Shown piece after piece: positions 1 through 64,000 of a DNA stretch of 64,000 bases. The translations under genes were made by a program, and so were the position numbers. The notes under the pieces were generated by a model, which saw only the letters and a list, made by a program, of their open reading frames with translations, was not told the DNA's origin and did not search any database. Positions within the stretch are counted from its first letter, which is position 1, and each line of letters opens with the position of its first letter. This DNA is from Thalassotalea hakodatensis (GTDB taxonomy: Bacteria; Pseudomonadota; Gammaproteobacteria; Enterobacterales; Alteromonadaceae): contig NZ_AP027365.1 of NCBI RefSeq assembly GCF_030295995.1, positions 2,264,066 to 2,328,065 on the forward strand, read 5' to 3'.

Positions 1-1
1 G

Positions 2-670
2 CAAGATATTCAACTTTTACATCGAATCAGAGAACGACGAATAAAATTTAGAACCGCATTAATCAATCAAACTCGAGGGTTATTAGCTGAGTACGGTATA
101 AGTATCGCTCAAGGGGCAAATCAAGTGAGAAAAGCTGTACCTGATATTTTAGAAGATGCAGAGAATAAACTCACCGTGTTATCACGCAGACATATATCCA
201 ATTTGTATGACGAATTAATTGGACTCGATGAGCAAATCAAGGCATTAGACAAAGAGCTAAGTACACTTAGTAAGACAAAGAAAGTATGCGAAAGATTAAA
301 AACAATGACAGGGATAGGCGCTATCATCGCAACGGCTTTTTATAGTGCAGTTGGTGATGGAAAAGCGTTTAAAAATGGCCGTCATGTTGCTGCATGGCTT
401 GGTTTAGTGGCCAAACAGCATACAACGGGGGATAATCCTAACTTAAAAGGCATTAGTAAACGAGGGAATACTTATTTACGAACCCAACTCATTAACGGTG
501 CCAGAGCTGCATTAGTAAAAGCAGGGAATAAAACCGATAAAGTGAGTCAGTGGGCGAGTAGTCTACGTGAACGACTGCCGTTTAATAAAGCGGTAGTGGC
601 CTTAGCCAATAAGATGGCAAGAATGGCATGGGCTATGGTTGTTAAGGAAGAAGATTATAAGTTTGCTTAA
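2..670 (+). CDS. IS110-family transposase, C-terminal part
   Basis: The reading frame is open from base 2, so the N-terminal part, including most of the RuvC-like DEDD catalytic domain, lies outside the window. The visible part holds a coiled region followed by the transposase_20 (DUF/PF02371-type) domain. Its recognisable motifs are MTGIGAIIATAFYSAVGDG, then FKNGRHVAAWLGLVAKQHTTG, then GISKRGNTYLRTQLINGARA. The last contains the region with the conserved serine used by IS110 recombinases. The product would recombine the element through a DEDD/serine mechanism guided by an RNA. The visible frame is intact to its TAA stop. Family assignment is secure; the subgroup (IS1111) is inferred from the long downstream non-coding tail. 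Confidence 0.9.
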   Translation, partial: QDIQLLHRIRERRIKFRTALINQTRGLLAEYGISIAQGANQVRKAVPDILEDAENKLTVLSRRHISNLYDELIGLDEQIKALDKELSTLSKTKKVCERLKTMTGIGAIIATAFYSAVGDGKAFKNGRHVAAWLGLVAKQHTTGDNPNLKGISKRGNTYLRTQLINGARAALVKAGNKTDKVSQWASSLRERLPFNKAVVALANKMARMAWAMVVKEEDYKFA

Positions 671-714
671 AGCAAACAATCACAGATAAAACGGAATAAC
701 ATTCAAAAGCAAAA

Positions 715-920
715 ATTGCAAAGATAGATATTGACGGAAAACGGTTCAGAGCCGCTCTATTAAAACCTGATAATACCAAGGGCTGTTAGAAGCCGTCGAG
801 ATTGATAAGGTAATAGGGGCGGATATCCATCAGGGCTAGAGCGGATAAATCCGCTCATAAAAAAGCCGAATATATGGCAGCAATGAACTTTGAAACCCTA
901 TCAATTACTATCTTGCAATC
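715..920 (+). ncRNA. Candidate IS110/IS1111 guide RNA (bridge or seek RNA)
   Basis: This non-coding tail lies directly behind the transposase. It is bracketed by ATTGCAAAGATAG (715-727) and CTATCTTGCAAT (908-919), which pair over 12 bases with one bulge. Inside are CGG/CCG around 742-754, GGCT/AGCC at 781-794, and a perfect 7-bp hairpin GAGCGGA-TAAA-TCCGCTC at 839-856. IS110-family elements are known to encode a guide RNA in a non-coding end, on the 3' side in the IS1111 group. The exact transcript ends and the guide loops are not determined here. Confidence 0.4.
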
Positions 921-963
921 GGAGAGAGTCCATATATGGTATTAATCATTTGTAAGCATTAAA

Positions 964-1161
964 TAACCTGAACTCGGGATAAGAAGTTAGCTAATCAACT
1001 GAAACGGTGAGCTTTTTATTTATCACACTGTTCTAGCACGGAGTTTTTTCTTAGTGCAAGGCAAATTTTTGCGTCAATAACTTGTCTATTGCAAATAAAT
1101 TTAACGCAGTAATAAGGAAAAACAGCTGCTAGAAATAAGTTGTTATCCCGGGCTCAGGTTA
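964..1161. repeat. Fold-back (MITE-like) repeat with imperfect terminal inverted repeats
   Basis: The left arm AACCTGAACTCGGGATAA (965-982) and the right arm TTATCCCGGGCTCAGGTT (1143-1160) are inverted copies with 16 of 18 positions matching. Extending the arms outward and inward gives 22 of 26. The interior is AT-rich with no coding frame. The size of about 200 bp and the absence of a gene suggest a non-autonomous or REP-like dispersed element. Whether other copies exist cannot be seen in this window. Confidence 0.5.
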
Positions 1162-1171
1162 AAGAGTAAAT

Positions 1172-1196
1172 AATCCACCTGCATAGTAGGTGGATT
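1172..1196. terminator. Hairpin, probable terminator
   Basis: A perfect 9-bp stem AATCCACCT/AGGTGGATT encloses a 7-base loop, followed by a short T run on the plus strand. It lies just after the fold-back repeat. Confidence 0.4.
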
Positions 1197-1201
1197 TTGA
1201 C

Positions 1202-1226
1202 AAAGCTCCCTTCTAGGGAGCTTTTT
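1202..1226. terminator. Rho-independent terminator downstream of the PEP-CTERM gene
   Basis: A perfect 9-bp stem AAAGCTCCC/GGGAGCTTT has a 5-base loop and is followed by T residues on the plus strand. It lies 63 bases beyond the stop of the minus-strand gene ending at 1289. The better T tract is on the plus strand, so it may act in both directions. Confidence 0.55.
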
Positions 1227-1288
1227 AGTTAACAATAAAAGTAAACTCACTGTTTAATCGGTTTAGTAATTGAAAAATTTAATCTCTG

Positions 1289-1852
1289 TTACTGAACTCT
1301 ACGATTGGCAGACAATAAAAACGGTACCAATAACATTAATGCTAAAAATATAGTGCTTGGTTCAGCTACTGATACTGCTTCACTATTTACGCTATTACCA
1401 TTAGCAAAGTTTACATCATATGATGGTGTAACATTAAAATCGATAGCAAAACCATCGAGGCCTGAAATATCAAAAGAACTGGTTCCCTCCGTTTCAGCAA
1501 CGAGATCAAATGTCGCAATAGTAAAATCACCTGTTACAGGAGAAAATACATCAGAAAACAAGAAACCTAAACCAAAACTTTCACTGGTTACCTCTAATCC
1601 ATCAAACGCACCCAAGCTACTATCAACCAATGATAGATCACTGCTCATACTTACACTGTCAAAAGAAAAGATTGTATTATCAAAGTTAAAATCAAACCAA
1701 AACATATCACTTTCAACGAAATTTGAGCCATTAATCTCTACATTTATGGCACTACCTGTCGCTACGGTATCTGAACTAATGTTAACTGTGATCAAGCCAG
1801 CATTGGCATTCATACTTAACAGCAATAAAATACATATTATAAAGTTTTTCAT
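1289..1852 (-). CDS. Cohesin-like PEP-CTERM surface protein
   Basis: A 187-residue exported protein. Residues 1-18 form a signal peptide (hydrophobic run ending NANA). Residues 19-155 look like a cohesin-type beta sandwich: an early 'VATGSAINVEINGSNF' strand pair, a 'WFDFNFDNTIFSFDSVS' segment, and a late 'GDFTIATFDLVAETEGTSSFDI' segment matching the usual cohesin pattern. The C-terminus is a PEP-CTERM sorting signal: EPS near residue 163, a hydrophobic helix, then ANRRVQ. Such tails are processed by an exosortase, which is not in this window. A clear AAGGAAG ribosome site precedes the ATG. The gene starts 67 bases after the dockerin-bearing protease on the same strand, so both may share a transcript. 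The cohesin assignment is by pattern only. Confidence 0.75.
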   Translation of the reverse strand: MKNFIICILLLLSMNANAGLITVNISSDTVATGSAINVEINGSNFVESDMFWFDFNFDNTIFSFDSVSMSSDLSLVDSSLGAFDGLEVTSESFGLGFLFSDVFSPVTGDFTIATFDLVAETEGTSSFDISGLDGFAIDFNVTPSYDVNFANGNSVNSEAVSVAEPSTIFLALMLLVPFLLSANRRVQ

Positions 1853-1919
1853 TTTTACTTCCTTTCATTCATTAATATGGAAGCGAACCTGATTGTTAGC
1901 AAATCCGCTCCTTTTTTCG

Positions 1920-4900
1920 TTATTCAACTAAAGATCGACAACCTTGGGTATCAAAATCAGCTACAATAGTTGCCCCTGAGACATCTCCAGTGATCTGAAT
2001 GTAACTCCAGTAATTCATTCCTGCTTGTAAATCGATGAACAAACATCCATTTTTATTCGCTTCAAGCATAGAATCATATATCTCTGAACCAATCGAAGGC
2101 CAGCCACCATTTTTGTAATACACTTTAAAATCACCTTCTGCGAAACCAATAGTTAACGCTAAGGATTGATGACGATCATTTTCTGGAATCGTAAAGTCAA
2201 AACGTGTTTTATCACCAGTGACGCAACTTATTTCACCGTTTTCTAATGTATTTCCCTCAGCAGGAACCTGATCATTACAGCTATCTTCTAGTGGTGGATA
2301 AGCTACATGTATAGTTTCAATATGAGTAGAAGTTAGTCCGTTGTTATTCACTAAAGTTAGCGAAACATCATAACTACCAACCGAACTAAAGATATGAATC
2401 GGATTTTTATCTGAACTTGTCGCGCCATCACCAAAGCTCCATTGATAGCTATCAATATAACTGTATCTATCGCTTGGATCCGCTATTGATTGTTCACTAT
2501 TAAAGCTAGCGTGTTGATTAACAACCACAGAATCGGGTAGTGTTATATTAACCAAAGGCTCCTGAGATTGAGGCGCAATATTAGAACAATTTGCATATGA
2601 ACATATTGCTTTGAAATAGCGAACATCTCTGTTATTAACGCGGCCATCTTTATTGAGGTCAAACGCACGGTCTAAGTTTTCACCTCGACGCAACGCAAGA
2701 ATAAAATTTTGTAAATCAACTTTATCAACATCACCATCTGCATCCATATCGCCGGCAACTAAAATGTTAATATCAATACTTGTCGACGCTTCAGCACCAT
2801 TATTATCTTTAACAGTTAACATAGGCTGATACTTTCCAAAGACTTGGTAAGTGTGTTGTGGGTTTGCATCGGTTGATGTATTGCCGTCACCAAAGTCCCA
2901 TAAGTAACTAACAATATTACCATCAGGATCACTAGAGCTATCACCAATTAGTGAGGTTAAACCACCTGCATAAGCATCTCCAATACTTTCAATTTTGGCG
3001 ATAGGTAATTGATTAGGTAAAGAGTTATCAGCATCATTGCGAATATCATAGTAAGCTTTAAAAGTAACGTCACTATAGGTACCTGCAGGGTCTATCATAA
3101 CATTATACACACCACCTTCTCTGAAATGACAAACCTCAGCAGCCCCTGGACCTTCCCATGGTCGACAATCATAATTAGTTAGCGACACCTCTTGGTTTCT
3201 ACTAACATGTAAATCGGGATCTCCAGAAGAGCCACCAACAATCTCAATAGCAACTAATGACGCAGCATCAGGAATAAGAAATTGATAATGTCTAGGCGCA
3301 TCTCCTGCTTCTGCTGATAAGCCAATCTCTTCTGCTAAATACACACGATTACAATTTTCACATAAAGTCTCATCATCTGGATTTAACAGCGTGATGCTAG
3401 CTATCGATGTCGTGGAAGCAGAAATACCTTCGTTGTCAGTAATCGTTAAACTGACCGAGTAATCGCCAATATTTGCATAATTATGAATAGGATTAATTTC
3501 GGTGCTCGTTTGACCATCACCAAAATCCCACAGATAGCTTTCAATACTGCCGTCAACATCTATTGAGCTATTTCCTTTAAAGTGAACCTCATGCTCAACC
3601 ACAGCTCTATAGTTTGGCGGAGTAATTGCTATAGGCGGCTGATTTGATTGATCCTTAGTTTCATAATAAACATGTAATGTACTTTCCCAATACTCTGCAA
3701 AAGGATCAATGAGTACATTCATTTTACCACCACGATCAAACTCACAATATTCTGCTAGTTTAGCAGCGCTAAATGGTACGCAATCATCTAACTCTTGGTT
3801 AATCACAACAGGCTTGTCGACACTAACGTACATATCAGGATCACCACCATACTTACCCGCTAATACAATTACTGTCTTTTCTACATTTTGTGGGATCTGA
3901 AAAGAAAACTGTTTAGGCGCTTTTCCCTTTGGTGACCAAATATCAGGTTGTATAAAAACATGATGGCGCTTACTCCCTTCAGCTAATAGTGGATCATCAA
4001 CACCTATCGCGTCTAAGTTTGCATTGTTGTAATCAGAAAATGCATCAATAGTGATATAATAAGGTTTTGTTGTACTCGGCGATAAAACACCAATAAATTC
4101 GGGAGTACCTGCTGCTTCGAATGAAATATAATCAGCATCCCAGTTACCATCACTATCTTTTGCAGAGACTTTACCTAACGAAGCATACATATCTGGATCT
4201 TCTTTATAGCCAGATAGATAAAAGCCGACAGCTTCTGTACCCGTTGGTATGTTTATTTGATAATTATCAACATCACCTTTTATACCTGAAAGGTTATGCT
4301 GACTCGCGATAACATCGCCGCTTGGTGCTGTATCTATACCTGATACACCATCCCAATAACGCTCAGAGTTACTTGTAAACTGTTCAAGCCCTGTAGCAAC
4401 TAAATTGCTATTAGACCATAGAGTGTTACGCATTGGACTATGAAGTGCAGCTGTTATACGTTTTACCTGATCTTGAGTAAACATCGCATAGTTACTGGTA
4501 TAATGCATAAAATTCTCTGTATTGGTTTTTTTACCTAAACAATTTAAAGAGTTATCATACATGTCAGAGCTAAGAGACATTTGAGGAGTATCACAGCTTC
4601 TATCTCCTGTAAGACTACAAAACGTTTCGTTTTCTAATGAACAAGTGTCACCAGCAAAGGTATGAGGAAGGTTTAACCAATGACCAAATTCATGGGTAAG
4701 CACAGAGCGAAAATTTTCATCTGTATTGTCACCGACATATAATCCATTATAGACAACACGAGAGAGGTTCTTATCACTCATAGATGACTCCGGATACCAG
4801 GCAACACCTGAATTACTCGTTGAGCCATCATCGTATAAATCTTTCATGATATACACGTTCATGTATTTATAGTTATCCCAAGCATCTGATGCTATTTCCG

Positions 4901-5558
4901 CATCAAAACCGGAGCCGTTGCCATAGCCTTTTTGATTTCGTGAGTGGCGAACTATACCGTTAGATACTTGACCTGATGGATCTTTTTTAGCAAGAACAAA
5001 TTCAATATTTGGATAACCTCTGATCGCCATAAATAAGGGATCAATAGGTCCATCTTGCGTATTAGTCCCTAAAAAATCTTCATTCGTTCGTCTTAGCGCA
5101 TCTTGTATCTTTTCGTCCGTTAAGCAAGCTTGGCTTTCATCTGAACAATTAAATTCTTCGCCATAAATATGGAAAACAACAGGAATGTAATAGCGACCGT
5201 TTACCCCGTTGTCATCATAGGAAACATTTGCTAGAGATCTTAATTTCTTCGACTTGAGTTTTCTAGACAACGATTCTTTTTTAAGTTCTTTACTCAGAAG
5301 CGTTTGTAGTTTATTCCAATCTTGCCCGTTGTCATCGATAGCACAAACTTGATGTGAGGTTAGATTTTCTTTATTAGTAGAAGCTGATCTTTTTTTGTGT
5401 TTTTTACTCGACAACTGCTTTGAAAGACTCACCTCTTTAACCGTAAGAGGCTTTTCTTTAACTTTATTTGTTAATTTATTATTAGTTTCAATTGTAGCTG
5501 CTAGTGTGTGCAACGAACTAAAATATAAAACTAACAAGATAATTTTATTTAAATTCAC
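1920..5558 (-). CDS. Secreted M43-type metalloprotease with PPC, PKD and dockerin-like domains
   Basis: A 1212-residue exported protein with a signal peptide (about residues 1-20) and a propeptide-like, lysine-rich stretch to about 110. The metzincin catalytic domain of the M43 (cytophagalysin/pappalysin) type carries HEFGHWLNLPH at 289-299, which holds the three zinc-binding histidines and the catalytic glutamate. Downstream are several pre-peptidase C-terminal (PPC) beta domains, PKD domains with WDFGDG or WSFGDG cores near 680, 890 and 1042, and a dockerin-like segment at about 936-995. That segment has two calcium-loop repeats (DMDADGDVDKVDL and DLNKDGRVNNRDV). A last PPC-like domain closes the protein. 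It probably degrades extracellular protein. The domain order is clear; the substrate is unknown. Confidence 0.88.
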   Translation of the reverse strand: MNLNKIILLVLYFSSLHTLAATIETNNKLTNKVKEKPLTVKEVSLSKQLSSKKHKKRSASTNKENLTSHQVCAIDDNGQDWNKLQTLLSKELKKESLSRKLKSKKLRSLANVSYDDNGVNGRYYIPVVFHIYGEEFNCSDESQACLTDEKIQDALRRTNEDFLGTNTQDGPIDPLFMAIRGYPNIEFVLAKKDPSGQVSNGIVRHSRNQKGYGNGSGFDAEIASDAWDNYKYMNVYIMKDLYDDGSTSNSGVAWYPESSMSDKNLSRVVYNGLYVGDNTDENFRSVLTHEFGHWLNLPHTFAGDTCSLENETFCSLTGDRSCDTPQMSLSSDMYDNSLNCLGKKTNTENFMHYTSNYAMFTQDQVKRITAALHSPMRNTLWSNSNLVATGLEQFTSNSERYWDGVSGIDTAPSGDVIASQHNLSGIKGDVDNYQINIPTGTEAVGFYLSGYKEDPDMYASLGKVSAKDSDGNWDADYISFEAAGTPEFIGVLSPSTTKPYYITIDAFSDYNNANLDAIGVDDPLLAEGSKRHHVFIQPDIWSPKGKAPKQFSFQIPQNVEKTVIVLAGKYGGDPDMYVSVDKPVVINQELDDCVPFSAAKLAEYCEFDRGGKMNVLIDPFAEYWESTLHVYYETKDQSNQPPIAITPPNYRAVVEHEVHFKGNSSIDVDGSIESYLWDFGDGQTSTEINPIHNYANIGDYSVSLTITDNEGISASTTSIASITLLNPDDETLCENCNRVYLAEEIGLSAEAGDAPRHYQFLIPDAASLVAIEIVGGSSGDPDLHVSRNQEVSLTNYDCRPWEGPGAAEVCHFREGGVYNVMIDPAGTYSDVTFKAYYDIRNDADNSLPNQLPIAKIESIGDAYAGGLTSLIGDSSSDPDGNIVSYLWDFGDGNTSTDANPQHTYQVFGKYQPMLTVKDNNGAEASTSIDINILVAGDMDADGDVDKVDLQNFILALRRGENLDRAFDLNKDGRVNNRDVRYFKAICSYANCSNIAPQSQEPLVNITLPDSVVVNQHASFNSEQSIADPSDRYSYIDSYQWSFGDGATSSDKNPIHIFSSVGSYDVSLTLVNNNGLTSTHIETIHVAYPPLEDSCNDQVPAEGNTLENGEISCVTGDKTRFDFTIPENDRHQSLALTIGFAEGDFKVYYKNGGWPSIGSEIYDSMLEANKNGCLFIDLQAGMNYWSYIQITGDVSGATIVADFDTQGCRSLVE

Positions 5559-5652
5559 AACCTTATATCCTTTTTATTTTTTTGTTTAAAGATCTTCAAT
5601 AATCTAATTAACGTTAAATTAACACTTAGATATAAAATATACAATAAATTAT

Positions 5653-5673
5653 ACTATAAATATTATTTATAGT
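5653..5673. promoter_or_regulatory. Palindrome upstream of the M43 protease gene
   Basis: ACTATAAAT and ATTTATAGT are perfect 9-bp inverted arms separated by three bases, about 95 bases upstream of the protease start. It could be an operator, but an AT-only palindrome in AT-rich DNA is weak evidence. Confidence 0.25.
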
Positions 5674-5776
5674 GGTAAGAGTGATATGTAGGGTATGTTG
5701 TTCTTTTGAATATAAATTTGGTACGAATTAATGTATCCGAAAGACAACGCTGCAAAGTGTATAGCCAAGATCAATT

Positions 5777-5805
5777 CGCGCTAATGAAGCACTAAGTTGA
5801 TCAAA
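5777..5805 (+). repeat. Direct repeat, copy 1
   Basis: This copy begins CGCGCTAATGAAGCACTAAG and ends in TTGATCAAA. It matches 6269-6297 at 27 of 29 positions, differing only by CA versus TG. Confidence 0.6.
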
Positions 5806-5815
5806 CCTTTAATTC

Positions 5816-6016
5816 AATTGGTATAAGTAATATTGACACAACGGATTAAGGCTGAAGCTTAAATTGATGTCAATAGCAAATGAATAAGTAGGTTTGCTCC
5901 GATGCTGAGGCATAAGTAAAAATGTGTAGAGCATGCACATGTAGTGGTCAAATTAACTGCGATATTCACTACTTTGAAATTAACTTATCCATCAATATAA
6001 ATCAGTTATACCAATT
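5816..6016. repeat. Inverted-repeat-bounded segment (possible MITE)
   Basis: AATTGGTATAA at 5816-5826 and its exact reverse complement at 6006-6016 bound about 200 bases without coding capacity. The arms are only 11 bp, so this may be chance or two separate copies of a common repeat end. Confidence 0.35.
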
Positions 6017-6038
6017 CGCATAAATATTCGGTCATTCA

Positions 6039-6203
6039 GCGAGAATTAAAAGGGTTAGAGGCAAGGCATTGATTGCAAAGAATGGTCGTTCAGGAGATGC
6101 TCCTGCGTTCTCTAATAAGCTACATCCCTGTAGCGTCCTTGTTAAAATCAATAACATAGACTATTAGCCTTTTAAACTCGCCCTTGGGAACTCATTAGTT
6201 CCC
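6039..6203. repeat. Fold-back element with nested hairpins
   Basis: The outer arms GCGAGAATTAAAAGGGTTAG (6039-6058) and ATTAGCCTTTTAAACTCGC (6163-6181) are largely complementary. Inside lie two perfect hairpins: CAGGAG-ATG-CTCCTG (6091-6105) and CTACA-TCCC-TGTAG (6120-6133). A third, GGGAACT-CATT-AGTTCCC (6186-6203), sits just outside. The run of compact hairpins resembles a dispersed structured repeat rather than a terminator. Confidence 0.5.
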
Positions 6204-6268
6204 TGATAACTTCTCTAAATAATCAAACCATAGAGTAACTATGTTTACATTATTTAGCGTGTTTTAAG

Positions 6269-6297
6269 CGCGCTAATGAAGTGCTAAGTTGATCAAA
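6269..6297 (+). repeat. Direct repeat, copy 2
   Basis: This is the second copy of the 29-base repeat at 5777-5805, with two differences, in the same orientation. The two copies bracket both inverted-repeat structures of this gap. Confidence 0.6.
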
Positions 6298-6513
6298 GGT
6301 ATTATACGGCAAGCGTACATTATAATTTCAGCGTCAACGAATGCGAAAACTACCATAATTCACCCTTCACCTTCATCGTATTACAAGGAATAGCGATTTT
6401 TCATCATAGGCATATATGAAGTTATCATTGACCTCATGAGTGCTGAAGAAACGGCAAAGCAAGTAAACATAACCATGCCTTTAGGCATTATTTATTATAA
6501 ATTAAGATATTGT

Positions 6514-7524
6514 TCACAATTCGCGAACAATATCTTTAACAAGCTCTGGCCCTTGGTAAATAAAACCGGTATAAACTTGTACTAGCTTTGCACCGGCTTC
6601 AATTTTATCTTTTGCATCTTGGCCACTACTAATGCCGCCAACCCCTATTATGGGTAATTTATTATCTAGCGCTTTTGCTAATATACGAATGACTTCTGTG
6701 CTTTTGTCTTTAACAGGAGTGCCACTTAACCCCCCTGCTTCGTTGCCATGTGCTAAATGAGAAACTTCTTCACGAGCGAGTGTGGTGTTGGTAGCAATAA
6801 CACCATCAATTTCATTGGCGATTAAACACTCAGCAATGGAATGTATTTCTTCTTCAGTTAAGTCAGGAGCAATTTTAACGGCGATAGGCACATATTTATC
6901 AAACTGACGAGCCAATGATAACTGTTCCGCTTTTAACGCTGATAACAAGGCATTTAGCGCATCTCCATATTGAAGTTCACGTAACCCAGGCGTGTTAGGC
7001 GATGAAATGTTTACCGTAATATACGTCGCAAAATTATACACTTTACGCATACAGTGAATGTAATCATCTTTCGCATTTTCTTCGGGTGTATCTTTATTTT
7101 TCCCAATATTAATGCCTAAAACACCACGGAATTTAGCTTTTCTCACTTGATCAACTAAGTAATCAACGCCTTTGTTATTAAAGCCCATACGATTAATAAT
7201 GGCATTTGCTTGTTCAAGTCTGAATATTCTTGGTTTCTCATTACCCGGTTGTGGTCTAGGCGTTACCGTGCCTACTTCAACAAAACCAAAGCCCATATCA
7301 TCAAACGCACGGATACACTCACCATTTTTATCTAGGCCTGCGGCTAAGCCACAAGGGTTTGGAAAATGAATACCCATCACTTGTACCGGCTTTTCTGATA
7401 CTGTTTGTTTATAAGGAAAATTTAATAGTGATGCACCCGTGTTTTTCAGTGCTTTAATCGTAAAGTCATGTGTTGTTTCGGGGTCCATTTGAAATAATAC
7501 TTTACGGATCGCTGAATAAAACAT
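6514..7524 (-). CDS. pyrD: Dihydroorotate dehydrogenase (quinone), class 2
   Basis: Catalyses the fourth step of pyrimidine synthesis, oxidising dihydroorotate to orotate and passing electrons to membrane quinone. The 336-residue length is normal for class 2 enzymes. The N-terminal helices (about 1-40) form the quinone and membrane contact. The FMN-binding TIM barrel shows GLDKNGECI, then [14 protein letters not shown] holding the catalytic serine of class 2 enzymes. The C-terminal phosphate-binding motif is [12 protein letters not shown] followed by [12 protein letters not shown]. It stands alone between the repeat region and the GDH terminator. No doubtful residues are seen. Confidence 0.97.
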
Positions 7525-7612
7525 AGTACCTCTGCATGTGTTGACAAAAAATCACCAGCAAAAGTAGCTAATCATTTTGCGGTGTAAAAAAGAATATAGG
7601 TAATTTTAATAC

Positions 7613-7641
7613 AAAAATCCCCGCAAGTGCGGGGATTTTTT
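7613..7641 (-). terminator. Rho-independent terminator of the NAD-GDH gene
   Basis: The stem AATCCCCGC/GCGGGGATT has a short AAGT loop and is flanked by A and T runs. It begins just beyond the stop codon of the minus-strand gene ending at 7650. Confidence 0.85.
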
Positions 7642-7649
7642 ATCTTTTT

Positions 7650-10600
7650 TTATTTCGTTGGATCACAATTTAAACTAAGTAGCATTAACTCTCGTAGCGC
7701 GACTGAAAATTTTGCAAACTCGTGAGTTTGCCCAATTCTGAAATCGTCAAGAATGTGTTGCCAGCGAGATAATGGTTGCTCATAAGCATCAAACCAAGAA
7801 TCTAACAAAGCTTCAACATCTTCACATTTTTCATCAGTACGTAAAATAACACCCGTTAAAGCACGTTGCTGCCAATCTAGCTCTTCTCTAAATGAAGCTC
7901 GAGCTAGTGCTTGCCAATGGTTTGAAACTGGCTGTTTATTAATTTGATCTAAGAACCAATGTAAATCTAAACGCGCACCTAATTTAAAGTATAAGTGAGA
8001 AATTAAGCTAATTGGTCTGCCGTCTTGTTCAATCAAATCAGCTAAGTCCATCGCAGAGAATAACGTACTTAATTGCGATACTCTTCGAGCGACATTTTTA
8101 GGTGCTCCAGCATTGACCAAGTCGTTTTCAACACGTTTTAACATCTCAACTTCATCTTCAATTAAGAAGTCATTTAAATTTTCTGACATGACATCAAACG
8201 TAGAACGGAAAAATTTAATTGTTTGAGCAATATCCATTGATTTATTGCGGTGACGTAAAAACCATCTGGTTGCACGACGTACTGTTCTTCTTAACTGAAA
8301 AAGCATTTCAGTTTGGACCATGGTAGAGATCTTATTATCTAAATTACCAATTTGTTCCCAATAAGAAGAAAGCTCAAACACTTCACTGGCCATCGTATAA
8401 CAATTTGCAATTTCAGCAACAGATGCACCCGTTTCATCACTCATACGGTGAACAAAATTAAAGCCCATGTCGTTACCGATATTATTCGCTAAATTAGTCG
8501 CAATGATTTCAGCGCGTAATGGATGCTCTTGCATTTGTTCACGATATTTATCTTGTAAATCATCAGGAAATGCTTCAATTAATAAACGATCATGATACGG
8601 GTTTTCAGTGATCTCAGGACAAACAAGATCTTCTTTTAACACCATTTTACTATAGGCAAGTAACACTGAAAGCTCTGGTCTTGTTAACCCTTTACCTTGT
8701 GCTAAACGATCGGCAATTTCTTCGTCATTTGGAATAAACTCTAATGAGCGGTTTAATTTGCCTGTACGTTCCAGTGCATTAATAAAACGAGATTGTTCTT
8801 TAAGTTGTGTAGAACCTCTCATTTCGGTAATTGAGATTGAATGTGTTTGACGGTAACAGTCTTTAATAACAAGGTCAGATACATCATCAGTCATATCAAA
8901 TAGCAATTGATTACGTTGCTTTAATGTTAAATCACCGTTTTGTACTAAACCATTTAATAAGATTTTAATGTTAACTTCGTTATCTGAACAATCAACACCA
9001 CCGACATTATCGACAGAGTCAGTGTTAATACGGCCACCATTAGCAGCATATTCAATTCGACCAAGTTGGGTTAAACCAAGGTTACCACCCTCTCCTACTA
9101 CTTTAGCGCGTAGTTCATTACCATCTACACGTAAGCCATCATTTGCACGATCACCTACTTCAATGTGAGACTCTTTACTTCCCTTAACATAGGTACCAAT
9201 GCCACCATTCCATAATAAATCTACTTTCATTTTTAAAATGGTTTGGATCAACTCAATAGGCGACATACTCTGCTTTTGAGTACCTATCATTTTCTTAATT
9301 TGTGGCGTTAGCTTTATCGATTTAGCAGAGCGATTGAAAATCCCCCCACCTTCTGAAATAAGTTTCTTATTGTAATCTTCCCAAGTGCAACCTGGTAAAT
9401 TAAATAATCTTTCACGCTCTTTATATGAACTTGCCGCATCAGGTGACGGATCTATAAAGATATGCATATGGTTGAAGGCCGCTTGTAATCGAATATGCTT
9501 AGAAAGCAACATACCATTACCAAACACATCACCAGCCATATCTCCTACACCAATGACGGTAAAATCTGTTGTTTGACAGTCAATATCCATTTCACGGAAA
9601 TGACGTTTAACAGATTCCCACGCGCCTCTAGCGGTAATGCCCATGCCTTTATGGTCGTAACCAACACTGCCACCTGAAGCGAAAGCATCCCCCATCCAAA
9701 AGTTATATTCTTCTGAAATACCGTTAGCAATGTCAGAAAATGTTGCTGTGCCTTTATCAGCGGCAACAACTAAATACGGGTCATCTTCGTCATGACGTAC
9801 AACATTCGATGGAGGAATGACTTCCCCTTGAATAATATTATCGGTAATGTCTAATAAGCCGCGGATAAAGGTGCGGTAACATTCCTTACCAGCTTCAAAT
9901 ATTTCATTTCGATCACCTGTAGGGAGTTGTTTACAAACAAAACCACCTTTTGCACCCACGGGAACTATGACAGTATTTTTAACTTGCTGTGCTTTCACTA
10001 AGCCCAGCACTTCGGTACGGAAATCTTCACGTCTGTCTGACCAACGTAAGCCACCACGCGCTACTTTACCACCTCGTAAATGAACACCTTCTACTTGTGG
10101 AGAATATACGAATATTTCAAACGCAGGTACGGGTTGTGGTATATCTGAAATAACACTTGGTGTAATTTTAAATGAAATGTAAGGTTTTTCTTCGCCATTA
10201 TCATCAGGTTGGAAGTAATTAGTTCGAATAGTCGCATTGATCATTTCAACGAAACGACGAATAATGCGGTCATCATCTAAGTTTGCAACGTTATCAAGTG
10301 ATGATTCAATTTCTTCTAATAACTTAGCAATTGTTTTAGGGTTTTGTTTACCTTTAGGCTCAAAACGCAACTCGAAAAGTTTAAGCAATAGCTCGGCTAT
10401 ATTTGGATAACGCGCAAACGTATCTTCAATATAGTTTTGGCTAAACGTACCACCAATTTGACGTTCATACTTTGCATAGGCACGTAAAATAGAGACTTCA
10501 CGACCGGCCAATTGTGCGCCTAAGATTAATCGGTTAAAACCGTCATCTTCAAGTTTACCCGTCCACACTTTTGAAAATGCATCTTGGAACAAGGTTTGTA

Positions 10601-12491
10601 CTTTCTCTAAACTAAAAGCACCATCACCTGTTAATAACATCGAAAAGTCTAATATCCAACACATTTCACCGTCTGCTGCACGAACAGCATACGGACTTTC
10701 ACCAATCACACGTAAACCAAAGTTTTCTAGCATTGGAAGCACGTCAGATAAGTGCAATGGCTCACCAGTATGGAATAGTTTTAGTTTAACAAAATTGCTG
10801 TCTGCTTTTTCTTCTTGCGGTTGGTAAAAAAGCATTTCTAACTTGTTGTTGCCTGAAACTGCTTCTAGTTTTTCAATATCAACAATTGCAGAACCTGGCA
10901 ATACTTCATCTTTATATGCTTGAGGAAAACTGACATATTTGCGGCTAAGTGCTTTACCTTTTTCTTCACCTTTATGCGAATTTAAGGCATCAGCTAGTTT
11001 ATCATCCCAGCTACGCGCTGCTTGATTCAAGTTATTTTCAAGTTCTTTCACGTTAATATCTGCTTTTGTTGAATTGACTCGCACAGTGTAGTGTGTTCTT
11101 GCCTGAGGTGACTCAGAGAAAAATGTTGTAAACTCTACTTCTTCATCACTATCAAAGGCTTTTTGAAGAAGTTTTTGAGTTTGCACACGTAATGCCGTGT
11201 TGTAACGTTCTCTACGCACGTAAACCATACAAGAATAAAAACGATCGAATGCATCTCTTCGAATAAACAAACCTGAATAATCACGTTCTTGCATTTGAAA
11301 AATGCCTAACACGTTTTTCAATAATTCTTCTGGGCGCGATTGTAATATTTCATCTCGTGGATATGTTTCTAAAATATTAATCAAGGTTTTATAAGCATGT
11401 GTATCTTTCGCATAACCGGAGTCTTCACATACTGCTTGTACTTTAGATTTAATTAAGGGTAGCTCCAACGCACTATTGGTATAGTATGCAGAGCCAAATA
11501 AACCAAGAAAGCGCTCTTCACCTATTACATTACCTTTTGCATCGAAGCGTTTGATACCGATGTAATCAAGCAACGCTGGGCGATGTACTCGTGAGCGAGA
11601 ATTTGTTTTGGTTAAAATAAGTAAGTTATCACCTAAAGCAATTTCACGAGCAGATTCACTTAACTTTGAAAGCAGCCGTTCTTTAGTACCTTTAGAGTTT
11701 TTCATCAGGCCGAGACTAGTTTCATCATCAGCAGATAACGCCATGTCTCCTTTTAAGGATTTAACATCATAGGAACGATAACCTAATAGGGTAAAGTTGT
11801 TATCTAAAATCCATTTTAAAAACGCCAAACTTTCAGACTTTTCTTCATCTGAACAAGGTAGTTTGGCTTTTTCAGTGCGTTGAATAACATCTTTAAGTTT
11901 AGTTGTCATTGGTTGCCAGTCAGCAACTGTTATAACAATATCGTCGACAACTGATCGTAATTCATCTGCAATAGTATCAAGGTCAGATTGCTCACTTTGT
12001 CTATCAATTTCAATAAAGAAAACGGTTTCTGTCGAGGTTGCTTTAAAACGCTTATTTGAAGATGAGCTTAGCTTGGTAATATTACCGCTTTTATCTCTCA
12101 CTAGCTTAATTGGATTATTAATCATCAAGTGTGGCGATAACCCTAAACGGGTAAGAGCAATACGAACAGAGTCAACCAAAAAAGGCATGTCACTGACAAT
12201 AATTTCAATAATGGTATGGCTTGATTTCCAACCATTTTTAGACACTTGAGGATTAAACACCTTAATAACAGGTTTTTTATCCTTATGCCCATTCAGAGAG
12301 TTCCAAAGACTTAATGTTGCACCGTACATATCGCTATCGTTTCGATGCGCTAAATCTTTATGAGAAATATTGTTATATAACAGTTCAGCAAACTGCTCAA
12401 CTAAAGGAGCGGTGTCTGCAGGAACTTTTTGCTGTATTAACTGTGCTACGTTCGAAAGTATCACTGAGGGTAAACCATCTACTAACGCCAT
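7650..12491 (-). CDS. gdhB: NAD-specific glutamate dehydrogenase, 180-kDa class
   Basis: Oxidatively deaminates glutamate to 2-oxoglutarate and ammonia with NAD, chiefly a catabolic enzyme. The 1613-residue length is typical of the large GDH-180 class. The N-terminal half carries ACT-like regulatory regions. The catalytic domain lies in about 750-1260, with VHLRGGKVARGGLRWSDRR and VPVGAKGGFVCKQL, the glutamate-binding and catalytic lysine region. NAD-binding residues follow around 'TVIGVGDMAGDVFGNGMLLS'. The C-terminal several hundred residues form the helical domain of the class. It is a single-gene unit with its own terminator and a palindrome upstream. The symbol follows Pseudomonas usage. 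Confidence 0.95.
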   Translation of the reverse strand: MALVDGLPSVILSNVAQLIQQKVPADTAPLVEQFAELLYNNISHKDLAHRNDSDMYGATLSLWNSLNGHKDKKPVIKVFNPQVSKNGWKSSHTIIEIIVSDMPFLVDSVRIALTRLGLSPHLMINNPIKLVRDKSGNITKLSSSSNKRFKATSTETVFFIEIDRQSEQSDLDTIADELRSVVDDIVITVADWQPMTTKLKDVIQRTEKAKLPCSDEEKSESLAFLKWILDNNFTLLGYRSYDVKSLKGDMALSADDETSLGLMKNSKGTKERLLSKLSESAREIALGDNLLILTKTNSRSRVHRPALLDYIGIKRFDAKGNVIGEERFLGLFGSAYYTNSALELPLIKSKVQAVCEDSGYAKDTHAYKTLINILETYPRDEILQSRPEELLKNVLGIFQMQERDYSGLFIRRDAFDRFYSCMVYVRRERYNTALRVQTQKLLQKAFDSDEEVEFTTFFSESPQARTHYTVRVNSTKADINVKELENNLNQAARSWDDKLADALNSHKGEEKGKALSRKYVSFPQAYKDEVLPGSAIVDIEKLEAVSGNNKLEMLFYQPQEEKADSNFVKLKLFHTGEPLHLSDVLPMLENFGLRVIGESPYAVRAADGEMCWILDFSMLLTGDGAFSLEKVQTLFQDAFSKVWTGKLEDDGFNRLILGAQLAGREVSILRAYAKYERQIGGTFSQNYIEDTFARYPNIAELLLKLFELRFEPKGKQNPKTIAKLLEEIESSLDNVANLDDDRIIRRFVEMINATIRTNYFQPDDNGEEKPYISFKITPSVISDIPQPVPAFEIFVYSPQVEGVHLRGGKVARGGLRWSDRREDFRTEVLGLVKAQQVKNTVIVPVGAKGGFVCKQLPTGDRNEIFEAGKECYRTFIRGLLDITDNIIQGEVIPPSNVVRHDEDDPYLVVAADKGTATFSDIANGISEEYNFWMGDAFASGGSVGYDHKGMGITARGAWESVKRHFREMDIDCQTTDFTVIGVGDMAGDVFGNGMLLSKHIRLQAAFNHMHIFIDPSPDAASSYKERERLFNLPGCTWEDYNKKLISEGGGIFNRSAKSIKLTPQIKKMIGTQKQSMSPIELIQTILKMKVDLLWNGGIGTYVKGSKESHIEVGDRANDGLRVDGNELRAKVVGEGGNLGLTQLGRIEYAANGGRINTDSVDNVGGVDCSDNEVNIKILLNGLVQNGDLTLKQRNQLLFDMTDDVSDLVIKDCYRQTHSISITEMRGSTQLKEQSRFINALERTGKLNRSLEFIPNDEEIADRLAQGKGLTRPELSVLLAYSKMVLKEDLVCPEITENPYHDRLLIEAFPDDLQDKYREQMQEHPLRAEIIATNLANNIGNDMGFNFVHRMSDETGASVAEIANCYTMASEVFELSSYWEQIGNLDNKISTMVQTEMLFQLRRTVRRATRWFLRHRNKSMDIAQTIKFFRSTFDVMSENLNDFLIEDEVEMLKRVENDLVNAGAPKNVARRVSQLSTLFSAMDLADLIEQDGRPISLISHLYFKLGARLDLHWFLDQINKQPVSNHWQALARASFREELDWQQRALTGVILRTDEKCEDVEALLDSWFDAYEQPLSRWQHILDDFRIGQTHEFAKFSVALRELMLLSLNCDPTK

Positions 12492-12546
12492 GCCGTTTTC
12501 CTTTTGGATAAAACGTGTGAAATAATTTGTATAATTTTATATTTAT

Positions 12547-12562
12547 GTCTATGAGCATAGAC
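12547..12562. promoter_or_regulatory. Palindrome upstream of gdhB
   Basis: GTCTATG and CATAGAC are exact inverted arms with a 2-bp spacer, about 55 bases upstream of the gdhB start. The position suits an operator or activator site; the binding protein is unknown. Confidence 0.3.
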
Positions 12563-12689
12563 TATTTGATGAATTTTATTAATAAATTTAAGCGATTGCG
12601 AGAGATATTTTTTAATATTTACTAAGAGTTCACAAGTAAGCGTAAAGCTTTATATGCAGTGATAGTTGTTTATTCACTTGTTATAAATA

Positions 12690-12713
12690 GAAAATGGCCT
12701 TTCGGCCATTTTC
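12690..12713 (-). terminator. Terminator downstream of the RND transporter gene
   Basis: A perfect 10-bp stem GAAAATGGCC/GGCCATTTTC has a 4-base loop, 36 bases beyond the stop of the minus-strand gene ending at 12749. Confidence 0.6.
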
Positions 12714-12748
12714 TCGTTTATTTATGCAGTTTAATTTATATAAAAAAT

Positions 12749-15073
12749 TTAGCTTTCTTGCCTTTTATCTCGCCACAAGAAACTCGCTATCGCGGGTAAA
12801 ATAGTAATCGCGGCAAGCATGTTCACTAAAAACATAAAAGTAAGTAATATTCCCATATCCATTTGGAATTTGAGATCTGAGAAAAACCACGTTGAAACTC
12901 CAATAGCTAAAGTTACACCGGTAAATAGTACTGCGCTGCCTCTTTCTTGAAGTGCATTTAAATAGGCTTCATTAACAGTCATACCTTCTCGTAAACGAAC
13001 GCTCATCGTTGACAGAATATAAATACCATAATCAACACCAATACCTACACCTAATGCAATAACCGGTAATGTTGACACCGTTAATCCGATATCTAAGACT
13101 GTCATTAACCATTGTGCGAGGGTAGAGACAATAAATAAAGGTAAAACCACCGAGATAGTTGCTCGAATACTTCTAAAGCTAATTAAACAAAGTAAAATTA
13201 CCGCACCGTAGACATACATCATCATCGGCATTTGTGCAGCTTCTACCGCTTCATTAGTGGCAGCCATAACCCCTATTGGTCCGGAAGCAAGTTTAAATGT
13301 GAGTAAATCATTATTAAGTTCATCAATCGCTAATTTAGCTTGCTCTACCACACGAGTAATTGTTTCAGCCTTGTGATCTTCTAAAAATAAAATTATCGGC
13401 ATTACAGAACATTCATTATTTAATAGACCAGTAGAGCTTGGAATATTAGAGAGTGCTTGGGCTATCGCGTAACGGTTAGGTGAAATAATACGCCATTTTA
13501 AGTTGCCTTCGTAATAGCCAGCATTAATCACCTTAAGTACTGAGGCTAAACTTACCGCTGACTGCACACCATTAACGTTCTCCATACGCCATTGTAAGGC
13601 ATCCATCGTTTTTAACACTTCGCTATTGGTACAAGCGCTCTCTGTCGTTTCAACTAAGACCGACATGTAATCTACACTGATGGCATAACGATCGGTAATT
13701 AAAAACGTATCTTGATTATAACGAGATTCTTCATGTAGAGCCGGCGCACCTGCATGTAGTTCGCCAATTTTCAGCTGTTGTGAAAAATAAAAGCCTAATG
13801 AAAACAGTACGGCACTAATAATAAGAATAATAGTAGCAGGGCCACGCTTACTAAAACTGGCTAACCACTGCCAATTGTTATTACTGCTACTACGTTCATC
13901 TTTATCTTTAGTATTATGTTTGCTGACATCAAGGAATGAAATAACAATGGGCAACAACAATAAGTTAGTGAAAATGATTACTGCAACACCTAACGATGCA
14001 GTGATTGCAAGTTCTCGAATAATACCGATATCAATCGATAATAATGTGATAAAACCAACGGTATCAGAAAGTAATGCAGCAACCCCAGGTACCACCAAAG
14101 ATTTGAAACTGAACTGAGCAGCAGCTTTCGTTGTAAACCCTTGTGCAACGCGTTTCCCTACTGCATTGATCATCTGTACCCCGTGACTAACACCAATGGC
14201 AAACACTAGAAATGGCACAAGAATAGACATGGGATCTAAGCCAAAACCTAATGTTGATAGTAGTCCCATTTGCCACACAACCGCAACAATAGAACACGCA
14301 ATGGGTAACAGTGTTAACGATAGAGATCGGGAGAAAATAAATACCATGATAGCCGTGATAACAATTGCTACCGCAAAAAAGGTCACCACTCCTTTCGCAC
14401 CGTCTGCAACATCACCGACCATTTTGGTAAAGCCGATAATGTGTACGGTTATATTGTCTTTTTCAAAAGGCTTTCTCACTTCATTTTCGAGCTTATTAGC
14501 TAACGCAATCGAATCAAGCTTTTCTCCTGTTTCAGGGTGATTCTCCATGAGCGTTGCTTTAACCATTGCACAACTGTAGTCGTCAGCAATAATTCGGCCT
14601 ACAATGCCTGCTTTTTCTATATTGCCTTTAACAATAGCCAACCCCTCCGGCGTTGGTTGAAAGTCTGCAGGTACCACAGGACCACCAGCAAAGCCATCTT
14701 CTACAACTTCAACGAAGCGCGTGCTAGGAGAAAACAGTGATTGAACTTGAGTGCGATTCACCCCAGGAATAAAAAACAGTTGATCATGAACGCCTTTGAG
14801 GGCAGTAAAAAACTCTTGGTTAAAAATATCACCGTCTTTGTGGCACACCGAAATTAGGACATTATTCGCACCACCAAAATTTTCTCGATGCTTGAGATAG
14901 GTCTGCATGTATTCATGATTTAACGGGATATTTTTCGTGAATGCAGCATCTAATTTAATTTGTGAGGCTTGCACAATAAGAAACGCCGTGATCATCGCAA
15001 AAAGCGCTAATACTACACCACGTTTTCTAAATATAACGACTTCAATGCGATTGATAAGCGAATCTACATTCAT
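12749..15073 (-). CDS. RND-superfamily (MMPL/HAE3-like) transporter
   Basis: A 774-residue inner-membrane protein made of two similar halves. Each half has one N-terminal membrane helix, a large periplasmic loop (about 40-220 and 430-600) and a five-helix block (about 225-385 and 620-770). This layout and the length fit the MMPL/HAE3 group, which moves hydrophobic molecules, rather than the 1000-residue multidrug pumps. GVSHGVQMINAV and GVGIGVDYGIYILS mark the proton-relay helices. It is last in a four-gene cluster with YCF48-like, DUF1329 and DUF1302 proteins; its start lies one base after the YCF48-like stop. The likely role is energising transport of a lipid-like compound across the envelope. 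The substrate is unknown. Confidence 0.88.
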   Translation of the reverse strand: MNVDSLINRIEVVIFRKRGVVLALFAMITAFLIVQASQIKLDAAFTKNIPLNHEYMQTYLKHRENFGGANNVLISVCHKDGDIFNQEFFTALKGVHDQLFFIPGVNRTQVQSLFSPSTRFVEVVEDGFAGGPVVPADFQPTPEGLAIVKGNIEKAGIVGRIIADDYSCAMVKATLMENHPETGEKLDSIALANKLENEVRKPFEKDNITVHIIGFTKMVGDVADGAKGVVTFFAVAIVITAIMVFIFSRSLSLTLLPIACSIVAVVWQMGLLSTLGFGLDPMSILVPFLVFAIGVSHGVQMINAVGKRVAQGFTTKAAAQFSFKSLVVPGVAALLSDTVGFITLLSIDIGIIRELAITASLGVAVIIFTNLLLLPIVISFLDVSKHNTKDKDERSSSNNNWQWLASFSKRGPATIILIISAVLFSLGFYFSQQLKIGELHAGAPALHEESRYNQDTFLITDRYAISVDYMSVLVETTESACTNSEVLKTMDALQWRMENVNGVQSAVSLASVLKVINAGYYEGNLKWRIISPNRYAIAQALSNIPSSTGLLNNECSVMPIILFLEDHKAETITRVVEQAKLAIDELNNDLLTFKLASGPIGVMAATNEAVEAAQMPMMMYVYGAVILLCLISFRSIRATISVVLPLFIVSTLAQWLMTVLDIGLTVSTLPVIALGVGIGVDYGIYILSTMSVRLREGMTVNEAYLNALQERGSAVLFTGVTLAIGVSTWFFSDLKFQMDMGILLTFMFLVNMLAAITILPAIASFLWRDKRQES

Positions 15074-15074
15074 A

Positions 15075-16082
15075 TTATTTAGATACCTGTATTAATTTAA
15101 TCCCAACTTCAGAAGCTACGATCAACTCATTATTAAACATAATTCCTGCTAGCATTGCTTTACCATCTATTTGAGCATTATTAGTAAAGCTTACACCATC
15201 GTCTTGGCTTTCAAGTAAAACTCCGTTATTACCTAAAATATAGATGGTATTTTCTTCAGTAAGCACTATGTCATTAAGTAACGCTGTTTCACCTGACTTG
15301 GTATATTGCCACGGTGCGCCATTTTGTTGTGTTCTAAAAATATTTCCCCGCAAGCCAACAGATAATAAATTACCTTGTTGTGTGCGAATTATATCGTAAA
15401 AAGAGCCTTGATAAATTTTCTCTAGTCGCTGCCAGGTTTTACCGAAATCATTGCTTTTAGCCATTAATCCCAATTCACCAACTAAATACGTGGTACGACC
15501 GTCAAGATATATACGATTAAAGTGCGGTAAAATATTTGCGCGCTCATCTAAATACGCTTGTTCATCTTCTTGCTTTAATTCGTTGAGGTATTCTTTATCT
15601 TCATCGGGTAGTAAAGAAATATGGTATTCACGTTGCCATGATTTACCCGCGTTAGTCGTTCGGTAAAATAATCCATAAGAACCAATCGCGACACCTTCTT
15701 GTTCATTTTTAAATACCACATCCATTAACGGCTTTTGTTGACCGGGTAAATATTGTTGAATTTTCCAGCTTTTACCACCATCTGCAGTATGTAAAATAAC
15801 GCTGTCATGACCTACTGCCCAACCGATAGATTGATTAACCATAACAACAGCTGTTAATGTTGACTGCACAGGTGATGGAACTTGTTGCAAATTATCAATA
15901 GAGTCACCGCGGATAATATGCCCACGGTCACCTACTGCGACAAAAAATTCATTATCAACAGCCGTAATATCTAACAACAGTTTGTCAGCTGCCATTGATG
16001 ACATAATGGCCGGTTTAGGGACTTGCTCACTATGAGCTACAACAGATAACAACAAGAAAACTGTCACCAAAATTTTTATCAT
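15075..16082 (-). CDS. YCF48/BNR-repeat periplasmic beta-propeller protein
   Basis: A 335-residue protein with a signal peptide (residues 1-18) and repeated propeller blades of the YCF48/photosystem II stability factor type. The blades show 'VGDRGHIIRGD', 'GWAVGHDSVILHTADGGKSW', 'GVAIGSYGLFYRTTNAGKSW' and 'LVGELGLMAKSNDFGKTW'. The name comes from plant HCF136, but here no photosynthesis is involved. Its place between DUF1329 and the RND transporter is conserved in many proteobacteria, so it is probably a periplasmic scaffold of that system. Confidence 0.85.
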   Translation of the reverse strand: MIKILVTVFLLLSVVAHSEQVPKPAIMSSMAADKLLLDITAVDNEFFVAVGDRGHIIRGDSIDNLQQVPSPVQSTLTAVVMVNQSIGWAVGHDSVILHTADGGKSWKIQQYLPGQQKPLMDVVFKNEQEGVAIGSYGLFYRTTNAGKSWQREYHISLLPDEDKEYLNELKQEDEQAYLDERANILPHFNRIYLDGRTTYLVGELGLMAKSNDFGKTWQRLEKIYQGSFYDIIRTQQGNLLSVGLRGNIFRTQQNGAPWQYTKSGETALLNDIVLTEENTIYILGNNGVLLESQDDGVSFTNNAQIDGKAMLAGIMFNNELIVASEVGIKLIQVSK

Positions 16083-16105
16083 GAAAAACCTTTAACCCTT
16101 GTTAC

Positions 16106-16130
16106 AAAAAAGGCTGGCATTAAGCCAGCC
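16106..16130 (-). terminator. Terminator or attenuator between DUF1329 and YCF48 genes
   Basis: A perfect 7-bp stem GGCTGGC/GCCAGCC with a 5-base loop is followed by six T residues on the minus strand. It lies inside the cluster, so it would reduce rather than abolish expression of the two downstream genes. Confidence 0.6.
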
Positions 16131-16151
16131 GTTTATTACTAGATAAATATC

Positions 16152-17510
16152 TTATCTATTCTCAATGCGTAATGCTCTAGATCTAAACTTCGACTTTCTA
16201 AGTTTAGCTGAAAAGTCATACATTTTGTGCTCATTATCTAAACCAATAGCAATATAGCGTTTAGATTGTAAATCATGGAACACATCTAAAGTTGACCAGT
16301 GCGTTGGTACTTCGTAGTAATTAATACCATGTGCCATACCAACACGATACATTTCATCACGATCATCATAGATATCAGTGACTGCAATTTGCCAGCTATC
16401 TTCATCGATAAAGAAAACACGTTTCTTATAGATATGACGAGTATTCTCTTTAAGGTTAGCTTCAACTACCCAAACACGATGCTTTTCATAACGAACATAT
16501 TCTGGGTTTATATGACCTGCTTGAACAATTTGTTCGTAAGTTAATTCATCACTATGCAAACGATAATCGTTGTATGGGATCAACAGTTCTTGTTTACCTT
16601 TTAGTGTCCAAGTGTAGCGATTTGGCGCACCGTTAAACATATCAAAATCATCTGTTGTTCTTAAACCATCTGAAGCTGTACCTGGGGCATCGTATGCAAC
16701 TGTTGGCGCTTTTTGTTCACGACCAATACCTTTGTTATAAATCCATGCTTGACGTTCAGTTTTAATTTGATCCATGGTTTCGTGTACAAGTAATGCCGTA
16801 CCCACTCTCGAATCTGGCTCAGTTACTTTTTGCTTAAACATGAACAAAATATTACTTTCTTCTAGCTTCTCAGGAGAGGCACCTTTTACACCATAAGGGA
16901 TCATCAACTGTTCATCAAAGCCAATATAGGTGTAATCGCCTGAAGATGTAGGCATAACCTGTCCACCTTCGCGTGTTAAGGCTTCACCGCGATAGCGCAA
17001 AATATGATTCCAAATAGCTTCTAAGCCATTTGCAGGAATTGGAAATGGAATACCAACGGCTGCTTGGGTAATGCCATTACCTTGTTGGATCAGCTCACTT
17101 CTTGCAGCATTTTTTAACGTTTCATCATAAACGTGTTGCGGGTAAGATGCGGTACGGCGAGTTTGATATACGTTCATTTTGAATGTACTAGGATAGGTTT
17201 CAAATAATTTAATTTGACCTGGCGTTAATACGTTTTTATATTTCTCTAAGTTTTCTGCAGTTACTGTATAAAGCACTTTATCTTGCGGAAATGGGTCAAG
17301 ATGATGCATACCTGGTTCATAACCTGCTGGAGGTGCTGTAATACCGCCTTTCCATGCTGGAATACTTCCATCAGCATTTGCACCGCGAACAGCACCAAAT
17401 GGTGTTAATTCATTCGATAGTTTTTTTACTTGTTGTTCATCAACTTTAGCTTGCGCTCCAGTGGCAAATGCAAAGCTAACAGCAAGAGATAATAAAGTTA
17501 TCTTTTTCAT
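16152..17510 (-). CDS. DUF1329 family periplasmic or outer-membrane protein
   Basis: A 452-residue exported protein with a signal peptide (1-21, ending AQA). The body matches the DUF1329 family, whose fold is related to LolA-type lipid carriers. Family features are the N-terminal 'LTPFGAVRGANADGSIPAWKGGI', a 'VWNHILRYRG'-like segment at about 165, 'RRVGTALL'-like strands, and a C-terminal 'KRVFFIDEDSWQIAVTDIYDDR'. DUF1329 genes nearly always sit beside DUF1302 genes, as here with 12 bases between. A role in carrying a hydrophobic compound across the periplasm is an inference from fold and context. Confidence 0.87.
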   Translation of the reverse strand: MKKITLLSLAVSFAFATGAQAKVDEQQVKKLSNELTPFGAVRGANADGSIPAWKGGITAPPAGYEPGMHHLDPFPQDKVLYTVTAENLEKYKNVLTPGQIKLFETYPSTFKMNVYQTRRTASYPQHVYDETLKNAARSELIQQGNGITQAAVGIPFPIPANGLEAIWNHILRYRGEALTREGGQVMPTSSGDYTYIGFDEQLMIPYGVKGASPEKLEESNILFMFKQKVTEPDSRVGTALLVHETMDQIKTERQAWIYNKGIGREQKAPTVAYDAPGTASDGLRTTDDFDMFNGAPNRYTWTLKGKQELLIPYNDYRLHSDELTYEQIVQAGHINPEYVRYEKHRVWVVEANLKENTRHIYKKRVFFIDEDSWQIAVTDIYDDRDEMYRVGMAHGINYYEVPTHWSTLDVFHDLQSKRYIAIGLDNEHKMYDFSAKLRKSKFRSRALRIENR

Positions 17511-17522
17511 CTAATTTTGCCC

Positions 17523-19583
17523 TTATAAAGAATATTTAACATTGAAAGAAACGTAATCTCGATCTTCCATCTTATTTGTGGTTCCTACACCGCCCCAAAA
17601 GCCGTTATAGGAAATGTTAGCAGACCAGCGACTTTGGTAATCAAACGTGATACCTGCGCTAATTGATTTTCTATCTTCAACAAACAAGAACAATGGATCA
17701 GGGGTTATACCACTGACATCATGCGAAAACACAATTCTAGGTGATACATTTACACCAGCAAATACATTGTTGTAATCTAGCTTGGTAACAATGCGGTAAC
17801 CCCAAGCAAAATCATCAGGAAATGGATTAGTTTCAATACCATTTTGTAGTGCAACTTCTAAGCCTTCTTTACCTTCAATACCACCATTTCGAGCTGTACC
17901 AGGGCCATTTAAACGAAGTTCATCTTCACTTGGCATATCATGTATATGGATACCGCCCACTTCTAATAACGAAGTAAACTGATCAGCGCCTAATGAAGGA
18001 CCCCAGAACTTAGACAGCACTAATTGCGCTTGTGTGGTATCTGCAAGGATAAAACCATTGGCTTTTTGGCCTGGTTCAAATACAGGCATTTGCGAAACAC
18101 CATCGAGCTCAGGGCGATAACTAATTGAGTCAGGATGTGCTAATTGCTGTGGCATCGCTGCGAAAAGTAATTCAACATCGTCTATTTGTAATGGTTCATC
18201 TTGGCGATGAGACATTTCACCAGCAATGGCAAACCCTGAATATGACGTGTTGAAACTTAAACCATAAAGCTTAATGTCTTCAGGGTAATCTAATTGAACC
18301 TTTGAAAATGCGTGTAAGTCAGCATAGTTATCTTCGGTAATAGTCGTTTGACTTAATGTCGCAAGATCTTGCATCACGGCTTCTGTCGTGAAATTAGCGG
18401 TAATACCACTAAAAACTGGGCGTCGACTATGATAATTAATGTGATATAAGCTTAATTCAGTATCACCAAATTCAGGTAAGAACCAAGACAAACGAAGACC
18501 ATATTGTCCGCCATCTTCAGGGGCATTAATACCTTTATCACCAGGCCCTTTTAAGGTGATTTTTGTTGGATAAGCAAGGTAACCTGCACTTGCTGCTGCA
18601 ATTAATGCCGGATCACCTGATTTGAGCATACCGCCAATTTCATTCAAACCTGCAATAACATAATCTAGATCCATATCTGGGTTACCAGTAAAACCTAGTT
18701 GTACATTATTATAATGCCCACCGTCACCGGCAAAATCATTGGTAGAGAAGTAAGTGCCTGGCGCAGGTAAAATGGTTTCTTCCCATGCATATTGGTAGAA
18801 CATTTCAACACTAAAATCTTCTGTAACGCCTAATGAGCCCCAAACAGCCCCAAACGGAATAAATGCTTCTGTCAGTTCAGCGCCAGGTGCCTTCACACGC
18901 GAGATATCAATCGGGTTAATTTCACTAATACCGTGTGAAATAAGAAGACCTTCACCCCAACCGATAGTTTGCTGACCAATACGTAATGAAAAAGGCATTT
19001 CCCCGATGTCATAATTACCAAAGAAATAAGCGTGTAATAATCTTACGTCTTGGCACACTTGTTCTTTTGCTTTGCTGTCACGGCAAGGATCATTACGATT
19101 CCCCGATACGGGGCTAGTCCACGGACGATCACCATCTGACATTTCGAAATCGTAGAAATACATACCGCGTAGAAAAACACCCCAGTTGTCTTTCTTTATT
19201 TCTAATTCGTGCGTACCTTTGAATAACTGAGAAAACATCTCTCCAGCATCATAGTTCAAATTACCTAAATCGCCATTATTTGAATAGCTACCCTGGCCTT
19301 GCCAGATAGTATTTGAACTTGGTGTAGGATTTAAAATAGGATGGTAGTTAGAAAAATCTAAACCATTTTTTAGATTATTTGAAATACCTACATTATCACG
19401 CCAGTTACGATCTTCAACACGCCAACTTGCACCTACAGAAAATTTAGAGGTAAATCGAATGTCAAAATCCCCTAATTCAAAATTAGCTGCAGACGATTGA
19501 CTAGCAATAGACGATAAGATCGCTGCAGTAATTCCAACCGCCAGCGGCTTTTTATAAAAGCGTTTTAAAGGGCTTCGTTTCAT
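17523..19583 (-). CDS. DUF1302 family outer-membrane beta-barrel protein
   Basis: A 686-residue protein with a signal peptide (about 1-33, ending SSAA). It is rich in alternating strands such as FSVEMFYQYAWEE and YGLRLSWFLPEFGDTELSLYH. The opening motif ELGDFDIRFTSKFSVGASWRV and the 'LRIGQQTIGWGEGLLISHGISEINPID' region are typical of DUF1302. The predicted barrel resembles FadL- or porin-like channels. It is first in the four-gene cluster and preceded by a 382-bp leader region with a strong palindrome. The likely role is an outer-membrane channel for a hydrophobic substrate. Confidence 0.87.
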   Translation of the reverse strand: MKRSPLKRFYKKPLAVGITAAILSSIASQSSAANFELGDFDIRFTSKFSVGASWRVEDRNWRDNVGISNNLKNGLDFSNYHPILNPTPSSNTIWQGQGSYSNNGDLGNLNYDAGEMFSQLFKGTHELEIKKDNWGVFLRGMYFYDFEMSDGDRPWTSPVSGNRNDPCRDSKAKEQVCQDVRLLHAYFFGNYDIGEMPFSLRIGQQTIGWGEGLLISHGISEINPIDISRVKAPGAELTEAFIPFGAVWGSLGVTEDFSVEMFYQYAWEETILPAPGTYFSTNDFAGDGGHYNNVQLGFTGNPDMDLDYVIAGLNEIGGMLKSGDPALIAAASAGYLAYPTKITLKGPGDKGINAPEDGGQYGLRLSWFLPEFGDTELSLYHINYHSRRPVFSGITANFTTEAVMQDLATLSQTTITEDNYADLHAFSKVQLDYPEDIKLYGLSFNTSYSGFAIAGEMSHRQDEPLQIDDVELLFAAMPQQLAHPDSISYRPELDGVSQMPVFEPGQKANGFILADTTQAQLVLSKFWGPSLGADQFTSLLEVGGIHIHDMPSEDELRLNGPGTARNGGIEGKEGLEVALQNGIETNPFPDDFAWGYRIVTKLDYNNVFAGVNVSPRIVFSHDVSGITPDPLFLFVEDRKSISAGITFDYQSRWSANISYNGFWGGVGTTNKMEDRDYVSFNVKYSL

Positions 19584-19965
19584 TTTTTTCTCCCCAGACT
19601 CGAAACGGCATTATTATTGTTTTTATGTAAATTCTTTATGTTTGAGTGTTAACGTAAATTTATTATAGGTCAACATTTCACAATTGATGATAAAAATTCA
19701 CTTCATTCAAGAGTGTAGTATAAAACAATAATTGCATCATTTTATCACCGAGGCAAGTGTAAAAGTGGTGAATAATTGCCTTAATTTTAAAGACTTGTAT
19801 ACATCTCAACCACATTTACATGCACATGTTTTAAACAAGCGTTTAAAACACAAAACTTAAAGCTAAACTTTTTGTTACAACCAATGACTTTTACAAGGTT
19901 ATGATATTTTTGTGATGCTTCAATGAAACATCCGATGGTCAGACCACATGTTTAAAGCAATAACT
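19584..19965. other. Gene-free leader of the DUF1302 cluster
   Basis: The 382 bases hold the palindrome at 19828-19849 and AT-rich DNA. No coding frame or clear sigma-70 promoter was recognised. Confidence 0.6.
19828..19849. promoter_or_regulatory. Palindromic operator upstream of the DUF1302 cluster (PsrA/TetR-like)
   Basis: GTTTTAAAC and GTTTAAAAC are perfect 9-bp inverted arms separated by AAGC, 245 bases upstream of the DUF1302 start. The core AAAC-N4-GTTT resembles sites of PsrA-type TetR regulators that sense long-chain acyl-CoA. The protein that binds here is not in the window. Confidence 0.45.
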
Positions 19966-20187
19966 CTATTTAGTCATTTTTTTTAACGAAACAAACTTAT
20001 TATTTTCTGTTTGTAAGCAAAAATACCCTTCTACCCCTGAACTTGTTAAAAAAGATCTTAAATGCATAGCGGGAAACTGTACGCGTTTCCCGGTTGATGA
20101 ACTAACAATAATATCTTTCACTTTCCCTTGATAATAAGGTAAGTATTCATGAGTAGAAAGGTTGATATAAAAATAGTACGTTTGCAT
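19966..20187 (-). CDS. DUF2835 family small protein
   Basis: A 73-residue protein. The pattern 'YYFYINLSTHEYLPYYQGKV' followed by 'GKRVQFPAMHLRSFLT' and 'GVEGYFCLQTENNKF' is the DUF2835 signature, restricted to gammaproteobacteria. The function is unknown. Its ATG overlaps the pepN stop by one base, giving translational coupling (TAATG). The same neighbour relation to pepN is common in related marine genera. Confidence 0.85.
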   Translation of the reverse strand: MQTYYFYINLSTHEYLPYYQGKVKDIIVSSSTGKRVQFPAMHLRSFLTSSGVEGYFCLQTENNKFVSLKKMTK

Positions 20188-22754
20188 TATAAGTTCACGG
20201 AATCCAATTTTTCTTGTAAATCACGTGATAAATTTTCGATTGAGGCAATATCCTTTAATGCTTCACGCATCATCGTTTTATGCTTATCATTAAAACGTTT
20301 GTATTGAATTAAGGGTGTGAGTAACCTTGAGGCAACTTGCGGATTGATTTCATTCAAACGTTTAATATGTTTAGCAAGAAACTCATATCCTTTACCGTCA
20401 GCTTGGTGAAAATGCTTCGGGTTTTTTTGACTAAACACACCAATAAGCGATCTTGCTCTGTTTGGGTTACTCATCGAAAATAACGGATGTTGCTCCATTG
20501 TTGTTAACACATCGAACATATTTTCACGGTCTGCTCGCGCCTGTAAGCTGAACCATTTATCCATCACTAGCGTAGTATCTTGCCATTTATCGTGAAAATC
20601 TTGCATTAATTTATCAAAAGTAGAAATAGCGTGCTTACTCGCAGACCCAAGGCTCGCTAAAGTATCTGTCATGTTATCAGACTGTTGATATTGCTCTGTC
20701 AACAATGGCTGATAATCATCAAGCATACTTAAATAATATAAACATTGATTTTTAAGAGAACGTTTCGCGGTTGCTGTACCGTGATTTTCATAAGGTTGTC
20801 CAGTGAAATTTTGATATTGTTCAAGTAATGAATCTTGCAAACTCCGTGCTAAATGAGTTTCTACCTGCTCAATGGCTACAATGACTTTTTGTGGGTCTAT
20901 TTGCTCTAGGTATGCAGTAATCACATCAAACGAAGGCAAAGTTAACGAAGCTGCTTTTAAGGCAGGGTCTAACGTTGATGCTAGTAATTGCTGATACGTT
21001 AAAATTATACTATTAGGTAACTCATAGGTTGGATCGTCTATTAAACGAGTGATGAACCTTATCAACAACGTTTGCCCAGCATCCCATCGAGTAAAGTCAT
21101 CAACGGCATTACTCATGATGAACATTAACTCATCATCAGGTTGTTCAAATTCTACTTTGACTGGCGCAGAAAAATTAGATAAAAATCCAACCACAGGTTT
21201 GTTCTGATAGCCATCAAAATGCCAGGTACCCTTTTCTTCAGTTAATCCTAAGAGGTGTGACTGACTTCCTTTTTCGTTTAGTAACTCAATTCGAATGGGA
21301 ATATGCAAATGATGTTTTGTTTGCTGTGTGCTGGTTGGTTGATTGACTTGTTTTACTGTTAACGATAATTGGCCAGTATTTTGATTAAATGATTCAGTTA
21401 CTTGTAGTACCGGTGTGCCTGACTGACTATACCAATATTTAAATTGTGTTAAATCTATCCCCGATGCATCTGCCATTGCATCAACAAAATCATCACAAGT
21501 GACCGCCATTCCATCAAAGCGGCTAAAGTATAAATCCATGCCATTTCGAAAATGCTCCTCTCCTAATAAGGTGTGTATCATTCTGATCACCTCAGCACCT
21601 TTTTCGTATACTGTCATGGTATAAAAGTTGTTCATTTCTACAACTTTTTCCGGTCGTATGGGGTGTGCCATCGGGCTTTCGTCTTCTGGGAACTGTAACG
21701 CACGCAGATGACTTACATTATCAATGCGTGTTACCGATGCAGAATTCATATCTGCACTAAATTGCTGATCACGAAAGACAGTTAAGCCTTCTTTTAAGCT
21801 TAATTGAAACCAATCACGGCAAGTAACACGGTTACCTGTCCAGTTATGAAAATATTCATGCGCAATCACCGCTTCAATATTAAAGTAGTCAGTGTCAGTC
21901 GCACTTTCATGATCAGCTAAAACAAACTTGCTATTAAAGATATTTAACCCTTTGTTTTCCATCGCTCCCATATTGAAAAAATCTACCGCGACGATCATAT
22001 ATATATCTAAGTCATATTCAAGGCCAAAGGTTTGTTCATCCCAGCGCATAGAATGTTTTAAAGAGGTCATTGCATGGCTTGCTTTGTTGGCATTGCCTTT
22101 ATCAACAAAAATTTCAAGTGCCACTTCTTTACCTGAGTTTGTGGTAAAGCTATCAGCAACAAGATCAAAATCACCAGCAACTAGTGCGAATAAATAACAG
22201 GGCTTAGGAAAAGGATCATGCCAAACAACAAAATGTTTATTGCCCTTTTCTCCTTGCTCAACTTTATTACCATTGGATAATAAATAAGGGTATTTAGTTT
22301 GTTCTGCAATCACCGTAGTGGTAAACGTTGACATAATATCAGGGCGATCTAAATAATACGTGATCCGTCTAAACCCTTCGGCTTCACATTGCGTACAAAA
22401 GGCATCACCTGATTTATATAGCCCTTCTAACGCGGTGTTATTTGCGGGATCAATCTGTGTATCAATTGATAGTACAAATTCCGTTAATTGTGGAGCAATT
22501 GTAATACGTAAACCAGATTCAGTGATTTGATAGTCTTTTGCAGGTACAGGTTGTTGATTAATCTTGATTGCTTTTAGGGTAAGGTGCTCACCATCTAGCA
22601 TTAAATAGGTTGCATGCTGGTCAATACGTTCAATATGCATCACATTAGACACAAGAGATTGATGATCATCTAAATCAAACGTTAAATCTGTTTGGTTTAT
22701 GGTAAAACTACTGGGACTATAATCCGCGAGAATGCGCGCTTGAGCGGAAGCCAT
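20187..22754 (-). CDS. pepN: Aminopeptidase N (M1 family)
   Basis: A cytoplasmic zinc aminopeptidase that removes N-terminal residues from peptides. The 855 residues are close to the usual 870. The substrate-anchoring GAMEN motif lies near residue 263. The zinc motif HEYFHNWTGNR begins near 297, with the third ligand in KEGLTVFRDQQF 18 residues on. N-terminal beta domain (1-190), thermolysin-like domain (190-440), middle beta domain and C-terminal helical repeat domain follow the E. coli order. The downstream DUF2835 gene is coupled. Confidence 0.96.
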   Translation of the reverse strand: MASAQARILADYSPSSFTINQTDLTFDLDDHQSLVSNVMHIERIDQHATYLMLDGEHLTLKAIKINQQPVPAKDYQITESGLRITIAPQLTEFVLSIDTQIDPANNTALEGLYKSGDAFCTQCEAEGFRRITYYLDRPDIMSTFTTTVIAEQTKYPYLLSNGNKVEQGEKGNKHFVVWHDPFPKPCYLFALVAGDFDLVADSFTTNSGKEVALEIFVDKGNANKASHAMTSLKHSMRWDEQTFGLEYDLDIYMIVAVDFFNMGAMENKGLNIFNSKFVLADHESATDTDYFNIEAVIAHEYFHNWTGNRVTCRDWFQLSLKEGLTVFRDQQFSADMNSASVTRIDNVSHLRALQFPEDESPMAHPIRPEKVVEMNNFYTMTVYEKGAEVIRMIHTLLGEEHFRNGMDLYFSRFDGMAVTCDDFVDAMADASGIDLTQFKYWYSQSGTPVLQVTESFNQNTGQLSLTVKQVNQPTSTQQTKHHLHIPIRIELLNEKGSQSHLLGLTEEKGTWHFDGYQNKPVVGFLSNFSAPVKVEFEQPDDELMFIMSNAVDDFTRWDAGQTLLIRFITRLIDDPTYELPNSIILTYQQLLASTLDPALKAASLTLPSFDVITAYLEQIDPQKVIVAIEQVETHLARSLQDSLLEQYQNFTGQPYENHGTATAKRSLKNQCLYYLSMLDDYQPLLTEQYQQSDNMTDTLASLGSASKHAISTFDKLMQDFHDKWQDTTLVMDKWFSLQARADRENMFDVLTTMEQHPLFSMSNPNRARSLIGVFSQKNPKHFHQADGKGYEFLAKHIKRLNEINPQVASRLLTPLIQYKRFNDKHKTMMREALKDIASIENLSRDLQEKLDSVNL

Positions 22755-22781
22755 AAAATTTCCTTTATTTTGCTGTAAATG

Positions 22782-22815
22782 AAAAAGCCTGTTAATTCAG
22801 TAAAATTAACAGGCT
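22782..22815 (-). terminator. Terminator of the NhaC-family antiporter gene
   Basis: A perfect 12-bp stem AGCCTGTTAATT/AATTAACAGGCT with a 6-base loop is followed by T residues on the minus strand. It lies 21 bases beyond the stop at 22837. Confidence 0.8.
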
Positions 22816-22836
22816 CATCTTTGTAGCTGCTAATCG

Positions 22837-24291
22837 TTATTCATCAGTTATTCTTTTAATTTTAAATTCAAAATAACCATATGCAATAGCAATGAATGGA
22901 TTAATTAAATTAAAGAAACAATACATGATAAATTCATAATTGGTCAGGGCTAGTGTCGCAAACATAAAAGCACCACAAGTATTCCACGGAATTAACGGGG
23001 AAGTGATTGTGCCAGAATCTTCTAAAGTACGGCTTAACACTAATGGCGAAAGTCCCCTGCGCTGGTATTCTTCTTTATACATTCTACCGGGCATGACAAT
23101 CGCGATGTATTGATCTGATGTGATCAGGTTAGTTCCTATACAGGTTGCTACTGTACTTGCAATTAAACTACCTGTTGATTTTACCGCAGATAAAATAGAC
23201 TCAACAAACTTGCGTAACATGCCTAAATGCTCGAGAACAGCACCAAAACTTAGTGCACAGATAACAAGCCATATTGTATTCAGCATACTTGACATACCAC
23301 CACGACTAAGTAGCTGATCCACTTCATCATTACCGGTATTTAATACAATACCATCGAAAAACGCAGTCCAAATAACCGTAATATTTGCTGTGCTTACCGA
23401 GGTGTCATTACCAGCAATTGTTTGAATAAGTTCTTGTTGGAAAACTAAAGCCCAAATACCACCAATTAAAGCACCAATACCAACAGCAGGAAAAGCTGGT
23501 AATTTTTTATAAGCTAACGCTAATAGCACAAATAACGGAATTAAATTGAGGGGGGAAATATGATAAGTTGATTGCAGCGTTTCAGTTAATAATTGAATAT
23601 TTTCTGCAGTACCTGCTTCTACCGATGAATGATTGAAGCCTATGATTAAAAATAAAATAAGTGCGATGGAAATTGAAGGAATAGTCGTCCATAACATATA
23701 TTTAATATGGGCAAATAACTCACTGCCTGCCACTGCTGGTGCTAAATTTGTTGTTTCAGAAAGCGGTGATAACTTATCACCAAAATATGCACCAGAAATC
23801 ACCGCACCAGCGGTAACCGCAGTCGATAGTTCAAAGCCACCCGCAATCCCAATAAAAGCAACACCTACAGTAGCCGCTGTTGTCCAAGAACTACCAATAC
23901 TCATGGCTACAATGCCACAAACAATACAGGCGGCGGCATAAAACCAGCTAGGATCAATAATTTGTAAGCCATAATAAATTAATGTCGGTACGGTGCCTGA
24001 CAATAACCAAGTACCTATGAGAGCACCAACGGCAAGTAAAATTAATACCGCACCAAGGGAAACAGATATCCCTTTAACGATAGCTTCTTCCATAGATTTC
24101 CAAGTATGGCCATTGCGTAAACCAATGATAATGGCAACCCCCATACTGATCATCAAAGCAATTTGGTTTGGTCCATACGAAGAGTTATCTGAAAAATAGG
24201 TTACCGCAGCAGAAAGTAATATAACGAGCACTACGATTGGAATAAATGAATCAAGCATTGAGGGTGCTTTAGGTGGATTTTGATTTGTCAT
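22837..24291 (-). CDS. nhaC: NhaC-family Na+/H+ antiporter
   Basis: A 484-residue inner-membrane protein with about 11-12 hydrophobic segments. The family signature SGAYFGDKLSPLSETTNLAP lies at about residues 166-186 and contains the charged residues used for ion exchange. 'SSWTTAATVGVAFIGIA' and 'GTITSPLIPWNTCGAFM' are also typical. It would expel sodium in exchange for protons, fitting a marine host. Related NhaC members exchange malate and lactate (MleN), so the exact substrate is not certain. It is a single gene with terminators on both sides. Confidence 0.88.
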   Translation of the reverse strand: MTNQNPPKAPSMLDSFIPIVVLVILLSAAVTYFSDNSSYGPNQIALMISMGVAIIIGLRNGHTWKSMEEAIVKGISVSLGAVLILLAVGALIGTWLLSGTVPTLIYYGLQIIDPSWFYAAACIVCGIVAMSIGSSWTTAATVGVAFIGIAGGFELSTAVTAGAVISGAYFGDKLSPLSETTNLAPAVAGSELFAHIKYMLWTTIPSISIALILFLIIGFNHSSVEAGTAENIQLLTETLQSTYHISPLNLIPLFVLLALAYKKLPAFPAVGIGALIGGIWALVFQQELIQTIAGNDTSVSTANITVIWTAFFDGIVLNTGNDEVDQLLSRGGMSSMLNTIWLVICALSFGAVLEHLGMLRKFVESILSAVKSTGSLIASTVATCIGTNLITSDQYIAIVMPGRMYKEEYQRRGLSPLVLSRTLEDSGTITSPLIPWNTCGAFMFATLALTNYEFIMYCFFNLINPFIAIAYGYFEFKIKRITDE

Positions 24292-24445
24292 AAAATGTCT
24301 TTTTAATACTTAATTATAGTTATAAGTTAGCAAGCATAACATGCCGTGCCTTAAGACATTGTGCAAGTAATTTGTGCTGAAAAGCAGTGAGAATGCGATA
24401 TTTTTCTTACTGTTGCTCAATTGTTGTACATTGAGGAGGTTACAT

Positions 24446-24478
24446 ATAAGAAAGCCGCCTAAATGGCGGCTTTCTTAT
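24446..24478. terminator. Bidirectional terminator downstream of prc
   Basis: A perfect 14-bp stem ATAAGAAAGCCGCC/GGCGGCTTTCTTAT has a 5-base loop. It sits immediately beyond the prc stop. Confidence 0.75.
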
Positions 24479-24480
24479 AC

Positions 24481-26523
24481 TCAGTCTTTACTGTTATTTT
24501 TTGCTACTTTTCCCAATGAGACAAAATCAAAGGTGATGCGTGCAGTTTCCTCTAACAATGGATCTAACTCTTCGAGCTCTTCAGGTAAATCATCTAAATT
24601 TTCTACTTTTTCAAGACCTAGTGCCACTAAACGTTCATTAGTTCTTGTCAGTTGTTTCGCCTTTCTTTCATCACGTTTAGCTTCACGTTTAGCTAAATTT
24701 AATGACACGGTTTTGTCGTCTTTTTCTGCTTGATATCGTGCAATGTCTTCTAACAGATAATTGAACTCTCGATTAGATTTCACGCGTTCTTGATACAACG
24801 ACGTTAAATATTCAACATCAGTTGAAACATCCGTTAATGATTTGAAGTTAGCTTTAGGTACCATATCCCACGGTAATGCATTTTCCTCTTTGCTTTCACC
24901 CCAATCTTCTGGGTCAATCGCAGTGGGAAATGCAATATCAGGCACTACACCTTTATGTTGCGTACTACCACCATTGATGCGGTAAAACTTAGCAATCGTG
25001 TACTGTATACTGCCATAAGGGTTTTCATTAATATCATAAATTCTAGCAATGGGTCTGTGCTGTTGAACAGTCCCTTTACCAAAAGTCTGCTCACCAATAA
25101 TAACCCCACGACCATAATCTTGAATTGCCGCAGAAAAAATTTCTGATGCGGATGCACTATAACGGTCAACCATAACGGTTAATGGCCCGTCATAGTATGT
25201 AACACCATCTTTATCACTATTGATAGAAATACGATTTGCACCATCTCGAATTTGCACTACCGGACCACGATCAATAAATAACCCGGTCAACAATGTTGAT
25301 TCGGTTAACGAACCACCACCATTGCCACGTAAATCAATAATAATCCCTTCTACGTTCTCGGCATTCAGTTTATCAATTTCTTTTTTCACATGTGCAGAAA
25401 GGCCATTGTAAAAACTAGGTATATCTATCACACCCAACTTTTTACTATTCTCATCACCCGGCTTTTCGTAGATTACTTTTGATTTCGCTGCCCTGTCTTC
25501 CAAGACAATTTTATCACGAACAATTGATACAACTTTAATACTTGATTCATCAACTGCTTGACCAGGCAAAACCTGCAATCGAACTTTCGTCCCTTTAGGA
25601 CCTTTAATTAAATCAACCACATCGTCTAGTCGCCAACCAATCACATCTTCAAACTTTTCATCACCCTGTGAAACACCAACAATGCGATCTTTCGGTTTTA
25701 ATTGGTTCGATTTATCCGCCGGTCCACCGCTAACAACACTCTGAATAACGGTATAATCTTCTTCTGCTCGAAGCACTGCACCTATCCCTTCTAAAGATAG
25801 GTTCATTTCCATTTGAAAACGCTCTGCATTTCTCGGAGATAAATACGATGTGTGAGGTTCAACTACACGCGCAAAGCTGTTCATCACTAATTGGAAAACA
25901 TCTTCGCTTTCGCTTTGTTTTAAGCGTTTAATCGCGTAGTTATATCGCTTCGTTAAAATTTCTTTAACTTTATCCCACTCTTTACCTGTTAATGTTAAAT
26001 TTAGCGCATCATACTTTACTTTTTGACGCCACAATTCATTAAGCTCGTCTTCAGACGTTGGCCACTCTGCGTCTTCGCGGTCAAAAGTATAGGTTTCATC
26101 TTTAGTGAAATCGAAAGGTGTTTCCAATAGGCTTAACGCAAATTGATAACGTTCAAGCCTACGTTGTAAGTTAACATTAAAGATATGATACGGAATATCT
26201 AATTTTCCACGAGCAACAACCGTGTCAAAATCATCTTTATGTTGTTCAAATTCAGTGATATCACTGGCAAGAAAAACATTTCGACCATAATCAAGTTGCT
26301 TTAAATAACGATCAAAAATTTGTTCAGACAAATCATCGTTAATTTTTACTGGCTTATAATGTGAACGCGAAAACTTAGCAGCAATTCTTTTGCTGGAGAC
26401 AGCATGCTGACTCTCTGGCGCTAAAATAGGCAGAGAAGTCTCTTGGTCATTAGAGAATGCGAAAAGATTAACGCTAGAAAACGTTAATGATATGGCAAGT
26501 GCGGTACGACAAATTTTTAGCAT
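24481..26523 (-). CDS. prc: Carboxy-terminal processing protease (tail-specific protease)
   Basis: A periplasmic serine protease that trims C-termini, including lipoprotein and murein-hydrolase substrates in E. coli. The 680 residues match E. coli Prc (682). A signal peptide covers about 1-22. A PDZ domain lies at about 235-330 ('LSLEGIGAVLRAEEDYTVIQSVVSGGPA'). The S41 catalytic core follows, with 'GIIIDLRGNGGGSLTE', the serine in YSASASEIFS (near 455) and the lysine in EQTFGKGTVQQ (near 480). The C-terminal Tsp domain ends after a charged KREAKRDERKAK stretch. It is 15 bases after proQ, as in enteric bacteria. Confidence 0.96.
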   Translation of the reverse strand: MLKICRTALAISLTFSSVNLFAFSNDQETSLPILAPESQHAVSSKRIAAKFSRSHYKPVKINDDLSEQIFDRYLKQLDYGRNVFLASDITEFEQHKDDFDTVVARGKLDIPYHIFNVNLQRRLERYQFALSLLETPFDFTKDETYTFDREDAEWPTSEDELNELWRQKVKYDALNLTLTGKEWDKVKEILTKRYNYAIKRLKQSESEDVFQLVMNSFARVVEPHTSYLSPRNAERFQMEMNLSLEGIGAVLRAEEDYTVIQSVVSGGPADKSNQLKPKDRIVGVSQGDEKFEDVIGWRLDDVVDLIKGPKGTKVRLQVLPGQAVDESSIKVVSIVRDKIVLEDRAAKSKVIYEKPGDENSKKLGVIDIPSFYNGLSAHVKKEIDKLNAENVEGIIIDLRGNGGGSLTESTLLTGLFIDRGPVVQIRDGANRISINSDKDGVTYYDGPLTVMVDRYSASASEIFSAAIQDYGRGVIIGEQTFGKGTVQQHRPIARIYDINENPYGSIQYTIAKFYRINGGSTQHKGVVPDIAFPTAIDPEDWGESKEENALPWDMVPKANFKSLTDVSTDVEYLTSLYQERVKSNREFNYLLEDIARYQAEKDDKTVSLNLAKREAKRDERKAKQLTRTNERLVALGLEKVENLDDLPEELEELDPLLEETARITFDFVSLGKVAKNNSKD

Positions 26524-26538
26524 GCTTGCTACTCCAAA

Positions 26539-27237
26539 TTATTCAATGTATATGTTCTTAACCTGTGTTTTGACAACCATTCCTGAACTTAGTTGCACCG
26601 AAATATCATTGCCTGAAATTTCAGTAATTACTGCGTCCATCGGTGCATTACCTAGTTGAACTTTAACGGCTTTGCCAACGTTTACTGCGCTAGCATCGAC
26701 AGGTTTAAGTTTAGCCGCTGGTTTAGATTGCGCACGTTTAGATGCACTAACAGTTTTATATTTTGCTTTATCTTTAGCATTTGATTTTGCGTGAGAACCC
26801 TTATTTTCAGGCGTCTTACCTTTATAAGGCTTTTTCTTTTGACTGTCTTTAGGATTTTTGTTACCAAATTTTTCTTGGCTTTCTTTTAATGATTTTGCGG
26901 CATGATCAGCTTGCTCTTGATCAATCTCAGCAACCTCGTTTCCATCAATATCAATGCGTTGAGCACCAACTTTGATAGCCTTTAAGTAGCGCCAACTACT
27001 TGTATAATGTCTTAAGGCTTGTCGTAACCGTGTTTTACTCACGATTTCATCACCTTCAAGCCGTGCAGCTAACTCTTGAAATACACCTATTTTTAAAGGT
27101 TTTGCTGGGCCTTCAACCGAAAAGCATGCAGGAAATTTTTCCGCTAAATGCGCGATAATTTCTTTCGCACTTGTGCGTTTGTTTTCTTTTTCTGCCGGCT
27201 GTTCTGTAACCGCTTCAGTTTCTGTTTTCGTTTCCAT
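26539..27237 (-). CDS. proQ: RNA chaperone ProQ
   Basis: A 232-residue RNA-binding protein. The N-terminal FinO/ProQ domain (about 20-130) shows 'AKEIIAHLAEKFPACFSVEGPAKPLKIGVFQELA', then 'LRQALRHYTSSWRYLKAIKVGAQRIDIDG'. A lysine-rich flexible linker (130-180) is followed by the C-terminal Tudor-like domain 'VGKAVKVQLGNAPMDAVITEISG'. This is the full ProQ plan. It binds structured small RNAs and mRNA 3' ends. Upstream come a 94-aa gene and msrC, downstream prc; the msrC-proQ-prc order is conserved. Confidence 0.96.
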   Translation of the reverse strand: METKTETEAVTEQPAEKENKRTSAKEIIAHLAEKFPACFSVEGPAKPLKIGVFQELAARLEGDEIVSKTRLRQALRHYTSSWRYLKAIKVGAQRIDIDGNEVAEIDQEQADHAAKSLKESQEKFGNKNPKDSQKKKPYKGKTPENKGSHAKSNAKDKAKYKTVSASKRAQSKPAAKLKPVDASAVNVGKAVKVQLGNAPMDAVITEISGNDISVQLSSGMVVKTQVKNIYIE

Positions 27238-27259
27238 AATAACTACTTAATTAATAAAT

Positions 27260-27544
27260 TTATTCGTCGTTTAAATACTGTTCACGATTCATTAGTAAAT
27301 GTTGACACCAATCACTGATGTCATCAAGTGTTAACTCTGCTAATGCCTCTTGCCCAATCCAATGTTGCCAAACTAGCTCTAAAAGCTCGCTTAATTCTGC
27401 TGGATCAATATCTTCCTCAGCGTAATCATATAACGTATGATAAAGCTGATTTATGTTTTCTGTTGCTTGTTCTTCATTGCCGTCCCAGTCACCAACGACT
27501 TCTTCAGAAACAAGGTAATCATGTATTACAACAAGCTCTTTCAT
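27260..27544 (-). CDS. Conserved acidic small protein between msrC and proQ
   Basis: A 94-residue, strongly acidic protein with no signal peptide and no recognised domain. It is rich in D, E, L and W, for example 'GDWDGNEEQATENINQLYHTLYD' in its first half, and ends in helix-forming 'ISDWCQHLLMNREQYLNDE'. Its start overlaps the msrC stop by four bases (ATGA), which supports real translation and coupling. The function is unknown. The acidic character and operon position with proQ allow, but do not prove, a partner role. Confidence 0.75.
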   Translation of the reverse strand: MKELVVIHDYLVSEEVVGDWDGNEEQATENINQLYHTLYDYAEEDIDPAELSELLELVWQHWIGQEALAELTLDDISDWCQHLLMNREQYLNDE

Positions 27545-28017
27545 AATGCTTGTTGCTCTAAATACAAGGTTTGTTCAAACACTTTCACTAAGCTTTCCAG
27601 CCCTTGTTGATCTTCTACATCAAACCTATCATTAATTGGGCTATCTATATCTAATACCGCGATAACTTTTTCTTGATGATAGACAGGAATAACAATTTCT
27701 GAATTACTTGCTGCATCACAGGCAATATGCCCACTAAATTGATGTACATCAGCAATTCGTTGTGTTTTTCCTTCACTTGCAGCCGTACCGCAAACACCTT
27801 TACCGAGAGGAATACGTATGCACGCCACTTTCCCTTGGAAAGGACCTAGCACTAATTCATCTTCGATTGAACGATAAAAACCTACCCAATTAACATCAGG
27901 TAGGTATTCAAACAATAATGCACTGATATTAGCCATATTAGCTACCATATCATGTTCGGTGCTTATTAACGCTGAAACTTGTAGCTTCAGTTGTTGATAA
28001 AGTTCGATTTTTGACAT
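27541..28017 (-). CDS. msrC: Free methionine-(R)-sulfoxide reductase (GAF domain)
   Basis: A 158-residue GAF-domain protein of the YebR type, reducing free methionine R-sulfoxide. The three conserved cysteines are visible in 'GKVACIRI', 'GKGVCGTAA' and 'HIACDAASNSEIV'. 'WVGFYRSIEDELVLGPFQG' and 'VIAVLDIDSP' are also family hallmarks. It is first in the msrC/94-aa/proQ/prc run. Overlap with the next gene suggests one transcript, linking an oxidative repair enzyme with an RNA chaperone. Confidence 0.93.
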   Translation of the reverse strand: MSKIELYQQLKLQVSALISTEHDMVANMANISALLFEYLPDVNWVGFYRSIEDELVLGPFQGKVACIRIPLGKGVCGTAASEGKTQRIADVHQFSGHIACDAASNSEIVIPVYHQEKVIAVLDIDSPINDRFDVEDQQGLESLVKVFEQTLYLEQQAL

Positions 28018-28111
28018 TCTAACACGTCAGCCTTTAAAATTGGCATAACATACCTTGATAAAGGCTGAAATTAAAGCTTTATGTGCGAGCCAGCCCAAAT
28101 AAACCTTATTT

Positions 28112-28867
28112 CTACAAAATTATTTGAAATGTTATCGCAACTTGTGCAGAAACTGAACGTTCTGTAGCTTGAGAGTTAAAACCGGCTTTAGATTCCATCG
28201 CTGCCATACGATACACTGAAGGTGCATGATAACCAGTCTCCTTAATTGACATAACTTTTCCTACCGATACACCAAGTTGCTTAGCAATATTCCTTGCTTT
28301 AGCTTTTGCATTATCAATAGCTTGTAATAATGCACGTTGGTAAAGTGCATCAGGATCACTAAAACCTAGCTGTATGGGGGAAATATTACTGACACCTATT
28401 TTTACCAAGTGTTCTAAAACACTGTCGTATTGCTCAAGCGAATTTAGTTTTACAGAAATAGTACGGGCAACATCAAAAAGTCTTATTTTTTGTACTTTCT
28501 TTTCTTGCTTTTGTAACGGAAATTTTACTGTATTATTGTGACTAGCGCGGTGTTCTAATTCAGCGTTTTCTATCATAACTTCTGGTTTTTCAAAAATAGG
28601 ATACATACGTAACATTGACGAATCAATGTGAGACTCGGACACCCCTTGCTTGATAAACATGCTGACGACCTGTTCACTTTTTTTATCAACAATTTGCTTT
28701 ACTTTGCTAGCGGCGATGCCACGTTCTTTAATACTAATTGTTAAGGAAAATTGATCCGGCTGAGCTTTCACTTCTGCTTTGCCTATTACTTCTATGCCTT
28801 CATCTGCGCTTACAGCACTAGACAAAACGAGACTTATAATTACACACGTTTTTATCAATAATTTCAT
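28112..28867 (-). CDS. SIMPL domain (DUF541) periplasmic protein
   Basis: A 251-residue exported protein with a signal peptide (1-21). The SIMPL/DUF541 pattern is clear: 'GIEVIGKAEVKAQPDQFSLTISI' at the mature N-terminus, a central 'FDVARTISVKLNSLEQYDSVLEHLVKIGVSNISPIQLGFSD', and the 'YQRALLQAIDNAKAKARNIAKQLGVSVGKVMSIKE' helix. Members such as BP26 and YggE form ring oligomers or protect against oxidative stress; the role here is unknown. It starts one base after the DUF2057 stop, so both form an operon. Confidence 0.88.
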   Translation of the reverse strand: MKLLIKTCVIISLVLSSAVSADEGIEVIGKAEVKAQPDQFSLTISIKERGIAASKVKQIVDKKSEQVVSMFIKQGVSESHIDSSMLRMYPIFEKPEVMIENAELEHRASHNNTVKFPLQKQEKKVQKIRLFDVARTISVKLNSLEQYDSVLEHLVKIGVSNISPIQLGFSDPDALYQRALLQAIDNAKAKARNIAKQLGVSVGKVMSIKETGYHAPSVYRMAAMESKAGFNSQATERSVSAQVAITFQIIL

Positions 28868-28868
28868 A

Positions 28869-29528
28869 TTACTTTCCTTTCTTTGATTCTAGATTAACTT
28901 TGTCTAAAAACTCGACTTTTTGCTCAGTAGATGCTTTTTTCCACCAATAATGAAGCATTTCAAGCGGCATCTTATCGGTAAATTGATGAATGGAATCTGA
29001 ATGGCTTTTTTCTGTAACTTGTTGAGGTAGCTTTTCATCCTGCTGACTTATCAGGCGTGTAGATTTATCATGTATTGTTAAATTAAATTGATTGCTTTGT
29101 TGTGATTTGTAATCTTTAACATCGTATAATGTGTGATTGATGTTTCGCTGGTTTCGATCAACTAAAAGAATGGTTGGCTTCTTTGCGTAGGCTCTTACCT
29201 GTGTTTCAGAGTTAAACTCTGGTACAAGCAGTGTTAAGTCTTTTGCTGTTTTAAGCGTGAAAATAATCACGAATGGCTTAGAGTAAATGATGGTATGGTC
29301 GTCGTTTTCAACATCCTCAACCAATTCTTTAAATTGTAAGTGCAATTCATTTAGACCAATACTAATAGCGTATGAAGTACTTCGGTCAAAAAAACTTGCA
29401 GTATATTGCGTATCGTTAACTTGCAATACTTTAATATTCGCCGGTATTTTTATTTCACTTGCAATGGCATGTACCGACACAAAGTACAAAAAAGTCAAAT
29501 TAACAATGAAATTCTTAACCATAATCAA
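28869..29528 (-). CDS. DUF2057 family (YccT-like) exported protein
   Basis: A 219-residue exported protein with a signal peptide of about 24 residues. 'IKIPANIKVLQVNDTQ' followed by 'SIGLNELHLQFKELVED' and 'IIYSKPFVIIFTLK' are the DUF2057 hallmarks. Escherichia YccT (CsgI) of this family restrains curli assembly, but the domain is widespread and the role here is not known. The C-terminal portion after residue 150 is polar and probably flexible. It is translated with the SIMPL gene. Confidence 0.8.
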   Translation of the reverse strand: MIMVKNFIVNLTFLYFVSVHAIASEIKIPANIKVLQVNDTQYTASFFDRSTSYAISIGLNELHLQFKELVEDVENDDHTIIYSKPFVIIFTLKTAKDLTLLVPEFNSETQVRAYAKKPTILLVDRNQRNINHTLYDVKDYKSQQSNQFNLTIHDKSTRLISQQDEKLPQQVTEKSHSDSIHQFTDKMPLEMLHYWWKKASTEQKVEFLDKVNLESKKGK

Positions 29529-29837
29529 TTCCTTTGAATAAAACTAACCCTAGCAAATAACCTAAGGTAAGTAATAGACCTTAAGTAAATTCAAGACAAC
29601 AACACTGACTTTATCAGTGTTGTTGTCTAGTTTACAGAAGTCAAAGCCAATAACTGTAATCAAAAGTAACAACAGTTAAGCCCTGTTGATCTTTTCCGTT
29701 TATTGGTATTTAGACAAGGCATTGCGATTAATCTGTGGTTATTCCACATGAAAAAGCAATAACGACGTATAAATGACAAAAAACGCTGCTCTTTGGGTTC
29801 AACTAAAGCGCTGAAAAGTCATGCAGGTGTATTTCCG
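29529..29837. other. Gene-free region between DUF2057 operon and prpF
   Basis: The 309 bases contain a very stable hairpin (29594-29628). A second part, about 29695-29825, has small inverted motifs (TGTGG/CCACA) and ends before the prpF stop. The latter resembles a decayed dispersed repeat. No gene was found. Confidence 0.55.
29594..29628. terminator. Long perfect hairpin, possible terminator
   Basis: AGACAACAACACTGA and TCAGTGTTGTTGTCT form a perfect 15-bp stem with loop CTTTA. No strong T tract follows on either strand, so it may be a transcript-protecting structure of the prpF mRNA rather than a classical terminator. Confidence 0.45.
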
Positions 29838-31016
29838 TTAAAAGCTATCAGCAGGTATTCGTACCCAACCTTCCATTAGCACGCGTGCACTCCTACTCAT
29901 AGTCACTTTTTCAACTAACCACTTATCGTTAATATATCGCGCACTTGCACCTACTTTTAACGTACCCGACGGGTGGCCGAAATTAACACTTTCTCGTTCA
30001 CCACCACCTGCGGCTATATTGACAACGGTCCCGGGAATTGCTGCAGCTGTACCAATAGCAACAGCCGCTGTCCCCATCATAGCATGGTGTAACTTCCCCA
30101 TTGATAACGCACGCACATTTAAATCGATGTCATCGGCTTGGATCTGTTTTCCACTAGATGCTTGGTAACTTACTGGCTTGCCAACAAAAGCAACTTTAGG
30201 TGTGTGTTGTCTACTTTGCGCCTCTGCTACCGTTTTGATCAAACCCATTTTTATCGCACCATAAGCACGTATAGTCTCAAAATAGCGAAGGACTACTTCA
30301 CTACCATTAATATCACCTTGTAGCTCTGTACCAAGATAACCAATATCTTCAGCATGAAGGAAGATTGTTGGAATACCCGCATTAATCATAGTCGCTTTAA
30401 ATGTGCCTATACCCGGCACTTCCAAATCATCAATAATATTACCGGTAGGAAACATTGCGTCATTAGGATCAACCGGAGAAAGAAATTCTACTGGTACTTC
30501 AGCTGCGGGAAAAGTAACGCCATCCAAGGCAAAGCCTCCAGTTTCTTGCACCTGTCCATTATTAATGGGAACCTTAGAAATTATTGTTTTAGCAATGTTT
30601 TTCTGCCAAATTCTCACTGTACAAAAACCATTGTCTGGAATATTACGTTGATCTACTAGTCCAGACGTTATAGCAAACGCACCAACGGCAGCCGTTAAAT
30701 TACCGCAGTTTCCAGACCAATCAACGAACGGTTTATCAATAGCAACTTGACCGAATAAATAATCAACATCGTGATCTTTTTCTTCTGATTTAGACAATAT
30801 CACTGCTTTGCTAGTACTTGACGTTGCACCACCCATTCCATCTGTATGTTTGCCATAAGGATCTGGGCTTCCCATCACACGCAGTAATAACTTATCACGC
30901 GCAGTTCCTGCTTTTTGACATGCTTTTGGAAGATCGGACATATTAAAAAATACACCTTTAGATGTTCCACCCCGCATATAGGTCGCGGGTATTTTAATTT
31001 GTGCTGCAAAAGACAT
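29838..31016 (-). CDS. prpF: 2-methylaconitate cis-trans isomerase
   Basis: A 392-residue PrpF protein that converts the trans-type 2-methylaconitate made by AcnD into the cis isomer used by aconitase. The diaminopimelate-epimerase-like double fold shows 'PATYMRGGTSKGVFFN' at the N-terminus, 'GMGGATSSTSKAVILS' near 80-95, and 'VNIAAGGGERESVNFGHPSGTLKVGA' in the second half. It is last in the prp operon, 121 bases after acnD with a terminator-like hairpin in between. Confidence 0.95.
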   Translation of the reverse strand: MSFAAQIKIPATYMRGGTSKGVFFNMSDLPKACQKAGTARDKLLLRVMGSPDPYGKHTDGMGGATSSTSKAVILSKSEEKDHDVDYLFGQVAIDKPFVDWSGNCGNLTAAVGAFAITSGLVDQRNIPDNGFCTVRIWQKNIAKTIISKVPINNGQVQETGGFALDGVTFPAAEVPVEFLSPVDPNDAMFPTGNIIDDLEVPGIGTFKATMINAGIPTIFLHAEDIGYLGTELQGDINGSEVVLRYFETIRAYGAIKMGLIKTVAEAQSRQHTPKVAFVGKPVSYQASSGKQIQADDIDLNVRALSMGKLHHAMMGTAAVAIGTAAAIPGTVVNIAAGGGERESVNFGHPSGTLKVGASARYINDKWLVEKVTMSRSARVLMEGWVRIPADSF

Positions 31017-31090
31017 TTTAATTTCCTTAACTAAAACGTTACTACCTTACATCAATTTATATCTACAGTCGTAAGGTGATTATTATGGTT

Positions 31091-31113
31091 AAAAAAGGCG
31101 ACATAAGCCGCCT
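31091..31113 (-). terminator. Weak hairpin between acnD and prpF
   Basis: A 5-bp AGGCG/CGCCT stem is followed by six T residues on the minus strand. It may partly separate prpF expression from acnD. Confidence 0.4.
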
Positions 31114-31137
31114 AACAGTAATGTGGCATATCACCTA

Positions 31138-33756
31138 TTACACTTTTGACTCTAAAAAATCAGTAGCAAATTTTTGTAAAACGCCGCCGGCACGATGCAC
31201 AGTAACCTCTTCGCCTGTATCTAGACGACACTTAACAGGTATTTCAACTTTTTCACCGTTTGCCCTTACCATAATAACCTTCATATGGCCGCCAGCGGAG
31301 GTTTGACCAACCACATCAAACGTTTCGCTACCATCAATGTCATAGGTATTACGTGTATCACCGTTAATAAATTCAAGTGGTAGTACTCCCATACCAATTA
31401 AATTGGTACGATGTATACGCTCAAACCCTTCAGCAATAATTACCTCAACACCGGCGAGACGAACACCTTTTGCAGCCCAGTCACGTGAAGAGCCTTGGCC
31501 ATAGTCAGCGCCGGCCACAATGATCAGCGGTTGCTTCCGTTCCATATAAGTTTCTATCGCTTCCCACATGCGACTTTGAGTTCCTTCAGGTTCTATACGC
31601 GCTAAAGAACCTTGAATAACATCACCGTTTTCATCTCGTACCATTTCATTAAAGAGTTTAGGGTTGGCAAATGTTGCACGCTGTGCCGTTAAATGGTCAC
31701 CGCGGTGTGTAGCATATGAGTTAAAATCTTCTTCTGGCAACCCCATTTTGTCCAAATATGCACCAGCTGCACTGTCTAACATAATAGCATTAGATGGCGA
31801 CAAATGATCAGTGGTGATATTGTCACCTAGTACCGCAAGCGGCCGCATATTTTTCATTGTTCGTTCACCAGCAAGCGCCCCTTCCCAATAGGGTGGACGC
31901 CTAATATAGGTAGACTTTTCGCGCCAGTCATAAAGAGGACTTTCAGCAGGCTCAAATGCGCCTAAATCAAACATTGGCGTATATATTTTTTTGAACTGCT
32001 CAGGTTTTACACAGCGTTTAACAATGTCATCAATCTCTTCATCACTTGGCCATAAATCTTTCAAGGTAATGTTATTACCTGCTTGATCTTTGCCTAATAT
32101 ATCTTGCTCAATATCAAAGCGCATAGTGCCTGCAATAGCATACGCTACTACTAAAGGAGGAGAAGCTAGAAATGCTTGCTTAGCATATGGATGAATACGA
32201 CCATCAAAATTTCGATTACCTGACAGCACCGCTGTTGCATATAAATCTTTATCAATGATCTCTTGTTGAATATCAGGATCTAATGCGCCTGACATACCAT
32301 TACAAGTCGTACAAGCATAAGCAACAATACCAAAGCCTAATTTTTCTAATTCAGATAGTAGTCCTGCTTCCTCCAAATATAACTTCGCCACTTTAGAACC
32401 AGGAGCAAAAGAGCTTTTTACCCATGGTTTACGTACTAAACCAAGTTCATTAGCACGTTTTGCGACTAAACCAGCAGCAACCACATTCCTTGGGTTAGAC
32501 GTATTTGTACAAGAAGTAATTGCAGCGATAATTACAGCGCCATCCGGCATTTCACCTTTTGCCTCTTGTGCTTGGCAATCGGTTAAATTTTTTGCAATAT
32601 CTTTCGATACAAGCTCAGAAGTCGCCAAACGACGATGTGGATTTGATGGCCCTGCCATGTTACGGCCCACGGACGATAAATCAAAGGTTAATACACGTTC
32701 ATAATGTACACCTATTAAATCATCTGCCCATAAACCCGTATGCTTTGCATAGGCTTCAACAAGTTCGACTTGTTCTGGCTCGCGACCTGTAATTTTAAGG
32801 TAATCGATAGTTTGCTCATCAATATAGAACATACCGGCTGAAGCACCATACTCAGGCGTCATATTAGAAATAGTTGCACGATCCCCAATGGATAAACTAC
32901 GAGCGCCTTCACCGAAAAACTCAAGGTAGGTGCCTACCACTTTTTCATTACGTAAAAATTCAGTAATAGCCAAAACAATATCAGTCGCAGTAATACCGGG
33001 TTGTCTTTGTCCAACTAATTCAACTCCAACGATGTTCGGTAAACGCATCATAGATGGGCGTCCTAGCATCACAGTTTCCGCCTCTAGGCCGCCAACACCA
33101 ATGGCAATAACGCCTAAAGCATCTACGTGAGGAGTATGAGAATCTGTACCTACGCAAGTATCAGGAAAAGCCACACCGTCTCGCAGCTGTATAACAGGTG
33201 ACATCTTTTCAAGATTAATTTGATGCATGATGCCGTTACCTGCTGGAATAACATCAACATTTTTAAACGCTGTTTTCGTCCATTCGATAAAATGAAAGCG
33301 ATCTTCATTTCGTCTATCTTCAATAGCACGATTTTTTTCAAAAGCGTCAGGATCAAAACCCGCGGCTTCTACCGCTAATGAGTGATCAACAATAAGTTGA
33401 GTTGGTACCACTGGATTTACTTTTGCTGGGTCACCGCCTTGCTCTGCAATAGCATCACGTAGACCGGCTAAATCAACTAATGCGGTTTGACCTAATATAT
33501 CGTGACAAACAACACGAGCAGGATACCAAGGGAAGTCTAAATCACGTTTTCCATCGATAATCTGTTTTAAAGCATCCTGCAAGGTACTTGGGTCACATTT
33601 ACGTACAAGTTGCTCGGCAAGAACGCGCGATGTATAAGGCAGCTTGGCGTAACTACCCGGTGTTATCGCCTCTATTGCAGCGCGAGTATCGTAAAAATCA
33701 ATAGGCATCCCTGCCATTTTGAAATTAGGTAATGGTTTGCGATATTCATAGTTCAT
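31138..33756 (-). CDS. acnD: Fe/S-dependent 2-methylisocitrate dehydratase
   Basis: An aconitase-family enzyme of the methylcitrate cycle that dehydrates 2-methylcitrate. Iron-sulfur cluster cysteines are visible in 'ITSCTNTSNPRNV' and 'YACTTCNGMSG'. The C-terminal swivel domain carries 'GADYGQGSSRDWAAKGVRLAGV'. The frame is open to an ATG at 33789, but AcnD proteins begin MN-x-x-YRK-x-LP, which is matched by the ATG at 33756, so that start is chosen (872 residues). The N-terminus has an insertion 'NFKMAGMPIDFYD' where relatives usually read GT-x-LDYFD. It lies between prpC and prpF. Confidence 0.94.
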   Translation of the reverse strand: MNYEYRKPLPNFKMAGMPIDFYDTRAAIEAITPGSYAKLPYTSRVLAEQLVRKCDPSTLQDALKQIIDGKRDLDFPWYPARVVCHDILGQTALVDLAGLRDAIAEQGGDPAKVNPVVPTQLIVDHSLAVEAAGFDPDAFEKNRAIEDRRNEDRFHFIEWTKTAFKNVDVIPAGNGIMHQINLEKMSPVIQLRDGVAFPDTCVGTDSHTPHVDALGVIAIGVGGLEAETVMLGRPSMMRLPNIVGVELVGQRQPGITATDIVLAITEFLRNEKVVGTYLEFFGEGARSLSIGDRATISNMTPEYGASAGMFYIDEQTIDYLKITGREPEQVELVEAYAKHTGLWADDLIGVHYERVLTFDLSSVGRNMAGPSNPHRRLATSELVSKDIAKNLTDCQAQEAKGEMPDGAVIIAAITSCTNTSNPRNVVAAGLVAKRANELGLVRKPWVKSSFAPGSKVAKLYLEEAGLLSELEKLGFGIVAYACTTCNGMSGALDPDIQQEIIDKDLYATAVLSGNRNFDGRIHPYAKQAFLASPPLVVAYAIAGTMRFDIEQDILGKDQAGNNITLKDLWPSDEEIDDIVKRCVKPEQFKKIYTPMFDLGAFEPAESPLYDWREKSTYIRRPPYWEGALAGERTMKNMRPLAVLGDNITTDHLSPSNAIMLDSAAGAYLDKMGLPEEDFNSYATHRGDHLTAQRATFANPKLFNEMVRDENGDVIQGSLARIEPEGTQSRMWEAIETYMERKQPLIIVAGADYGQGSSRDWAAKGVRLAGVEVIIAEGFERIHRTNLIGMGVLPLEFINGDTRNTYDIDGSETFDVVGQTSAGGHMKVIMVRANGEKVEIPVKCRLDTGEEVTVHRAGGVLQKFATDFLESKV

Positions 33757-33829
33757 AACGTAGTCCACAAAAAGTGAAATGGCGGCCATTTAGCCACCAT
33801 TGAAATTAAACATAACGAGAATGTTAAGA

Positions 33830-34957
33830 TTAATCGCGATCTGCAATTGCAACCCAAGGCATAGATTCTGGGCCAGTGTAATCTGCAGATGGGCGAATAA
33901 TGCGATTATTCTCGCGCTGCTCCATCACATGTGCTGTCCAACCAGAAACACGCGAACAAACGAAGATTGGTGTAAATAGCTTTGTTGGTATTCCCATAAA
34001 ATTGTAGGCTGAAGCGTGAAAAAAATCAGCATTACAGAACAGTTTTTTCTCTCGCCACATCACAGCTTCACAACGTTCAGAAACGTCATAAAGGCGTGTA
34101 TCACCATCAAGTTTCGCGAGTTTCTCAGACCACTTTTTAATGATTGCATTTCGGGGATCTAGTTCACGATAGACCGCGTGACCAAAGCCCATTATTTTAT
34201 CTTTGCGCGCTAACATTCCCATAATGGCTTCTTCTGCTTCATCAGCAGATTGCCATTGTTCAATCATGTCCATAGCCGCTTCGTTCGCACCACCGTGCAA
34301 TGGCCCTCTTAAAGAGCCTATTGCTGCTGTTACGCAACTATGTAAATCAGACAATGTTGATGCACAAACACGCGCGGTAAAGGTCGAAGCATTAAATTCA
34401 TGCTCGGCATATAAAATCAATGATGCATGCATAACATCAACATGCATTGGCTCTGGTTTTTTATCGTGCAAAGTCCATAAGAATTGTTCAGCAATTGAAT
34501 CTGCATCTGTCTCAACATTCACGCGGATGCCGTTATGGCTAAAGTTATACCAATAATTAATTAACCCAGGGAAAATTGCTAATAGGCGATCTATATGATC
34601 TCGTTGCTCTGCAAAACTGTTTTCAGTTTCAAGGTTGCCTAATATAGAACAACCGGTTCTCATAACGTCCATAGGGTGTGCTGTGGCAGGAAGCAGCTCT
34701 AATGCAGATTTAAGTGCATCAGGCAAAGAACGCATAGTCTTTAATCTTTTTTTGTAGTTAGTTAATTCTGTTTGATTAGGTAATTTTCCGTATAAAAGTA
34801 GATACGCAACTTCTTCAAATTGTGCGTTTTCAGCAAGGTCGTTAATATCATAACCACGGTAGGTTAACCCTGCGCCTGTTTTACCAACAGTACATAAAGC
34901 TGTTTCTCCAGCACTTTGTCCACGTAGCCCTGCGCCACTTAACTTTTTATCAACCAT
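33830..34957 (-). CDS. prpC: 2-methylcitrate synthase
   Basis: Condenses propionyl-CoA with oxaloacetate. The 375 residues fit the PrpC branch of citrate synthases. Catalytic regions are 'GSLRGPLHGGANEAAMDMI' and 'IMGFGHAVYRELDPRNAI', which holds a catalytic histidine. The aspartate sits in the 'CNADFFHASAYNFMGIP' region. The N-terminus 'GAGLRGQSAGETALCTVG' and the ending 'YTGPESMPWVAIADRD' are typical of PrpC. An AGGAAAG site precedes the ATG. It is the second enzyme gene of the operon after prpB. Confidence 0.95.
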   Translation of the reverse strand: MVDKKLSGAGLRGQSAGETALCTVGKTGAGLTYRGYDINDLAENAQFEEVAYLLLYGKLPNQTELTNYKKRLKTMRSLPDALKSALELLPATAHPMDVMRTGCSILGNLETENSFAEQRDHIDRLLAIFPGLINYWYNFSHNGIRVNVETDADSIAEQFLWTLHDKKPEPMHVDVMHASLILYAEHEFNASTFTARVCASTLSDLHSCVTAAIGSLRGPLHGGANEAAMDMIEQWQSADEAEEAIMGMLARKDKIMGFGHAVYRELDPRNAIIKKWSEKLAKLDGDTRLYDVSERCEAVMWREKKLFCNADFFHASAYNFMGIPTKLFTPIFVCSRVSGWTAHVMEQRENNRIIRPSADYTGPESMPWVAIADRD

Positions 34958-35007
34958 GTTCTTTCCTCACTTTTCTTAGGTGCTTTCGTACTTATTCTTT
35001 TGTTTTA

Positions 35008-35898
35008 TTATTTGTTTTTGCCTTTCGCAAATAACGAATCAAGTTTCTTTTCGTATTCGTGATAACCAAGGTAATCATACAGTTCCATGCGAGTTTGCAT
35101 GTTCTCTATTTCTGTTTTTTGATCGCCTTCAGCAAGCAAGGTTTTATATACAGATTCAGCCGCTTTATTCATTGCTCTAAATGCTGACAATGGATAAAGC
35201 ACAATTTGGCATCCCCACTCACCCAGTTGCTTTTTATTCCAAAGCTCTGTTTGTCCAAATTCAGTAATATTGGCTAACACTGGCACATCTAACGCTTCAG
35301 TAAACGCACGATAATGTTCTTCTGTTTTTACCGCTTCAGCAAAAATACCGTCTGCACCTGCAGCAACATAAGCTTTCGCTCGTTCAAGTGCTTTTTCTAA
35401 ACCTTCTTGAGCGAAAGCATCGGTTCTAGCCATTATAAAAAAGTCAGCATCTGTTCGTGCATCAACAGCTGCTTTAATGCGATCGACCATTTCCTCTGTA
35501 GAAACAATTTCTTTATTTGGACGATGACCACAACGTTTTTGCGCCACTTGGTCTTCTAAATGAACAGCGGCTGCCCCTGCCTTTTCCATATCTTTAATCG
35601 TTTTAGCGATGTTAAATGCACCACCCCAACCAGTATCAATATCCACTAACAGTGGTAAACTTGATGCTGAGGTAATACGCTGAACATCAACAATTACGTC
35701 ATTCAGCGATGTCATACCCAGATCTGGTAAACCATAAGATGCATTTGCTACCCCACCACCTGATAAATAGATGGCTTGATGGCCTAACTGCTCCGCCATC
35801 ATGGCGCAATAGGCATTGATTGTGCCGACTACCTGCAAAGGCTTATTTTTTGTAATGGCCTGACGAAACTTTGCGCCAGGTGATAAAAGTGTAGACAT
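35008..35898 (-). CDS. prpB: 2-methylisocitrate lyase
   Basis: Cleaves 2-methylisocitrate to pyruvate and succinate, the last step of the methylcitrate cycle. The 296 residues form the PEP mutase/isocitrate lyase barrel. Its signature '[20 protein letters not shown]' includes the catalytic cysteine loop (K-R-C-G-H). '[21 protein letters not shown]' and 'DIDTGWGG' bind substrate and metal. It is the first enzyme gene, 37 bases after the regulator, on the same strand. Confidence 0.95.
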
Positions 35899-35935
35899 CG
35901 TGAGCTCCTCACTTGCTATATATGAATTATGTTAT

Positions 35936-36628
35936 TTATTGCGCGTTATGCGCTAATTGTTTAATTTTTTGTTCGATATTTTTACGTGACGCACCAATGT
36001 GTCTGCGCATCAAAATTTCTGCTAACTCACCATCACCGTCGATTATGGCTTGTAATATATTGGCATGCTCATTAAACGCTTTTGTGGCTCTTGGACTGTT
36101 CATGCCAAATTGAATGCGATACATACGGACTAAGTGGTACAGTTGCCCACAAAGCAAATCAATAAGTTGTTGATTATGACTTGCTAAGATGACTTTATAA
36201 TGAAAGTCGAGATCGCCTTCTTCTTGATAATACGCAATGCCATCTTTCAACGCTTTTGACTTAGCATGCATATCAAGCATAGCTTGCATGTCGACAATTT
36301 CCTGTTTTGTCATATTTTCAGCAGCAAGTCGACACGCCATACCTTCAAGTGCTTCCCTTACTTGGTAAATTTCTAATAATCCTTCAATAGTGCATTCAAC
36401 AACACGCGCCCCCACATTAGGTTTTCGCACAATTAAGTGGCACTTTTCTAGGCGACTTAATGCTTCCCGAAGCGTTGCTCGACTGACATCAAAGCGTTTA
36501 GCCAGTTCAGGCTCGCTAATTTTACTACCTGCTGCTATTTCACCTTCAACAATGGCAAATTGTAATTGCTGAAATACTTTATCTGCAGTTGTGACTGCTT
36601 GGCGATGTGTTGGGTTATTATTCGGCAT
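35936..36628 (-). CDS. prpR: GntR-family (FCD subfamily) regulator of the prp operon
   Basis: A 230-residue regulator. The winged helix domain (about 15-80) shows 'GSKISEPELAKRFDVSRATLREALSRLEKCHLIVRKPNVGARV'. The FCD effector-binding domain (about 90-220) contains 'EIYQVREALEGMACRLAAE' and 'DLDFHYKVILASHNQQLIDLL', with the metal-binding histidines and aspartate. It heads the prp genes and has two palindromic sites immediately upstream, so it probably represses its own operon in the absence of methylcitrate. The name is by context; this is not the sigma-54 PrpR of enterics. Confidence 0.88.
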   Translation of the reverse strand: MPNNNPTHRQAVTTADKVFQQLQFAIVEGEIAAGSKISEPELAKRFDVSRATLREALSRLEKCHLIVRKPNVGARVVECTIEGLLEIYQVREALEGMACRLAAENMTKQEIVDMQAMLDMHAKSKALKDGIAYYQEEGDLDFHYKVILASHNQQLIDLLCGQLYHLVRMYRIQFGMNSPRATKAFNEHANILQAIIDGDGELAEILMRRHIGASRKNIEQKIKQLAHNAQ

Positions 36629-36644
36629 AAATTGTCGACAATTT
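36629..36644. promoter_or_regulatory. PrpR operator 1
   Basis: AAATTGTCGACAATTT is a perfect 16-bp palindrome overlapping the start region of the GntR regulator. GntR/FCD repressors bind this kind of TTGTCGACAA site. Confidence 0.65.
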
Positions 36645-36703
36645 AAAAGATATTGCAGCGATCATAACCGATAATAAAACTATTTCAAGGGTTCAATAAA
36701 TAT

Positions 36704-36716
36704 AATTGTCGACACT
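36704..36716. promoter_or_regulatory. PrpR operator 2
   Basis: AATTGTCGACACT shares the TTGTCGACA core of operator 1, at a centre-to-centre distance of about 74 bases. Two such sites near one promoter would allow cooperative or looping repression. Confidence 0.55.
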
Positions 36717-36796
36717 TAAGGTGTAAAATAAAAAATAAACGCTGTGATGCGACGCTAATCATGTTTTAAACATCATCACATATTGCGTTTGATTGC

Positions 36797-38077
36797 TTAA
36801 AAAATTAATTGATAAATTAAAGGGCTGATCAACAGGCCGCCGATAATATAACCTAGTGAGACACTCCATGAAGGATAACTACCTTGCATTTTCAAGCCAA
36901 AGAATGGGCGTAATAGCTCAATACGTTTGATCAGCTCAAAAAGTAGAAAACACATGGCTGTTGTAATAAATAGCAGTATCAATGATTCAACCGCTCCGCC
37001 TAACGATAACTGTGTTAAGTAATAGCCTACCACCAAAATAATAGACTGATGTAAAAGGTAAAATGGATAAACTGCGTCGTTGAAGTAAGCGAGTTTTTGT
37101 GTTTTTTTAGTTAAAAAACGATGGCTAAGCGCTAACACTAAAAATAAACCTACTATGCGTAACGCACTATAAATAAATAAACTAATCGCTTCAATTAAGT
37201 AAGGAAGCTCAATTCCTTTATACATATCAAGATAATAAAGGTTATAGACAATCAGAAAGCAAATACAAAGCACAATAAAACTAGCGCATAATGGCCTTAT
37301 AGCCGTAAGCAGTTTTTGCCAAAATACCGTATGCCAACCGACCAGATAACCTAGCATTAAAAACAGAAAGCCTATGGGATAACGTGTCTCATCATTTCTC
37401 CATATTATTTGAACAGCAAAAACGCAGACAATTAAGCATAAAACCGTCCAAAATCCATGTTTACTCGCTAGCCATGATTTAAGCCCTTCGATAATGTTAC
37501 TGTTTAAAGCGGGTAACAAAAATACCAGCGTTAATGAGTAATACCATAACGATCGTAAGTACCATAAATGGTTCACATCAATATGAGGCCATATACCTGC
37601 CTGATACTGTTCAAATAATGTTGATTGTGGATCATAAAACGCCTGCATAAATCGCCAAAAATCCATGACAATATCGCCATTTGCCGTCATTTCTATATAT
37701 AATTGAGGAGGGACGACAATAAAGATCCCGAAGGCTAATGGTAATAACAGTCGTAAACTGCGTAGTGAAATAAAAGATAAAATCGTCACTTTTATTAGAA
37801 TAAACCTGATAGCGACACCGGAAATAAACCAAATGGCTGGCATACGCCAGGGCTCAACCACTAAAAGCACACTTTCTAACCATTCATAGCGGTATTGGCT
37901 TTTTGCATGGAACCCCCAATTGAGTACATAAAACATACCTACATGATGAATAATTAATAAACTAAATAAAATGACTCTCAACCAGTCAAGATCATAACGT
38001 CTTTGTGGCATCTGTGAGTGATCTTGAGGTCGAAAGTTAACCTTTTTTATAACATCCTTTATTAATGGGTAACTCAT
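36797..38077 (-). CDS. Membrane acyltransferase (acyltransferase_3 family)
   Basis: A 426-residue inner-membrane protein with about ten hydrophobic segments. The first contains the family motif 'RRYDLDWLRVILFSLLIIHHVG', with the catalytic histidine region. 'WFISGVAIRFIL' and the later 'DAVYPFYLLHQSIILVVGYYL' are also characteristic. These proteins transfer acyl groups to surface sugars or glucans, but the acceptor here is unknown. An AAGGAA site precedes the ATG. It is divergent from a LytTR regulator, a pairing seen in other marine gammaproteobacteria. Confidence 0.85.
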   Translation of the reverse strand: MSYPLIKDVIKKVNFRPQDHSQMPQRRYDLDWLRVILFSLLIIHHVGMFYVLNWGFHAKSQYRYEWLESVLLVVEPWRMPAIWFISGVAIRFILIKVTILSFISLRSLRLLLPLAFGIFIVVPPQLYIEMTANGDIVMDFWRFMQAFYDPQSTLFEQYQAGIWPHIDVNHLWYLRSLWYYSLTLVFLLPALNSNIIEGLKSWLASKHGFWTVLCLIVCVFAVQIIWRNDETRYPIGFLFLMLGYLVGWHTVFWQKLLTAIRPLCASFIVLCICFLIVYNLYYLDMYKGIELPYLIEAISLFIYSALRIVGLFLVLALSHRFLTKKTQKLAYFNDAVYPFYLLHQSIILVVGYYLTQLSLGGAVESLILLFITTAMCFLLFELIKRIELLRPFFGLKMQGSYPSWSVSLGYIIGGLLISPLIYQLIF

Positions 38078-38163
38078 AGTATTGATATTCCTTTGTGTTC
38101 AAATACTGTTATGATGAATGAGTTTATTAACGGAAACTGTGAAAAAGGCTTAATAAACAATAG

Positions 38164-38193
38164 TTAGGGATAAACGGTGGCGTTTAGGGATAA
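38164..38193 (+). promoter_or_regulatory. Direct repeats, candidate LytTR binding site
   Basis: TTAGGGATAA occurs at 38164-38173 and again at 38184-38193, exactly 20 bases apart. It lies in the divergent promoter region between the acyltransferase and LytTR genes. LytTR proteins bind pairs of short direct repeats spaced about two helix turns, so this fits autoregulation. Confidence 0.5.
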
Positions 38194-38222
38194 GGTTAAT
38201 TACAAAAAAGGTAAAAATCGTT

Positions 38223-39086
38223 GTGGATACATTAATGCATTACCAGCGGAATAAAATGCGCTATGAAATGCTGTTTTTATTTTGTTATTTTTTCATTAAT
38301 GCCACAGTACTAGCAACATCTGTACTGATGGAAGCCAAGCGTACCGGAGGCACTTTGCCTTTTAGTTTATGGGAGCCTTTTACATGGGAATATACTAGCG
38401 CTTTAAGCTCACTTCTATTGTTTCCATTAATCATCACTTTAATCAATAGAGTCCCTCTTAACGGGCAACAAATTAAGCGTACATTCGCTATCTATTTTAG
38501 CGCTGCAATTGTCTTTTCATTCTGTCATGTCTTATTGATGGTACTTATGCGAAAATTTATCTACGCAGTAAATTCTCGTCACTATGATTTTGGTAATATC
38601 AGTTTCGAAATGCTCTATGAGTTGAGAAAAGATATTTGGTCTTTTGTGTTTTTTGTGATCTTTATTCACGCTTACCGTTTTATACTCAGTAGATTACAGG
38701 GTGAAGCAAACCCTATTCAAGAAGGAGAGACACAAATTGAAAGCCAGCAACTTACTACCAACATTGATCGGCTATTAATTAAAAAACTTGGCAAAGAGTT
38801 TATTATAAAAATTGAACATGTAGAGTGGATGGAAGCTTCAGGAAACTATGTAAATTTACATATTGATGAGCGTGTGTACCCTATTCGTTCGACCTTAACG
38901 GCATTAATAGCAAAATTGGAAAACAAAGGGTTTTGCCGAATTCACCGTTCTCATGCGGTAAGGTTAGATGCAATCGAATCTATTACTCCGCTGAGTAGTG
39001 GCGATAGCGAAGTAAAAATGCAATCAGGCAAAAGGTTAAATTTATCTAGGCGCTACAAAGACGGATTAAAGTTAATGTTAAGCTAA
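38223..39086 (+). CDS. Membrane-anchored LytTR-type transcription regulator
   Basis: A 287-residue protein. The first half has four hydrophobic segments (about 16-36, 57-77, 90-110 and 137-157). The C-terminal LytTR DNA-binding domain (about 185-285) has 'VEWMEASGNYVNLHID', 'RSTLTALIAKLENKGFCRIHRSHAVRLDAIESI' and 'LSRRYKDGLKLML'. It has no response-regulator receiver domain, so the membrane part may sense the signal directly. A GTG start is chosen because AAAGG lies 11 bases upstream; an ATG 12 bases later is possible. Confidence 0.85.
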   Translation: MDTLMHYQRNKMRYEMLFLFCYFFINATVLATSVLMEAKRTGGTLPFSLWEPFTWEYTSALSSLLLFPLIITLINRVPLNGQQIKRTFAIYFSAAIVFSFCHVLLMVLMRKFIYAVNSRHYDFGNISFEMLYELRKDIWSFVFFVIFIHAYRFILSRLQGEANPIQEGETQIESQQLTTNIDRLLIKKLGKEFIIKIEHVEWMEASGNYVNLHIDERVYPIRSTLTALIAKLENKGFCRIHRSHAVRLDAIESITPLSSGDSEVKMQSGKRLNLSRRYKDGLKLMLS

Positions 39087-39095
39087 TCGGCCTTA

Positions 39096-40325
39096 TTATC
39101 CGAAAAACCAGTAACACACTGCTATAGCTGCTGACATGCCAGCAACATCGGCGACTAAACCACAGCTAATGGCATGTCGTGTATAACGAATACCCACAGA
39201 GCCAAAATATACTGCCAATACATAAAAGGTTGTTTCAGTTGAGCCCTGCATGATTGAAGCTAATCGACCCGCAAAAGAGTCAGCGCCATGAGTATTCATG
39301 GTCTCTACCATCATAGCTCTAGCCCCAGAACCGCTTAACGGTTTCATAAAAGCAGTTGGCAAGGCATCGACAAAGCGCGTATCAAACCCAACATAAATCA
39401 CCACTTGCCGAATAGCGTTGATGAGCACATCTAATGCACCACTTGCACGAAAAACCCCAATTGCAACTAGCATAGCAAGTAAATAAGGAATAATGTTAAT
39501 ACTGGTTTTAAAGCCTTCTTTTGCCCCTTCTATAAAACTTTGATACACATCAACCCGACGAAAATAAGCAGTGATAATGAAAACGATTAACAATGAAAAA
39601 ATAACTACGTTGGCCATTAATGAAGATTGCTCGGCGACTAAATTCGCCGACAATGTAGCAAAATAAGTAACAATAGCTGCCAAACACGCAAACATTAACG
39701 CGAAATAACTAAAGACAACTAAATTAAATAATTTTAATCGTTGAACCATTGCAACCACAAGCAAGCCTGCGATAGTAGAAGCAAAGGTTGCTAACAAAAT
39801 AGGAATAAACACATCAGTTGGTGAAGCAGCACCTTGTTGAGCACGGTAAACAAATACCGTTACAGGAAAAAGTGTAATAGAAGAGGTATTTAACACTAAA
39901 AACAATATTTGTGCGTTAGAGGCAATCTCTTTTTTAGGGTTTAATTGTTGAAGATCCTGCATTGCTTTTAACCCTAAAGGGGTCGCAGCATTGTCTAAGC
40001 CAAGGACGTTTGCCGATAAATTCATCGTCATTGATCCCATAGCAGCATGGCCTTTTGGTACTTCTGGCATCAAGCGGCAAAATAAGGGTGAAATAGCACG
40101 TGATATCGCTTGAATTAATCCGGCATTTTCAGCGATTTTCATGGCACCTAACCAAAAAGACAACACACCAATTAAACCGATTGCAATTTCTACTGTGACC
40201 GATGACATATTAAAAACGGCATCCATTACTTGCGCGAAAACAGCGGCATTATCGAGAAATAACCACTGATAACAAGCACTTGCAAAAGCAATAACAAAAA
40301 AGGAAATCCAAATATTATTTAGCAC
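39096..40325 (-). CDS. SpmA-SpmB fusion membrane protein (nucleoside-recognition gate domains)
   Basis: A 409-residue inner-membrane protein fusing two Gate domains. The SpmA-like half covers about 1-200 ('GLIGVLSFWLGAMKIAENAGL', 'MGSMTMNLSANVLGLDNAATPLG'). The SpmB-like half covers about 235-409 ('GFKTSINIIPYLLAMLVAIGVFRASGALD', 'PLSGSGARAMMVE', 'IMQGSTETTFYVLAVYFGSVG'). In spore formers these are separate proteins for spore maturation. In non-sporulating bacteria the fused form is common and its function is unknown. It ends nine bases from the LytTR stop, convergent with it. Confidence 0.9.
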   Translation of the reverse strand: MLNNIWISFFVIAFASACYQWLFLDNAAVFAQVMDAVFNMSSVTVEIAIGLIGVLSFWLGAMKIAENAGLIQAISRAISPLFCRLMPEVPKGHAAMGSMTMNLSANVLGLDNAATPLGLKAMQDLQQLNPKKEIASNAQILFLVLNTSSITLFPVTVFVYRAQQGAASPTDVFIPILLATFASTIAGLLVVAMVQRLKLFNLVVFSYFALMFACLAAIVTYFATLSANLVAEQSSLMANVVIFSLLIVFIITAYFRRVDVYQSFIEGAKEGFKTSINIIPYLLAMLVAIGVFRASGALDVLINAIRQVVIYVGFDTRFVDALPTAFMKPLSGSGARAMMVETMNTHGADSFAGRLASIMQGSTETTFYVLAVYFGSVGIRYTRHAISCGLVADVAGMSAAIAVCYWFFG

Positions 40326-40584
40326 AGTATAAATCTACAATCAAAGTTGGTTGGTATCTTGACATAATAAAAGCATATTACCAATGGAGACCACATAAGC
40401 AACACATACACTTTCACACGCCTTAATAACTCTGTGCATAAGGTGTGACAATGCCGTTTATAACCTTAGGGTAACTTTCAATCACCAAGCGTATACATTG
40501 GATAATTATCATTGACTATCAATATCTTATAAATAAATAAAAAATTATCTAGCAATTCAACTTTTATGCACTACAATTACTTTT

Positions 40585-40721
40585 AACAGTTCAAATATTA
40601 AACAATGATGCTCGCTTACCTATTCATTGATTTGCGATAGAACTTGTTAATTAGCGCACGGCTCATTTCTTATTTTGAGCCATCCCCTGAGCCCGAAACT
40701 CCTCGTTTCGGGCTATTTTTT
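40585..40721 (+). ncRNA. Candidate small RNA ending in a strong terminator
   Basis: The 3' part has GGCTCA/TGAGCC at about 40661-40682. A perfect 10-bp stem AGCCCGAAAC/GTTTCGGGCT follows (40690-40714) with loop TCCTC, then a T tract. The loop could pair with Shine-Dalgarno sequences. The 5' end is a guess from a weak TACAAT. The hairpin points away from the minus-strand genes, so it does not serve them. Confidence 0.3.
40690..40720 (+). terminator. Strong rho-independent terminator, plus strand
   Basis: A perfect 10-bp GC-rich stem with a 5-base loop is followed by ATTTTTT. The direction is plus, toward tatD's 3' end, so it terminates an unannotated plus-strand transcript or antisense read-through. 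Confidence 0.7.
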
Positions 40722-40737
40722 GGGGCTAATAAATCAA

Positions 40738-41505
40738 TTAAAGTTTAAATAACCGACGGTAATTTTCAGAGGATAGCCTAGCAACATCTTCCACAGATTG
40801 GCCACGAATACTTGCTAAGTGCTTAGCTACTTCCACGACATAAGCGGGTTGATTTTGCTTCCCTCTATGAGGAACCGGCGCTAAATAAGGAGAGTCTGTT
40901 TCAATTAAAAAACGGTCATCTGGCACTAATTTAGCCACTTCCCTTAAAGCACTGGCATTTTTAAACGTCACGATACCTGAAAATGAAATATAAAAACCTA
41001 ATTCAATCGCTTGCTCAGCCATGTCCCAAGTTTCAGTAAAGCAATGTAAAATACCACCAACATCACTTGCTTTTTCATCACGTAGAATTGTTAATGTATC
41101 TTGTTGAGCATCACGAGTATGAATAATAAGCGGTTTATCACATGCTCTAGCAACACGAACATGCTTACGAAACGAATCTAATTGTAGGTCTTTAGTTTCA
41201 GGTGCGTAATGATAATCTAACCCTGTTTCACCTATAGCAATAACACGGGGATGCGTCGCTAACTGGGCAAGGTTTTTTTCATCTATGGCATCTTCTTGGT
41301 TTAAAGGGTGTGCACCGCAAGATAATAATACATTATCAAAATGTGCAGTTTTCTCAGCCATTGCGGGGAAGTCTTTTAGCGTCACACAAACACACAATAA
41401 GTGGCTCACACCAGCAGAAGTTGCTGCTGCTACAACATTATCTAAATTATTATCAAACTCTGATAAATCAAGTCGATCTAAGTGACAGTGAGAATCAATA
41501 TACAA
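40738..41505 (-). CDS. ycfH: TatD-family metal-dependent deoxyribonuclease (YcfH type)
   Basis: A 255-residue TIM-barrel hydrolase. The metal-binding motif is 'DSHCHLDRL' at the N-terminus. 'AIGETGLDYHYAPE', 'PLIIHTRDAQQDT', 'ILHCFTETWDMAE' and 'FLIETDSPYLAPVPHRG' follow in the standard order. The position behind pilZ-holB-tmk is that of YcfH in E. coli. The family acts as a 3'-5' exonuclease on DNA. The substrate in cells is not known. Confidence 0.93.
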   Translation of the reverse strand: MYIDSHCHLDRLDLSEFDNNLDNVVAAATSAGVSHLLCVCVTLKDFPAMAEKTAHFDNVLLSCGAHPLNQEDAIDEKNLAQLATHPRVIAIGETGLDYHYAPETKDLQLDSFRKHVRVARACDKPLIIHTRDAQQDTLTILRDEKASDVGGILHCFTETWDMAEQAIELGFYISFSGIVTFKNASALREVAKLVPDDRFLIETDSPYLAPVPHRGKQNQPAYVVEVAKHLASIRGQSVEDVARLSSENYRRLFKL

Positions 41506-41522
41506 CGAATATTCCTTAATAT

Positions 41523-41849
41523 TTACATGGTAAGTGTAGGATCAGATGAACTCAGCAAGCGTCCTATCGATTTTTCTATTTGGCTTCGAGTATTTTCAGG
41601 ATCTTCAATAAAGCTGATCCCAATACCTGCCGGCGTGCCATTTTGAGCACCTACGGGTGTTATCCAACACACTTTACCGACAATAGTTGAAGGCTCTAAT
41701 GAATCAGGCAAAAGTACCTGTAATTCTATATCTGTATCAAGCTCAAACGTTTCTGTAGTTCTCACAAATAAACCGCCTTTTTTTACAAACGGCATATATG
41801 ATTGATATAAATCTCTTTCACTTACAAACTCAAGATAGAGCGGTTCCAT
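41523..41849 (-). CDS. pilZ: PilZ domain protein
   Basis: A 108-residue single-domain protein. 'SYMPFVKKGGLFVRTTETFELDTDIELQVLLPD' and 'VGKVCWITPVGAQNGTPAGIGISF' match the type IV pilus PilZ. The N-terminal RxxxR motif needed for cyclic di-GMP binding is not seen, consistent with the canonical pilus PilZ, which does not bind it. It works with PilB and FimX in pilus extension. It overlaps holB by 20 bases and precedes ycfH by 17 bases. Confidence 0.9.
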   Translation of the reverse strand: MEPLYLEFVSERDLYQSYMPFVKKGGLFVRTTETFELDTDIELQVLLPDSLEPSTIVGKVCWITPVGAQNGTPAGIGISFIEDPENTRSQIEKSIGRLLSSSDPTLTM

Positions 41850-42792
41850 ATTCGTTCTCCTTGTTTTGCAAAATCATTTGTATATCGACCAGTAGTTTTT
41901 CTAAACCAAATTCACGATTAAACTGGCTTAATTTTGCACTTTTTTGATTAAATTGTTTGATGATATTATATATTTGCCAAAACTGCTGCTTTGTTAGGTC
42001 ATTAGTAAATGATACGTTTGTTGGTTCAACATGCAACCATTGTGATTGCCCTCGAACTAAATCAGTTATTATTTTTTCTAGCCAACGAGCACTATTATCA
42101 TTAGATTTTAAAAGTTCAAGCAATGCCATTCGACCATGAGTTGTCGTGATAAAATAATGAAACTTTTCACGTGTTTGATGAAACTGTGCCATTATTTTTG
42201 GATCAGTAATTTCAGGTAAATGTGACAAATTTACAAATGGGTCATCACTTTGGCCGCCTAATTCCTGTAATAAATCCTCACCGATAGGCGGTCGAATAGC
42301 AACGACACGGCATCGACTAATTAACGTCGGTAATAAACGTTGTTCATCATTTGCAATCAAGACAATAAAGCTATTTTTGGTTGGCTCTTCCAGTGTTTTT
42401 AGTAACGCGTTACCAGCCGATTCCGTAAGTCTATCAGCTTGATGCACAATTGCCACTTGATGTTGGCCAAACTGCGCGGTTTTTTCAAGAAATCGGCCTA
42501 ATGCTCTTACCTGATCAACTCCAACATTATTGCCGGTTAACTCAACATGTAATAAGTCAGGGTGAGACGCTTGTTTGACTAAATGACAACCTTTACATTG
42601 TAGACAAGGCACAATGCCGTTTGTCTCATCTACGAATGAAACTTGGCACAATAATGCTTGTGCTAACCAATTCACTAATTCAAGTTTTCCTGAACCTGTA
42701 ACGCCTGTAACCATTAAAGCATGCGGTAATGTTTGCTGTTTTATCTGCTGTAAAAGCAGTTGCTTATGTGACGATAACCAAGATGTAGTCAT
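41830..42792 (-). CDS. holB: DNA polymerase III delta-prime subunit
   Basis: A clamp-loader subunit acting in the replisome. The P-loop region 'ALMVTGVTGSGKLELVNWLAQALL' lies at about 26-49. The zinc module is 'CLQCKGCHLVKQASHPDLLHVE'. The sensor segment 'RLTESAGNALLKTLEEPTKNSFIVLIANDEQRLLPTLISRC' contains the SRC motif. The frame extends upstream, but the ATG at 42792 (MTTSWLSSHK) with an AGGT site 9 bases ahead fits the family N-terminus best. The gene is 320 residues with this start. It overlaps pilZ. Confidence 0.92.
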   Translation of the reverse strand: MTTSWLSSHKQLLLQQIKQQTLPHALMVTGVTGSGKLELVNWLAQALLCQVSFVDETNGIVPCLQCKGCHLVKQASHPDLLHVELTGNNVGVDQVRALGRFLEKTAQFGQHQVAIVHQADRLTESAGNALLKTLEEPTKNSFIVLIANDEQRLLPTLISRCRVVAIRPPIGEDLLQELGGQSDDPFVNLSHLPEITDPKIMAQFHQTREKFHYFITTTHGRMALLELLKSNDNSARWLEKIITDLVRGQSQWLHVEPTNVSFTNDLTKQQFWQIYNIIKQFNQKSAKLSQFNREFGLEKLLVDIQMILQNKENEYGTALS

Positions 42793-42945
42793 TACATTAA
42801 CCTGTGATAAGCTGGAGAAACTTCTGCTTGTGAATTGCAAAAAACGAATAACAGCACAAACACTTGATAATTACACTATCGAATATGCTTGAATTTAACA
42901 CCTTGATCTTACCATTAGTTATTTTAGTAAAACATAGCTAAAACG

Positions 42946-43587
42946 TTAAATAATACCACGAGCAACAAGCAATGAATTTAAACAGCGAATAGCATCGTCA
43001 GCAACCTGTTGTTTAGTATTAGCAGCATCAATGACGGTAAAAGTATCTGGATTCTCTCGTGCCTGCGCAAGGTAACCTTCTCGTGCTTTGATCAAGAAAT
43101 CTAATTTTTCATCTTCCATCCTATCTAATTTATCACCGCGGCCATATACGCGCGATAAACCAATAACGGGATCAAGATCTAAAATAATATTCATATCAGG
43201 CTGGAAACCATTTTTTGCAATGTCATTAATGGTTTTTATCAAGGTTAAATCAATACCTCTCGCATAGTGTTGAAAACTAAACGTCGCGGCATCGAACCGA
43301 TCGCAAATAACCACGGCACCGCGTTCTACTGCTGGAAGAATCTTTTCATTGACGTGTTGTGCTCTAGATGCTGCAAATAATAACAATTCGGTAATATCAA
43401 ACATTTCTGCGTTATTCTTATCGAGTATTATTTCTCTAATTTTTTCGCTTATCGGTGTACCACCCGGTTCTCTCGTTAAAACAACCTCTAAGCCTTGATG
43501 AATAACATGCGCTTTTAACTTTTCGATAACCGTTGTTTTACCTGCCCCATTACTGCCATCGCATACAACCATTAACCCTTTTTGCAT
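42946..43587 (-). CDS. tmk: Thymidylate kinase
   Basis: Phosphorylates dTMP to dTDP. The P-loop 'VVCDGSNGAGKTT' has an asparagine where many homologues have glutamate. 'VVLTREPGGTPISEKIREIIL' is the DRX-type dTMP-binding region, and 'VVICDRFDAATFSFQHYARG' follows. The frame is open further to 43629, but the ATG at 43587 with an AAGAG site upstream gives the normal N-terminus (213 residues). It precedes holB. The usual upstream neighbour mltG is separated by the M60-like gene. Confidence 0.93.
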   Translation of the reverse strand: MQKGLMVVCDGSNGAGKTTVIEKLKAHVIHQGLEVVLTREPGGTPISEKIREIILDKNNAEMFDITELLLFAASRAQHVNEKILPAVERGAVVICDRFDAATFSFQHYARGIDLTLIKTINDIAKNGFQPDMNIILDLDPVIGLSRVYGRGDKLDRMEDEKLDFLIKAREGYLAQARENPDTFTVIDAANTKQQVADDAIRCLNSLLVARGII

Positions 43588-43733
43588 CTTTACTCTTAAT
43601 AATGAATTCATTTTATTGATGGAATACATGATATACGTATCAAGAAAAATATTCAGCTAATGCTTTTTAATCCTTGCAGTTTGTTTGCAATATATTCTTT
43701 CTTTAATATCAATATTCGATTAATTAAAGGTCA

Positions 43734-43761
43734 AAAAAAGGCACAACATAAGTTGTGCCTT
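43734..43761 (-). terminator. Terminator of the M60-like lipoprotein gene
   Basis: A perfect 10-bp stem AAGGCACAAC/GTTGTGCCTT with a 4-base loop is followed by seven T residues on the minus strand, 26 bases beyond the stop. It separates this gene from tmk. Confidence 0.85.
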
Positions 43762-43786
43762 GTTCTTCATTCTATCATCACTGAAT

Positions 43787-45733
43787 TTACTGTGGATTCA
43801 CACCTGAAATATTTACTGGTGGTTGAGGTAAATTTTTATCCGCTACTTTTTGATAACTTGCTTCGGATACATTAACTCCCCAGGTTTTAAAATGAGTTGT
43901 TAAGTCATAGCCAGTAATATCGCTAAGCAATTCAAACGTCATGCTAAAACTAGCTTCATCACTTTGGCATACTGATGCTTGCTGCGTAGTATCCATCTCT
44001 CTAAAACGTCTATTTAATTGTCTAAACATATCCCAACCGATATCAGGTAGAGCATGTTTAATTTGCATTAAAAAGACTAATTTATCCCAGACATCTGCAT
44101 CGTTTGTAAAAGAAAAGTTATCATTTAATTTATTAATCGCATTGGTATATCTATTTTCTATTTGAATTCTAGAAGGTTGATTGACGTTTTCTTGTACGTA
44201 AAGTGAAAATAAATTCACGGTTGATTCTGTGCCAAACGCGCTGCTCCATAAACAGAACTGCTGGTAGTTATGACCAGTTTCATGCCAGTTACCCCAACCA
44301 TTATTTTGTGCGGTATCTAGTGAATATAAATTCCAGCCTGGGCTAGCCATAATGGGAAAACCTGCATGGGCAAAACCTGCGGTGATTTGAACATCAGAAA
44401 CAAAACGCTCTTTTAATGTTGGCATTTTATGCACACCCGTAGCATCATCTTCAAAGCCAGCGAGATCGCGTACAAGGGTTACAGTTTGATCGAAGGTTTT
44501 TAATAACTTTTCTGGGTCATCAACTTTTTGCAATTCAGCTTTAGATAAATCAAGTACCGCATGCTCGCCTTCTAATACGCCCCAAGGCGCACTTTTATCG
44601 CGAATTGATAACCAATCACTAAAGCTATCTCGTCCAAGTTTGAAATAGGTAGTTTCGACCACATTAGACACACTAATTGTCACATCACTATCATCTGACA
44701 TATTAGATGCGATCACTACTTGGCCGCCATACTGGCTACGTAATTGGTTCTTACCATTGTGTAATCTAATTTTTGTAGAAACACTAGGAAAACGTTTAAC
44801 ACTGTTGTCTGCAACCACATTGGCCGAATTTAACCCTAATGCATCCGTATGTACATTAATAATGGCGTATAACTCATCAACATTTTCTTCTGCTGTTACA
44901 TCAATTTCAATAATTTCACCTGCAACAGCGTAAGTGCCGGTATTAATCCAATGCTGTCTATCCAATGTATCTGATGTGGTATCTTCATAGAAATATCGAT
45001 TAAAAGTGACTTGCTTCGTAATACGTGGTTTATCAGCTGAAACGTTACCAGGAAATTCACTCACATCTCGCGGAAAAGGTAATGCTTCGTCGATCGGGGT
45101 TCTTCTGTTGATGATATCCATGGTTTGTTCCATGGTGTAGGCGCTTTTATTAGAGCGTGAAATAGGAAAGTTACTCACATAGCTTTCATCAATTGATTCA
45201 GCGGCCACAGAAGGTACAAACCATTGCTGGTTAATGCCGCCGTGAGTTGCATAAACAATAAGGCTTAGCTCACTCATATTAACATCAAAAGAATGTCCAT
45301 CTTGTGAGAAAATATTATCTTCAAATACCCATTGTTGGTTAGCTGAATTTTGACACGTATTAAGTCCCAAAGCACTATCAATGGTGGTTACACATTTATC
45401 TGTTGATTCATTAATCAATAATTTATCTGCTAAATCATAACGCCATAACTGGCTAGGCTTAGTGTTTTGGCAATCTGTTAAGGTAACTTTATTGTCAGCC
45501 GTAGTATCGATACAAAGGTTAGGATCAGCTGCTGTTACAATAAATTGCTTTTCAAATGACAATGTTGATTGTTCAGGCTCTTCTGTGTTGTCTGGCACTT
45601 CAACAACATCTTCAGTAACTGTTTCTTGTTTTGATTCAGAGCTTCCCCCACTACCACAACCGATTAAAACCCCACCTACAACGCTTGTGCACATCATTAA
45701 AGCTAAGCTTATCTTATTTTTTGTTATTTTCAT
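43787..45733 (-). CDS. M60-like metallopeptidase lipoprotein with ricin-type lectin domain
   Basis: A 648-residue lipoprotein with the lipobox LIGC near residue 26. A polar linker (30-55) precedes a ricin-type beta-trefoil domain at about 57-170 ('LCIDTTADNKVTLTDCQN', 'KCVTTIDSALGLNTCQNSANQQW'). The C-terminal M60-like (enhancin/IMPa-type) domain has the zinc motif HETGHNYQ at 484-491. Its distal glutamate is in 'FGTE' near 503, giving HExGH-x14-E. Members cleave O-glycosylated mucin-like proteins. It has its own terminator and is inserted into the fab-tmk gene block, which suggests a recent or lineage-specific arrival. Confidence 0.85.
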   Translation of the reverse strand: MKITKNKISLALMMCTSVVGGVLIGCGSGGSSESKQETVTEDVVEVPDNTEEPEQSTLSFEKQFIVTAADPNLCIDTTADNKVTLTDCQNTKPSQLWRYDLADKLLINESTDKCVTTIDSALGLNTCQNSANQQWVFEDNIFSQDGHSFDVNMSELSLIVYATHGGINQQWFVPSVAAESIDESYVSNFPISRSNKSAYTMEQTMDIINRRTPIDEALPFPRDVSEFPGNVSADKPRITKQVTFNRYFYEDTTSDTLDRQHWINTGTYAVAGEIIEIDVTAEENVDELYAIINVHTDALGLNSANVVADNSVKRFPSVSTKIRLHNGKNQLRSQYGGQVVIASNMSDDSDVTISVSNVVETTYFKLGRDSFSDWLSIRDKSAPWGVLEGEHAVLDLSKAELQKVDDPEKLLKTFDQTVTLVRDLAGFEDDATGVHKMPTLKERFVSDVQITAGFAHAGFPIMASPGWNLYSLDTAQNNGWGNWHETGHNYQQFCLWSSAFGTESTVNLFSLYVQENVNQPSRIQIENRYTNAINKLNDNFSFTNDADVWDKLVFLMQIKHALPDIGWDMFRQLNRRFREMDTTQQASVCQSDEASFSMTFELLSDITGYDLTTHFKTWGVNVSEASYQKVADKNLPQPPVNISGVNPQ

Positions 45734-46108
45734 CTTTTATTCCCTTTCAAAAATACGTATTAATTACGAAACCCTGTGTATTTTGTAACAAAAGGAAAGA
45801 CAAAGATCAACAACCGAAAGAATAAGAAACCTTCAGTAACCAGCAAAACAACTAAAGAAAATGAACTTTTTTATAGCAGTTTATGCCATTAAAGTAAGAT
45901 AAAAAGAAACGTGAGATATGAGAAAACCGAAATATCTAGTGGCAACTTCTACTGCAAATAATACTTAATGTTACCAATGCGCACTATGATGAAATTCGCC
46001 TTTTAAATACTTTTAATATTGAAAGGCATTACTGATAGTTTAACGCTAATAAAAGCACATTAAGCATGTCGCTATTGATCGGCTAGATTACAATATTAAA
46101 AAAGTAAG
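45734..46108. other. Gene-free region upstream of the M60-like gene
   Basis: The 375 bases are AT-rich and without a gene or strong hairpin. They would contain the promoter of the M60-like gene, but no convincing -35/-10 pair was recognised. Confidence 0.5.
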
Positions 46109-47146
46109 TTATTGCCCTAATTGATATTTTGCGACGGCACGATTATGATCTTTTAAATTCGTTGAAAAGATATGCTTACCCTTTCCATCACTAACAAAAT
46201 AATAATAATCCGTTTGGGCAGGTTGCAGTGCGGCTACAATCGCTGATTTACCTGGCATTGCAATTGGTGTTGGAGGTAAGCCGTTTATTCGATAGGTATT
46301 ATATTGGGTTTTCTCTCTTAAATGTTTGCGAGTAATATTGCCTTTGTATCGATCAGCTAAGCCATAAATTACTGTAGGGTCAGTTTGCAAGCGCATGTTT
46401 TTTTGTAAACGATTAACGAACACCGATGCGATTATTTGATGTTCGGAATGTTGACCACTTTCTTTTTCTATAATTGAAGCCATGATTAACGCTTCATAAG
46501 AGTCAGCGTATGGTAGGTTTCCTTGCTTTTGTTGCCAAGCATTATTCAAGTGAATTTGCATTTGCTGATAAGCACGTTTTAATAAATCAATGTCTTTAGT
46601 TTTATGAGTAAACGCATAAGTTTCAGGAAAAAACAATCCCTCCGGATGAGTTGTATCAAGATTTAATGCAGAAGCAACTTGTTGATACAAAGAGTTGGTT
46701 TCTTGGTAATCGAGCGTTTTTGTAATATTGGGATGTTTAGCAATTTGTACTAGCCATTGCGCTAGTGTAGAGCCCTCAACAAATGTGATATTAAATTGAT
46801 GTTCTTGTCCTTGGCTGACCATCAATAATATATCTTTCAAGCGTTGGTCATTACGTATTAAATAATTGCCTGCTTTTATCTGCGTGAATGAAGGATTAAG
46901 TTTGCCATAAACTTTTAACCAAAGAGTTTGATTAACTATCCCTAGCGTTGATAATTGGTAAGCAAAGCGATTGAAACTCATACCTCGCTCTATTTCTATC
47001 ATGGTGTCTTGGTTAAGCGGGTTCAGACGCTCCATTTTATATTGTGTCATTCCTAACAAACCAGCAATACTCACCACACAGAGCAAAATCAACAGAAATA
47101 TCGTGTTAATGAACTTACTCTTGATGAGATATTTTACGAATTGCAT
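46109..47146 (-). CDS. mltG: Endolytic murein transglycosylase
   Basis: A 345-residue inner-membrane protein with one N-terminal membrane helix (about 11-33) and a periplasmic YceG domain. It cleaves nascent glycan strands, ending their elongation. The catalytic glutamate lies in 'ALIMASIIEKESG' near residue 223. 'VFVNRLQKNMRLQTDPTVIYG' and 'YNTYRINGLPPTPIAMPGKSAI' are hallmarks. It overlaps pabC by 13 bases, as expected for this conserved pair. Confidence 0.94.
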   Translation of the reverse strand: MQFVKYLIKSKFINTIFLLILLCVVSIAGLLGMTQYKMERLNPLNQDTMIEIERGMSFNRFAYQLSTLGIVNQTLWLKVYGKLNPSFTQIKAGNYLIRNDQRLKDILLMVSQGQEHQFNITFVEGSTLAQWLVQIAKHPNITKTLDYQETNSLYQQVASALNLDTTHPEGLFFPETYAFTHKTKDIDLLKRAYQQMQIHLNNAWQQKQGNLPYADSYEALIMASIIEKESGQHSEHQIIASVFVNRLQKNMRLQTDPTVIYGLADRYKGNITRKHLREKTQYNTYRINGLPPTPIAMPGKSAIVAALQPAQTDYYYFVSDGKGKHIFSTNLKDHNRAVAKYQLGQ

Positions 47147-47934
47147 ACTAACTTTCCAATAAAACGAGAAGCCACTGACAATGACAATGTATGCCCATTA
47201 AAGTTTTTAACTGGCACATACCCCATCACACTATTACAAATAATCATTGCATCAATATCTACCAGAGAATCTAACGGCTCTTTAATTAACTTTATCTCAG
47301 AAAGTTGTCTTATTGTTTGATTTCTCAATAACCCAGAAACGCCTGAACTACCAAGTTCAGGCGTAAAAACATCGTTATTTTTTATCCAAAACACATTTGC
47401 ACAGCTTGTTTCTACTATATTATTTTGCACATCAGTTACGATTAAATCTTGCCACTGACTTTCATCAAGTTCCTTTCTGATCAGCACTTGTTCCAACCGG
47501 TTTAAATGTTTAATACCTGCTAAGTTGGGGTTTATACCTAATCGAGTCTTTGCAATGCCTATGCTAACGCCTGCCTGTTGCCAGTCGATATAATGTTTTG
47601 GAAATTCATGAACCATCACAATCACATTCGGCTTTGATACGCCAATTCGAGAATATCCCCTGCCGCCTGTTCCTGCAGTGATCATAACTTTTAATACCGC
47701 TAGAGGAAAAGCTGTTGATTGTTTAACAAGCTCAGCTTTTAATGCATGCCAGTCAATATCCGATAACGCAATGCGAGCGCAGCTTTCTTTTAGACGTTCA
47801 ATATGCTCCATCAATAATAGGATTGTACCATCAACAATTTTTGCCGTAGTAAACACCCCATCACCGTATGCTAAACCTCGATCTGTGATAGAAATGTCTT
47901 CAGTACGAATACCATTAAGTGAACAATACAACAT
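47134..47934 (-). CDS. pabC: Aminodeoxychorismate lyase
   Basis: A 266-residue PLP enzyme releasing 4-aminobenzoate and pyruvate for folate synthesis. The N-terminus 'ISITDRGLAYGDGVFTT' and the central 'LAGIKHLNRLEQVLIRKELDE', with the PLP lysine, are typical. 'IVETSCANVFWIKNNDVFTPEL' and 'SGVSGLLRNQTI' complete the fold type IV pattern. It is coupled to mltG and separated from fabF by a terminator-like hairpin. Confidence 0.92.
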   Translation of the reverse strand: MLYCSLNGIRTEDISITDRGLAYGDGVFTTAKIVDGTILLLMEHIERLKESCARIALSDIDWHALKAELVKQSTAFPLAVLKVMITAGTGGRGYSRIGVSKPNVIVMVHEFPKHYIDWQQAGVSIGIAKTRLGINPNLAGIKHLNRLEQVLIRKELDESQWQDLIVTDVQNNIVETSCANVFWIKNNDVFTPELGSSGVSGLLRNQTIRQLSEIKLIKEPLDSLVDIDAMIICNSVMGYVPVKNFNGHTLSLSVASRFIGKLVCNS

Positions 47935-47955
47935 GAAATTTTTATGATCAGATAT

Positions 47956-47985
47956 AAAAAAGCCCGAATAGACAGTATTCAGGCT
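47956..47985 (-). terminator. Terminator downstream of fabF
   Basis: A 10-bp stem AGCCTGAATA/TATTCGGGCT (minus strand, one G-U pair) with a 5-base loop is followed by six T residues. It lies between fabF and pabC and would attenuate downstream expression. Confidence 0.7.
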
Positions 47986-48010
47986 TATGCATTGAGATTC
48001 AAGAAGTTTT

Positions 48011-49246
48011 CTAAATTCTTTTCAATACTAATGAACCATTAGTGCCGCCAAAGCCAAATGAATTACATAGTGCATATTCAAGTGATACGTCTCGTGCGGT
48101 ATCTCGAATGTAATCAAGATCACAACCGTCATCAGGGTTCTCAAGATTAATTGTTGGTGCTACTTTTTGCTCAAATAGAGACTGAGCTGTAAAAATTGTT
48201 TCAACAGCACCAGCTGCACCTAATAAATGTCCGGTCATTGATTTAGTTGAACCAACCATTGTTTTGTAGGCATGTTCACCAAAAATTGCTTTTACAGCAT
48301 TTATTTCAGCAATATCACCTGCCGGTGTAGAAGTACCATGAGCATTAATATAACCAATTTTTTCAGGTGTAACTCCTGCATCTCGCAAGGCATTAGTCAT
48401 AGCTAAAGCCGCACCGGCACCATCAGCAGGTGGTGACGTCATATGATAAGCATCACCACTCATACCAAAACCAACAACTTCTGCATACATTGTAGCGCCA
48501 CGAGCTTTAGCATGTTCGTATTCTTCAACAACCACCATGCCAGCACCATCGCTTAACACAAAGCCATCACGATCTTTATCCCAAGGGCGACTTGCACTTT
48601 GTGGATCATCATTACGGGTTGATAAAGCTCTTGCGGAACAAAAGCCACCGATACCAAGTTCAGTAGATGCTTTTTCAGTACCACCAGCTATCATTGCATC
48701 AGCATCGCCATGTGCGATCATACGCACAGCGTGGCCAATATTATGAACACCAGAAGTACAGGCGGTTACAATAGATATATTTGGCCCTTTCAAGCCTAAA
48801 CGAATAGATAAGTTCCCTGCTGCCATATTTAAAATAGTAGAAGGACAGAAAAATGGTGAAAGCTTTCTTACACCACCTTGTAAATACTTGCTATGGTTTT
48901 CTTCGATAAGGCTTAATCCACCGATACCAGAACCAACAGCCACACCAATGCGGTGAGCGTTTTGTTCTGTAACGGTTAAGCCTGAGTGATCCATGGCTTG
49001 GATGCCAGCTGCAAGACCATATTGAATGAATATGTCCATTTTGCGGCTATCTTTTTTTGTAATACCATAATCTTCAGCATTAAAGCCCTTTACTAATCCG
49101 GCAAATTTAGTGGGAAAGCTGCTAGTATCAAAATGTTCGATGGTATCTATGCCACTTTTACCCGCAAGTAAATGTTGCCAAGTTGTTTGAGCATCATTAC
49201 CAAGTGGGGAAAGCATACCAAAACCGGTTACTACAACACGACGCAT
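48011..49246 (-). CDS. fabF: Beta-ketoacyl-ACP synthase II
   Basis: Elongates fatty acids by condensing malonyl-ACP with acyl-ACP. The 411 residues fit FabF. The Cys-His-His triad is visible in '[16 protein letters not shown]', '[12 protein letters not shown]' and '[16 protein letters not shown]'. The lysine of 'GSTKSMTG' is also conserved. FabF also adjusts membrane fluidity with temperature in related bacteria. It follows acpP after a hairpin, in the standard order acpP-fabF-pabC-mltG. Confidence 0.97.
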
Positions 49247-49330
49247 GGGAAGAGTTGCCTCCGATAGAATTGAATCGTTGAAAGGTGAGCTGATTTTTTG
49301 AATACGTCAGCAGAACGTATCTAACAAAAT

Positions 49331-49354
49331 TCAGGCGGTAAAATTACCGCCTGA
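49331..49354 (-). terminator. Hairpin between acpP and fabF
   Basis: TCAGGCGGT and ACCGCCTGA pair perfectly around a short loop and are followed by ATTTTG on the minus strand. It probably lets acpP be expressed in excess over fabF. Confidence 0.7.
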
Positions 49355-49366
49355 AAACTTTACTTA

Positions 49367-49600
49367 TTACTGGTTCGAAGTGATGTAATCGATCGCAGCT
49401 TGAACAGTAGTAATTTTCTCTGCTTCTTCGTCTGGGATCTCAGTATCAAATTCTTCTTCTAACGCCATTACTAATTCTACTGTATCTAATGAATCAGCAC
49501 CTAAGTCGTCTACGAAAGAAGCTTCAACTTTTACTTCATCTTCGCTCACACCTAATTGCTCAATAGTAATTTTTTTTACGCGTTCTTCGATAGTACTCAT
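49367..49600 (-). CDS. acpP: Acyl carrier protein
   Basis: A 77-residue acidic four-helix protein carrying growing acyl chains. The phosphopantetheine attachment serine is in '[21 protein letters not shown]'. Sequence is very close to E. coli AcpP. It has its own promoter upstream and a terminator-like hairpin behind, fitting its high abundance. Confidence 0.98.
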
Positions 49601-49722
49601 TTTTTTTCCTTTAGTAGAAAATACAATTTTTCAAAATTGCGTGTAGTGTATTCGCCTACAGGCTAGCTTGCAAGCTTATCGTTTTGCTTTTATTGCTGGT
49701 CTAACCTGTTGACAGTTATGCT

Positions 49723-49750
49723 ATTATGCTTATTTATTAAATATTATCAA
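49723..49750 (-). promoter_or_regulatory. Probable sigma-70 promoter of acpP
   Basis: On the minus strand, TTGATA (49750-49745) and CATAAT (49728-49723) are separated by 16 bases. The start would lie about 115 bases ahead of the acpP ATG, leaving a moderately long leader. Confidence 0.5.
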
Positions 49751-49769
49751 TATGTTAAATAAACATTGT

Positions 49770-50504
49770 TTAAACCATGTACATGCCGCCATTAACATGT
49801 AATGTTTCACCTGTTATGTATCCTGCAGCATCAGAGGCTAAAAATGCAACAGATTTTGCTATTTCTTCTGGCTTACCTAAACGATTTGCAGGTACTTGTG
49901 AAAAAATACCTTCCTTTTGTTCGTCTGTTAGCGTCTGTGTCATATCAGTATCGATAAAACCTGGAGAGACAGTATTAACCGTGATACCACGTGATGCAAC
50001 TTCTCTTGCTAACGATTTCGTAAAGCCAATTAAGCCGGCTTTCGCTGTAGCGTAATTAACTTGACCTGCATTACCCATTGTTCCAACAACTGAACCAATG
50101 TTAATAATACGACCAAAGCGCTTCTTCATCATAGGGCGCATAACGGCTTTACTAATTTTAAATACCGATGATAAGTTCGTATCGATGATATCATTCCACT
50201 CATCGTCTTTCATACGCATAAATAAGTTATCACGCGTAATACCTGCATTATTCACTAAAATATCAATAACGCCAAACTCTTGTTTAATCGTTTCAAACAT
50301 TGAGCTAATTGATTCATCATCAGTAACATTTAAGACTAAACCTTGACCGGCACCTAAATATTCGCTGATTTTTTCAGCACCATGTTCAGACGTTGCAGTA
50401 CCTACTACGGTTGCGCCTAATGCTTTAAGTTGTTCTGCAATAGCTTTACCAATACCACGACTAGCGCCTGTCACTAATGCAACTTGACCTTCTAACGAAA
50501 ACAT
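49770..50504 (-). CDS. fabG: 3-oxoacyl-ACP reductase
   Basis: An NADPH-dependent short-chain dehydrogenase that reduces 3-oxoacyl-ACP. The 244 residues show the cofactor motif 'VTGASRGIGKAIAEQL' and 'DILVNNAGITRDNLFMRMKDDEW'. The catalytic serine and Y-x-x-x-K lie in 'INIGSVVGTMGNAGQVNYATAKAG'. It begins eight bases after fabD. The 169 bases downstream contain the acpP promoter. Confidence 0.97.
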   Translation of the reverse strand: MFSLEGQVALVTGASRGIGKAIAEQLKALGATVVGTATSEHGAEKISEYLGAGQGLVLNVTDDESISSMFETIKQEFGVIDILVNNAGITRDNLFMRMKDDEWNDIIDTNLSSVFKISKAVMRPMMKKRFGRIINIGSVVGTMGNAGQVNYATAKAGLIGFTKSLAREVASRGITVNTVSPGFIDTDMTQTLTDEQKEGIFSQVPANRLGKPEEIAKSVAFLASDAAGYITGETLHVNGGMYMV

Positions 50505-50512
50505 ATATGTTC

Positions 50513-51448
50513 CTATTGTAATAAGTTATTTGCTTGTTCCAATGACGCATTGTCATTCATTGAAGTACAAGAAATTGATTTATTGATCCTTTTTACTAAC
50601 CCTTGTAAAACTTTACCTGGCCCTATTTCTAACGCAGTATCTACACCATCTTGGGCTAATTTTTCTACGGTTTCAGTCCAGCGCACAGGGCTATATAGTT
50701 GTTTAATTAACGCCATTTTAATGGCTTCTACATCTGATTCAACAGTCACGTCTACATTATTAATGACTGATATTTCAGGGGTATTAAACGTGACTTGTTT
50801 AAACTGTTCAGCAAGTTGCTCAGCCGCGTCTTTCATCAAGGCGCAATGCGAAGGCACGCTAACTGGTAGTGGCAAGGCACGCTTTGCACCTGCCTCTTTA
50901 CAAAGTATACCTGCACGTTCAACCGCCTCTTTATGACCGGCAATGACGACTTGGCCAGGTGAATTAAAGTTCACTGCAGACACTACCTGTCCGTCTGCCG
51001 CCTGAGCACAGGCTTCAATCACTTTATCGTCAGCTAAACCGATAATTGCATACATTGCTCCAATTCCCTCCGGGACAGAAGCTTGCATAAATTCACCTCG
51101 TTTTTCTACCAATTTAACGGCATCTGATAAAGAAAGAACACCAGCACAGACTAAGGCAGAGTATTCACCTAAACTATGCCCTGCGAGAACAGCGGGTTTA
51201 ATGTTAGATTGACTTTGCCATAAACGCCAAAGGGCAACACTTGCAGTAAGTAAAGCGGGCTGTGTATGGTTAGTTTGATTTAACTTCTCTGCTGGACCTT
51301 CATTAACAAGTTGCCAAACATTATAATCTAATGCCTCAGAGGCTTCGTTAAAGGTCTGCTGAACAATCTCATTATCAGTAAAGTCTTTTAACATACCTAC
51401 AGCTTGTGAGCCTTGTCCGGGGAAAATAAACGCTAAATTTTGTTGCAT
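50513..51448 (-). CDS. fabD: Malonyl-CoA:ACP transacylase
   Basis: Loads malonyl groups onto ACP. The 311 residues show the N-terminal 'FIFPGQGSQAVGML', the catalytic serine in 'LAGHSLGEYSALVCAG' near residue 92, and the histidine in 'VSVPSHCALMKDAAEQL'. It lies 55 bases after plsX, where fabH is usually found in between in related gammaproteobacteria. Confidence 0.97.
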   Translation of the reverse strand: MQQNLAFIFPGQGSQAVGMLKDFTDNEIVQQTFNEASEALDYNVWQLVNEGPAEKLNQTNHTQPALLTASVALWRLWQSQSNIKPAVLAGHSLGEYSALVCAGVLSLSDAVKLVEKRGEFMQASVPEGIGAMYAIIGLADDKVIEACAQAADGQVVSAVNFNSPGQVVIAGHKEAVERAGILCKEAGAKRALPLPVSVPSHCALMKDAAEQLAEQFKQVTFNTPEISVINNVDVTVESDVEAIKMALIKQLYSPVRWTETVEKLAQDGVDTALEIGPGKVLQGLVKRINKSISCTSMNDNASLEQANNLLQ

Positions 51449-51503
51449 AGAGTTACCTATTGACTTTTAACTGGCTATTCCAACCAATTAATCTGTAATC
51501 TGT

Positions 51504-52538
51504 TTATGATAAATGGGTATTCGTTATACCATGTTCAAGTTTTTTCGTTATTTTTTCAGGAACTTGACGTTCAACTTCTTTCATTGCTTCAAAAATTGCA
51601 TTGGTAAACGCAGTTACACCAGCATTGCCATGACTTTTAATCACAATGCCGCGCAATCCTATCAAACTTGCGCCGTTATACTGGTCGGGGTTCAGGGCTT
51701 TAAAGATTTTTTTTAAGGTTGGAGCGAAAAATCGACCGAGTAATCGTGCAAAAATATGTTGCGATAACACACTTTTTAGTTTTTGATACACCAAACGAGC
51801 AACGCCTTCACACGTTTTTAGGGCCACATTTCCAACAAAGCCATCACAAACGATAACATCAGCTTTGTTATTAAAAATATCATTGCCTTCAATAAAGCCT
51901 ATATAGTTAATATCAGGGTTCTCACTTAATAAGGTTGCGGCCATTTTAATATGATCGCTACCTTTAATTTCTTCAACGCCCATGTTTAATAAAGCAACCC
52001 TTGGCTTATTAATCGCTTCAACTTGCTCTGCCATTACCGTGCCCATAACGCCAAACTGGTATAAAACCGATGAATCACAAAAAACATTAGCACCAAGATC
52101 AAGCATAAAAACATGTTTATCATCGTGGTGTGTAGGTAACGCTGAAATAAGTGCTGGTCGCTCAACAGTAGGTAGTGTTTTTAACACAAAATGTGCTATT
52201 GAAAACAATGCACCTGTATTGCCTGCACTAACACAAGCATGAGCTTGACCGGAATGCACAAAATCAATCGCTTTACGCATTGATGAATCTTTTTTGGTTC
52301 GTAATGCTGAACTTGGTTTTTCGTCCATTGTCACCACATCAGTTGTGTGTTTAATGGATAATCGAGGATGGTCTTCTAGCTGATGCTGTTGAAGAAAATT
52401 TGAAATAAGTGTGTTGTCACCACATAAAATCAACTTAAGATCAGCAGATTTTTCTATGGCAAGCATTGCGGCTGGCAATGTTACAAGGGGGCCTTGATCG
52501 CCCCCCATAACATCGATGGCGATGGTTAAATCGCTCAA
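51504..52538 (-). CDS. plsX: Phosphate acyltransferase PlsX
   Basis: Makes acyl-phosphate from acyl-ACP for phospholipid synthesis. The 344 residues show the N-terminal 'TIAIDVMGGDQGPL', 'SAGNTGALFSIAHFVLKTLP' and 'VIVCDGFVGNVALKTCEGVA'. The start is a TTG (no in-frame ATG upstream), and the conserved IAIDVMGGD motif begins only six residues later, so no later start is possible. A GGAT site lies about eight bases upstream. It follows rpmF by 11 bases, suggesting translational coupling. Confidence 0.95.
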   Translation of the reverse strand: MSDLTIAIDVMGGDQGPLVTLPAAMLAIEKSADLKLILCGDNTLISNFLQQHQLEDHPRLSIKHTTDVVTMDEKPSSALRTKKDSSMRKAIDFVHSGQAHACVSAGNTGALFSIAHFVLKTLPTVERPALISALPTHHDDKHVFMLDLGANVFCDSSVLYQFGVMGTVMAEQVEAINKPRVALLNMGVEEIKGSDHIKMAATLLSENPDINYIGFIEGNDIFNNKADVIVCDGFVGNVALKTCEGVARLVYQKLKSVLSQHIFARLLGRFFAPTLKKIFKALNPDQYNGASLIGLRGIVIKSHGNAGVTAFTNAIFEAMKEVERQVPEKITKKLEHGITNTHLS

Positions 52539-52549
52539 TGTAGTATCCG

Positions 52550-52720
52550 CTATTTAGCGACTACTTTAACACCTTTATAAAAGCCATCAGCGGTAACGTG
52601 ATGACGACGGTGTGTTTCACCTGATACTGGATCTACTGATAAGTTTTCAGCTGTTAATGCGTCATGTGAACGGCGCATGCCACGTCTTGAACGAGACTTC
52701 TTGCTCTTTTGAACTGCCAT
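52550..52720 (-). CDS. rpmF: 50S ribosomal protein L32
   Basis: A 56-residue basic protein translated from the ATG at 52718-52720: it begins [20 protein letters not shown] and ends [11 protein letters not shown] with a TAG stop. Sequence and position between yceD and plsX identify L32. The paired zinc-binding cysteines found in some L32 forms are absent, so this is the zinc-independent (C-) type usual in gammaproteobacteria. A TTAGGAG site lies just upstream. Confidence 0.96.
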
Positions 52721-52744
52721 TGCCTAACTCCTAAAATCAATTAA

Positions 52745-53257
52745 TTATTTAAGTTTTTTTAACACGTCAAATGGGTTCGGCTTCTCTTGCTCTTCAGGCA
52801 ACTTTCCCCAAACACTATCAGCCGGAGACTGACAATCTTGTTGATCATGCCTAGGAATTAGTGGAATCGCAAGGATTAACTCGTCTTCAACTAACTCACG
52901 CAGGTTCACTTCACCATTTTCATCTAATTCTATTGCGTCATAATATGACGGCAATTCGTCAGCAGCTTCCTGATTTTTCACCGGACTGAAAACAAAGTCA
53001 ATTAATAATGTTGACTCTAAAGACTCAGTACACCGCTGACATGTTAACGTAGCAGGAACCGACCCTTTGCCTGATATAGTTATCAAACCCAGTTCATCCA
53101 CTCCGAATGCAACATTAACATGTATTTGTTCACTACAGCTTTCGCACGCAGCCAACAATCTATTCATTTCCGACGACTCAAAAAAGCCTTCACACACTAA
53201 CCGACGTTGTGCGCTTTTATAGGGATCTATCGTGATCGGAAGTTTCAGATTCTGCAT
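52745..53257 (-). CDS. yceD: YceD (DUF177) 23S rRNA accumulation protein
   Basis: A 170-residue protein. Two CxxC pairs ('LAACESCSEQ' and 'LTCQRCTESL') probably hold a metal. 'EDELILAIPLIPRHDQQDC' and the ending 'NPFDVLKKLK' are family hallmarks. YceD is needed for normal 23S rRNA levels in E. coli and plants. It begins the rpmF-fab block and is divergent from the maf-type gene. Confidence 0.93.
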   Translation of the reverse strand: MQNLKLPITIDPYKSAQRRLVCEGFFESSEMNRLLAACESCSEQIHVNVAFGVDELGLITISGKGSVPATLTCQRCTESLESTLLIDFVFSPVKNQEAADELPSYYDAIELDENGEVNLRELVEDELILAIPLIPRHDQQDCQSPADSVWGKLPEEQEKPNPFDVLKKLK

Positions 53258-53375
53258 AAGGCGCGCATGATATAGCCGTTCAAGCCGTGTGTCAAAAGAA
53301 AATTAGCGAATTTGATTTAAAAATTCTTTATTGCCCTTATATTAGCAGAAACCGATTAAATTTTGAGTCATATCA

Positions 53376-53963
53376 ATGAAAAAAATAGTGTTAGGGTCAA
53401 CATCCCCCTTTCGTAAAGAAATTCTTAATAAACTAAAAATAGAATTCATTTGTGATAAGCCTAATATCGACGAAACCGCCCTTCCTGATGAGTCGGCTAT
53501 TCAGTTAGTGGAGCGACTCGCCATTGAAAAAGCACAAGCAGTAGCCAAGCTACACGATAATGCGCTGATCATTGGCTCTGATCAAGTTGCTCTTTGTAAT
53601 GAAAAGATACTAGGTAAACCACACACCAAAGAAAATGCTATTAAACAATTAATGAGCTTTAGCGGTAAGCGTGTAACATTCTATACGGGCTTATGTGTAC
53701 TTGATAGCGATAGTGGGCAGATCCATGCTGTGGTTGAACCTTTCCACGTTTACTTTAAAACATTAAATAAAGCAGATGTGGAGCGCTACGTTGATGCAGA
53801 AATGCCACTTAATTGTGCTGGAAGTTTTAAAAGCGAAGGATTAGGTATTTGTTTATTTGAAAAGTTAGTGGGAGATGATCCAAACAGTTTAGTCGGGTTA
53901 CCGTTGATAAAACTCATACATTTATTTGAAAAACATGGCTTTCATGTACTACAAGCAATTTAA
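53376..53963 (+). CDS. yceF: Maf-family nucleotide pyrophosphatase (YceF type)
   Basis: A 195-residue enzyme hydrolysing modified nucleoside triphosphates such as 7-methyl-GTP. Hallmarks are 'VLGSTSPFRKEIL' at the start, 'NIDETALPDESAIQLVERLAIEKAQAVA', the catalytic 'LIIGSDQVALC', and 'NCAGSFKSEGLGICLFEKLVGDDPNSLVGLP'. The YceF branch is indicated by its place beside yceD-rpmF, divergent from them. No strong ribosome site precedes the ATG. Confidence 0.92.
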   Translation: MKKIVLGSTSPFRKEILNKLKIEFICDKPNIDETALPDESAIQLVERLAIEKAQAVAKLHDNALIIGSDQVALCNEKILGKPHTKENAIKQLMSFSGKRVTFYTGLCVLDSDSGQIHAVVEPFHVYFKTLNKADVERYVDAEMPLNCAGSFKSEGLGICLFEKLVGDDPNSLVGLPLIKLIHLFEKHGFHVLQAI

Positions 53964-54013
53964 TATCGTGTGATATTGTTAATGTTATAGCACAATGGTG
54001 GCGACGTAACCCC

Positions 54014-55204
54014 CTAAGTAAATCGTCGCCAAACATACTCTAATGGACCAAGTTGATACTTCTTTAACCAAAAGCGAGCAAATAGAAGTTGTATTGATAT
54101 GATGCAAGTGCCAAAAACAATAATAGAATAAAAAGGCACTTTCCCCATCCACGCAAAACCATAACCATAAAATAAGAAAACACAAACTGTGGTTTGCATC
54201 AAATACATGGTTAGTGCCATACGGCCAAGCTGCGATAAGCCTGAAAAGTTAACACCGTTATGCGATAAACGATAAAGCAATGCCATATAAGCAAGCGCCA
54301 TCATTATACAACCCACCTGATAAACTAAGCCTTGAAATAAACCGAGCAAATCCGTAGAAAATGGGCTGCCCGTTATTGCTTTAATATAAGCATAAATAAA
54401 ACTAAACCCTGCTCCAACAACAAATAACTTTATAATGTTATCCTTCGATGGCACATGAACTTGTCCACGTAAATATAAGCGAGCTAAATATACGCCAAGT
54501 AAAAATTGCCCTAACACCTGAAACGGCCGGCCCGTTTTTAAATATGCCATAGGACGTGGAATGGCACTAAAGATATTGCCCCAAAAAACATCCTTCGCTT
54601 CTTGAGCAGTGCGTAAAGATAACAAACTGACTTCTTGATAACCTAAGCTTTTTCTCAAATTATAAACAGTTTCTGTTAATGCATTCCAACCATTTAATTG
54701 TGAAGTTAACGATAATAATAGATGCATCAAAAGTGGTGCACACAACAATACAATAATCCAGCGGCATAAACGCGTATCGTCGATATCCTTAAAATACAAC
54801 AAACAAACACCTAATAAACTATATAGGGTTAAAATATCACCATGCCATATTAAATACATATGGCTTATGCCCATGACAAATAAAACCAACATTCGTTTTA
54901 ACCAAAAGGCGGTAAAATTTTTATTTTGTCGTTTCAATTTAGCGTATTGAAGAGCAAAACCAGCACCAAGTAATGTGGCAAAAACACTATAAAATTTACC
55001 TTCAATTAAAAAATCAATAACAAACAAAACCCCGCGATCCCACCATGGTAATGCTTGAATTTCATTGAAGTTAAGTGAATAAAAACCAGTAAAGCTGACC
55101 AAATTAGCAAAAATAATTCCACATAATGCAAAGCCGCGCATGGTATCTAGCGCACCAATACGCTGTTTAGTCGAGTGAACTCTATCTTTAGCAGTTAACA
55201 GCAT
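54014..55204 (-). CDS. DUF418 (YeiB-type) inner-membrane protein
   Basis: A 396-residue protein with about ten hydrophobic segments. The N-terminal 'RIGALDTMRGFALCGIIFANLVSF' (acyltransferase-like), the 'FYSVFATLLGAGFALQYAK' segment, and the C-terminal DUF418 part ending in GPLEYVWRRFT are diagnostic. The function is unknown. It is divergent from the TonB-receptor operon; the Zur-like palindrome at 55283-55302 lies 79 bases upstream of its start and could control both. Confidence 0.88.
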   Translation of the reverse strand: MLLTAKDRVHSTKQRIGALDTMRGFALCGIIFANLVSFTGFYSLNFNEIQALPWWDRGVLFVIDFLIEGKFYSVFATLLGAGFALQYAKLKRQNKNFTAFWLKRMLVLFVMGISHMYLIWHGDILTLYSLLGVCLLYFKDIDDTRLCRWIIVLLCAPLLMHLLLSLTSQLNGWNALTETVYNLRKSLGYQEVSLLSLRTAQEAKDVFWGNIFSAIPRPMAYLKTGRPFQVLGQFLLGVYLARLYLRGQVHVPSKDNIIKLFVVGAGFSFIYAYIKAITGSPFSTDLLGLFQGLVYQVGCIMMALAYMALLYRLSHNGVNFSGLSQLGRMALTMYLMQTTVCVFLFYGYGFAWMGKVPFYSIIVFGTCIISIQLLFARFWLKKYQLGPLEYVWRRFT

Positions 55205-55282
55205 TCTGGTTAATTCCTCTTACAAGCCTGTCGCTTTGTTATTGCCCTGTTAATAGTTTATTGATATCTTGCAACCAATATT

Positions 55283-55302
55283 AGTTATGTTATAACATAA
55301 CT
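55283..55302. promoter_or_regulatory. Zur-like operator in the promoter region of the TonB-receptor operon
   Basis: AGTTATGTTATAACATAACT is a perfect 20-bp palindrome, 185 bases upstream of the receptor start. Its inner 18 bases match 16 of 18 positions of the published Zur consensus of the Agrobacterium group (GATATGTTATAACATATC, recalled from the literature). It also has the TGTTATAACA core. This suggests zinc-dependent repression. The zur gene is not in the window. Confidence 0.55.
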
Positions 55303-55486
55303 TTAAATAGAATTAAAAGATTAATAACGAGATCAATTTATTACACATCATTTTATTGTTTAGCTGGTTTCTCAAGTGCATTTACATTTTGTGTGCTGTT
55401 TGTCGGCTAACTGAACAAAAAACAACTCAATATAGCCTTTAAGCTTTATTAACAAAGAACTAACTTATACTACTAGGAGTATTTTT

Positions 55487-57748
55487 ATGCATAGTATCAA
55501 CCGCTATGTGTCACGCTTTACTGCATTAAGTACAGCACTATCAATAGCTTTTGTTACTCAGGCGCAAGTATCAGATACGACCGCTAAAAACGAAGACATT
55601 GAAGAACAACAAATCGAACGATTAGTGATCATGGGTAGCCCCGTTGGCACCCTTGGCCTAAATAATGAATCAAGCACAGCAAGCCGACTAGGCTTAAATG
55701 CAATGGAAACACCTGCAACAATTGAAATTGTTGATGCCGAGCTAATGCGTGCGCGAGGTTATACAAAGTTATCTGATTCATTAGCAAATCTACCAGGTGT
55801 TGTAACCGGTGAGCACCCTACTTCACCATCAACATTTTCAATGCGAGGCTTTAGTCGAGGACAAATTACCGTATTGCGTGATGGATTATGGATTGGACCA
55901 AGCACAATGGTGATGCGGCCACAAAATACTTTTAACCTTGAACGTGTAGAAATACTGCGTGGCCCAGCATCCGTGTTAAATGGTATCGGTTCTGTAGCAG
56001 GAACGGTAAATGCAATAACTAAAACAGCATACGCTGGCATGAACAATGGCACAAACTTACAACTCGGGTATGGCAGCCATAATTCATATCATTTAGGTTT
56101 AGGTAGTCAAGGTGAATTAGATGAAAACCTATGGTACACCTTTGATGTAAGCCGATATGCCAGTGACGGTTACGTTGATAACACCAATTCAGAATCAAAT
56201 AATTTCACCACCAGCCTTTTATGGCAAGCAAGTGACAAACTTTCCTTGAAATTTAGTGCCGATTATTTAGAGGATGATGTAGGTAGTTATTACGGAACGC
56301 CTTTAATACCAGCAAATGATGCTAAAGATCCGTTGGGCATTATTGAAACAGGACGCGGTGAAGTACTTGATGGTGCTATGCGATACAACAATTATAATGT
56401 TGCAGACGCATACGCAAAATCTGATCAATTGTTCCTAAGGCTAGATGCCGACTATCACATACATGAAGATATGCGATTACAATATACCCTGTTTAAATTT
56501 GATGCTTCGCGCGCATGGCAAAATGCAGAAGGTTATGTTTATTGTACTGAAGTAGCCGGTACTTGTAACAATTACGGGGAGGTACAACGCTATTATGGTT
56601 ACTTTATATTAGATCATGAGCAAGACGTTTTAGGTAACCGTATTACCTTAAATGTAAATTCGACGTTTGGCGAGATAGAAAGTCGCCTGGTGACTGGCTT
56701 TGAAACCACATCATTAGACTTTGTTAGATCTCGTGGTTTTCGTAGACAAGTTGAACAAACGCCCGCAGATGCCCTTGATCCATATAGCCCACAACCTGGC
56801 GTTTATGGTCAGCGAGAGTTACGAGGTGTCAGCCCAACAGATATGACAACGCGTGCATTTTTCTTTGGTAATGCATTACAACTTACCGATAAATTAAGCC
56901 TTGTTACAGGCGCTCGCTATGAAACATTAAAACTGACAAGAGAAAACTTTAATGCTGAAGGTGAAAATGAAAACAGTGGCTTTAAACGAGATTATAACTG
57001 GATAAGTTGGCGTATTGGCAGTGTTTATAAACTCACTGATGATACCGTACTATATGGCCAATATAGCAATGCTAAAGATCCTATCAATTCAAATATTTTT
57101 TTAGTTAATAACAATCAAAACTTTGACTTAACAGACGCAACTCAATTTGAAGTTGGTCTAAAAGCCAGTTGGATGCAAGGTAAAGCAGAAACTACTCTTG
57201 CTTATTTTAACATTGAACGTGATGATATTTTTGAACGATTTGCTCTTGATAGTGTTACCAATGTTGGTGGTCGAAGTTCAAAAGGTATCGAAGCATCAAC
57301 CTCATTACTATTAAGTGACAATTGGCGACTTGGCGCGAATGCCGCCTATACAGAGGCTACCTTTGAACGTTCTGCAAATGTTGAATTATTTGCAGGGAAC
57401 ACCCCGCCTAATGTACCTGAGCTAACGGCTAATATTTATTCTAGTTACGATAACATCGCCAACTTACCAATAGAAGTTGGGGCATCAATACATTTTGTTG
57501 ATGACCGTTATGGCGACAATCCTAATACCGTTACCTTAAAAGCCTATACCTTGACCAATATTTTTGCTTCTTATAAAGGCGACAACTATCGAGTTACGGC
57601 TCGCATAGACAACCTTTTTGATAAAGCATATGCACCTTGGTCTGATGTGTTTTATTTACATCAAGACAGTCCAGGCTTTATTTATGCGAATGAATTATTA
57701 ATCGGTGCACCACGTAATGTACGTGTGATGTTTGATTACCAATTCTAA
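55487..57748 (+). CDS. TonB-dependent outer-membrane receptor (siderophore-receptor type)
   Basis: A 753-residue receptor with a signal peptide (about 1-26, ending TQA). The plug domain (about 70-185) shows 'ETPATIEIVDAELMRARGYTKLSDSLANLPGV' and 'FSMRGFSRGQITVLRDGL'. It ends in 'LERVEILRGPASVLNGIGSVAGTVNAITK'. The C-terminal 22-strand barrel ends in the usual aromatic F (VMFDYQF). By similarity of plan it belongs to the FhuA/FhuE-like ferric-siderophore group, but the upstream palindrome suggests zinc or zincophore uptake. An AGGAG site precedes the ATG. It is first in a five-gene operon. Confidence 0.9.
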   Translation: MHSINRYVSRFTALSTALSIAFVTQAQVSDTTAKNEDIEEQQIERLVIMGSPVGTLGLNNESSTASRLGLNAMETPATIEIVDAELMRARGYTKLSDSLANLPGVVTGEHPTSPSTFSMRGFSRGQITVLRDGLWIGPSTMVMRPQNTFNLERVEILRGPASVLNGIGSVAGTVNAITKTAYAGMNNGTNLQLGYGSHNSYHLGLGSQGELDENLWYTFDVSRYASDGYVDNTNSESNNFTTSLLWQASDKLSLKFSADYLEDDVGSYYGTPLIPANDAKDPLGIIETGRGEVLDGAMRYNNYNVADAYAKSDQLFLRLDADYHIHEDMRLQYTLFKFDASRAWQNAEGYVYCTEVAGTCNNYGEVQRYYGYFILDHEQDVLGNRITLNVNSTFGEIESRLVTGFETTSLDFVRSRGFRRQVEQTPADALDPYSPQPGVYGQRELRGVSPTDMTTRAFFFGNALQLTDKLSLVTGARYETLKLTRENFNAEGENENSGFKRDYNWISWRIGSVYKLTDDTVLYGQYSNAKDPINSNIFLVNNNQNFDLTDATQFEVGLKASWMQGKAETTLAYFNIERDDIFERFALDSVTNVGGRSSKGIEASTSLLLSDNWRLGANAAYTEATFERSANVELFAGNTPPNVPELTANIYSSYDNIANLPIEVGASIHFVDDRYGDNPNTVTLKAYTLTNIFASYKGDNYRVTARIDNLFDKAYAPWSDVFYLHQDSPGFIYANELLIGAPRNVRVMFDYQF

Positions 57749-57764
57749 AAGCAAAGGAATGATT

Positions 57765-59816
57765 ATGTTTAACGTCAATCATGCATTATTTTGGCTAAGT
57801 TTATCTGTTATATGTGCTACTAACATACCGTTTAATGTAAAAGCTGCTGAGCATAAAGACGAAGTTTATTCAACGACGTTTTTTGATCAGTATTCGCCTT
57901 TAACAGCATTAGATATGGTGAATCAATTACCAGGTTTTACGTTAATTGAAACCGACGATGATATACGAGGCTTTACTACAGGTGCTGGTAATGTATTGAT
58001 TGATGGTCGACGCCCAACCACTAAATCAGGTGGAATAAACGAAACTCTTTCACGTATTTCCGCTGCACAAGTCGCGTACATAGAAATTTTACGCGGTGCA
58101 TCTGGTTCCTCAGACGCCGCAGGTCAAGCCGTTGTTGCCAATGTAGTAAAATTGAAGCAAGGCGCAGCTAAGCATTGGAAACTTGCCTTTGAAAAAACAG
58201 GTAACGGTGAGCTTTCACCAAGTACTGAATGGGTTTTATCTAACCACATAAAGGGATGGGACAGCGCGTTTAAGTTTAATGCCATCAGTCAAAAATCACC
58301 TAGAGATGCTAACATTTCAACTTATGGTCCCACAATGGAGCTGCTCAGCTATCAGCAGGAAACCCGGCCCAGTACGCTAAACGATATTTTTATTTCAGGA
58401 GATAGCAAAAAACAATTCAATCAACATACTTTTAGTATCAACGCGAGAGTTGGTTGGAGCCAGTTTGTTACCGATACCGAGCGTTTAAGCTATACACAGC
58501 CGCAACAAAATCAAATCATTAATCGATATCAAAATGATCGTGATAGCCAATTTTATACGGGCGAATTAGGTCTAGAATGGCAAAAAATCCTTGCCCCACA
58601 CTGGCAGTGGCGAATTTTAAACATTAACAACGTGCAGAATTGGTTTGTTAATTCATTTTCATTCGACAAGCCACCTAATGAAGATATTAAAAACGCCACC
58701 CGTTTACGATTTGATGAACATAGATCTGAACATGTTTTACGTAATGTATTTAGTAGAACGGGTGGAGAACAAGGCATGCTAAAACAGCAGGAATATGGGC
58801 TAGAAGTCGCCTTCAGTACTTTAGAAAGTTGGTTGACACTTGAACGACAAGATTTATTAACGCCGCAGTTAACGAATAAACGTTATTCACAGGCGAAAGA
58901 AATACGAGGTGAAGCCTTTGCTAACCTTAACTGGCAATGGCAAAAATTAGTATTAGATACCGGTATTGCTGCAGAATACTCTCAACTTAACGTGACTGGC
59001 GATAATAGCGATGAACAATCATTATTCTTTTTCAAACCCTCACTTGCGCTCGCTTATAACAGCGATAAAAATCGCCAATATCGAATTAGTCTGCGTCGTT
59101 CAGTAGGTCAACTTGATTTTAGTGATTTTGCTGCCAGTGCTGATTTAGTTAACGATCGTGAAATTTCAGGTAATCCCCGCCTACGCCCAGAAACAAAAAC
59201 AAAAGCCACTCTAGCTTTCGATCAACGATTTGCTGAAAAAGGCGCATTCTCAATAGCACTGTATTATGAATGGCGACAACATGTATTAGAGCACATAATT
59301 TTACCTTCAGGGGACTACGCACTTGGCAATGCAGGTAAAGCAGAAGTTAAAGGTATCACATCCTCTTTAAATTTACCGCTACATCAATGGGTCAAAGGAG
59401 CACAAATAGCATTTCAAGCAAATTTTATTGACTCAACCTTTATTGATCCCGTGACTAACCGTAACCGCCAGTTAACAGAATTAACCACCCCTGACATTAC
59501 GGTAGATTTTAGACAAGACATAAATCAACACCATATTTTTTGGGGGATCAGCTATCAAGACTACCAACGTCGTAAAGAATTTTATGTGAATGAATATAGC
59601 CATTTTCACACATACGGGCGATGGCATGTATATGTTGAAGGGATAGTCTTTAACGACTTAAAAATACGAGTTGATATCAGCAATATAGGTGATGACGAAA
59701 CGAAATGGCAACGAAAATTATATCACCCCTCTCGTCACGATGCCCTACAACAATTACAAGTGACACAACGTCATCGAGATCCCACCGTTAACATTAGCTT
59801 TAGTCAAACATTTTAA
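57765..59816 (+). CDS. Second TonB-dependent receptor-like outer-membrane protein
   Basis: With the ATG at 57765 (AAGGA six bases ahead) the protein has 684 residues and a signal peptide of about 26 (MFNVNHALFWLSLSVICATN...VKAA). The plug-like N-terminal region has 'ALDMVNQLPGFTLIE', 'GAGNVLIDGRRPTTKSGGI' and 'VAYIEILRGASGSSDAAGQA'. The remainder is a long beta-barrel ending NISFSQTF. It differs strongly from the first receptor and lacks the siderophore-receptor signatures. It may be a second receptor or partner barrel for the same substrate. It starts 16 bases after the first receptor. Confidence 0.82.
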   Translation: MFNVNHALFWLSLSVICATNIPFNVKAAEHKDEVYSTTFFDQYSPLTALDMVNQLPGFTLIETDDDIRGFTTGAGNVLIDGRRPTTKSGGINETLSRISAAQVAYIEILRGASGSSDAAGQAVVANVVKLKQGAAKHWKLAFEKTGNGELSPSTEWVLSNHIKGWDSAFKFNAISQKSPRDANISTYGPTMELLSYQQETRPSTLNDIFISGDSKKQFNQHTFSINARVGWSQFVTDTERLSYTQPQQNQIINRYQNDRDSQFYTGELGLEWQKILAPHWQWRILNINNVQNWFVNSFSFDKPPNEDIKNATRLRFDEHRSEHVLRNVFSRTGGEQGMLKQQEYGLEVAFSTLESWLTLERQDLLTPQLTNKRYSQAKEIRGEAFANLNWQWQKLVLDTGIAAEYSQLNVTGDNSDEQSLFFFKPSLALAYNSDKNRQYRISLRRSVGQLDFSDFAASADLVNDREISGNPRLRPETKTKATLAFDQRFAEKGAFSIALYYEWRQHVLEHIILPSGDYALGNAGKAEVKGITSSLNLPLHQWVKGAQIAFQANFIDSTFIDPVTNRNRQLTELTTPDITVDFRQDINQHHIFWGISYQDYQRRKEFYVNEYSHFHTYGRWHVYVEGIVFNDLKIRVDISNIGDDETKWQRKLYHPSRHDALQQLQVTQRHRDPTVNISFSQTF

Positions 59817-59831
59817 TTCAAGGATAACCCT

Positions 59832-60566
59832 ATGTTACGCATCGAAGAATTAACGAAAGCATTTAATGACAATTATGCTTTGCAACAACTTTCATTAAAC
59901 ATTGAACCAGGTGAAATATATTGCCTACTTGGTAGTAATGGTGCCGGTAAAAGTACAACACTCAACCTGTTACTTGGTTTTTTAAAAGCAGACAGCGGAC
60001 ACATCTATATTGATGAAAAACTTGTGGATGTAAATCAAAAACATTCACTTGCTACAGCGAGAGATAAAATTGCGTATATCCCAGAACAAGTAAATTTATA
60101 TCCGCAGTTTAATGCCATGGAGAATCTAGCATATTTAGCGAATTTAGGTGGCATTAAACCCGCCTACGAGCAATTTGAGCAAGCATTAACACAAACAGGC
60201 CTTGCTAAAAATATGTGGCATAAGCCGCTAAAAGATTATTCAAAAGGTATGCGACAAAAAGTCGGTATCGCATTTGCTATTTTACGCCAAGCAAAGCTAT
60301 TACTGTTAGACGAACCAACCTCTGGGCTTGATCCAAGTGCTACACAAGAGTTTATTCATATAATAGATAATCTTGCACAACAAGGTGCTGCAGTATTAAT
60401 GGTTACTCATGATCTTGAGTGTAGCACTACATTAGGAGATAAGTTTGCCATCCTAAAGGAAGGAGAAGTCATAGAGCAGTTTAGTCAAAAAGACCTTGCT
60501 AGCGTCCCGCTTCATCAACGCTACCAACAATCCATTTATCCTCAACCCATTAATTTAAGTGCATAG
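59832..60566 (+). CDS. ABC transporter ATP-binding protein (ABC-2 type)
   Basis: A 244-residue ATPase. Walker A is GSNGAGKST (34-42). A signature loop variant reads DYSKGMRQKVGIAF, and Walker B is LLLLDEPTSGLDP with H-loop 'LMVTHDLE'. It resembles NosF- and CcmA-like ATPases that pair with ABC-2 membrane proteins. It lies 15 bases after the second receptor and 11 before the first permease, so the five genes form one transcript. Confidence 0.92.
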   Translation: MLRIEELTKAFNDNYALQQLSLNIEPGEIYCLLGSNGAGKSTTLNLLLGFLKADSGHIYIDEKLVDVNQKHSLATARDKIAYIPEQVNLYPQFNAMENLAYLANLGGIKPAYEQFEQALTQTGLAKNMWHKPLKDYSKGMRQKVGIAFAILRQAKLLLLDEPTSGLDPSATQEFIHIIDNLAQQGAAVLMVTHDLECSTTLGDKFAILKEGEVIEQFSQKDLASVPLHQRYQQSIYPQPINLSA

Positions 60567-60577
60567 CAGGTGAAACG

Positions 60578-62014
60578 ATGAAACAAATTCGCGCTATTTT
60601 TATCCATGAGTGGCAACAAAAACGTCGTAGTGATCTGCTGATTTTATTGTTTATCACGATGCAAATTTTATTATTAATTGCCTTACTAACCGCCTGGGGA
60701 CAATTTAAACATACGCTAAATCAACAACAAAGTGCTCAAACCATCGTTGAACAGCAATGGCAACAGCAACCTGAACGTCACCCACACCGCGTTGCTCATT
60801 TTGGACATTTTACCTTCCGACCACCAAGTTCATTAAGCTTTTTTGATAATGGCGTTAACCATTTTGTTGGTAATGCCATATACATAGAAGCCCATAAACA
60901 AAACAGTGCTAATTTTGCCAATATTCAAGACAGTGATGTGCTATTAAGGTTCTCTGAGTTATCTGTCGCTAATATTTTATTATTATGTTGGCCCTTATTG
61001 CTGATAGCACTTGCCTATAACAGCATGGTGACTGAACGAGAAACTGGCACATTACGTCAGCTTCTATCGATGAATATACCTCTGACACGCTTACTCATTG
61101 GTAAAGGATTAGCTTACTTTGTTGTATCTATTTTATTTATCTTTCCCACTTTTATCTGTACATTTGGTTTGATTACGTTTAGTGGTCTTGGCTCTAATGT
61201 CGATACATTATTGCGTATTTTAACATTGTTCGTGCTATATCTGGCGTATTGTGGTTTTTGGATAGGGCTAATTTTAGTCATTTCTAGTGTGGTAAAGTAC
61301 TCCTCACAAGCACTTAATATTTTGATCGCCATTTGGTTTTTATTAACCATTATAAGCCCGCGATTATTAGCGGATATTGCAGGTGAAAGCTACCCTCAAC
61401 TTAACCGTAATGCGTTTAACCAACAAATTAAACAAGCCATAAATCAAGTAGGTGATAGCCATAATCCAGACGATCCACACTTTAACGATTTCAAAACAAA
61501 AGTATTAGCACAATATGGTGTAAACCATATAGAAGAATTGCCCGTTAATTATAGAGCACTAGTTATTCAAGAAGGCGAACGTATTAGTTCTGAAATTTAT
61601 ACGCGATTGTATCAGCAGCAAGTTGAACAATTACGTAAGCAACAATCGATGCTCGCTAACTGGTATTGGATCAATCCTTATTTATTAGTACGTGATATAT
61701 CAATGGCACTATCTGCTACTGATGTATGGCACTTTTATGACTTTGAACAGCAAACAGAAGCACATCGCTTTGCTAGAATTTCAAAACTCAATAAAATACA
61801 TGCTGAACATATCGAACGTGAACATGATAGTTCATCAAAAGCTGATTCAACTCACTGGCAAGACTTTGAACGCTTTGAATATCAAGTACCGTCACTCTCT
61901 TTCTCATTAGCACCATTTAAGCAAGTTTGGTTTATGCCATTAATATGCTTTTTTCTCATTGGTGGTTTGTTATTTAGCAAAATCTTACGTAGGAGTATTT
62001 ATGCATTGGCTTAA
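60578..62014 (+). CDS. ABC-2 type permease with DUF3526 features (first)
   Basis: A 478-residue inner-membrane protein with an N-terminal helix (about 20-40) and a first outside loop. Five or six helices from about 130 to 265 follow ('LLLCWPLLLIALAYNSMVTERETGTLRQLL'), then a second large loop and a C-terminal helix near 455-470. The first loop holds four histidines (68, 70, 74 and 77) in RHPHRVAHFGH, which may bind metal, though an H-F-G-type motif is common in DUF3526 proteins. It probably forms the channel together with the second permease and the ATPase. Confidence 0.85.
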   Translation: MKQIRAIFIHEWQQKRRSDLLILLFITMQILLLIALLTAWGQFKHTLNQQQSAQTIVEQQWQQQPERHPHRVAHFGHFTFRPPSSLSFFDNGVNHFVGNAIYIEAHKQNSANFANIQDSDVLLRFSELSVANILLLCWPLLLIALAYNSMVTERETGTLRQLLSMNIPLTRLLIGKGLAYFVVSILFIFPTFICTFGLITFSGLGSNVDTLLRILTLFVLYLAYCGFWIGLILVISSVVKYSSQALNILIAIWFLLTIISPRLLADIAGESYPQLNRNAFNQQIKQAINQVGDSHNPDDPHFNDFKTKVLAQYGVNHIEELPVNYRALVIQEGERISSEIYTRLYQQQVEQLRKQQSMLANWYWINPYLLVRDISMALSATDVWHFYDFEQQTEAHRFARISKLNKIHAEHIEREHDSSSKADSTHWQDFERFEYQVPSLSFSLAPFKQVWFMPLICFFLIGGLLFSKILRRSIYALA

Positions 62015-63356
62015 ATTTGAAATTAAACTCTTATTATCTAGCGTTGTCACAAGAATGACACTTTTGTTAGTGATCACATGTGCGTTATTCGCGATTAAAT
62101 TCGGTGATAATGCATTACAACAGCAAAAACAAGCGCAGGCCCAAAGCCAGGCAAAATTTGAACAAACACTGACGCAATATCAAAAACAAACGTCACCCCC
62201 AACTGCCGGTCATTTAGGTTATTACTTATTTGGAGCAACACAGTGGCAGTTATCACCTTGGTCAGCTTTATTTATAGGTCAAAGTCAAACCGCCTATGCT
62301 GATATGCCGGTAAGAGCGTTAGCATTACAAGGACAGATTTATACGCAAGAAATGTTGAACCCAAACCAACAAAAAGCGGGTCGTTTAGATTTAGGTTTTG
62401 TGTTCATATATTTAATGCCTTTATTACTGGGAGCGTTAGCGGTAACAACATTAAGTGATGAACGACAAGCAAACCGGTGGCGAATACTTAATTCCTTAGT
62501 TCAAGCAGGTACAGGATTAATCTGGCGGCGATTAATACTTTGCGGTTTGTTGGTATTAGGGCTCAGTTATAGCTTACTCGTATTAGCCGTGATTTGGTTA
62601 AACCTTAATATCAGTGAAATTTTCTGGTGGTTAATTTGCGCGCTAGCCTTGTATCTTTGTTTTTGGAGTTTAGTGGTTGCCCTGATCATATGTTTGGGGA
62701 AAAACTCCGTATTTAATACCTTCTCATTTGTCGCTATTTGGTTAGCGATAACCATATTACTGCCAGCAAGTATACAATTGTATTTAAATCATCAGTATCA
62801 AGACCACCCTGCACTTGCGGCAACACTAGAACAGCGAATGATAATGAATAATGGCTGGGATGCTCCGCCACAACAAGCATTTCAACAATTTATTAAACTG
62901 TACCCACAATACCAGAACTTTGAACTTCCTGATGCAAGTGGTTCTTGGCCATGGTATTACGCACAACAACACCTTAGTGATGTGCAAGTAAATCATCAAT
63001 GGCAGCAATATCTGCAACAATCAGAAAGTAGATTCGAGACTTTAAAGGCCTTAAGTTGGTTGACGCCTAGTCTACAATTACAATTGAATGTCAATCACCT
63101 TGCTGGAAGCGACGGTGAAAGTTACTTACACTACCTTAAAAGTATTGATAACTATCATCAGGAAATTCGTGAGTATTTATATCAGCATTTATATACTGAA
63201 AATAAAATTAATCAGCACAGCTTACCCCAGTTTCCTCGTTTTAATAGCCAGCAAATACAGAGCGTGAACTGGTCAGGTTTACTCAAACTCGTCGTACTCA
63301 TTTTAGTGCTGTTAATATTCTTTGATTGGCGGCGTAAAAAATTACCTGAATATTAA
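62001..63356 (+). CDS. ABC-2 type permease with DUF3526 features (second)
   Basis: The frame opens at 61959, but the ATG at 62001 (MHWLKFEIKLL) follows an AGGAG site six bases away, so this start is chosen (451 residues). It overlaps the first permease by 14 bases. The plan repeats that of the first permease: an N-terminal helix, an outside loop, helices from about 130 to 265 ('FIYLMPLLLGALAVTTLSDERQANRWRIL'), a second loop and a terminal helix. The two are probably heterodimer partners. A bidirectional terminator follows. Confidence 0.83.
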   Translation: MHWLKFEIKLLLSSVVTRMTLLLVITCALFAIKFGDNALQQQKQAQAQSQAKFEQTLTQYQKQTSPPTAGHLGYYLFGATQWQLSPWSALFIGQSQTAYADMPVRALALQGQIYTQEMLNPNQQKAGRLDLGFVFIYLMPLLLGALAVTTLSDERQANRWRILNSLVQAGTGLIWRRLILCGLLVLGLSYSLLVLAVIWLNLNISEIFWWLICALALYLCFWSLVVALIICLGKNSVFNTFSFVAIWLAITILLPASIQLYLNHQYQDHPALAATLEQRMIMNNGWDAPPQQAFQQFIKLYPQYQNFELPDASGSWPWYYAQQHLSDVQVNHQWQQYLQQSESRFETLKALSWLTPSLQLQLNVNHLAGSDGESYLHYLKSIDNYHQEIREYLYQHLYTENKINQHSLPQFPRFNSQQIQSVNWSGLLKLVVLILVLLIFFDWRRKKLPEY

Positions 63357-63374
63357 TCCTGAAAATTCATTAAT

Positions 63375-63406
63375 AAAGGGGCTAAATGTTAACATTTAGC
63401 CCCTTT
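63375..63406. terminator. Bidirectional terminator between the ABC operon and pyrF
   Basis: A perfect 16-bp inverted repeat AAAGGGGCTAAATGTT/AACATTTAGCCCCTTT is followed by AATTTTT on the plus strand. It serves the convergent ABC operon and pyrF. Confidence 0.85.
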
Positions 63407-63412
63407 AATTTT

Positions 63413-64000
63413 TCATTTATTAACTTCGCTAATTGACGCGTTAATTGCGTTTAATACTTCTGTTGGTTGCTCTGATTTCGTGATGGGTCGCCCAATAACG
63501 AGGTAATCAACACCATCTGCCACCGCTTGTTCAGGCGTCACGATACGTTGTTGATCATCACTTGCTGCACCTTTTGGACGAATTCCAGGAGTGACCAAAG
63601 CGAAATCTTGTCCAAGCTGCTCTTTTAATAATTTAGCTTCTTGAGCCGAACAAACGACTCCATCAAGCCCTGCTTTTTTTGCAAGCTGCGCTAAAAATTG
63701 CACTTGCTCAGCAGGCGTTTTATTAATACCAAGGGTTATTAAATCATCTTGGCTCATACTGGTGAGTACCGTAACACCAATAAGTAATGGCGCTTTGTCA
63801 CCATATGGTAGTAACGCTTCTTTTGCTTTCTGCATCATGGCAAGACCACCAGAAGTGTGTACATTAACCATCCATACACCCAACTCAGCCGCTGCAGTTA
63901 CTGCCTTTGCGACCGTATTAGGAATATCATGAAATTTAAGATCTAAGAATACATCAAAGCCTTTAACTACCAATGTTTTAACAAACTCAGGTCCAAAGTA
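63413..64000 (-). CDS. pyrF: Orotidine-5'-phosphate decarboxylase, C-terminal part
   Basis: The frame runs on to the right edge, so the N-terminus is outside the window. Visible are '[19 protein letters not shown]', holding the catalytic D-K-x-x-D cluster, and '[15 protein letters not shown]'. '[18 protein letters not shown]' and 'VIGRPITKS' form the phosphate-binding end. The enzyme makes UMP from OMP, the last step of the pathway in which the window's pyrD also acts. Confidence 0.96.

Follow-up and report, generated by a model that had tools for sequence, protein, structure and literature searches.

In Caulobacter crescentus, Zur represses znuK, encoding a TonB receptor, and znuGHI, encoding an ABC-2 ATPase and two permeases (CC1517-CC1520). 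The available sections of that study report array changes of ~12- to 41-fold, lacZ and EMSA data, and assign znuK a role in growth when zinc is withheld (PMC4176598). A 2018 review, as far as its text is available, counts znuGHI among the ABC-type zinc uptake systems (PMC6103462). Published opine zincophore (Cnt) loci instead carry only Opp- or FecCD-type importers, and the accessible part of the source reports none found for pseudopaline (PMC7438024); the passage of zinc-loaded chelators across the inner membrane is a standing question in several Gram-negative bacteria. A third point of reference is the copper receptor CrtA from Bordetella pertussis (9RVQ). According to the accessible part of its description, CrtA takes low-affinity carboxylate chelates, H358 is essential and more than 75% of CrtA-type loci have a PepSY gene downstream (PMC12914433).

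The Thalassotalea locus lies in a stretch of 64 kb, the whole of which was analysed and is here called the window. The original prediction placed a perfect 20-bp palindrome ahead of five coupled genes, and both parts hold: the palindrome is present and Pfam agrees on all five tightly coupled genes (Table 1). Its statement that no known zinc importer is present needs correction, since the ABC transporter is homologous to Caulobacter ZnuGHI and the kind, a Zur-linked receptor with an ABC-2 transporter, is by homology already known. In both systems a TonB receptor adjoins homologous genes for an ABC-2 ATPase and two permeases, with a Zur-type operator containing the core GTTATNNNATAAC. Caulobacter, however, has a divergent layout with one receptor, whereas the window has a single five-gene run with two receptors of other types, an operator doubled by overlap and a DUF418 partner. 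The published Caulobacter 19-mer was found exactly in 2 of 249 Caulobacteraceae genomes sampled, a third carrying it with a single mismatch; on its two sides are a receptor gene and the genes of an ABC transporter homologous to that in the window. Identities to the ABC beside the exact 19-mer are 39.5% for the ATPase, 34.6% for permease 1 (E 4e-87) and 27% for permease 2. Two gene starts were adjusted: the TBDT2 ORF opens at 57732 with its likely ATG further in, and the likely ATG of permease 2 falls inside the end of permease 1, so that the two overlap.

Table 1 Operon genes, divergent neighbor and predicted operator, in window positions
Feature	Position	Strand	Basis or remark
DUF418 (YeiB-like) membrane protein	54014-55204	-	divergent, operator region in common
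Zur-like operator, 20-bp perfect palindrome AGTTATGTTATAACATAACT	55283-55302	.	predicted, sequence only
Operator core (18 bp)	55284-55301		GTTATNNNATAAC twice, overlapping: 55284-55296 and 55289-55301
TBDT1, siderophore-type TonB-dependent receptor	55487-57748	+	Pfam plug and barrel
TBDT2, divergent TonB-dependent receptor	57765-59816	+	Pfam plug and barrel
ABC ATPase, ZnuG-like	59832-60566	+	Pfam ABC_tran
Permease 1, ABC-2/DUF3526, ZnuH-like	60578-62014	+	Pfam DUF3526
Permease 2, DUF3526, ZnuI-like	62001-63356	+	Pfam DUF3526

Two perfect 20-mer palindromes occur in the 64 kb, compared with ~0.1 expected from base composition. The second, at 63381-63400, is flanked by convergent genes. The 3' end of the operator palindrome lies 184 bp from the ATG of TBDT1, and on the other side 78 bp lie between its start and the DUF418 start codon; given this position between the two, the operator may serve both. 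Its inner 18 bp, GTTATGTTATAACATAAC, are the same in the window as in two named Thalassotalea records, and the outer A..T pair varies; as columns across the entire intergenic region of these three sequences average 92% identity, the strength of this footprint is limited. The 18-mer has a single location in the host genome (4.28 Mb, one contig). For the bare 13-mer GTTATNNNATAAC we counted 13 sites genome-wide, 7 of them not within any ORF reaching 60 aa, against 17 for a reversed-pattern control; as this is no enrichment, the weight comes from the neighborhood of the site and none from the core alone. Compared with the whole Caulobacter znuK site the window operator has 4/19 mismatches, though the core 13-mer is found exactly twice. 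Two further regulator motifs were rejected: the palindrome region differs from the Fur consensus at 10 of 19 positions and from the E. coli-type 23-bp Zur box at 6 of 22. A promoter scan gave no signal above shuffled sequences.

The original prediction also proposed looking for the palindrome near zur, and related sites were found ahead of a gene run that includes a Zur-like gene. Among the sites with two mismatches to the 18-mer, two stand ahead of a ZnuD-like receptor gene, and another lies ~400 bp upstream of a gene of the MerC family. Behind the former two runs a ZnuD-like, then an AztD-like, then a Zur-like gene, all scoring under the respective cut-offs (365 bits against 950 for the NCBIfam ZnuD model, 104 against 400 and 85 against 167). 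A second Zur homolog, encoded elsewhere in the genome (L002), reaches 181.5 bits and exceeds the Zur cut-off of 167. One of the sites ahead of the ZnuD-like gene is a single base away from the Caulobacter znuK/znuGHI Zur operator. Neither the ZnuA family (PF01297) nor ZIP had a match in the host genome, hence the two usual inner-membrane routes for zinc that the search covered were not found. The only ABC-3 match in the genome (PF00950, E 7.9e-6) has cobalamin genes around it and, by reading, looks BtuC-like. The operon would thus resemble ZnuABC in being a Zur-linked ABC system for zinc but differs from it in that its permeases are ABC-2/DUF3526 rather than ABC-3 proteins and the genome has no ZnuA match.

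Of 369 genomes sampled from the class, 9, the host's own included, encode a permease 1 homolog (E ≤1e-20); the best named match among the matches listed is Thalassotalea sp. PP2-459 with 99%. A scan of a genome collection listed at least 593 stretches, at least 547 of which encode a relative of permease 1, and the best 80 were used. By script, 77 of these contain a permease 1 ORF, and in 54 of the 77 a receptor, belonging to one of two sequence clusters, lies in the gene run or at most two genes away. For the site test we combined the 77, the 3 others of the 80 and 20 additional loci, and found the ATPase in 98 of these 100. Outside Bacteroidota, GWTAYNNNRTAWC occurs within 350 bp upstream of the ATPase in 27/60 loci, or 24/57 when three loci fetched via the site itself are excluded, a count that keeps near-identical loci as separate entries and scores receptor-first loci, including the two Thalassotalea records, as misses. 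Shuffles of the 60 loci gave a mean of 0.20 and a maximum of 2. No such site was found in the 38 Bacteroidota loci, so zinc control of this sort is not universal in the family. An earlier comparison with neighboring genes pointed the same way, with the core GTTAYNNNATAAC exact in 10/37 operons against 7/110 control genes (Fisher p 0.0018), and is the weaker test as its controls include divergent genes with the region in common and its ORF starts are rough. Its Bacteroidota set, which includes one Acidobacteriota locus, gave 0/40. The gene behind the site in one locus (L150) had no Pfam or NCBIfam match. In Methylophaga the genes run DksA-CobW-DUF1826-ZrgA-Zur-like-ATPase-TBDT-permease 1-permease 2-CobW. 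Overall, the zinc regulation first proposed from the palindrome is well supported by comparison of sequences, and the operon is real and probably zinc-controlled. We infer that Zur binds the palindrome; when zinc is short it would leave this site, and the operon, probably together with the DUF418 gene, would be transcribed.

ABC-2 proteins are mostly exporters. The predicted fold of permease 1 matches NosY and has a weaker likeness to ABCA/ABCG transporters, and six of its residues are invariant (H70, H74, E104, H106, N109 and E394), the histidines falling in predicted periplasmic loops. Permease 2 has no invariant histidine cluster. With the copper-delivery ABC NosDFY the operon has the NosY-type permease fold in common; it differs in sizeable additional regions that are predicted to be periplasmic and contain the invariant histidines, in two unlike permeases and in having no NosD-like gene among its Pfam matches. 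The histidine motif was rejected as a mark for zinc: H70, H74 and H106 are also found in the permease of L065, a locus with no receptor match by script, and therefore look family-wide. Loci from the 80-locus scan, which was seeded on two histidine motifs, were excluded as evidence for histidine conservation. The literature searched contained no paper on DUF3526. The ATPase and the two unlike permeases would form a heteromeric NosFY-like ABC-2 transporter, using ATP either to move zinc or its complex into the cytoplasm or to force zinc release in the periplasm.

The nearest relatives of the transporter stand beside apparent synthesis genes. A 70-row permease tree groups Aliikangiella with the window and two Thalassotalea rows (100/99), and a 15-row clade (100/100) encloses this group together with all seven synthase-linked rows. 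In Pseudoalteromonas, genes upstream of a close ABC transporter encode a nicotianamine synthase (PF03059; in L070 with E 4.6e-42), a member of the MFS and a 150-aa product with no Pfam or NCBIfam match. In L070 a Zur-like site separates the ATPase gene from that of the 150-aa protein, hence the synthase part and the ABC may be two transcripts. Across 108 Pseudoalteromonas genomes the synthase is above the Pfam cut-off in 23, with a 24th only below it; permease 1 is found in 25 at ≥58% identity and in 34 more at 29-38%. All 23 synthase genomes fall among the 25 with the close permease, leaving two without synthase. As the p value of this co-occurrence (1.6e-21) ignores the kinship of the genomes, we use the counts instead. 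The starts of the two genes are 3.42-3.50 kb apart on one strand in 21 genomes; of the remaining two synthase genomes, one has them on opposite strands at a distance of 7.5 kb and the other on different contigs. Gene order was read in 7 of the 21 and in the two others. Some loci have an extra receptor gene, or an RND pump and fusion protein (MFP), with Zur-like sites between.

The stretch from Aliikangiella coralliicola opens with CobW, DUF1826, ZrgA, Zur-like and MerC genes, followed by TBDT2, TBDT1, MFS, DUF364 and ATP-grasp genes and then the site GATATGTTATATCATATC. The divergent side encodes a GHMP-kinase-type protein, an SbnA-like PLP enzyme (114 bits against a cut-off of 350), DUF418, the ATPase, permease 1 and permease 2. 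Identities to the window are 62% for TBDT1, 40% for TBDT2, 58% for the ATPase, 56% and 49% for permeases 1 and 2, and 49% for DUF418. This synthesis set comes from one genome only, and its four proteins have matches in that genome alone among the loci compared (E 1e-8). Judged from their gene content, the Pseudoalteromonas and Aliikangiella loci are apparent zincophore loci. They share with the Cnt loci (PMC7438024) the parts for metallophore uptake (TonB receptor and inner-membrane ABC), and those of Pseudoalteromonas also pair the ABC with a nicotianamine synthase and an MFS protein. The difference is that the transporter here is of ABC-2 type and that the Thalassotalea genome, searched as a whole, encodes no nicotianamine synthase. 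At the level of listings, the literature joining metallophore, zincophore and nicotianamine synthase included none with DUF364, ATP-grasp or GHMP kinase.

The window keeps only the receptors, the ABC and the DUF418 gene of the Aliikangiella-type set. Within its 64 kb there is no homolog of six synthesis or export proteins, five from Aliikangiella and the nicotianamine synthase (tblastn E 1e-2); as the DUF364/ATP-grasp/GHMP/SbnA-like set was sought in the window only and the nicotianamine synthase genome-wide, synthesis elsewhere in the genome is possible. With moderate confidence we read the locus as a receiver-only, Zur-repressed operon for the uptake of zinc chelates, of the znuK/znuGHI kind and perhaps working on foreign zincophores. 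TBDT1 and TBDT2 would carry the zinc chelate, most likely a small metallophore from other organisms (a xenometallophore), into the periplasm with TonB energy, and the host may draw on zinc chelators that neighboring organisms produce. What appears to be new, as far as sequence comparison goes, is that the closest relatives stand in apparent zincophore loci and that the form is receiver-only; neither was met in the literature searched, of which few subscription papers formed a part.

Since relatives of the ABC, and in Aliikangiella of both receptors, adjoin apparent metallophore synthesis genes and an MFS candidate exporter, import fits best of the two options first raised for a zinc-carrying compound. 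The other assigns the ABC to export or recycling, expelling a metallophore that is the host's own or already emptied, while the receptors retrieve it once loaded. This would agree with the ABC-2 fold, with the likeness of the permease 1 model to NosY and, lower, to ABCA/ABCG, and with the recycling of pyoverdine by an ABC pump, a known precedent. We consider it unlikely, because the producer-like loci encode, close to the ABC, other candidates for export (MFS, with RND/MFP in some Pseudoalteromonas), the synthesis proteins tried have no homolog in the window and the host genome has no nicotianamine synthase.

A stronger competitor, albeit still a doubtful one, dispenses with the metallophore: the receptors would scavenge zinc weakly chelated by ordinary ligands and the ABC would be a plain zinc importer replacing ZnuABC. 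The lack of ZnuA and ZIP matches in the host genome agrees with this, as do the confinement of the four Aliikangiella synthesis proteins to one genome among the loci compared, the carboxylate chelates taken by CrtA (PMC12914433, available parts) and the Caulobacter account, which in its accessible sections names no zincophore for ZnuK/ZnuGHI (PMC4176598). Against it, the nearest relatives in the tree adjoin synthesis genes, which in Aliikangiella are accompanied by both of the unlike receptors. Uptake of foreign zinc chelates, our preferred reading, can be drawn out into a joint picture that we put forward only tentatively. The operon would be the cheater's half of an undescribed zincophore system, TBDT1 and TBDT2 importing zinc complexed with an aminocarboxylate-type chelator, the product of GHMP-kinase, SbnA-like, ATP-grasp and DUF364 enzymes in Aliikangiella-like bacteria. 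The ZnuGHI-type ABC would be a NosDFY-like machine whose periplasmic histidines pull zinc off, and, serving nicotianamine-type zincophores in Pseudoalteromonas, would represent a third class of zincophore inner-membrane transporter beside Opp and FecCD. A widespread ABC-2 transporter accompanied by two unlike synthesis sets, none of them adjoining in Thalassotalea, offers a testable answer to the question of inner-membrane crossing, and the Thalassotalea operon would be a case from the sea in which zinc chelators are shared or pirated.

The closest solved structure to TBDT1 by sequence is CrtA (E 6e-66, next PDB match 2e-27), for which 9RVQ appears in the searched literature only in the CrtA paper. 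As this nearest solved relative imports copper, the operon could serve copper or some other divalent metal, and a copper or mixed-metal chelate system that lies under a Zur-like site by chance has to be weighed. E337 and the essential H358 of CrtA align with E and H in TBDT1. In an alignment read by eye these are the only two of six site residues kept, however, with W265 changed to Y, Q356 to L and Y130 to P and R395 displaced. TBDT1 further differs from CrtA in that the operon contains no PepSY gene and has a Zur-type rather than a copper context, and the contexts in Methylophaga and Aliikangiella are Zur-like clusters, which makes the copper reading very improbable. Out of 295 genomes from the order, 10, the host's own included, encode a TBDT2 homolog, a scarcity that suggests gain by transfer or repeated loss. 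The ABC genes as a set adjoin none of the 12 stretches with TBDT2 homologs that we inspected, and one of these 12 regions (L042) has a Zur-like site upstream of the TBDT2 homolog.

In Aliikangiella coralliicola (L067 and L233), two receptors and the ZnuGHI-like ABC-2 transporter are encoded together with ATP-grasp, DUF364 and MFS proteins, a GHMP-kinase-type protein and an SbnA-like one. This gene set, apparently a metallophore locus, adjoins CobW-DUF1826-ZrgA-Zur-like-MerC. The Aliikangiella Zur-like protein is closer to the T. hakodatensis regulator adjoining the ZnuD-like gene (43% vs 32% for the other regulator), the genome encoding two such regulators, in L002 and L019. In Pseudoalteromonas (L070, L214, L223 and L224), nicotianamine synthase is found with an MFS gene, a 150-aa protein outside known families and an ABC-2 transporter. 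Zur-like sites are present in these loci, some of which adjoin an RND pump.

A homolog of the second TonB-dependent receptor in L042 has a Zur-like site 75 bp upstream and lies close to AztD- and ZnuD-like genes, the latter preceded by two sites. Ahead of the ZnuD-like gene of T. hakodatensis, two Zur-like sites flank a Fur-like stretch with 6/19 mismatches at best fit to a Fur consensus. Elsewhere in this genome, the L150 site lies 184 bp upstream of an ORF that begins with a signal-like segment; the 438 aa examined match no Pfam or NCBIfam family.

Sites and genes in T. hakodatensis
Feature	Position	Sequence
Zur-like regulator	L019:11036-11518	
Fur-like stretch	L019:6990-7020	ATGATAATGAT
L150 site	G000:C1:1444942	GTTATGTTATAAC
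Second perfect 20-bp palindrome	window 63381-63400	GCTAAATGTTAACATTTAGC

The second palindrome of the window, flanked by the converging 3' ends of permease 2 (the last operon gene) and the next gene, is perhaps a two-way terminator.
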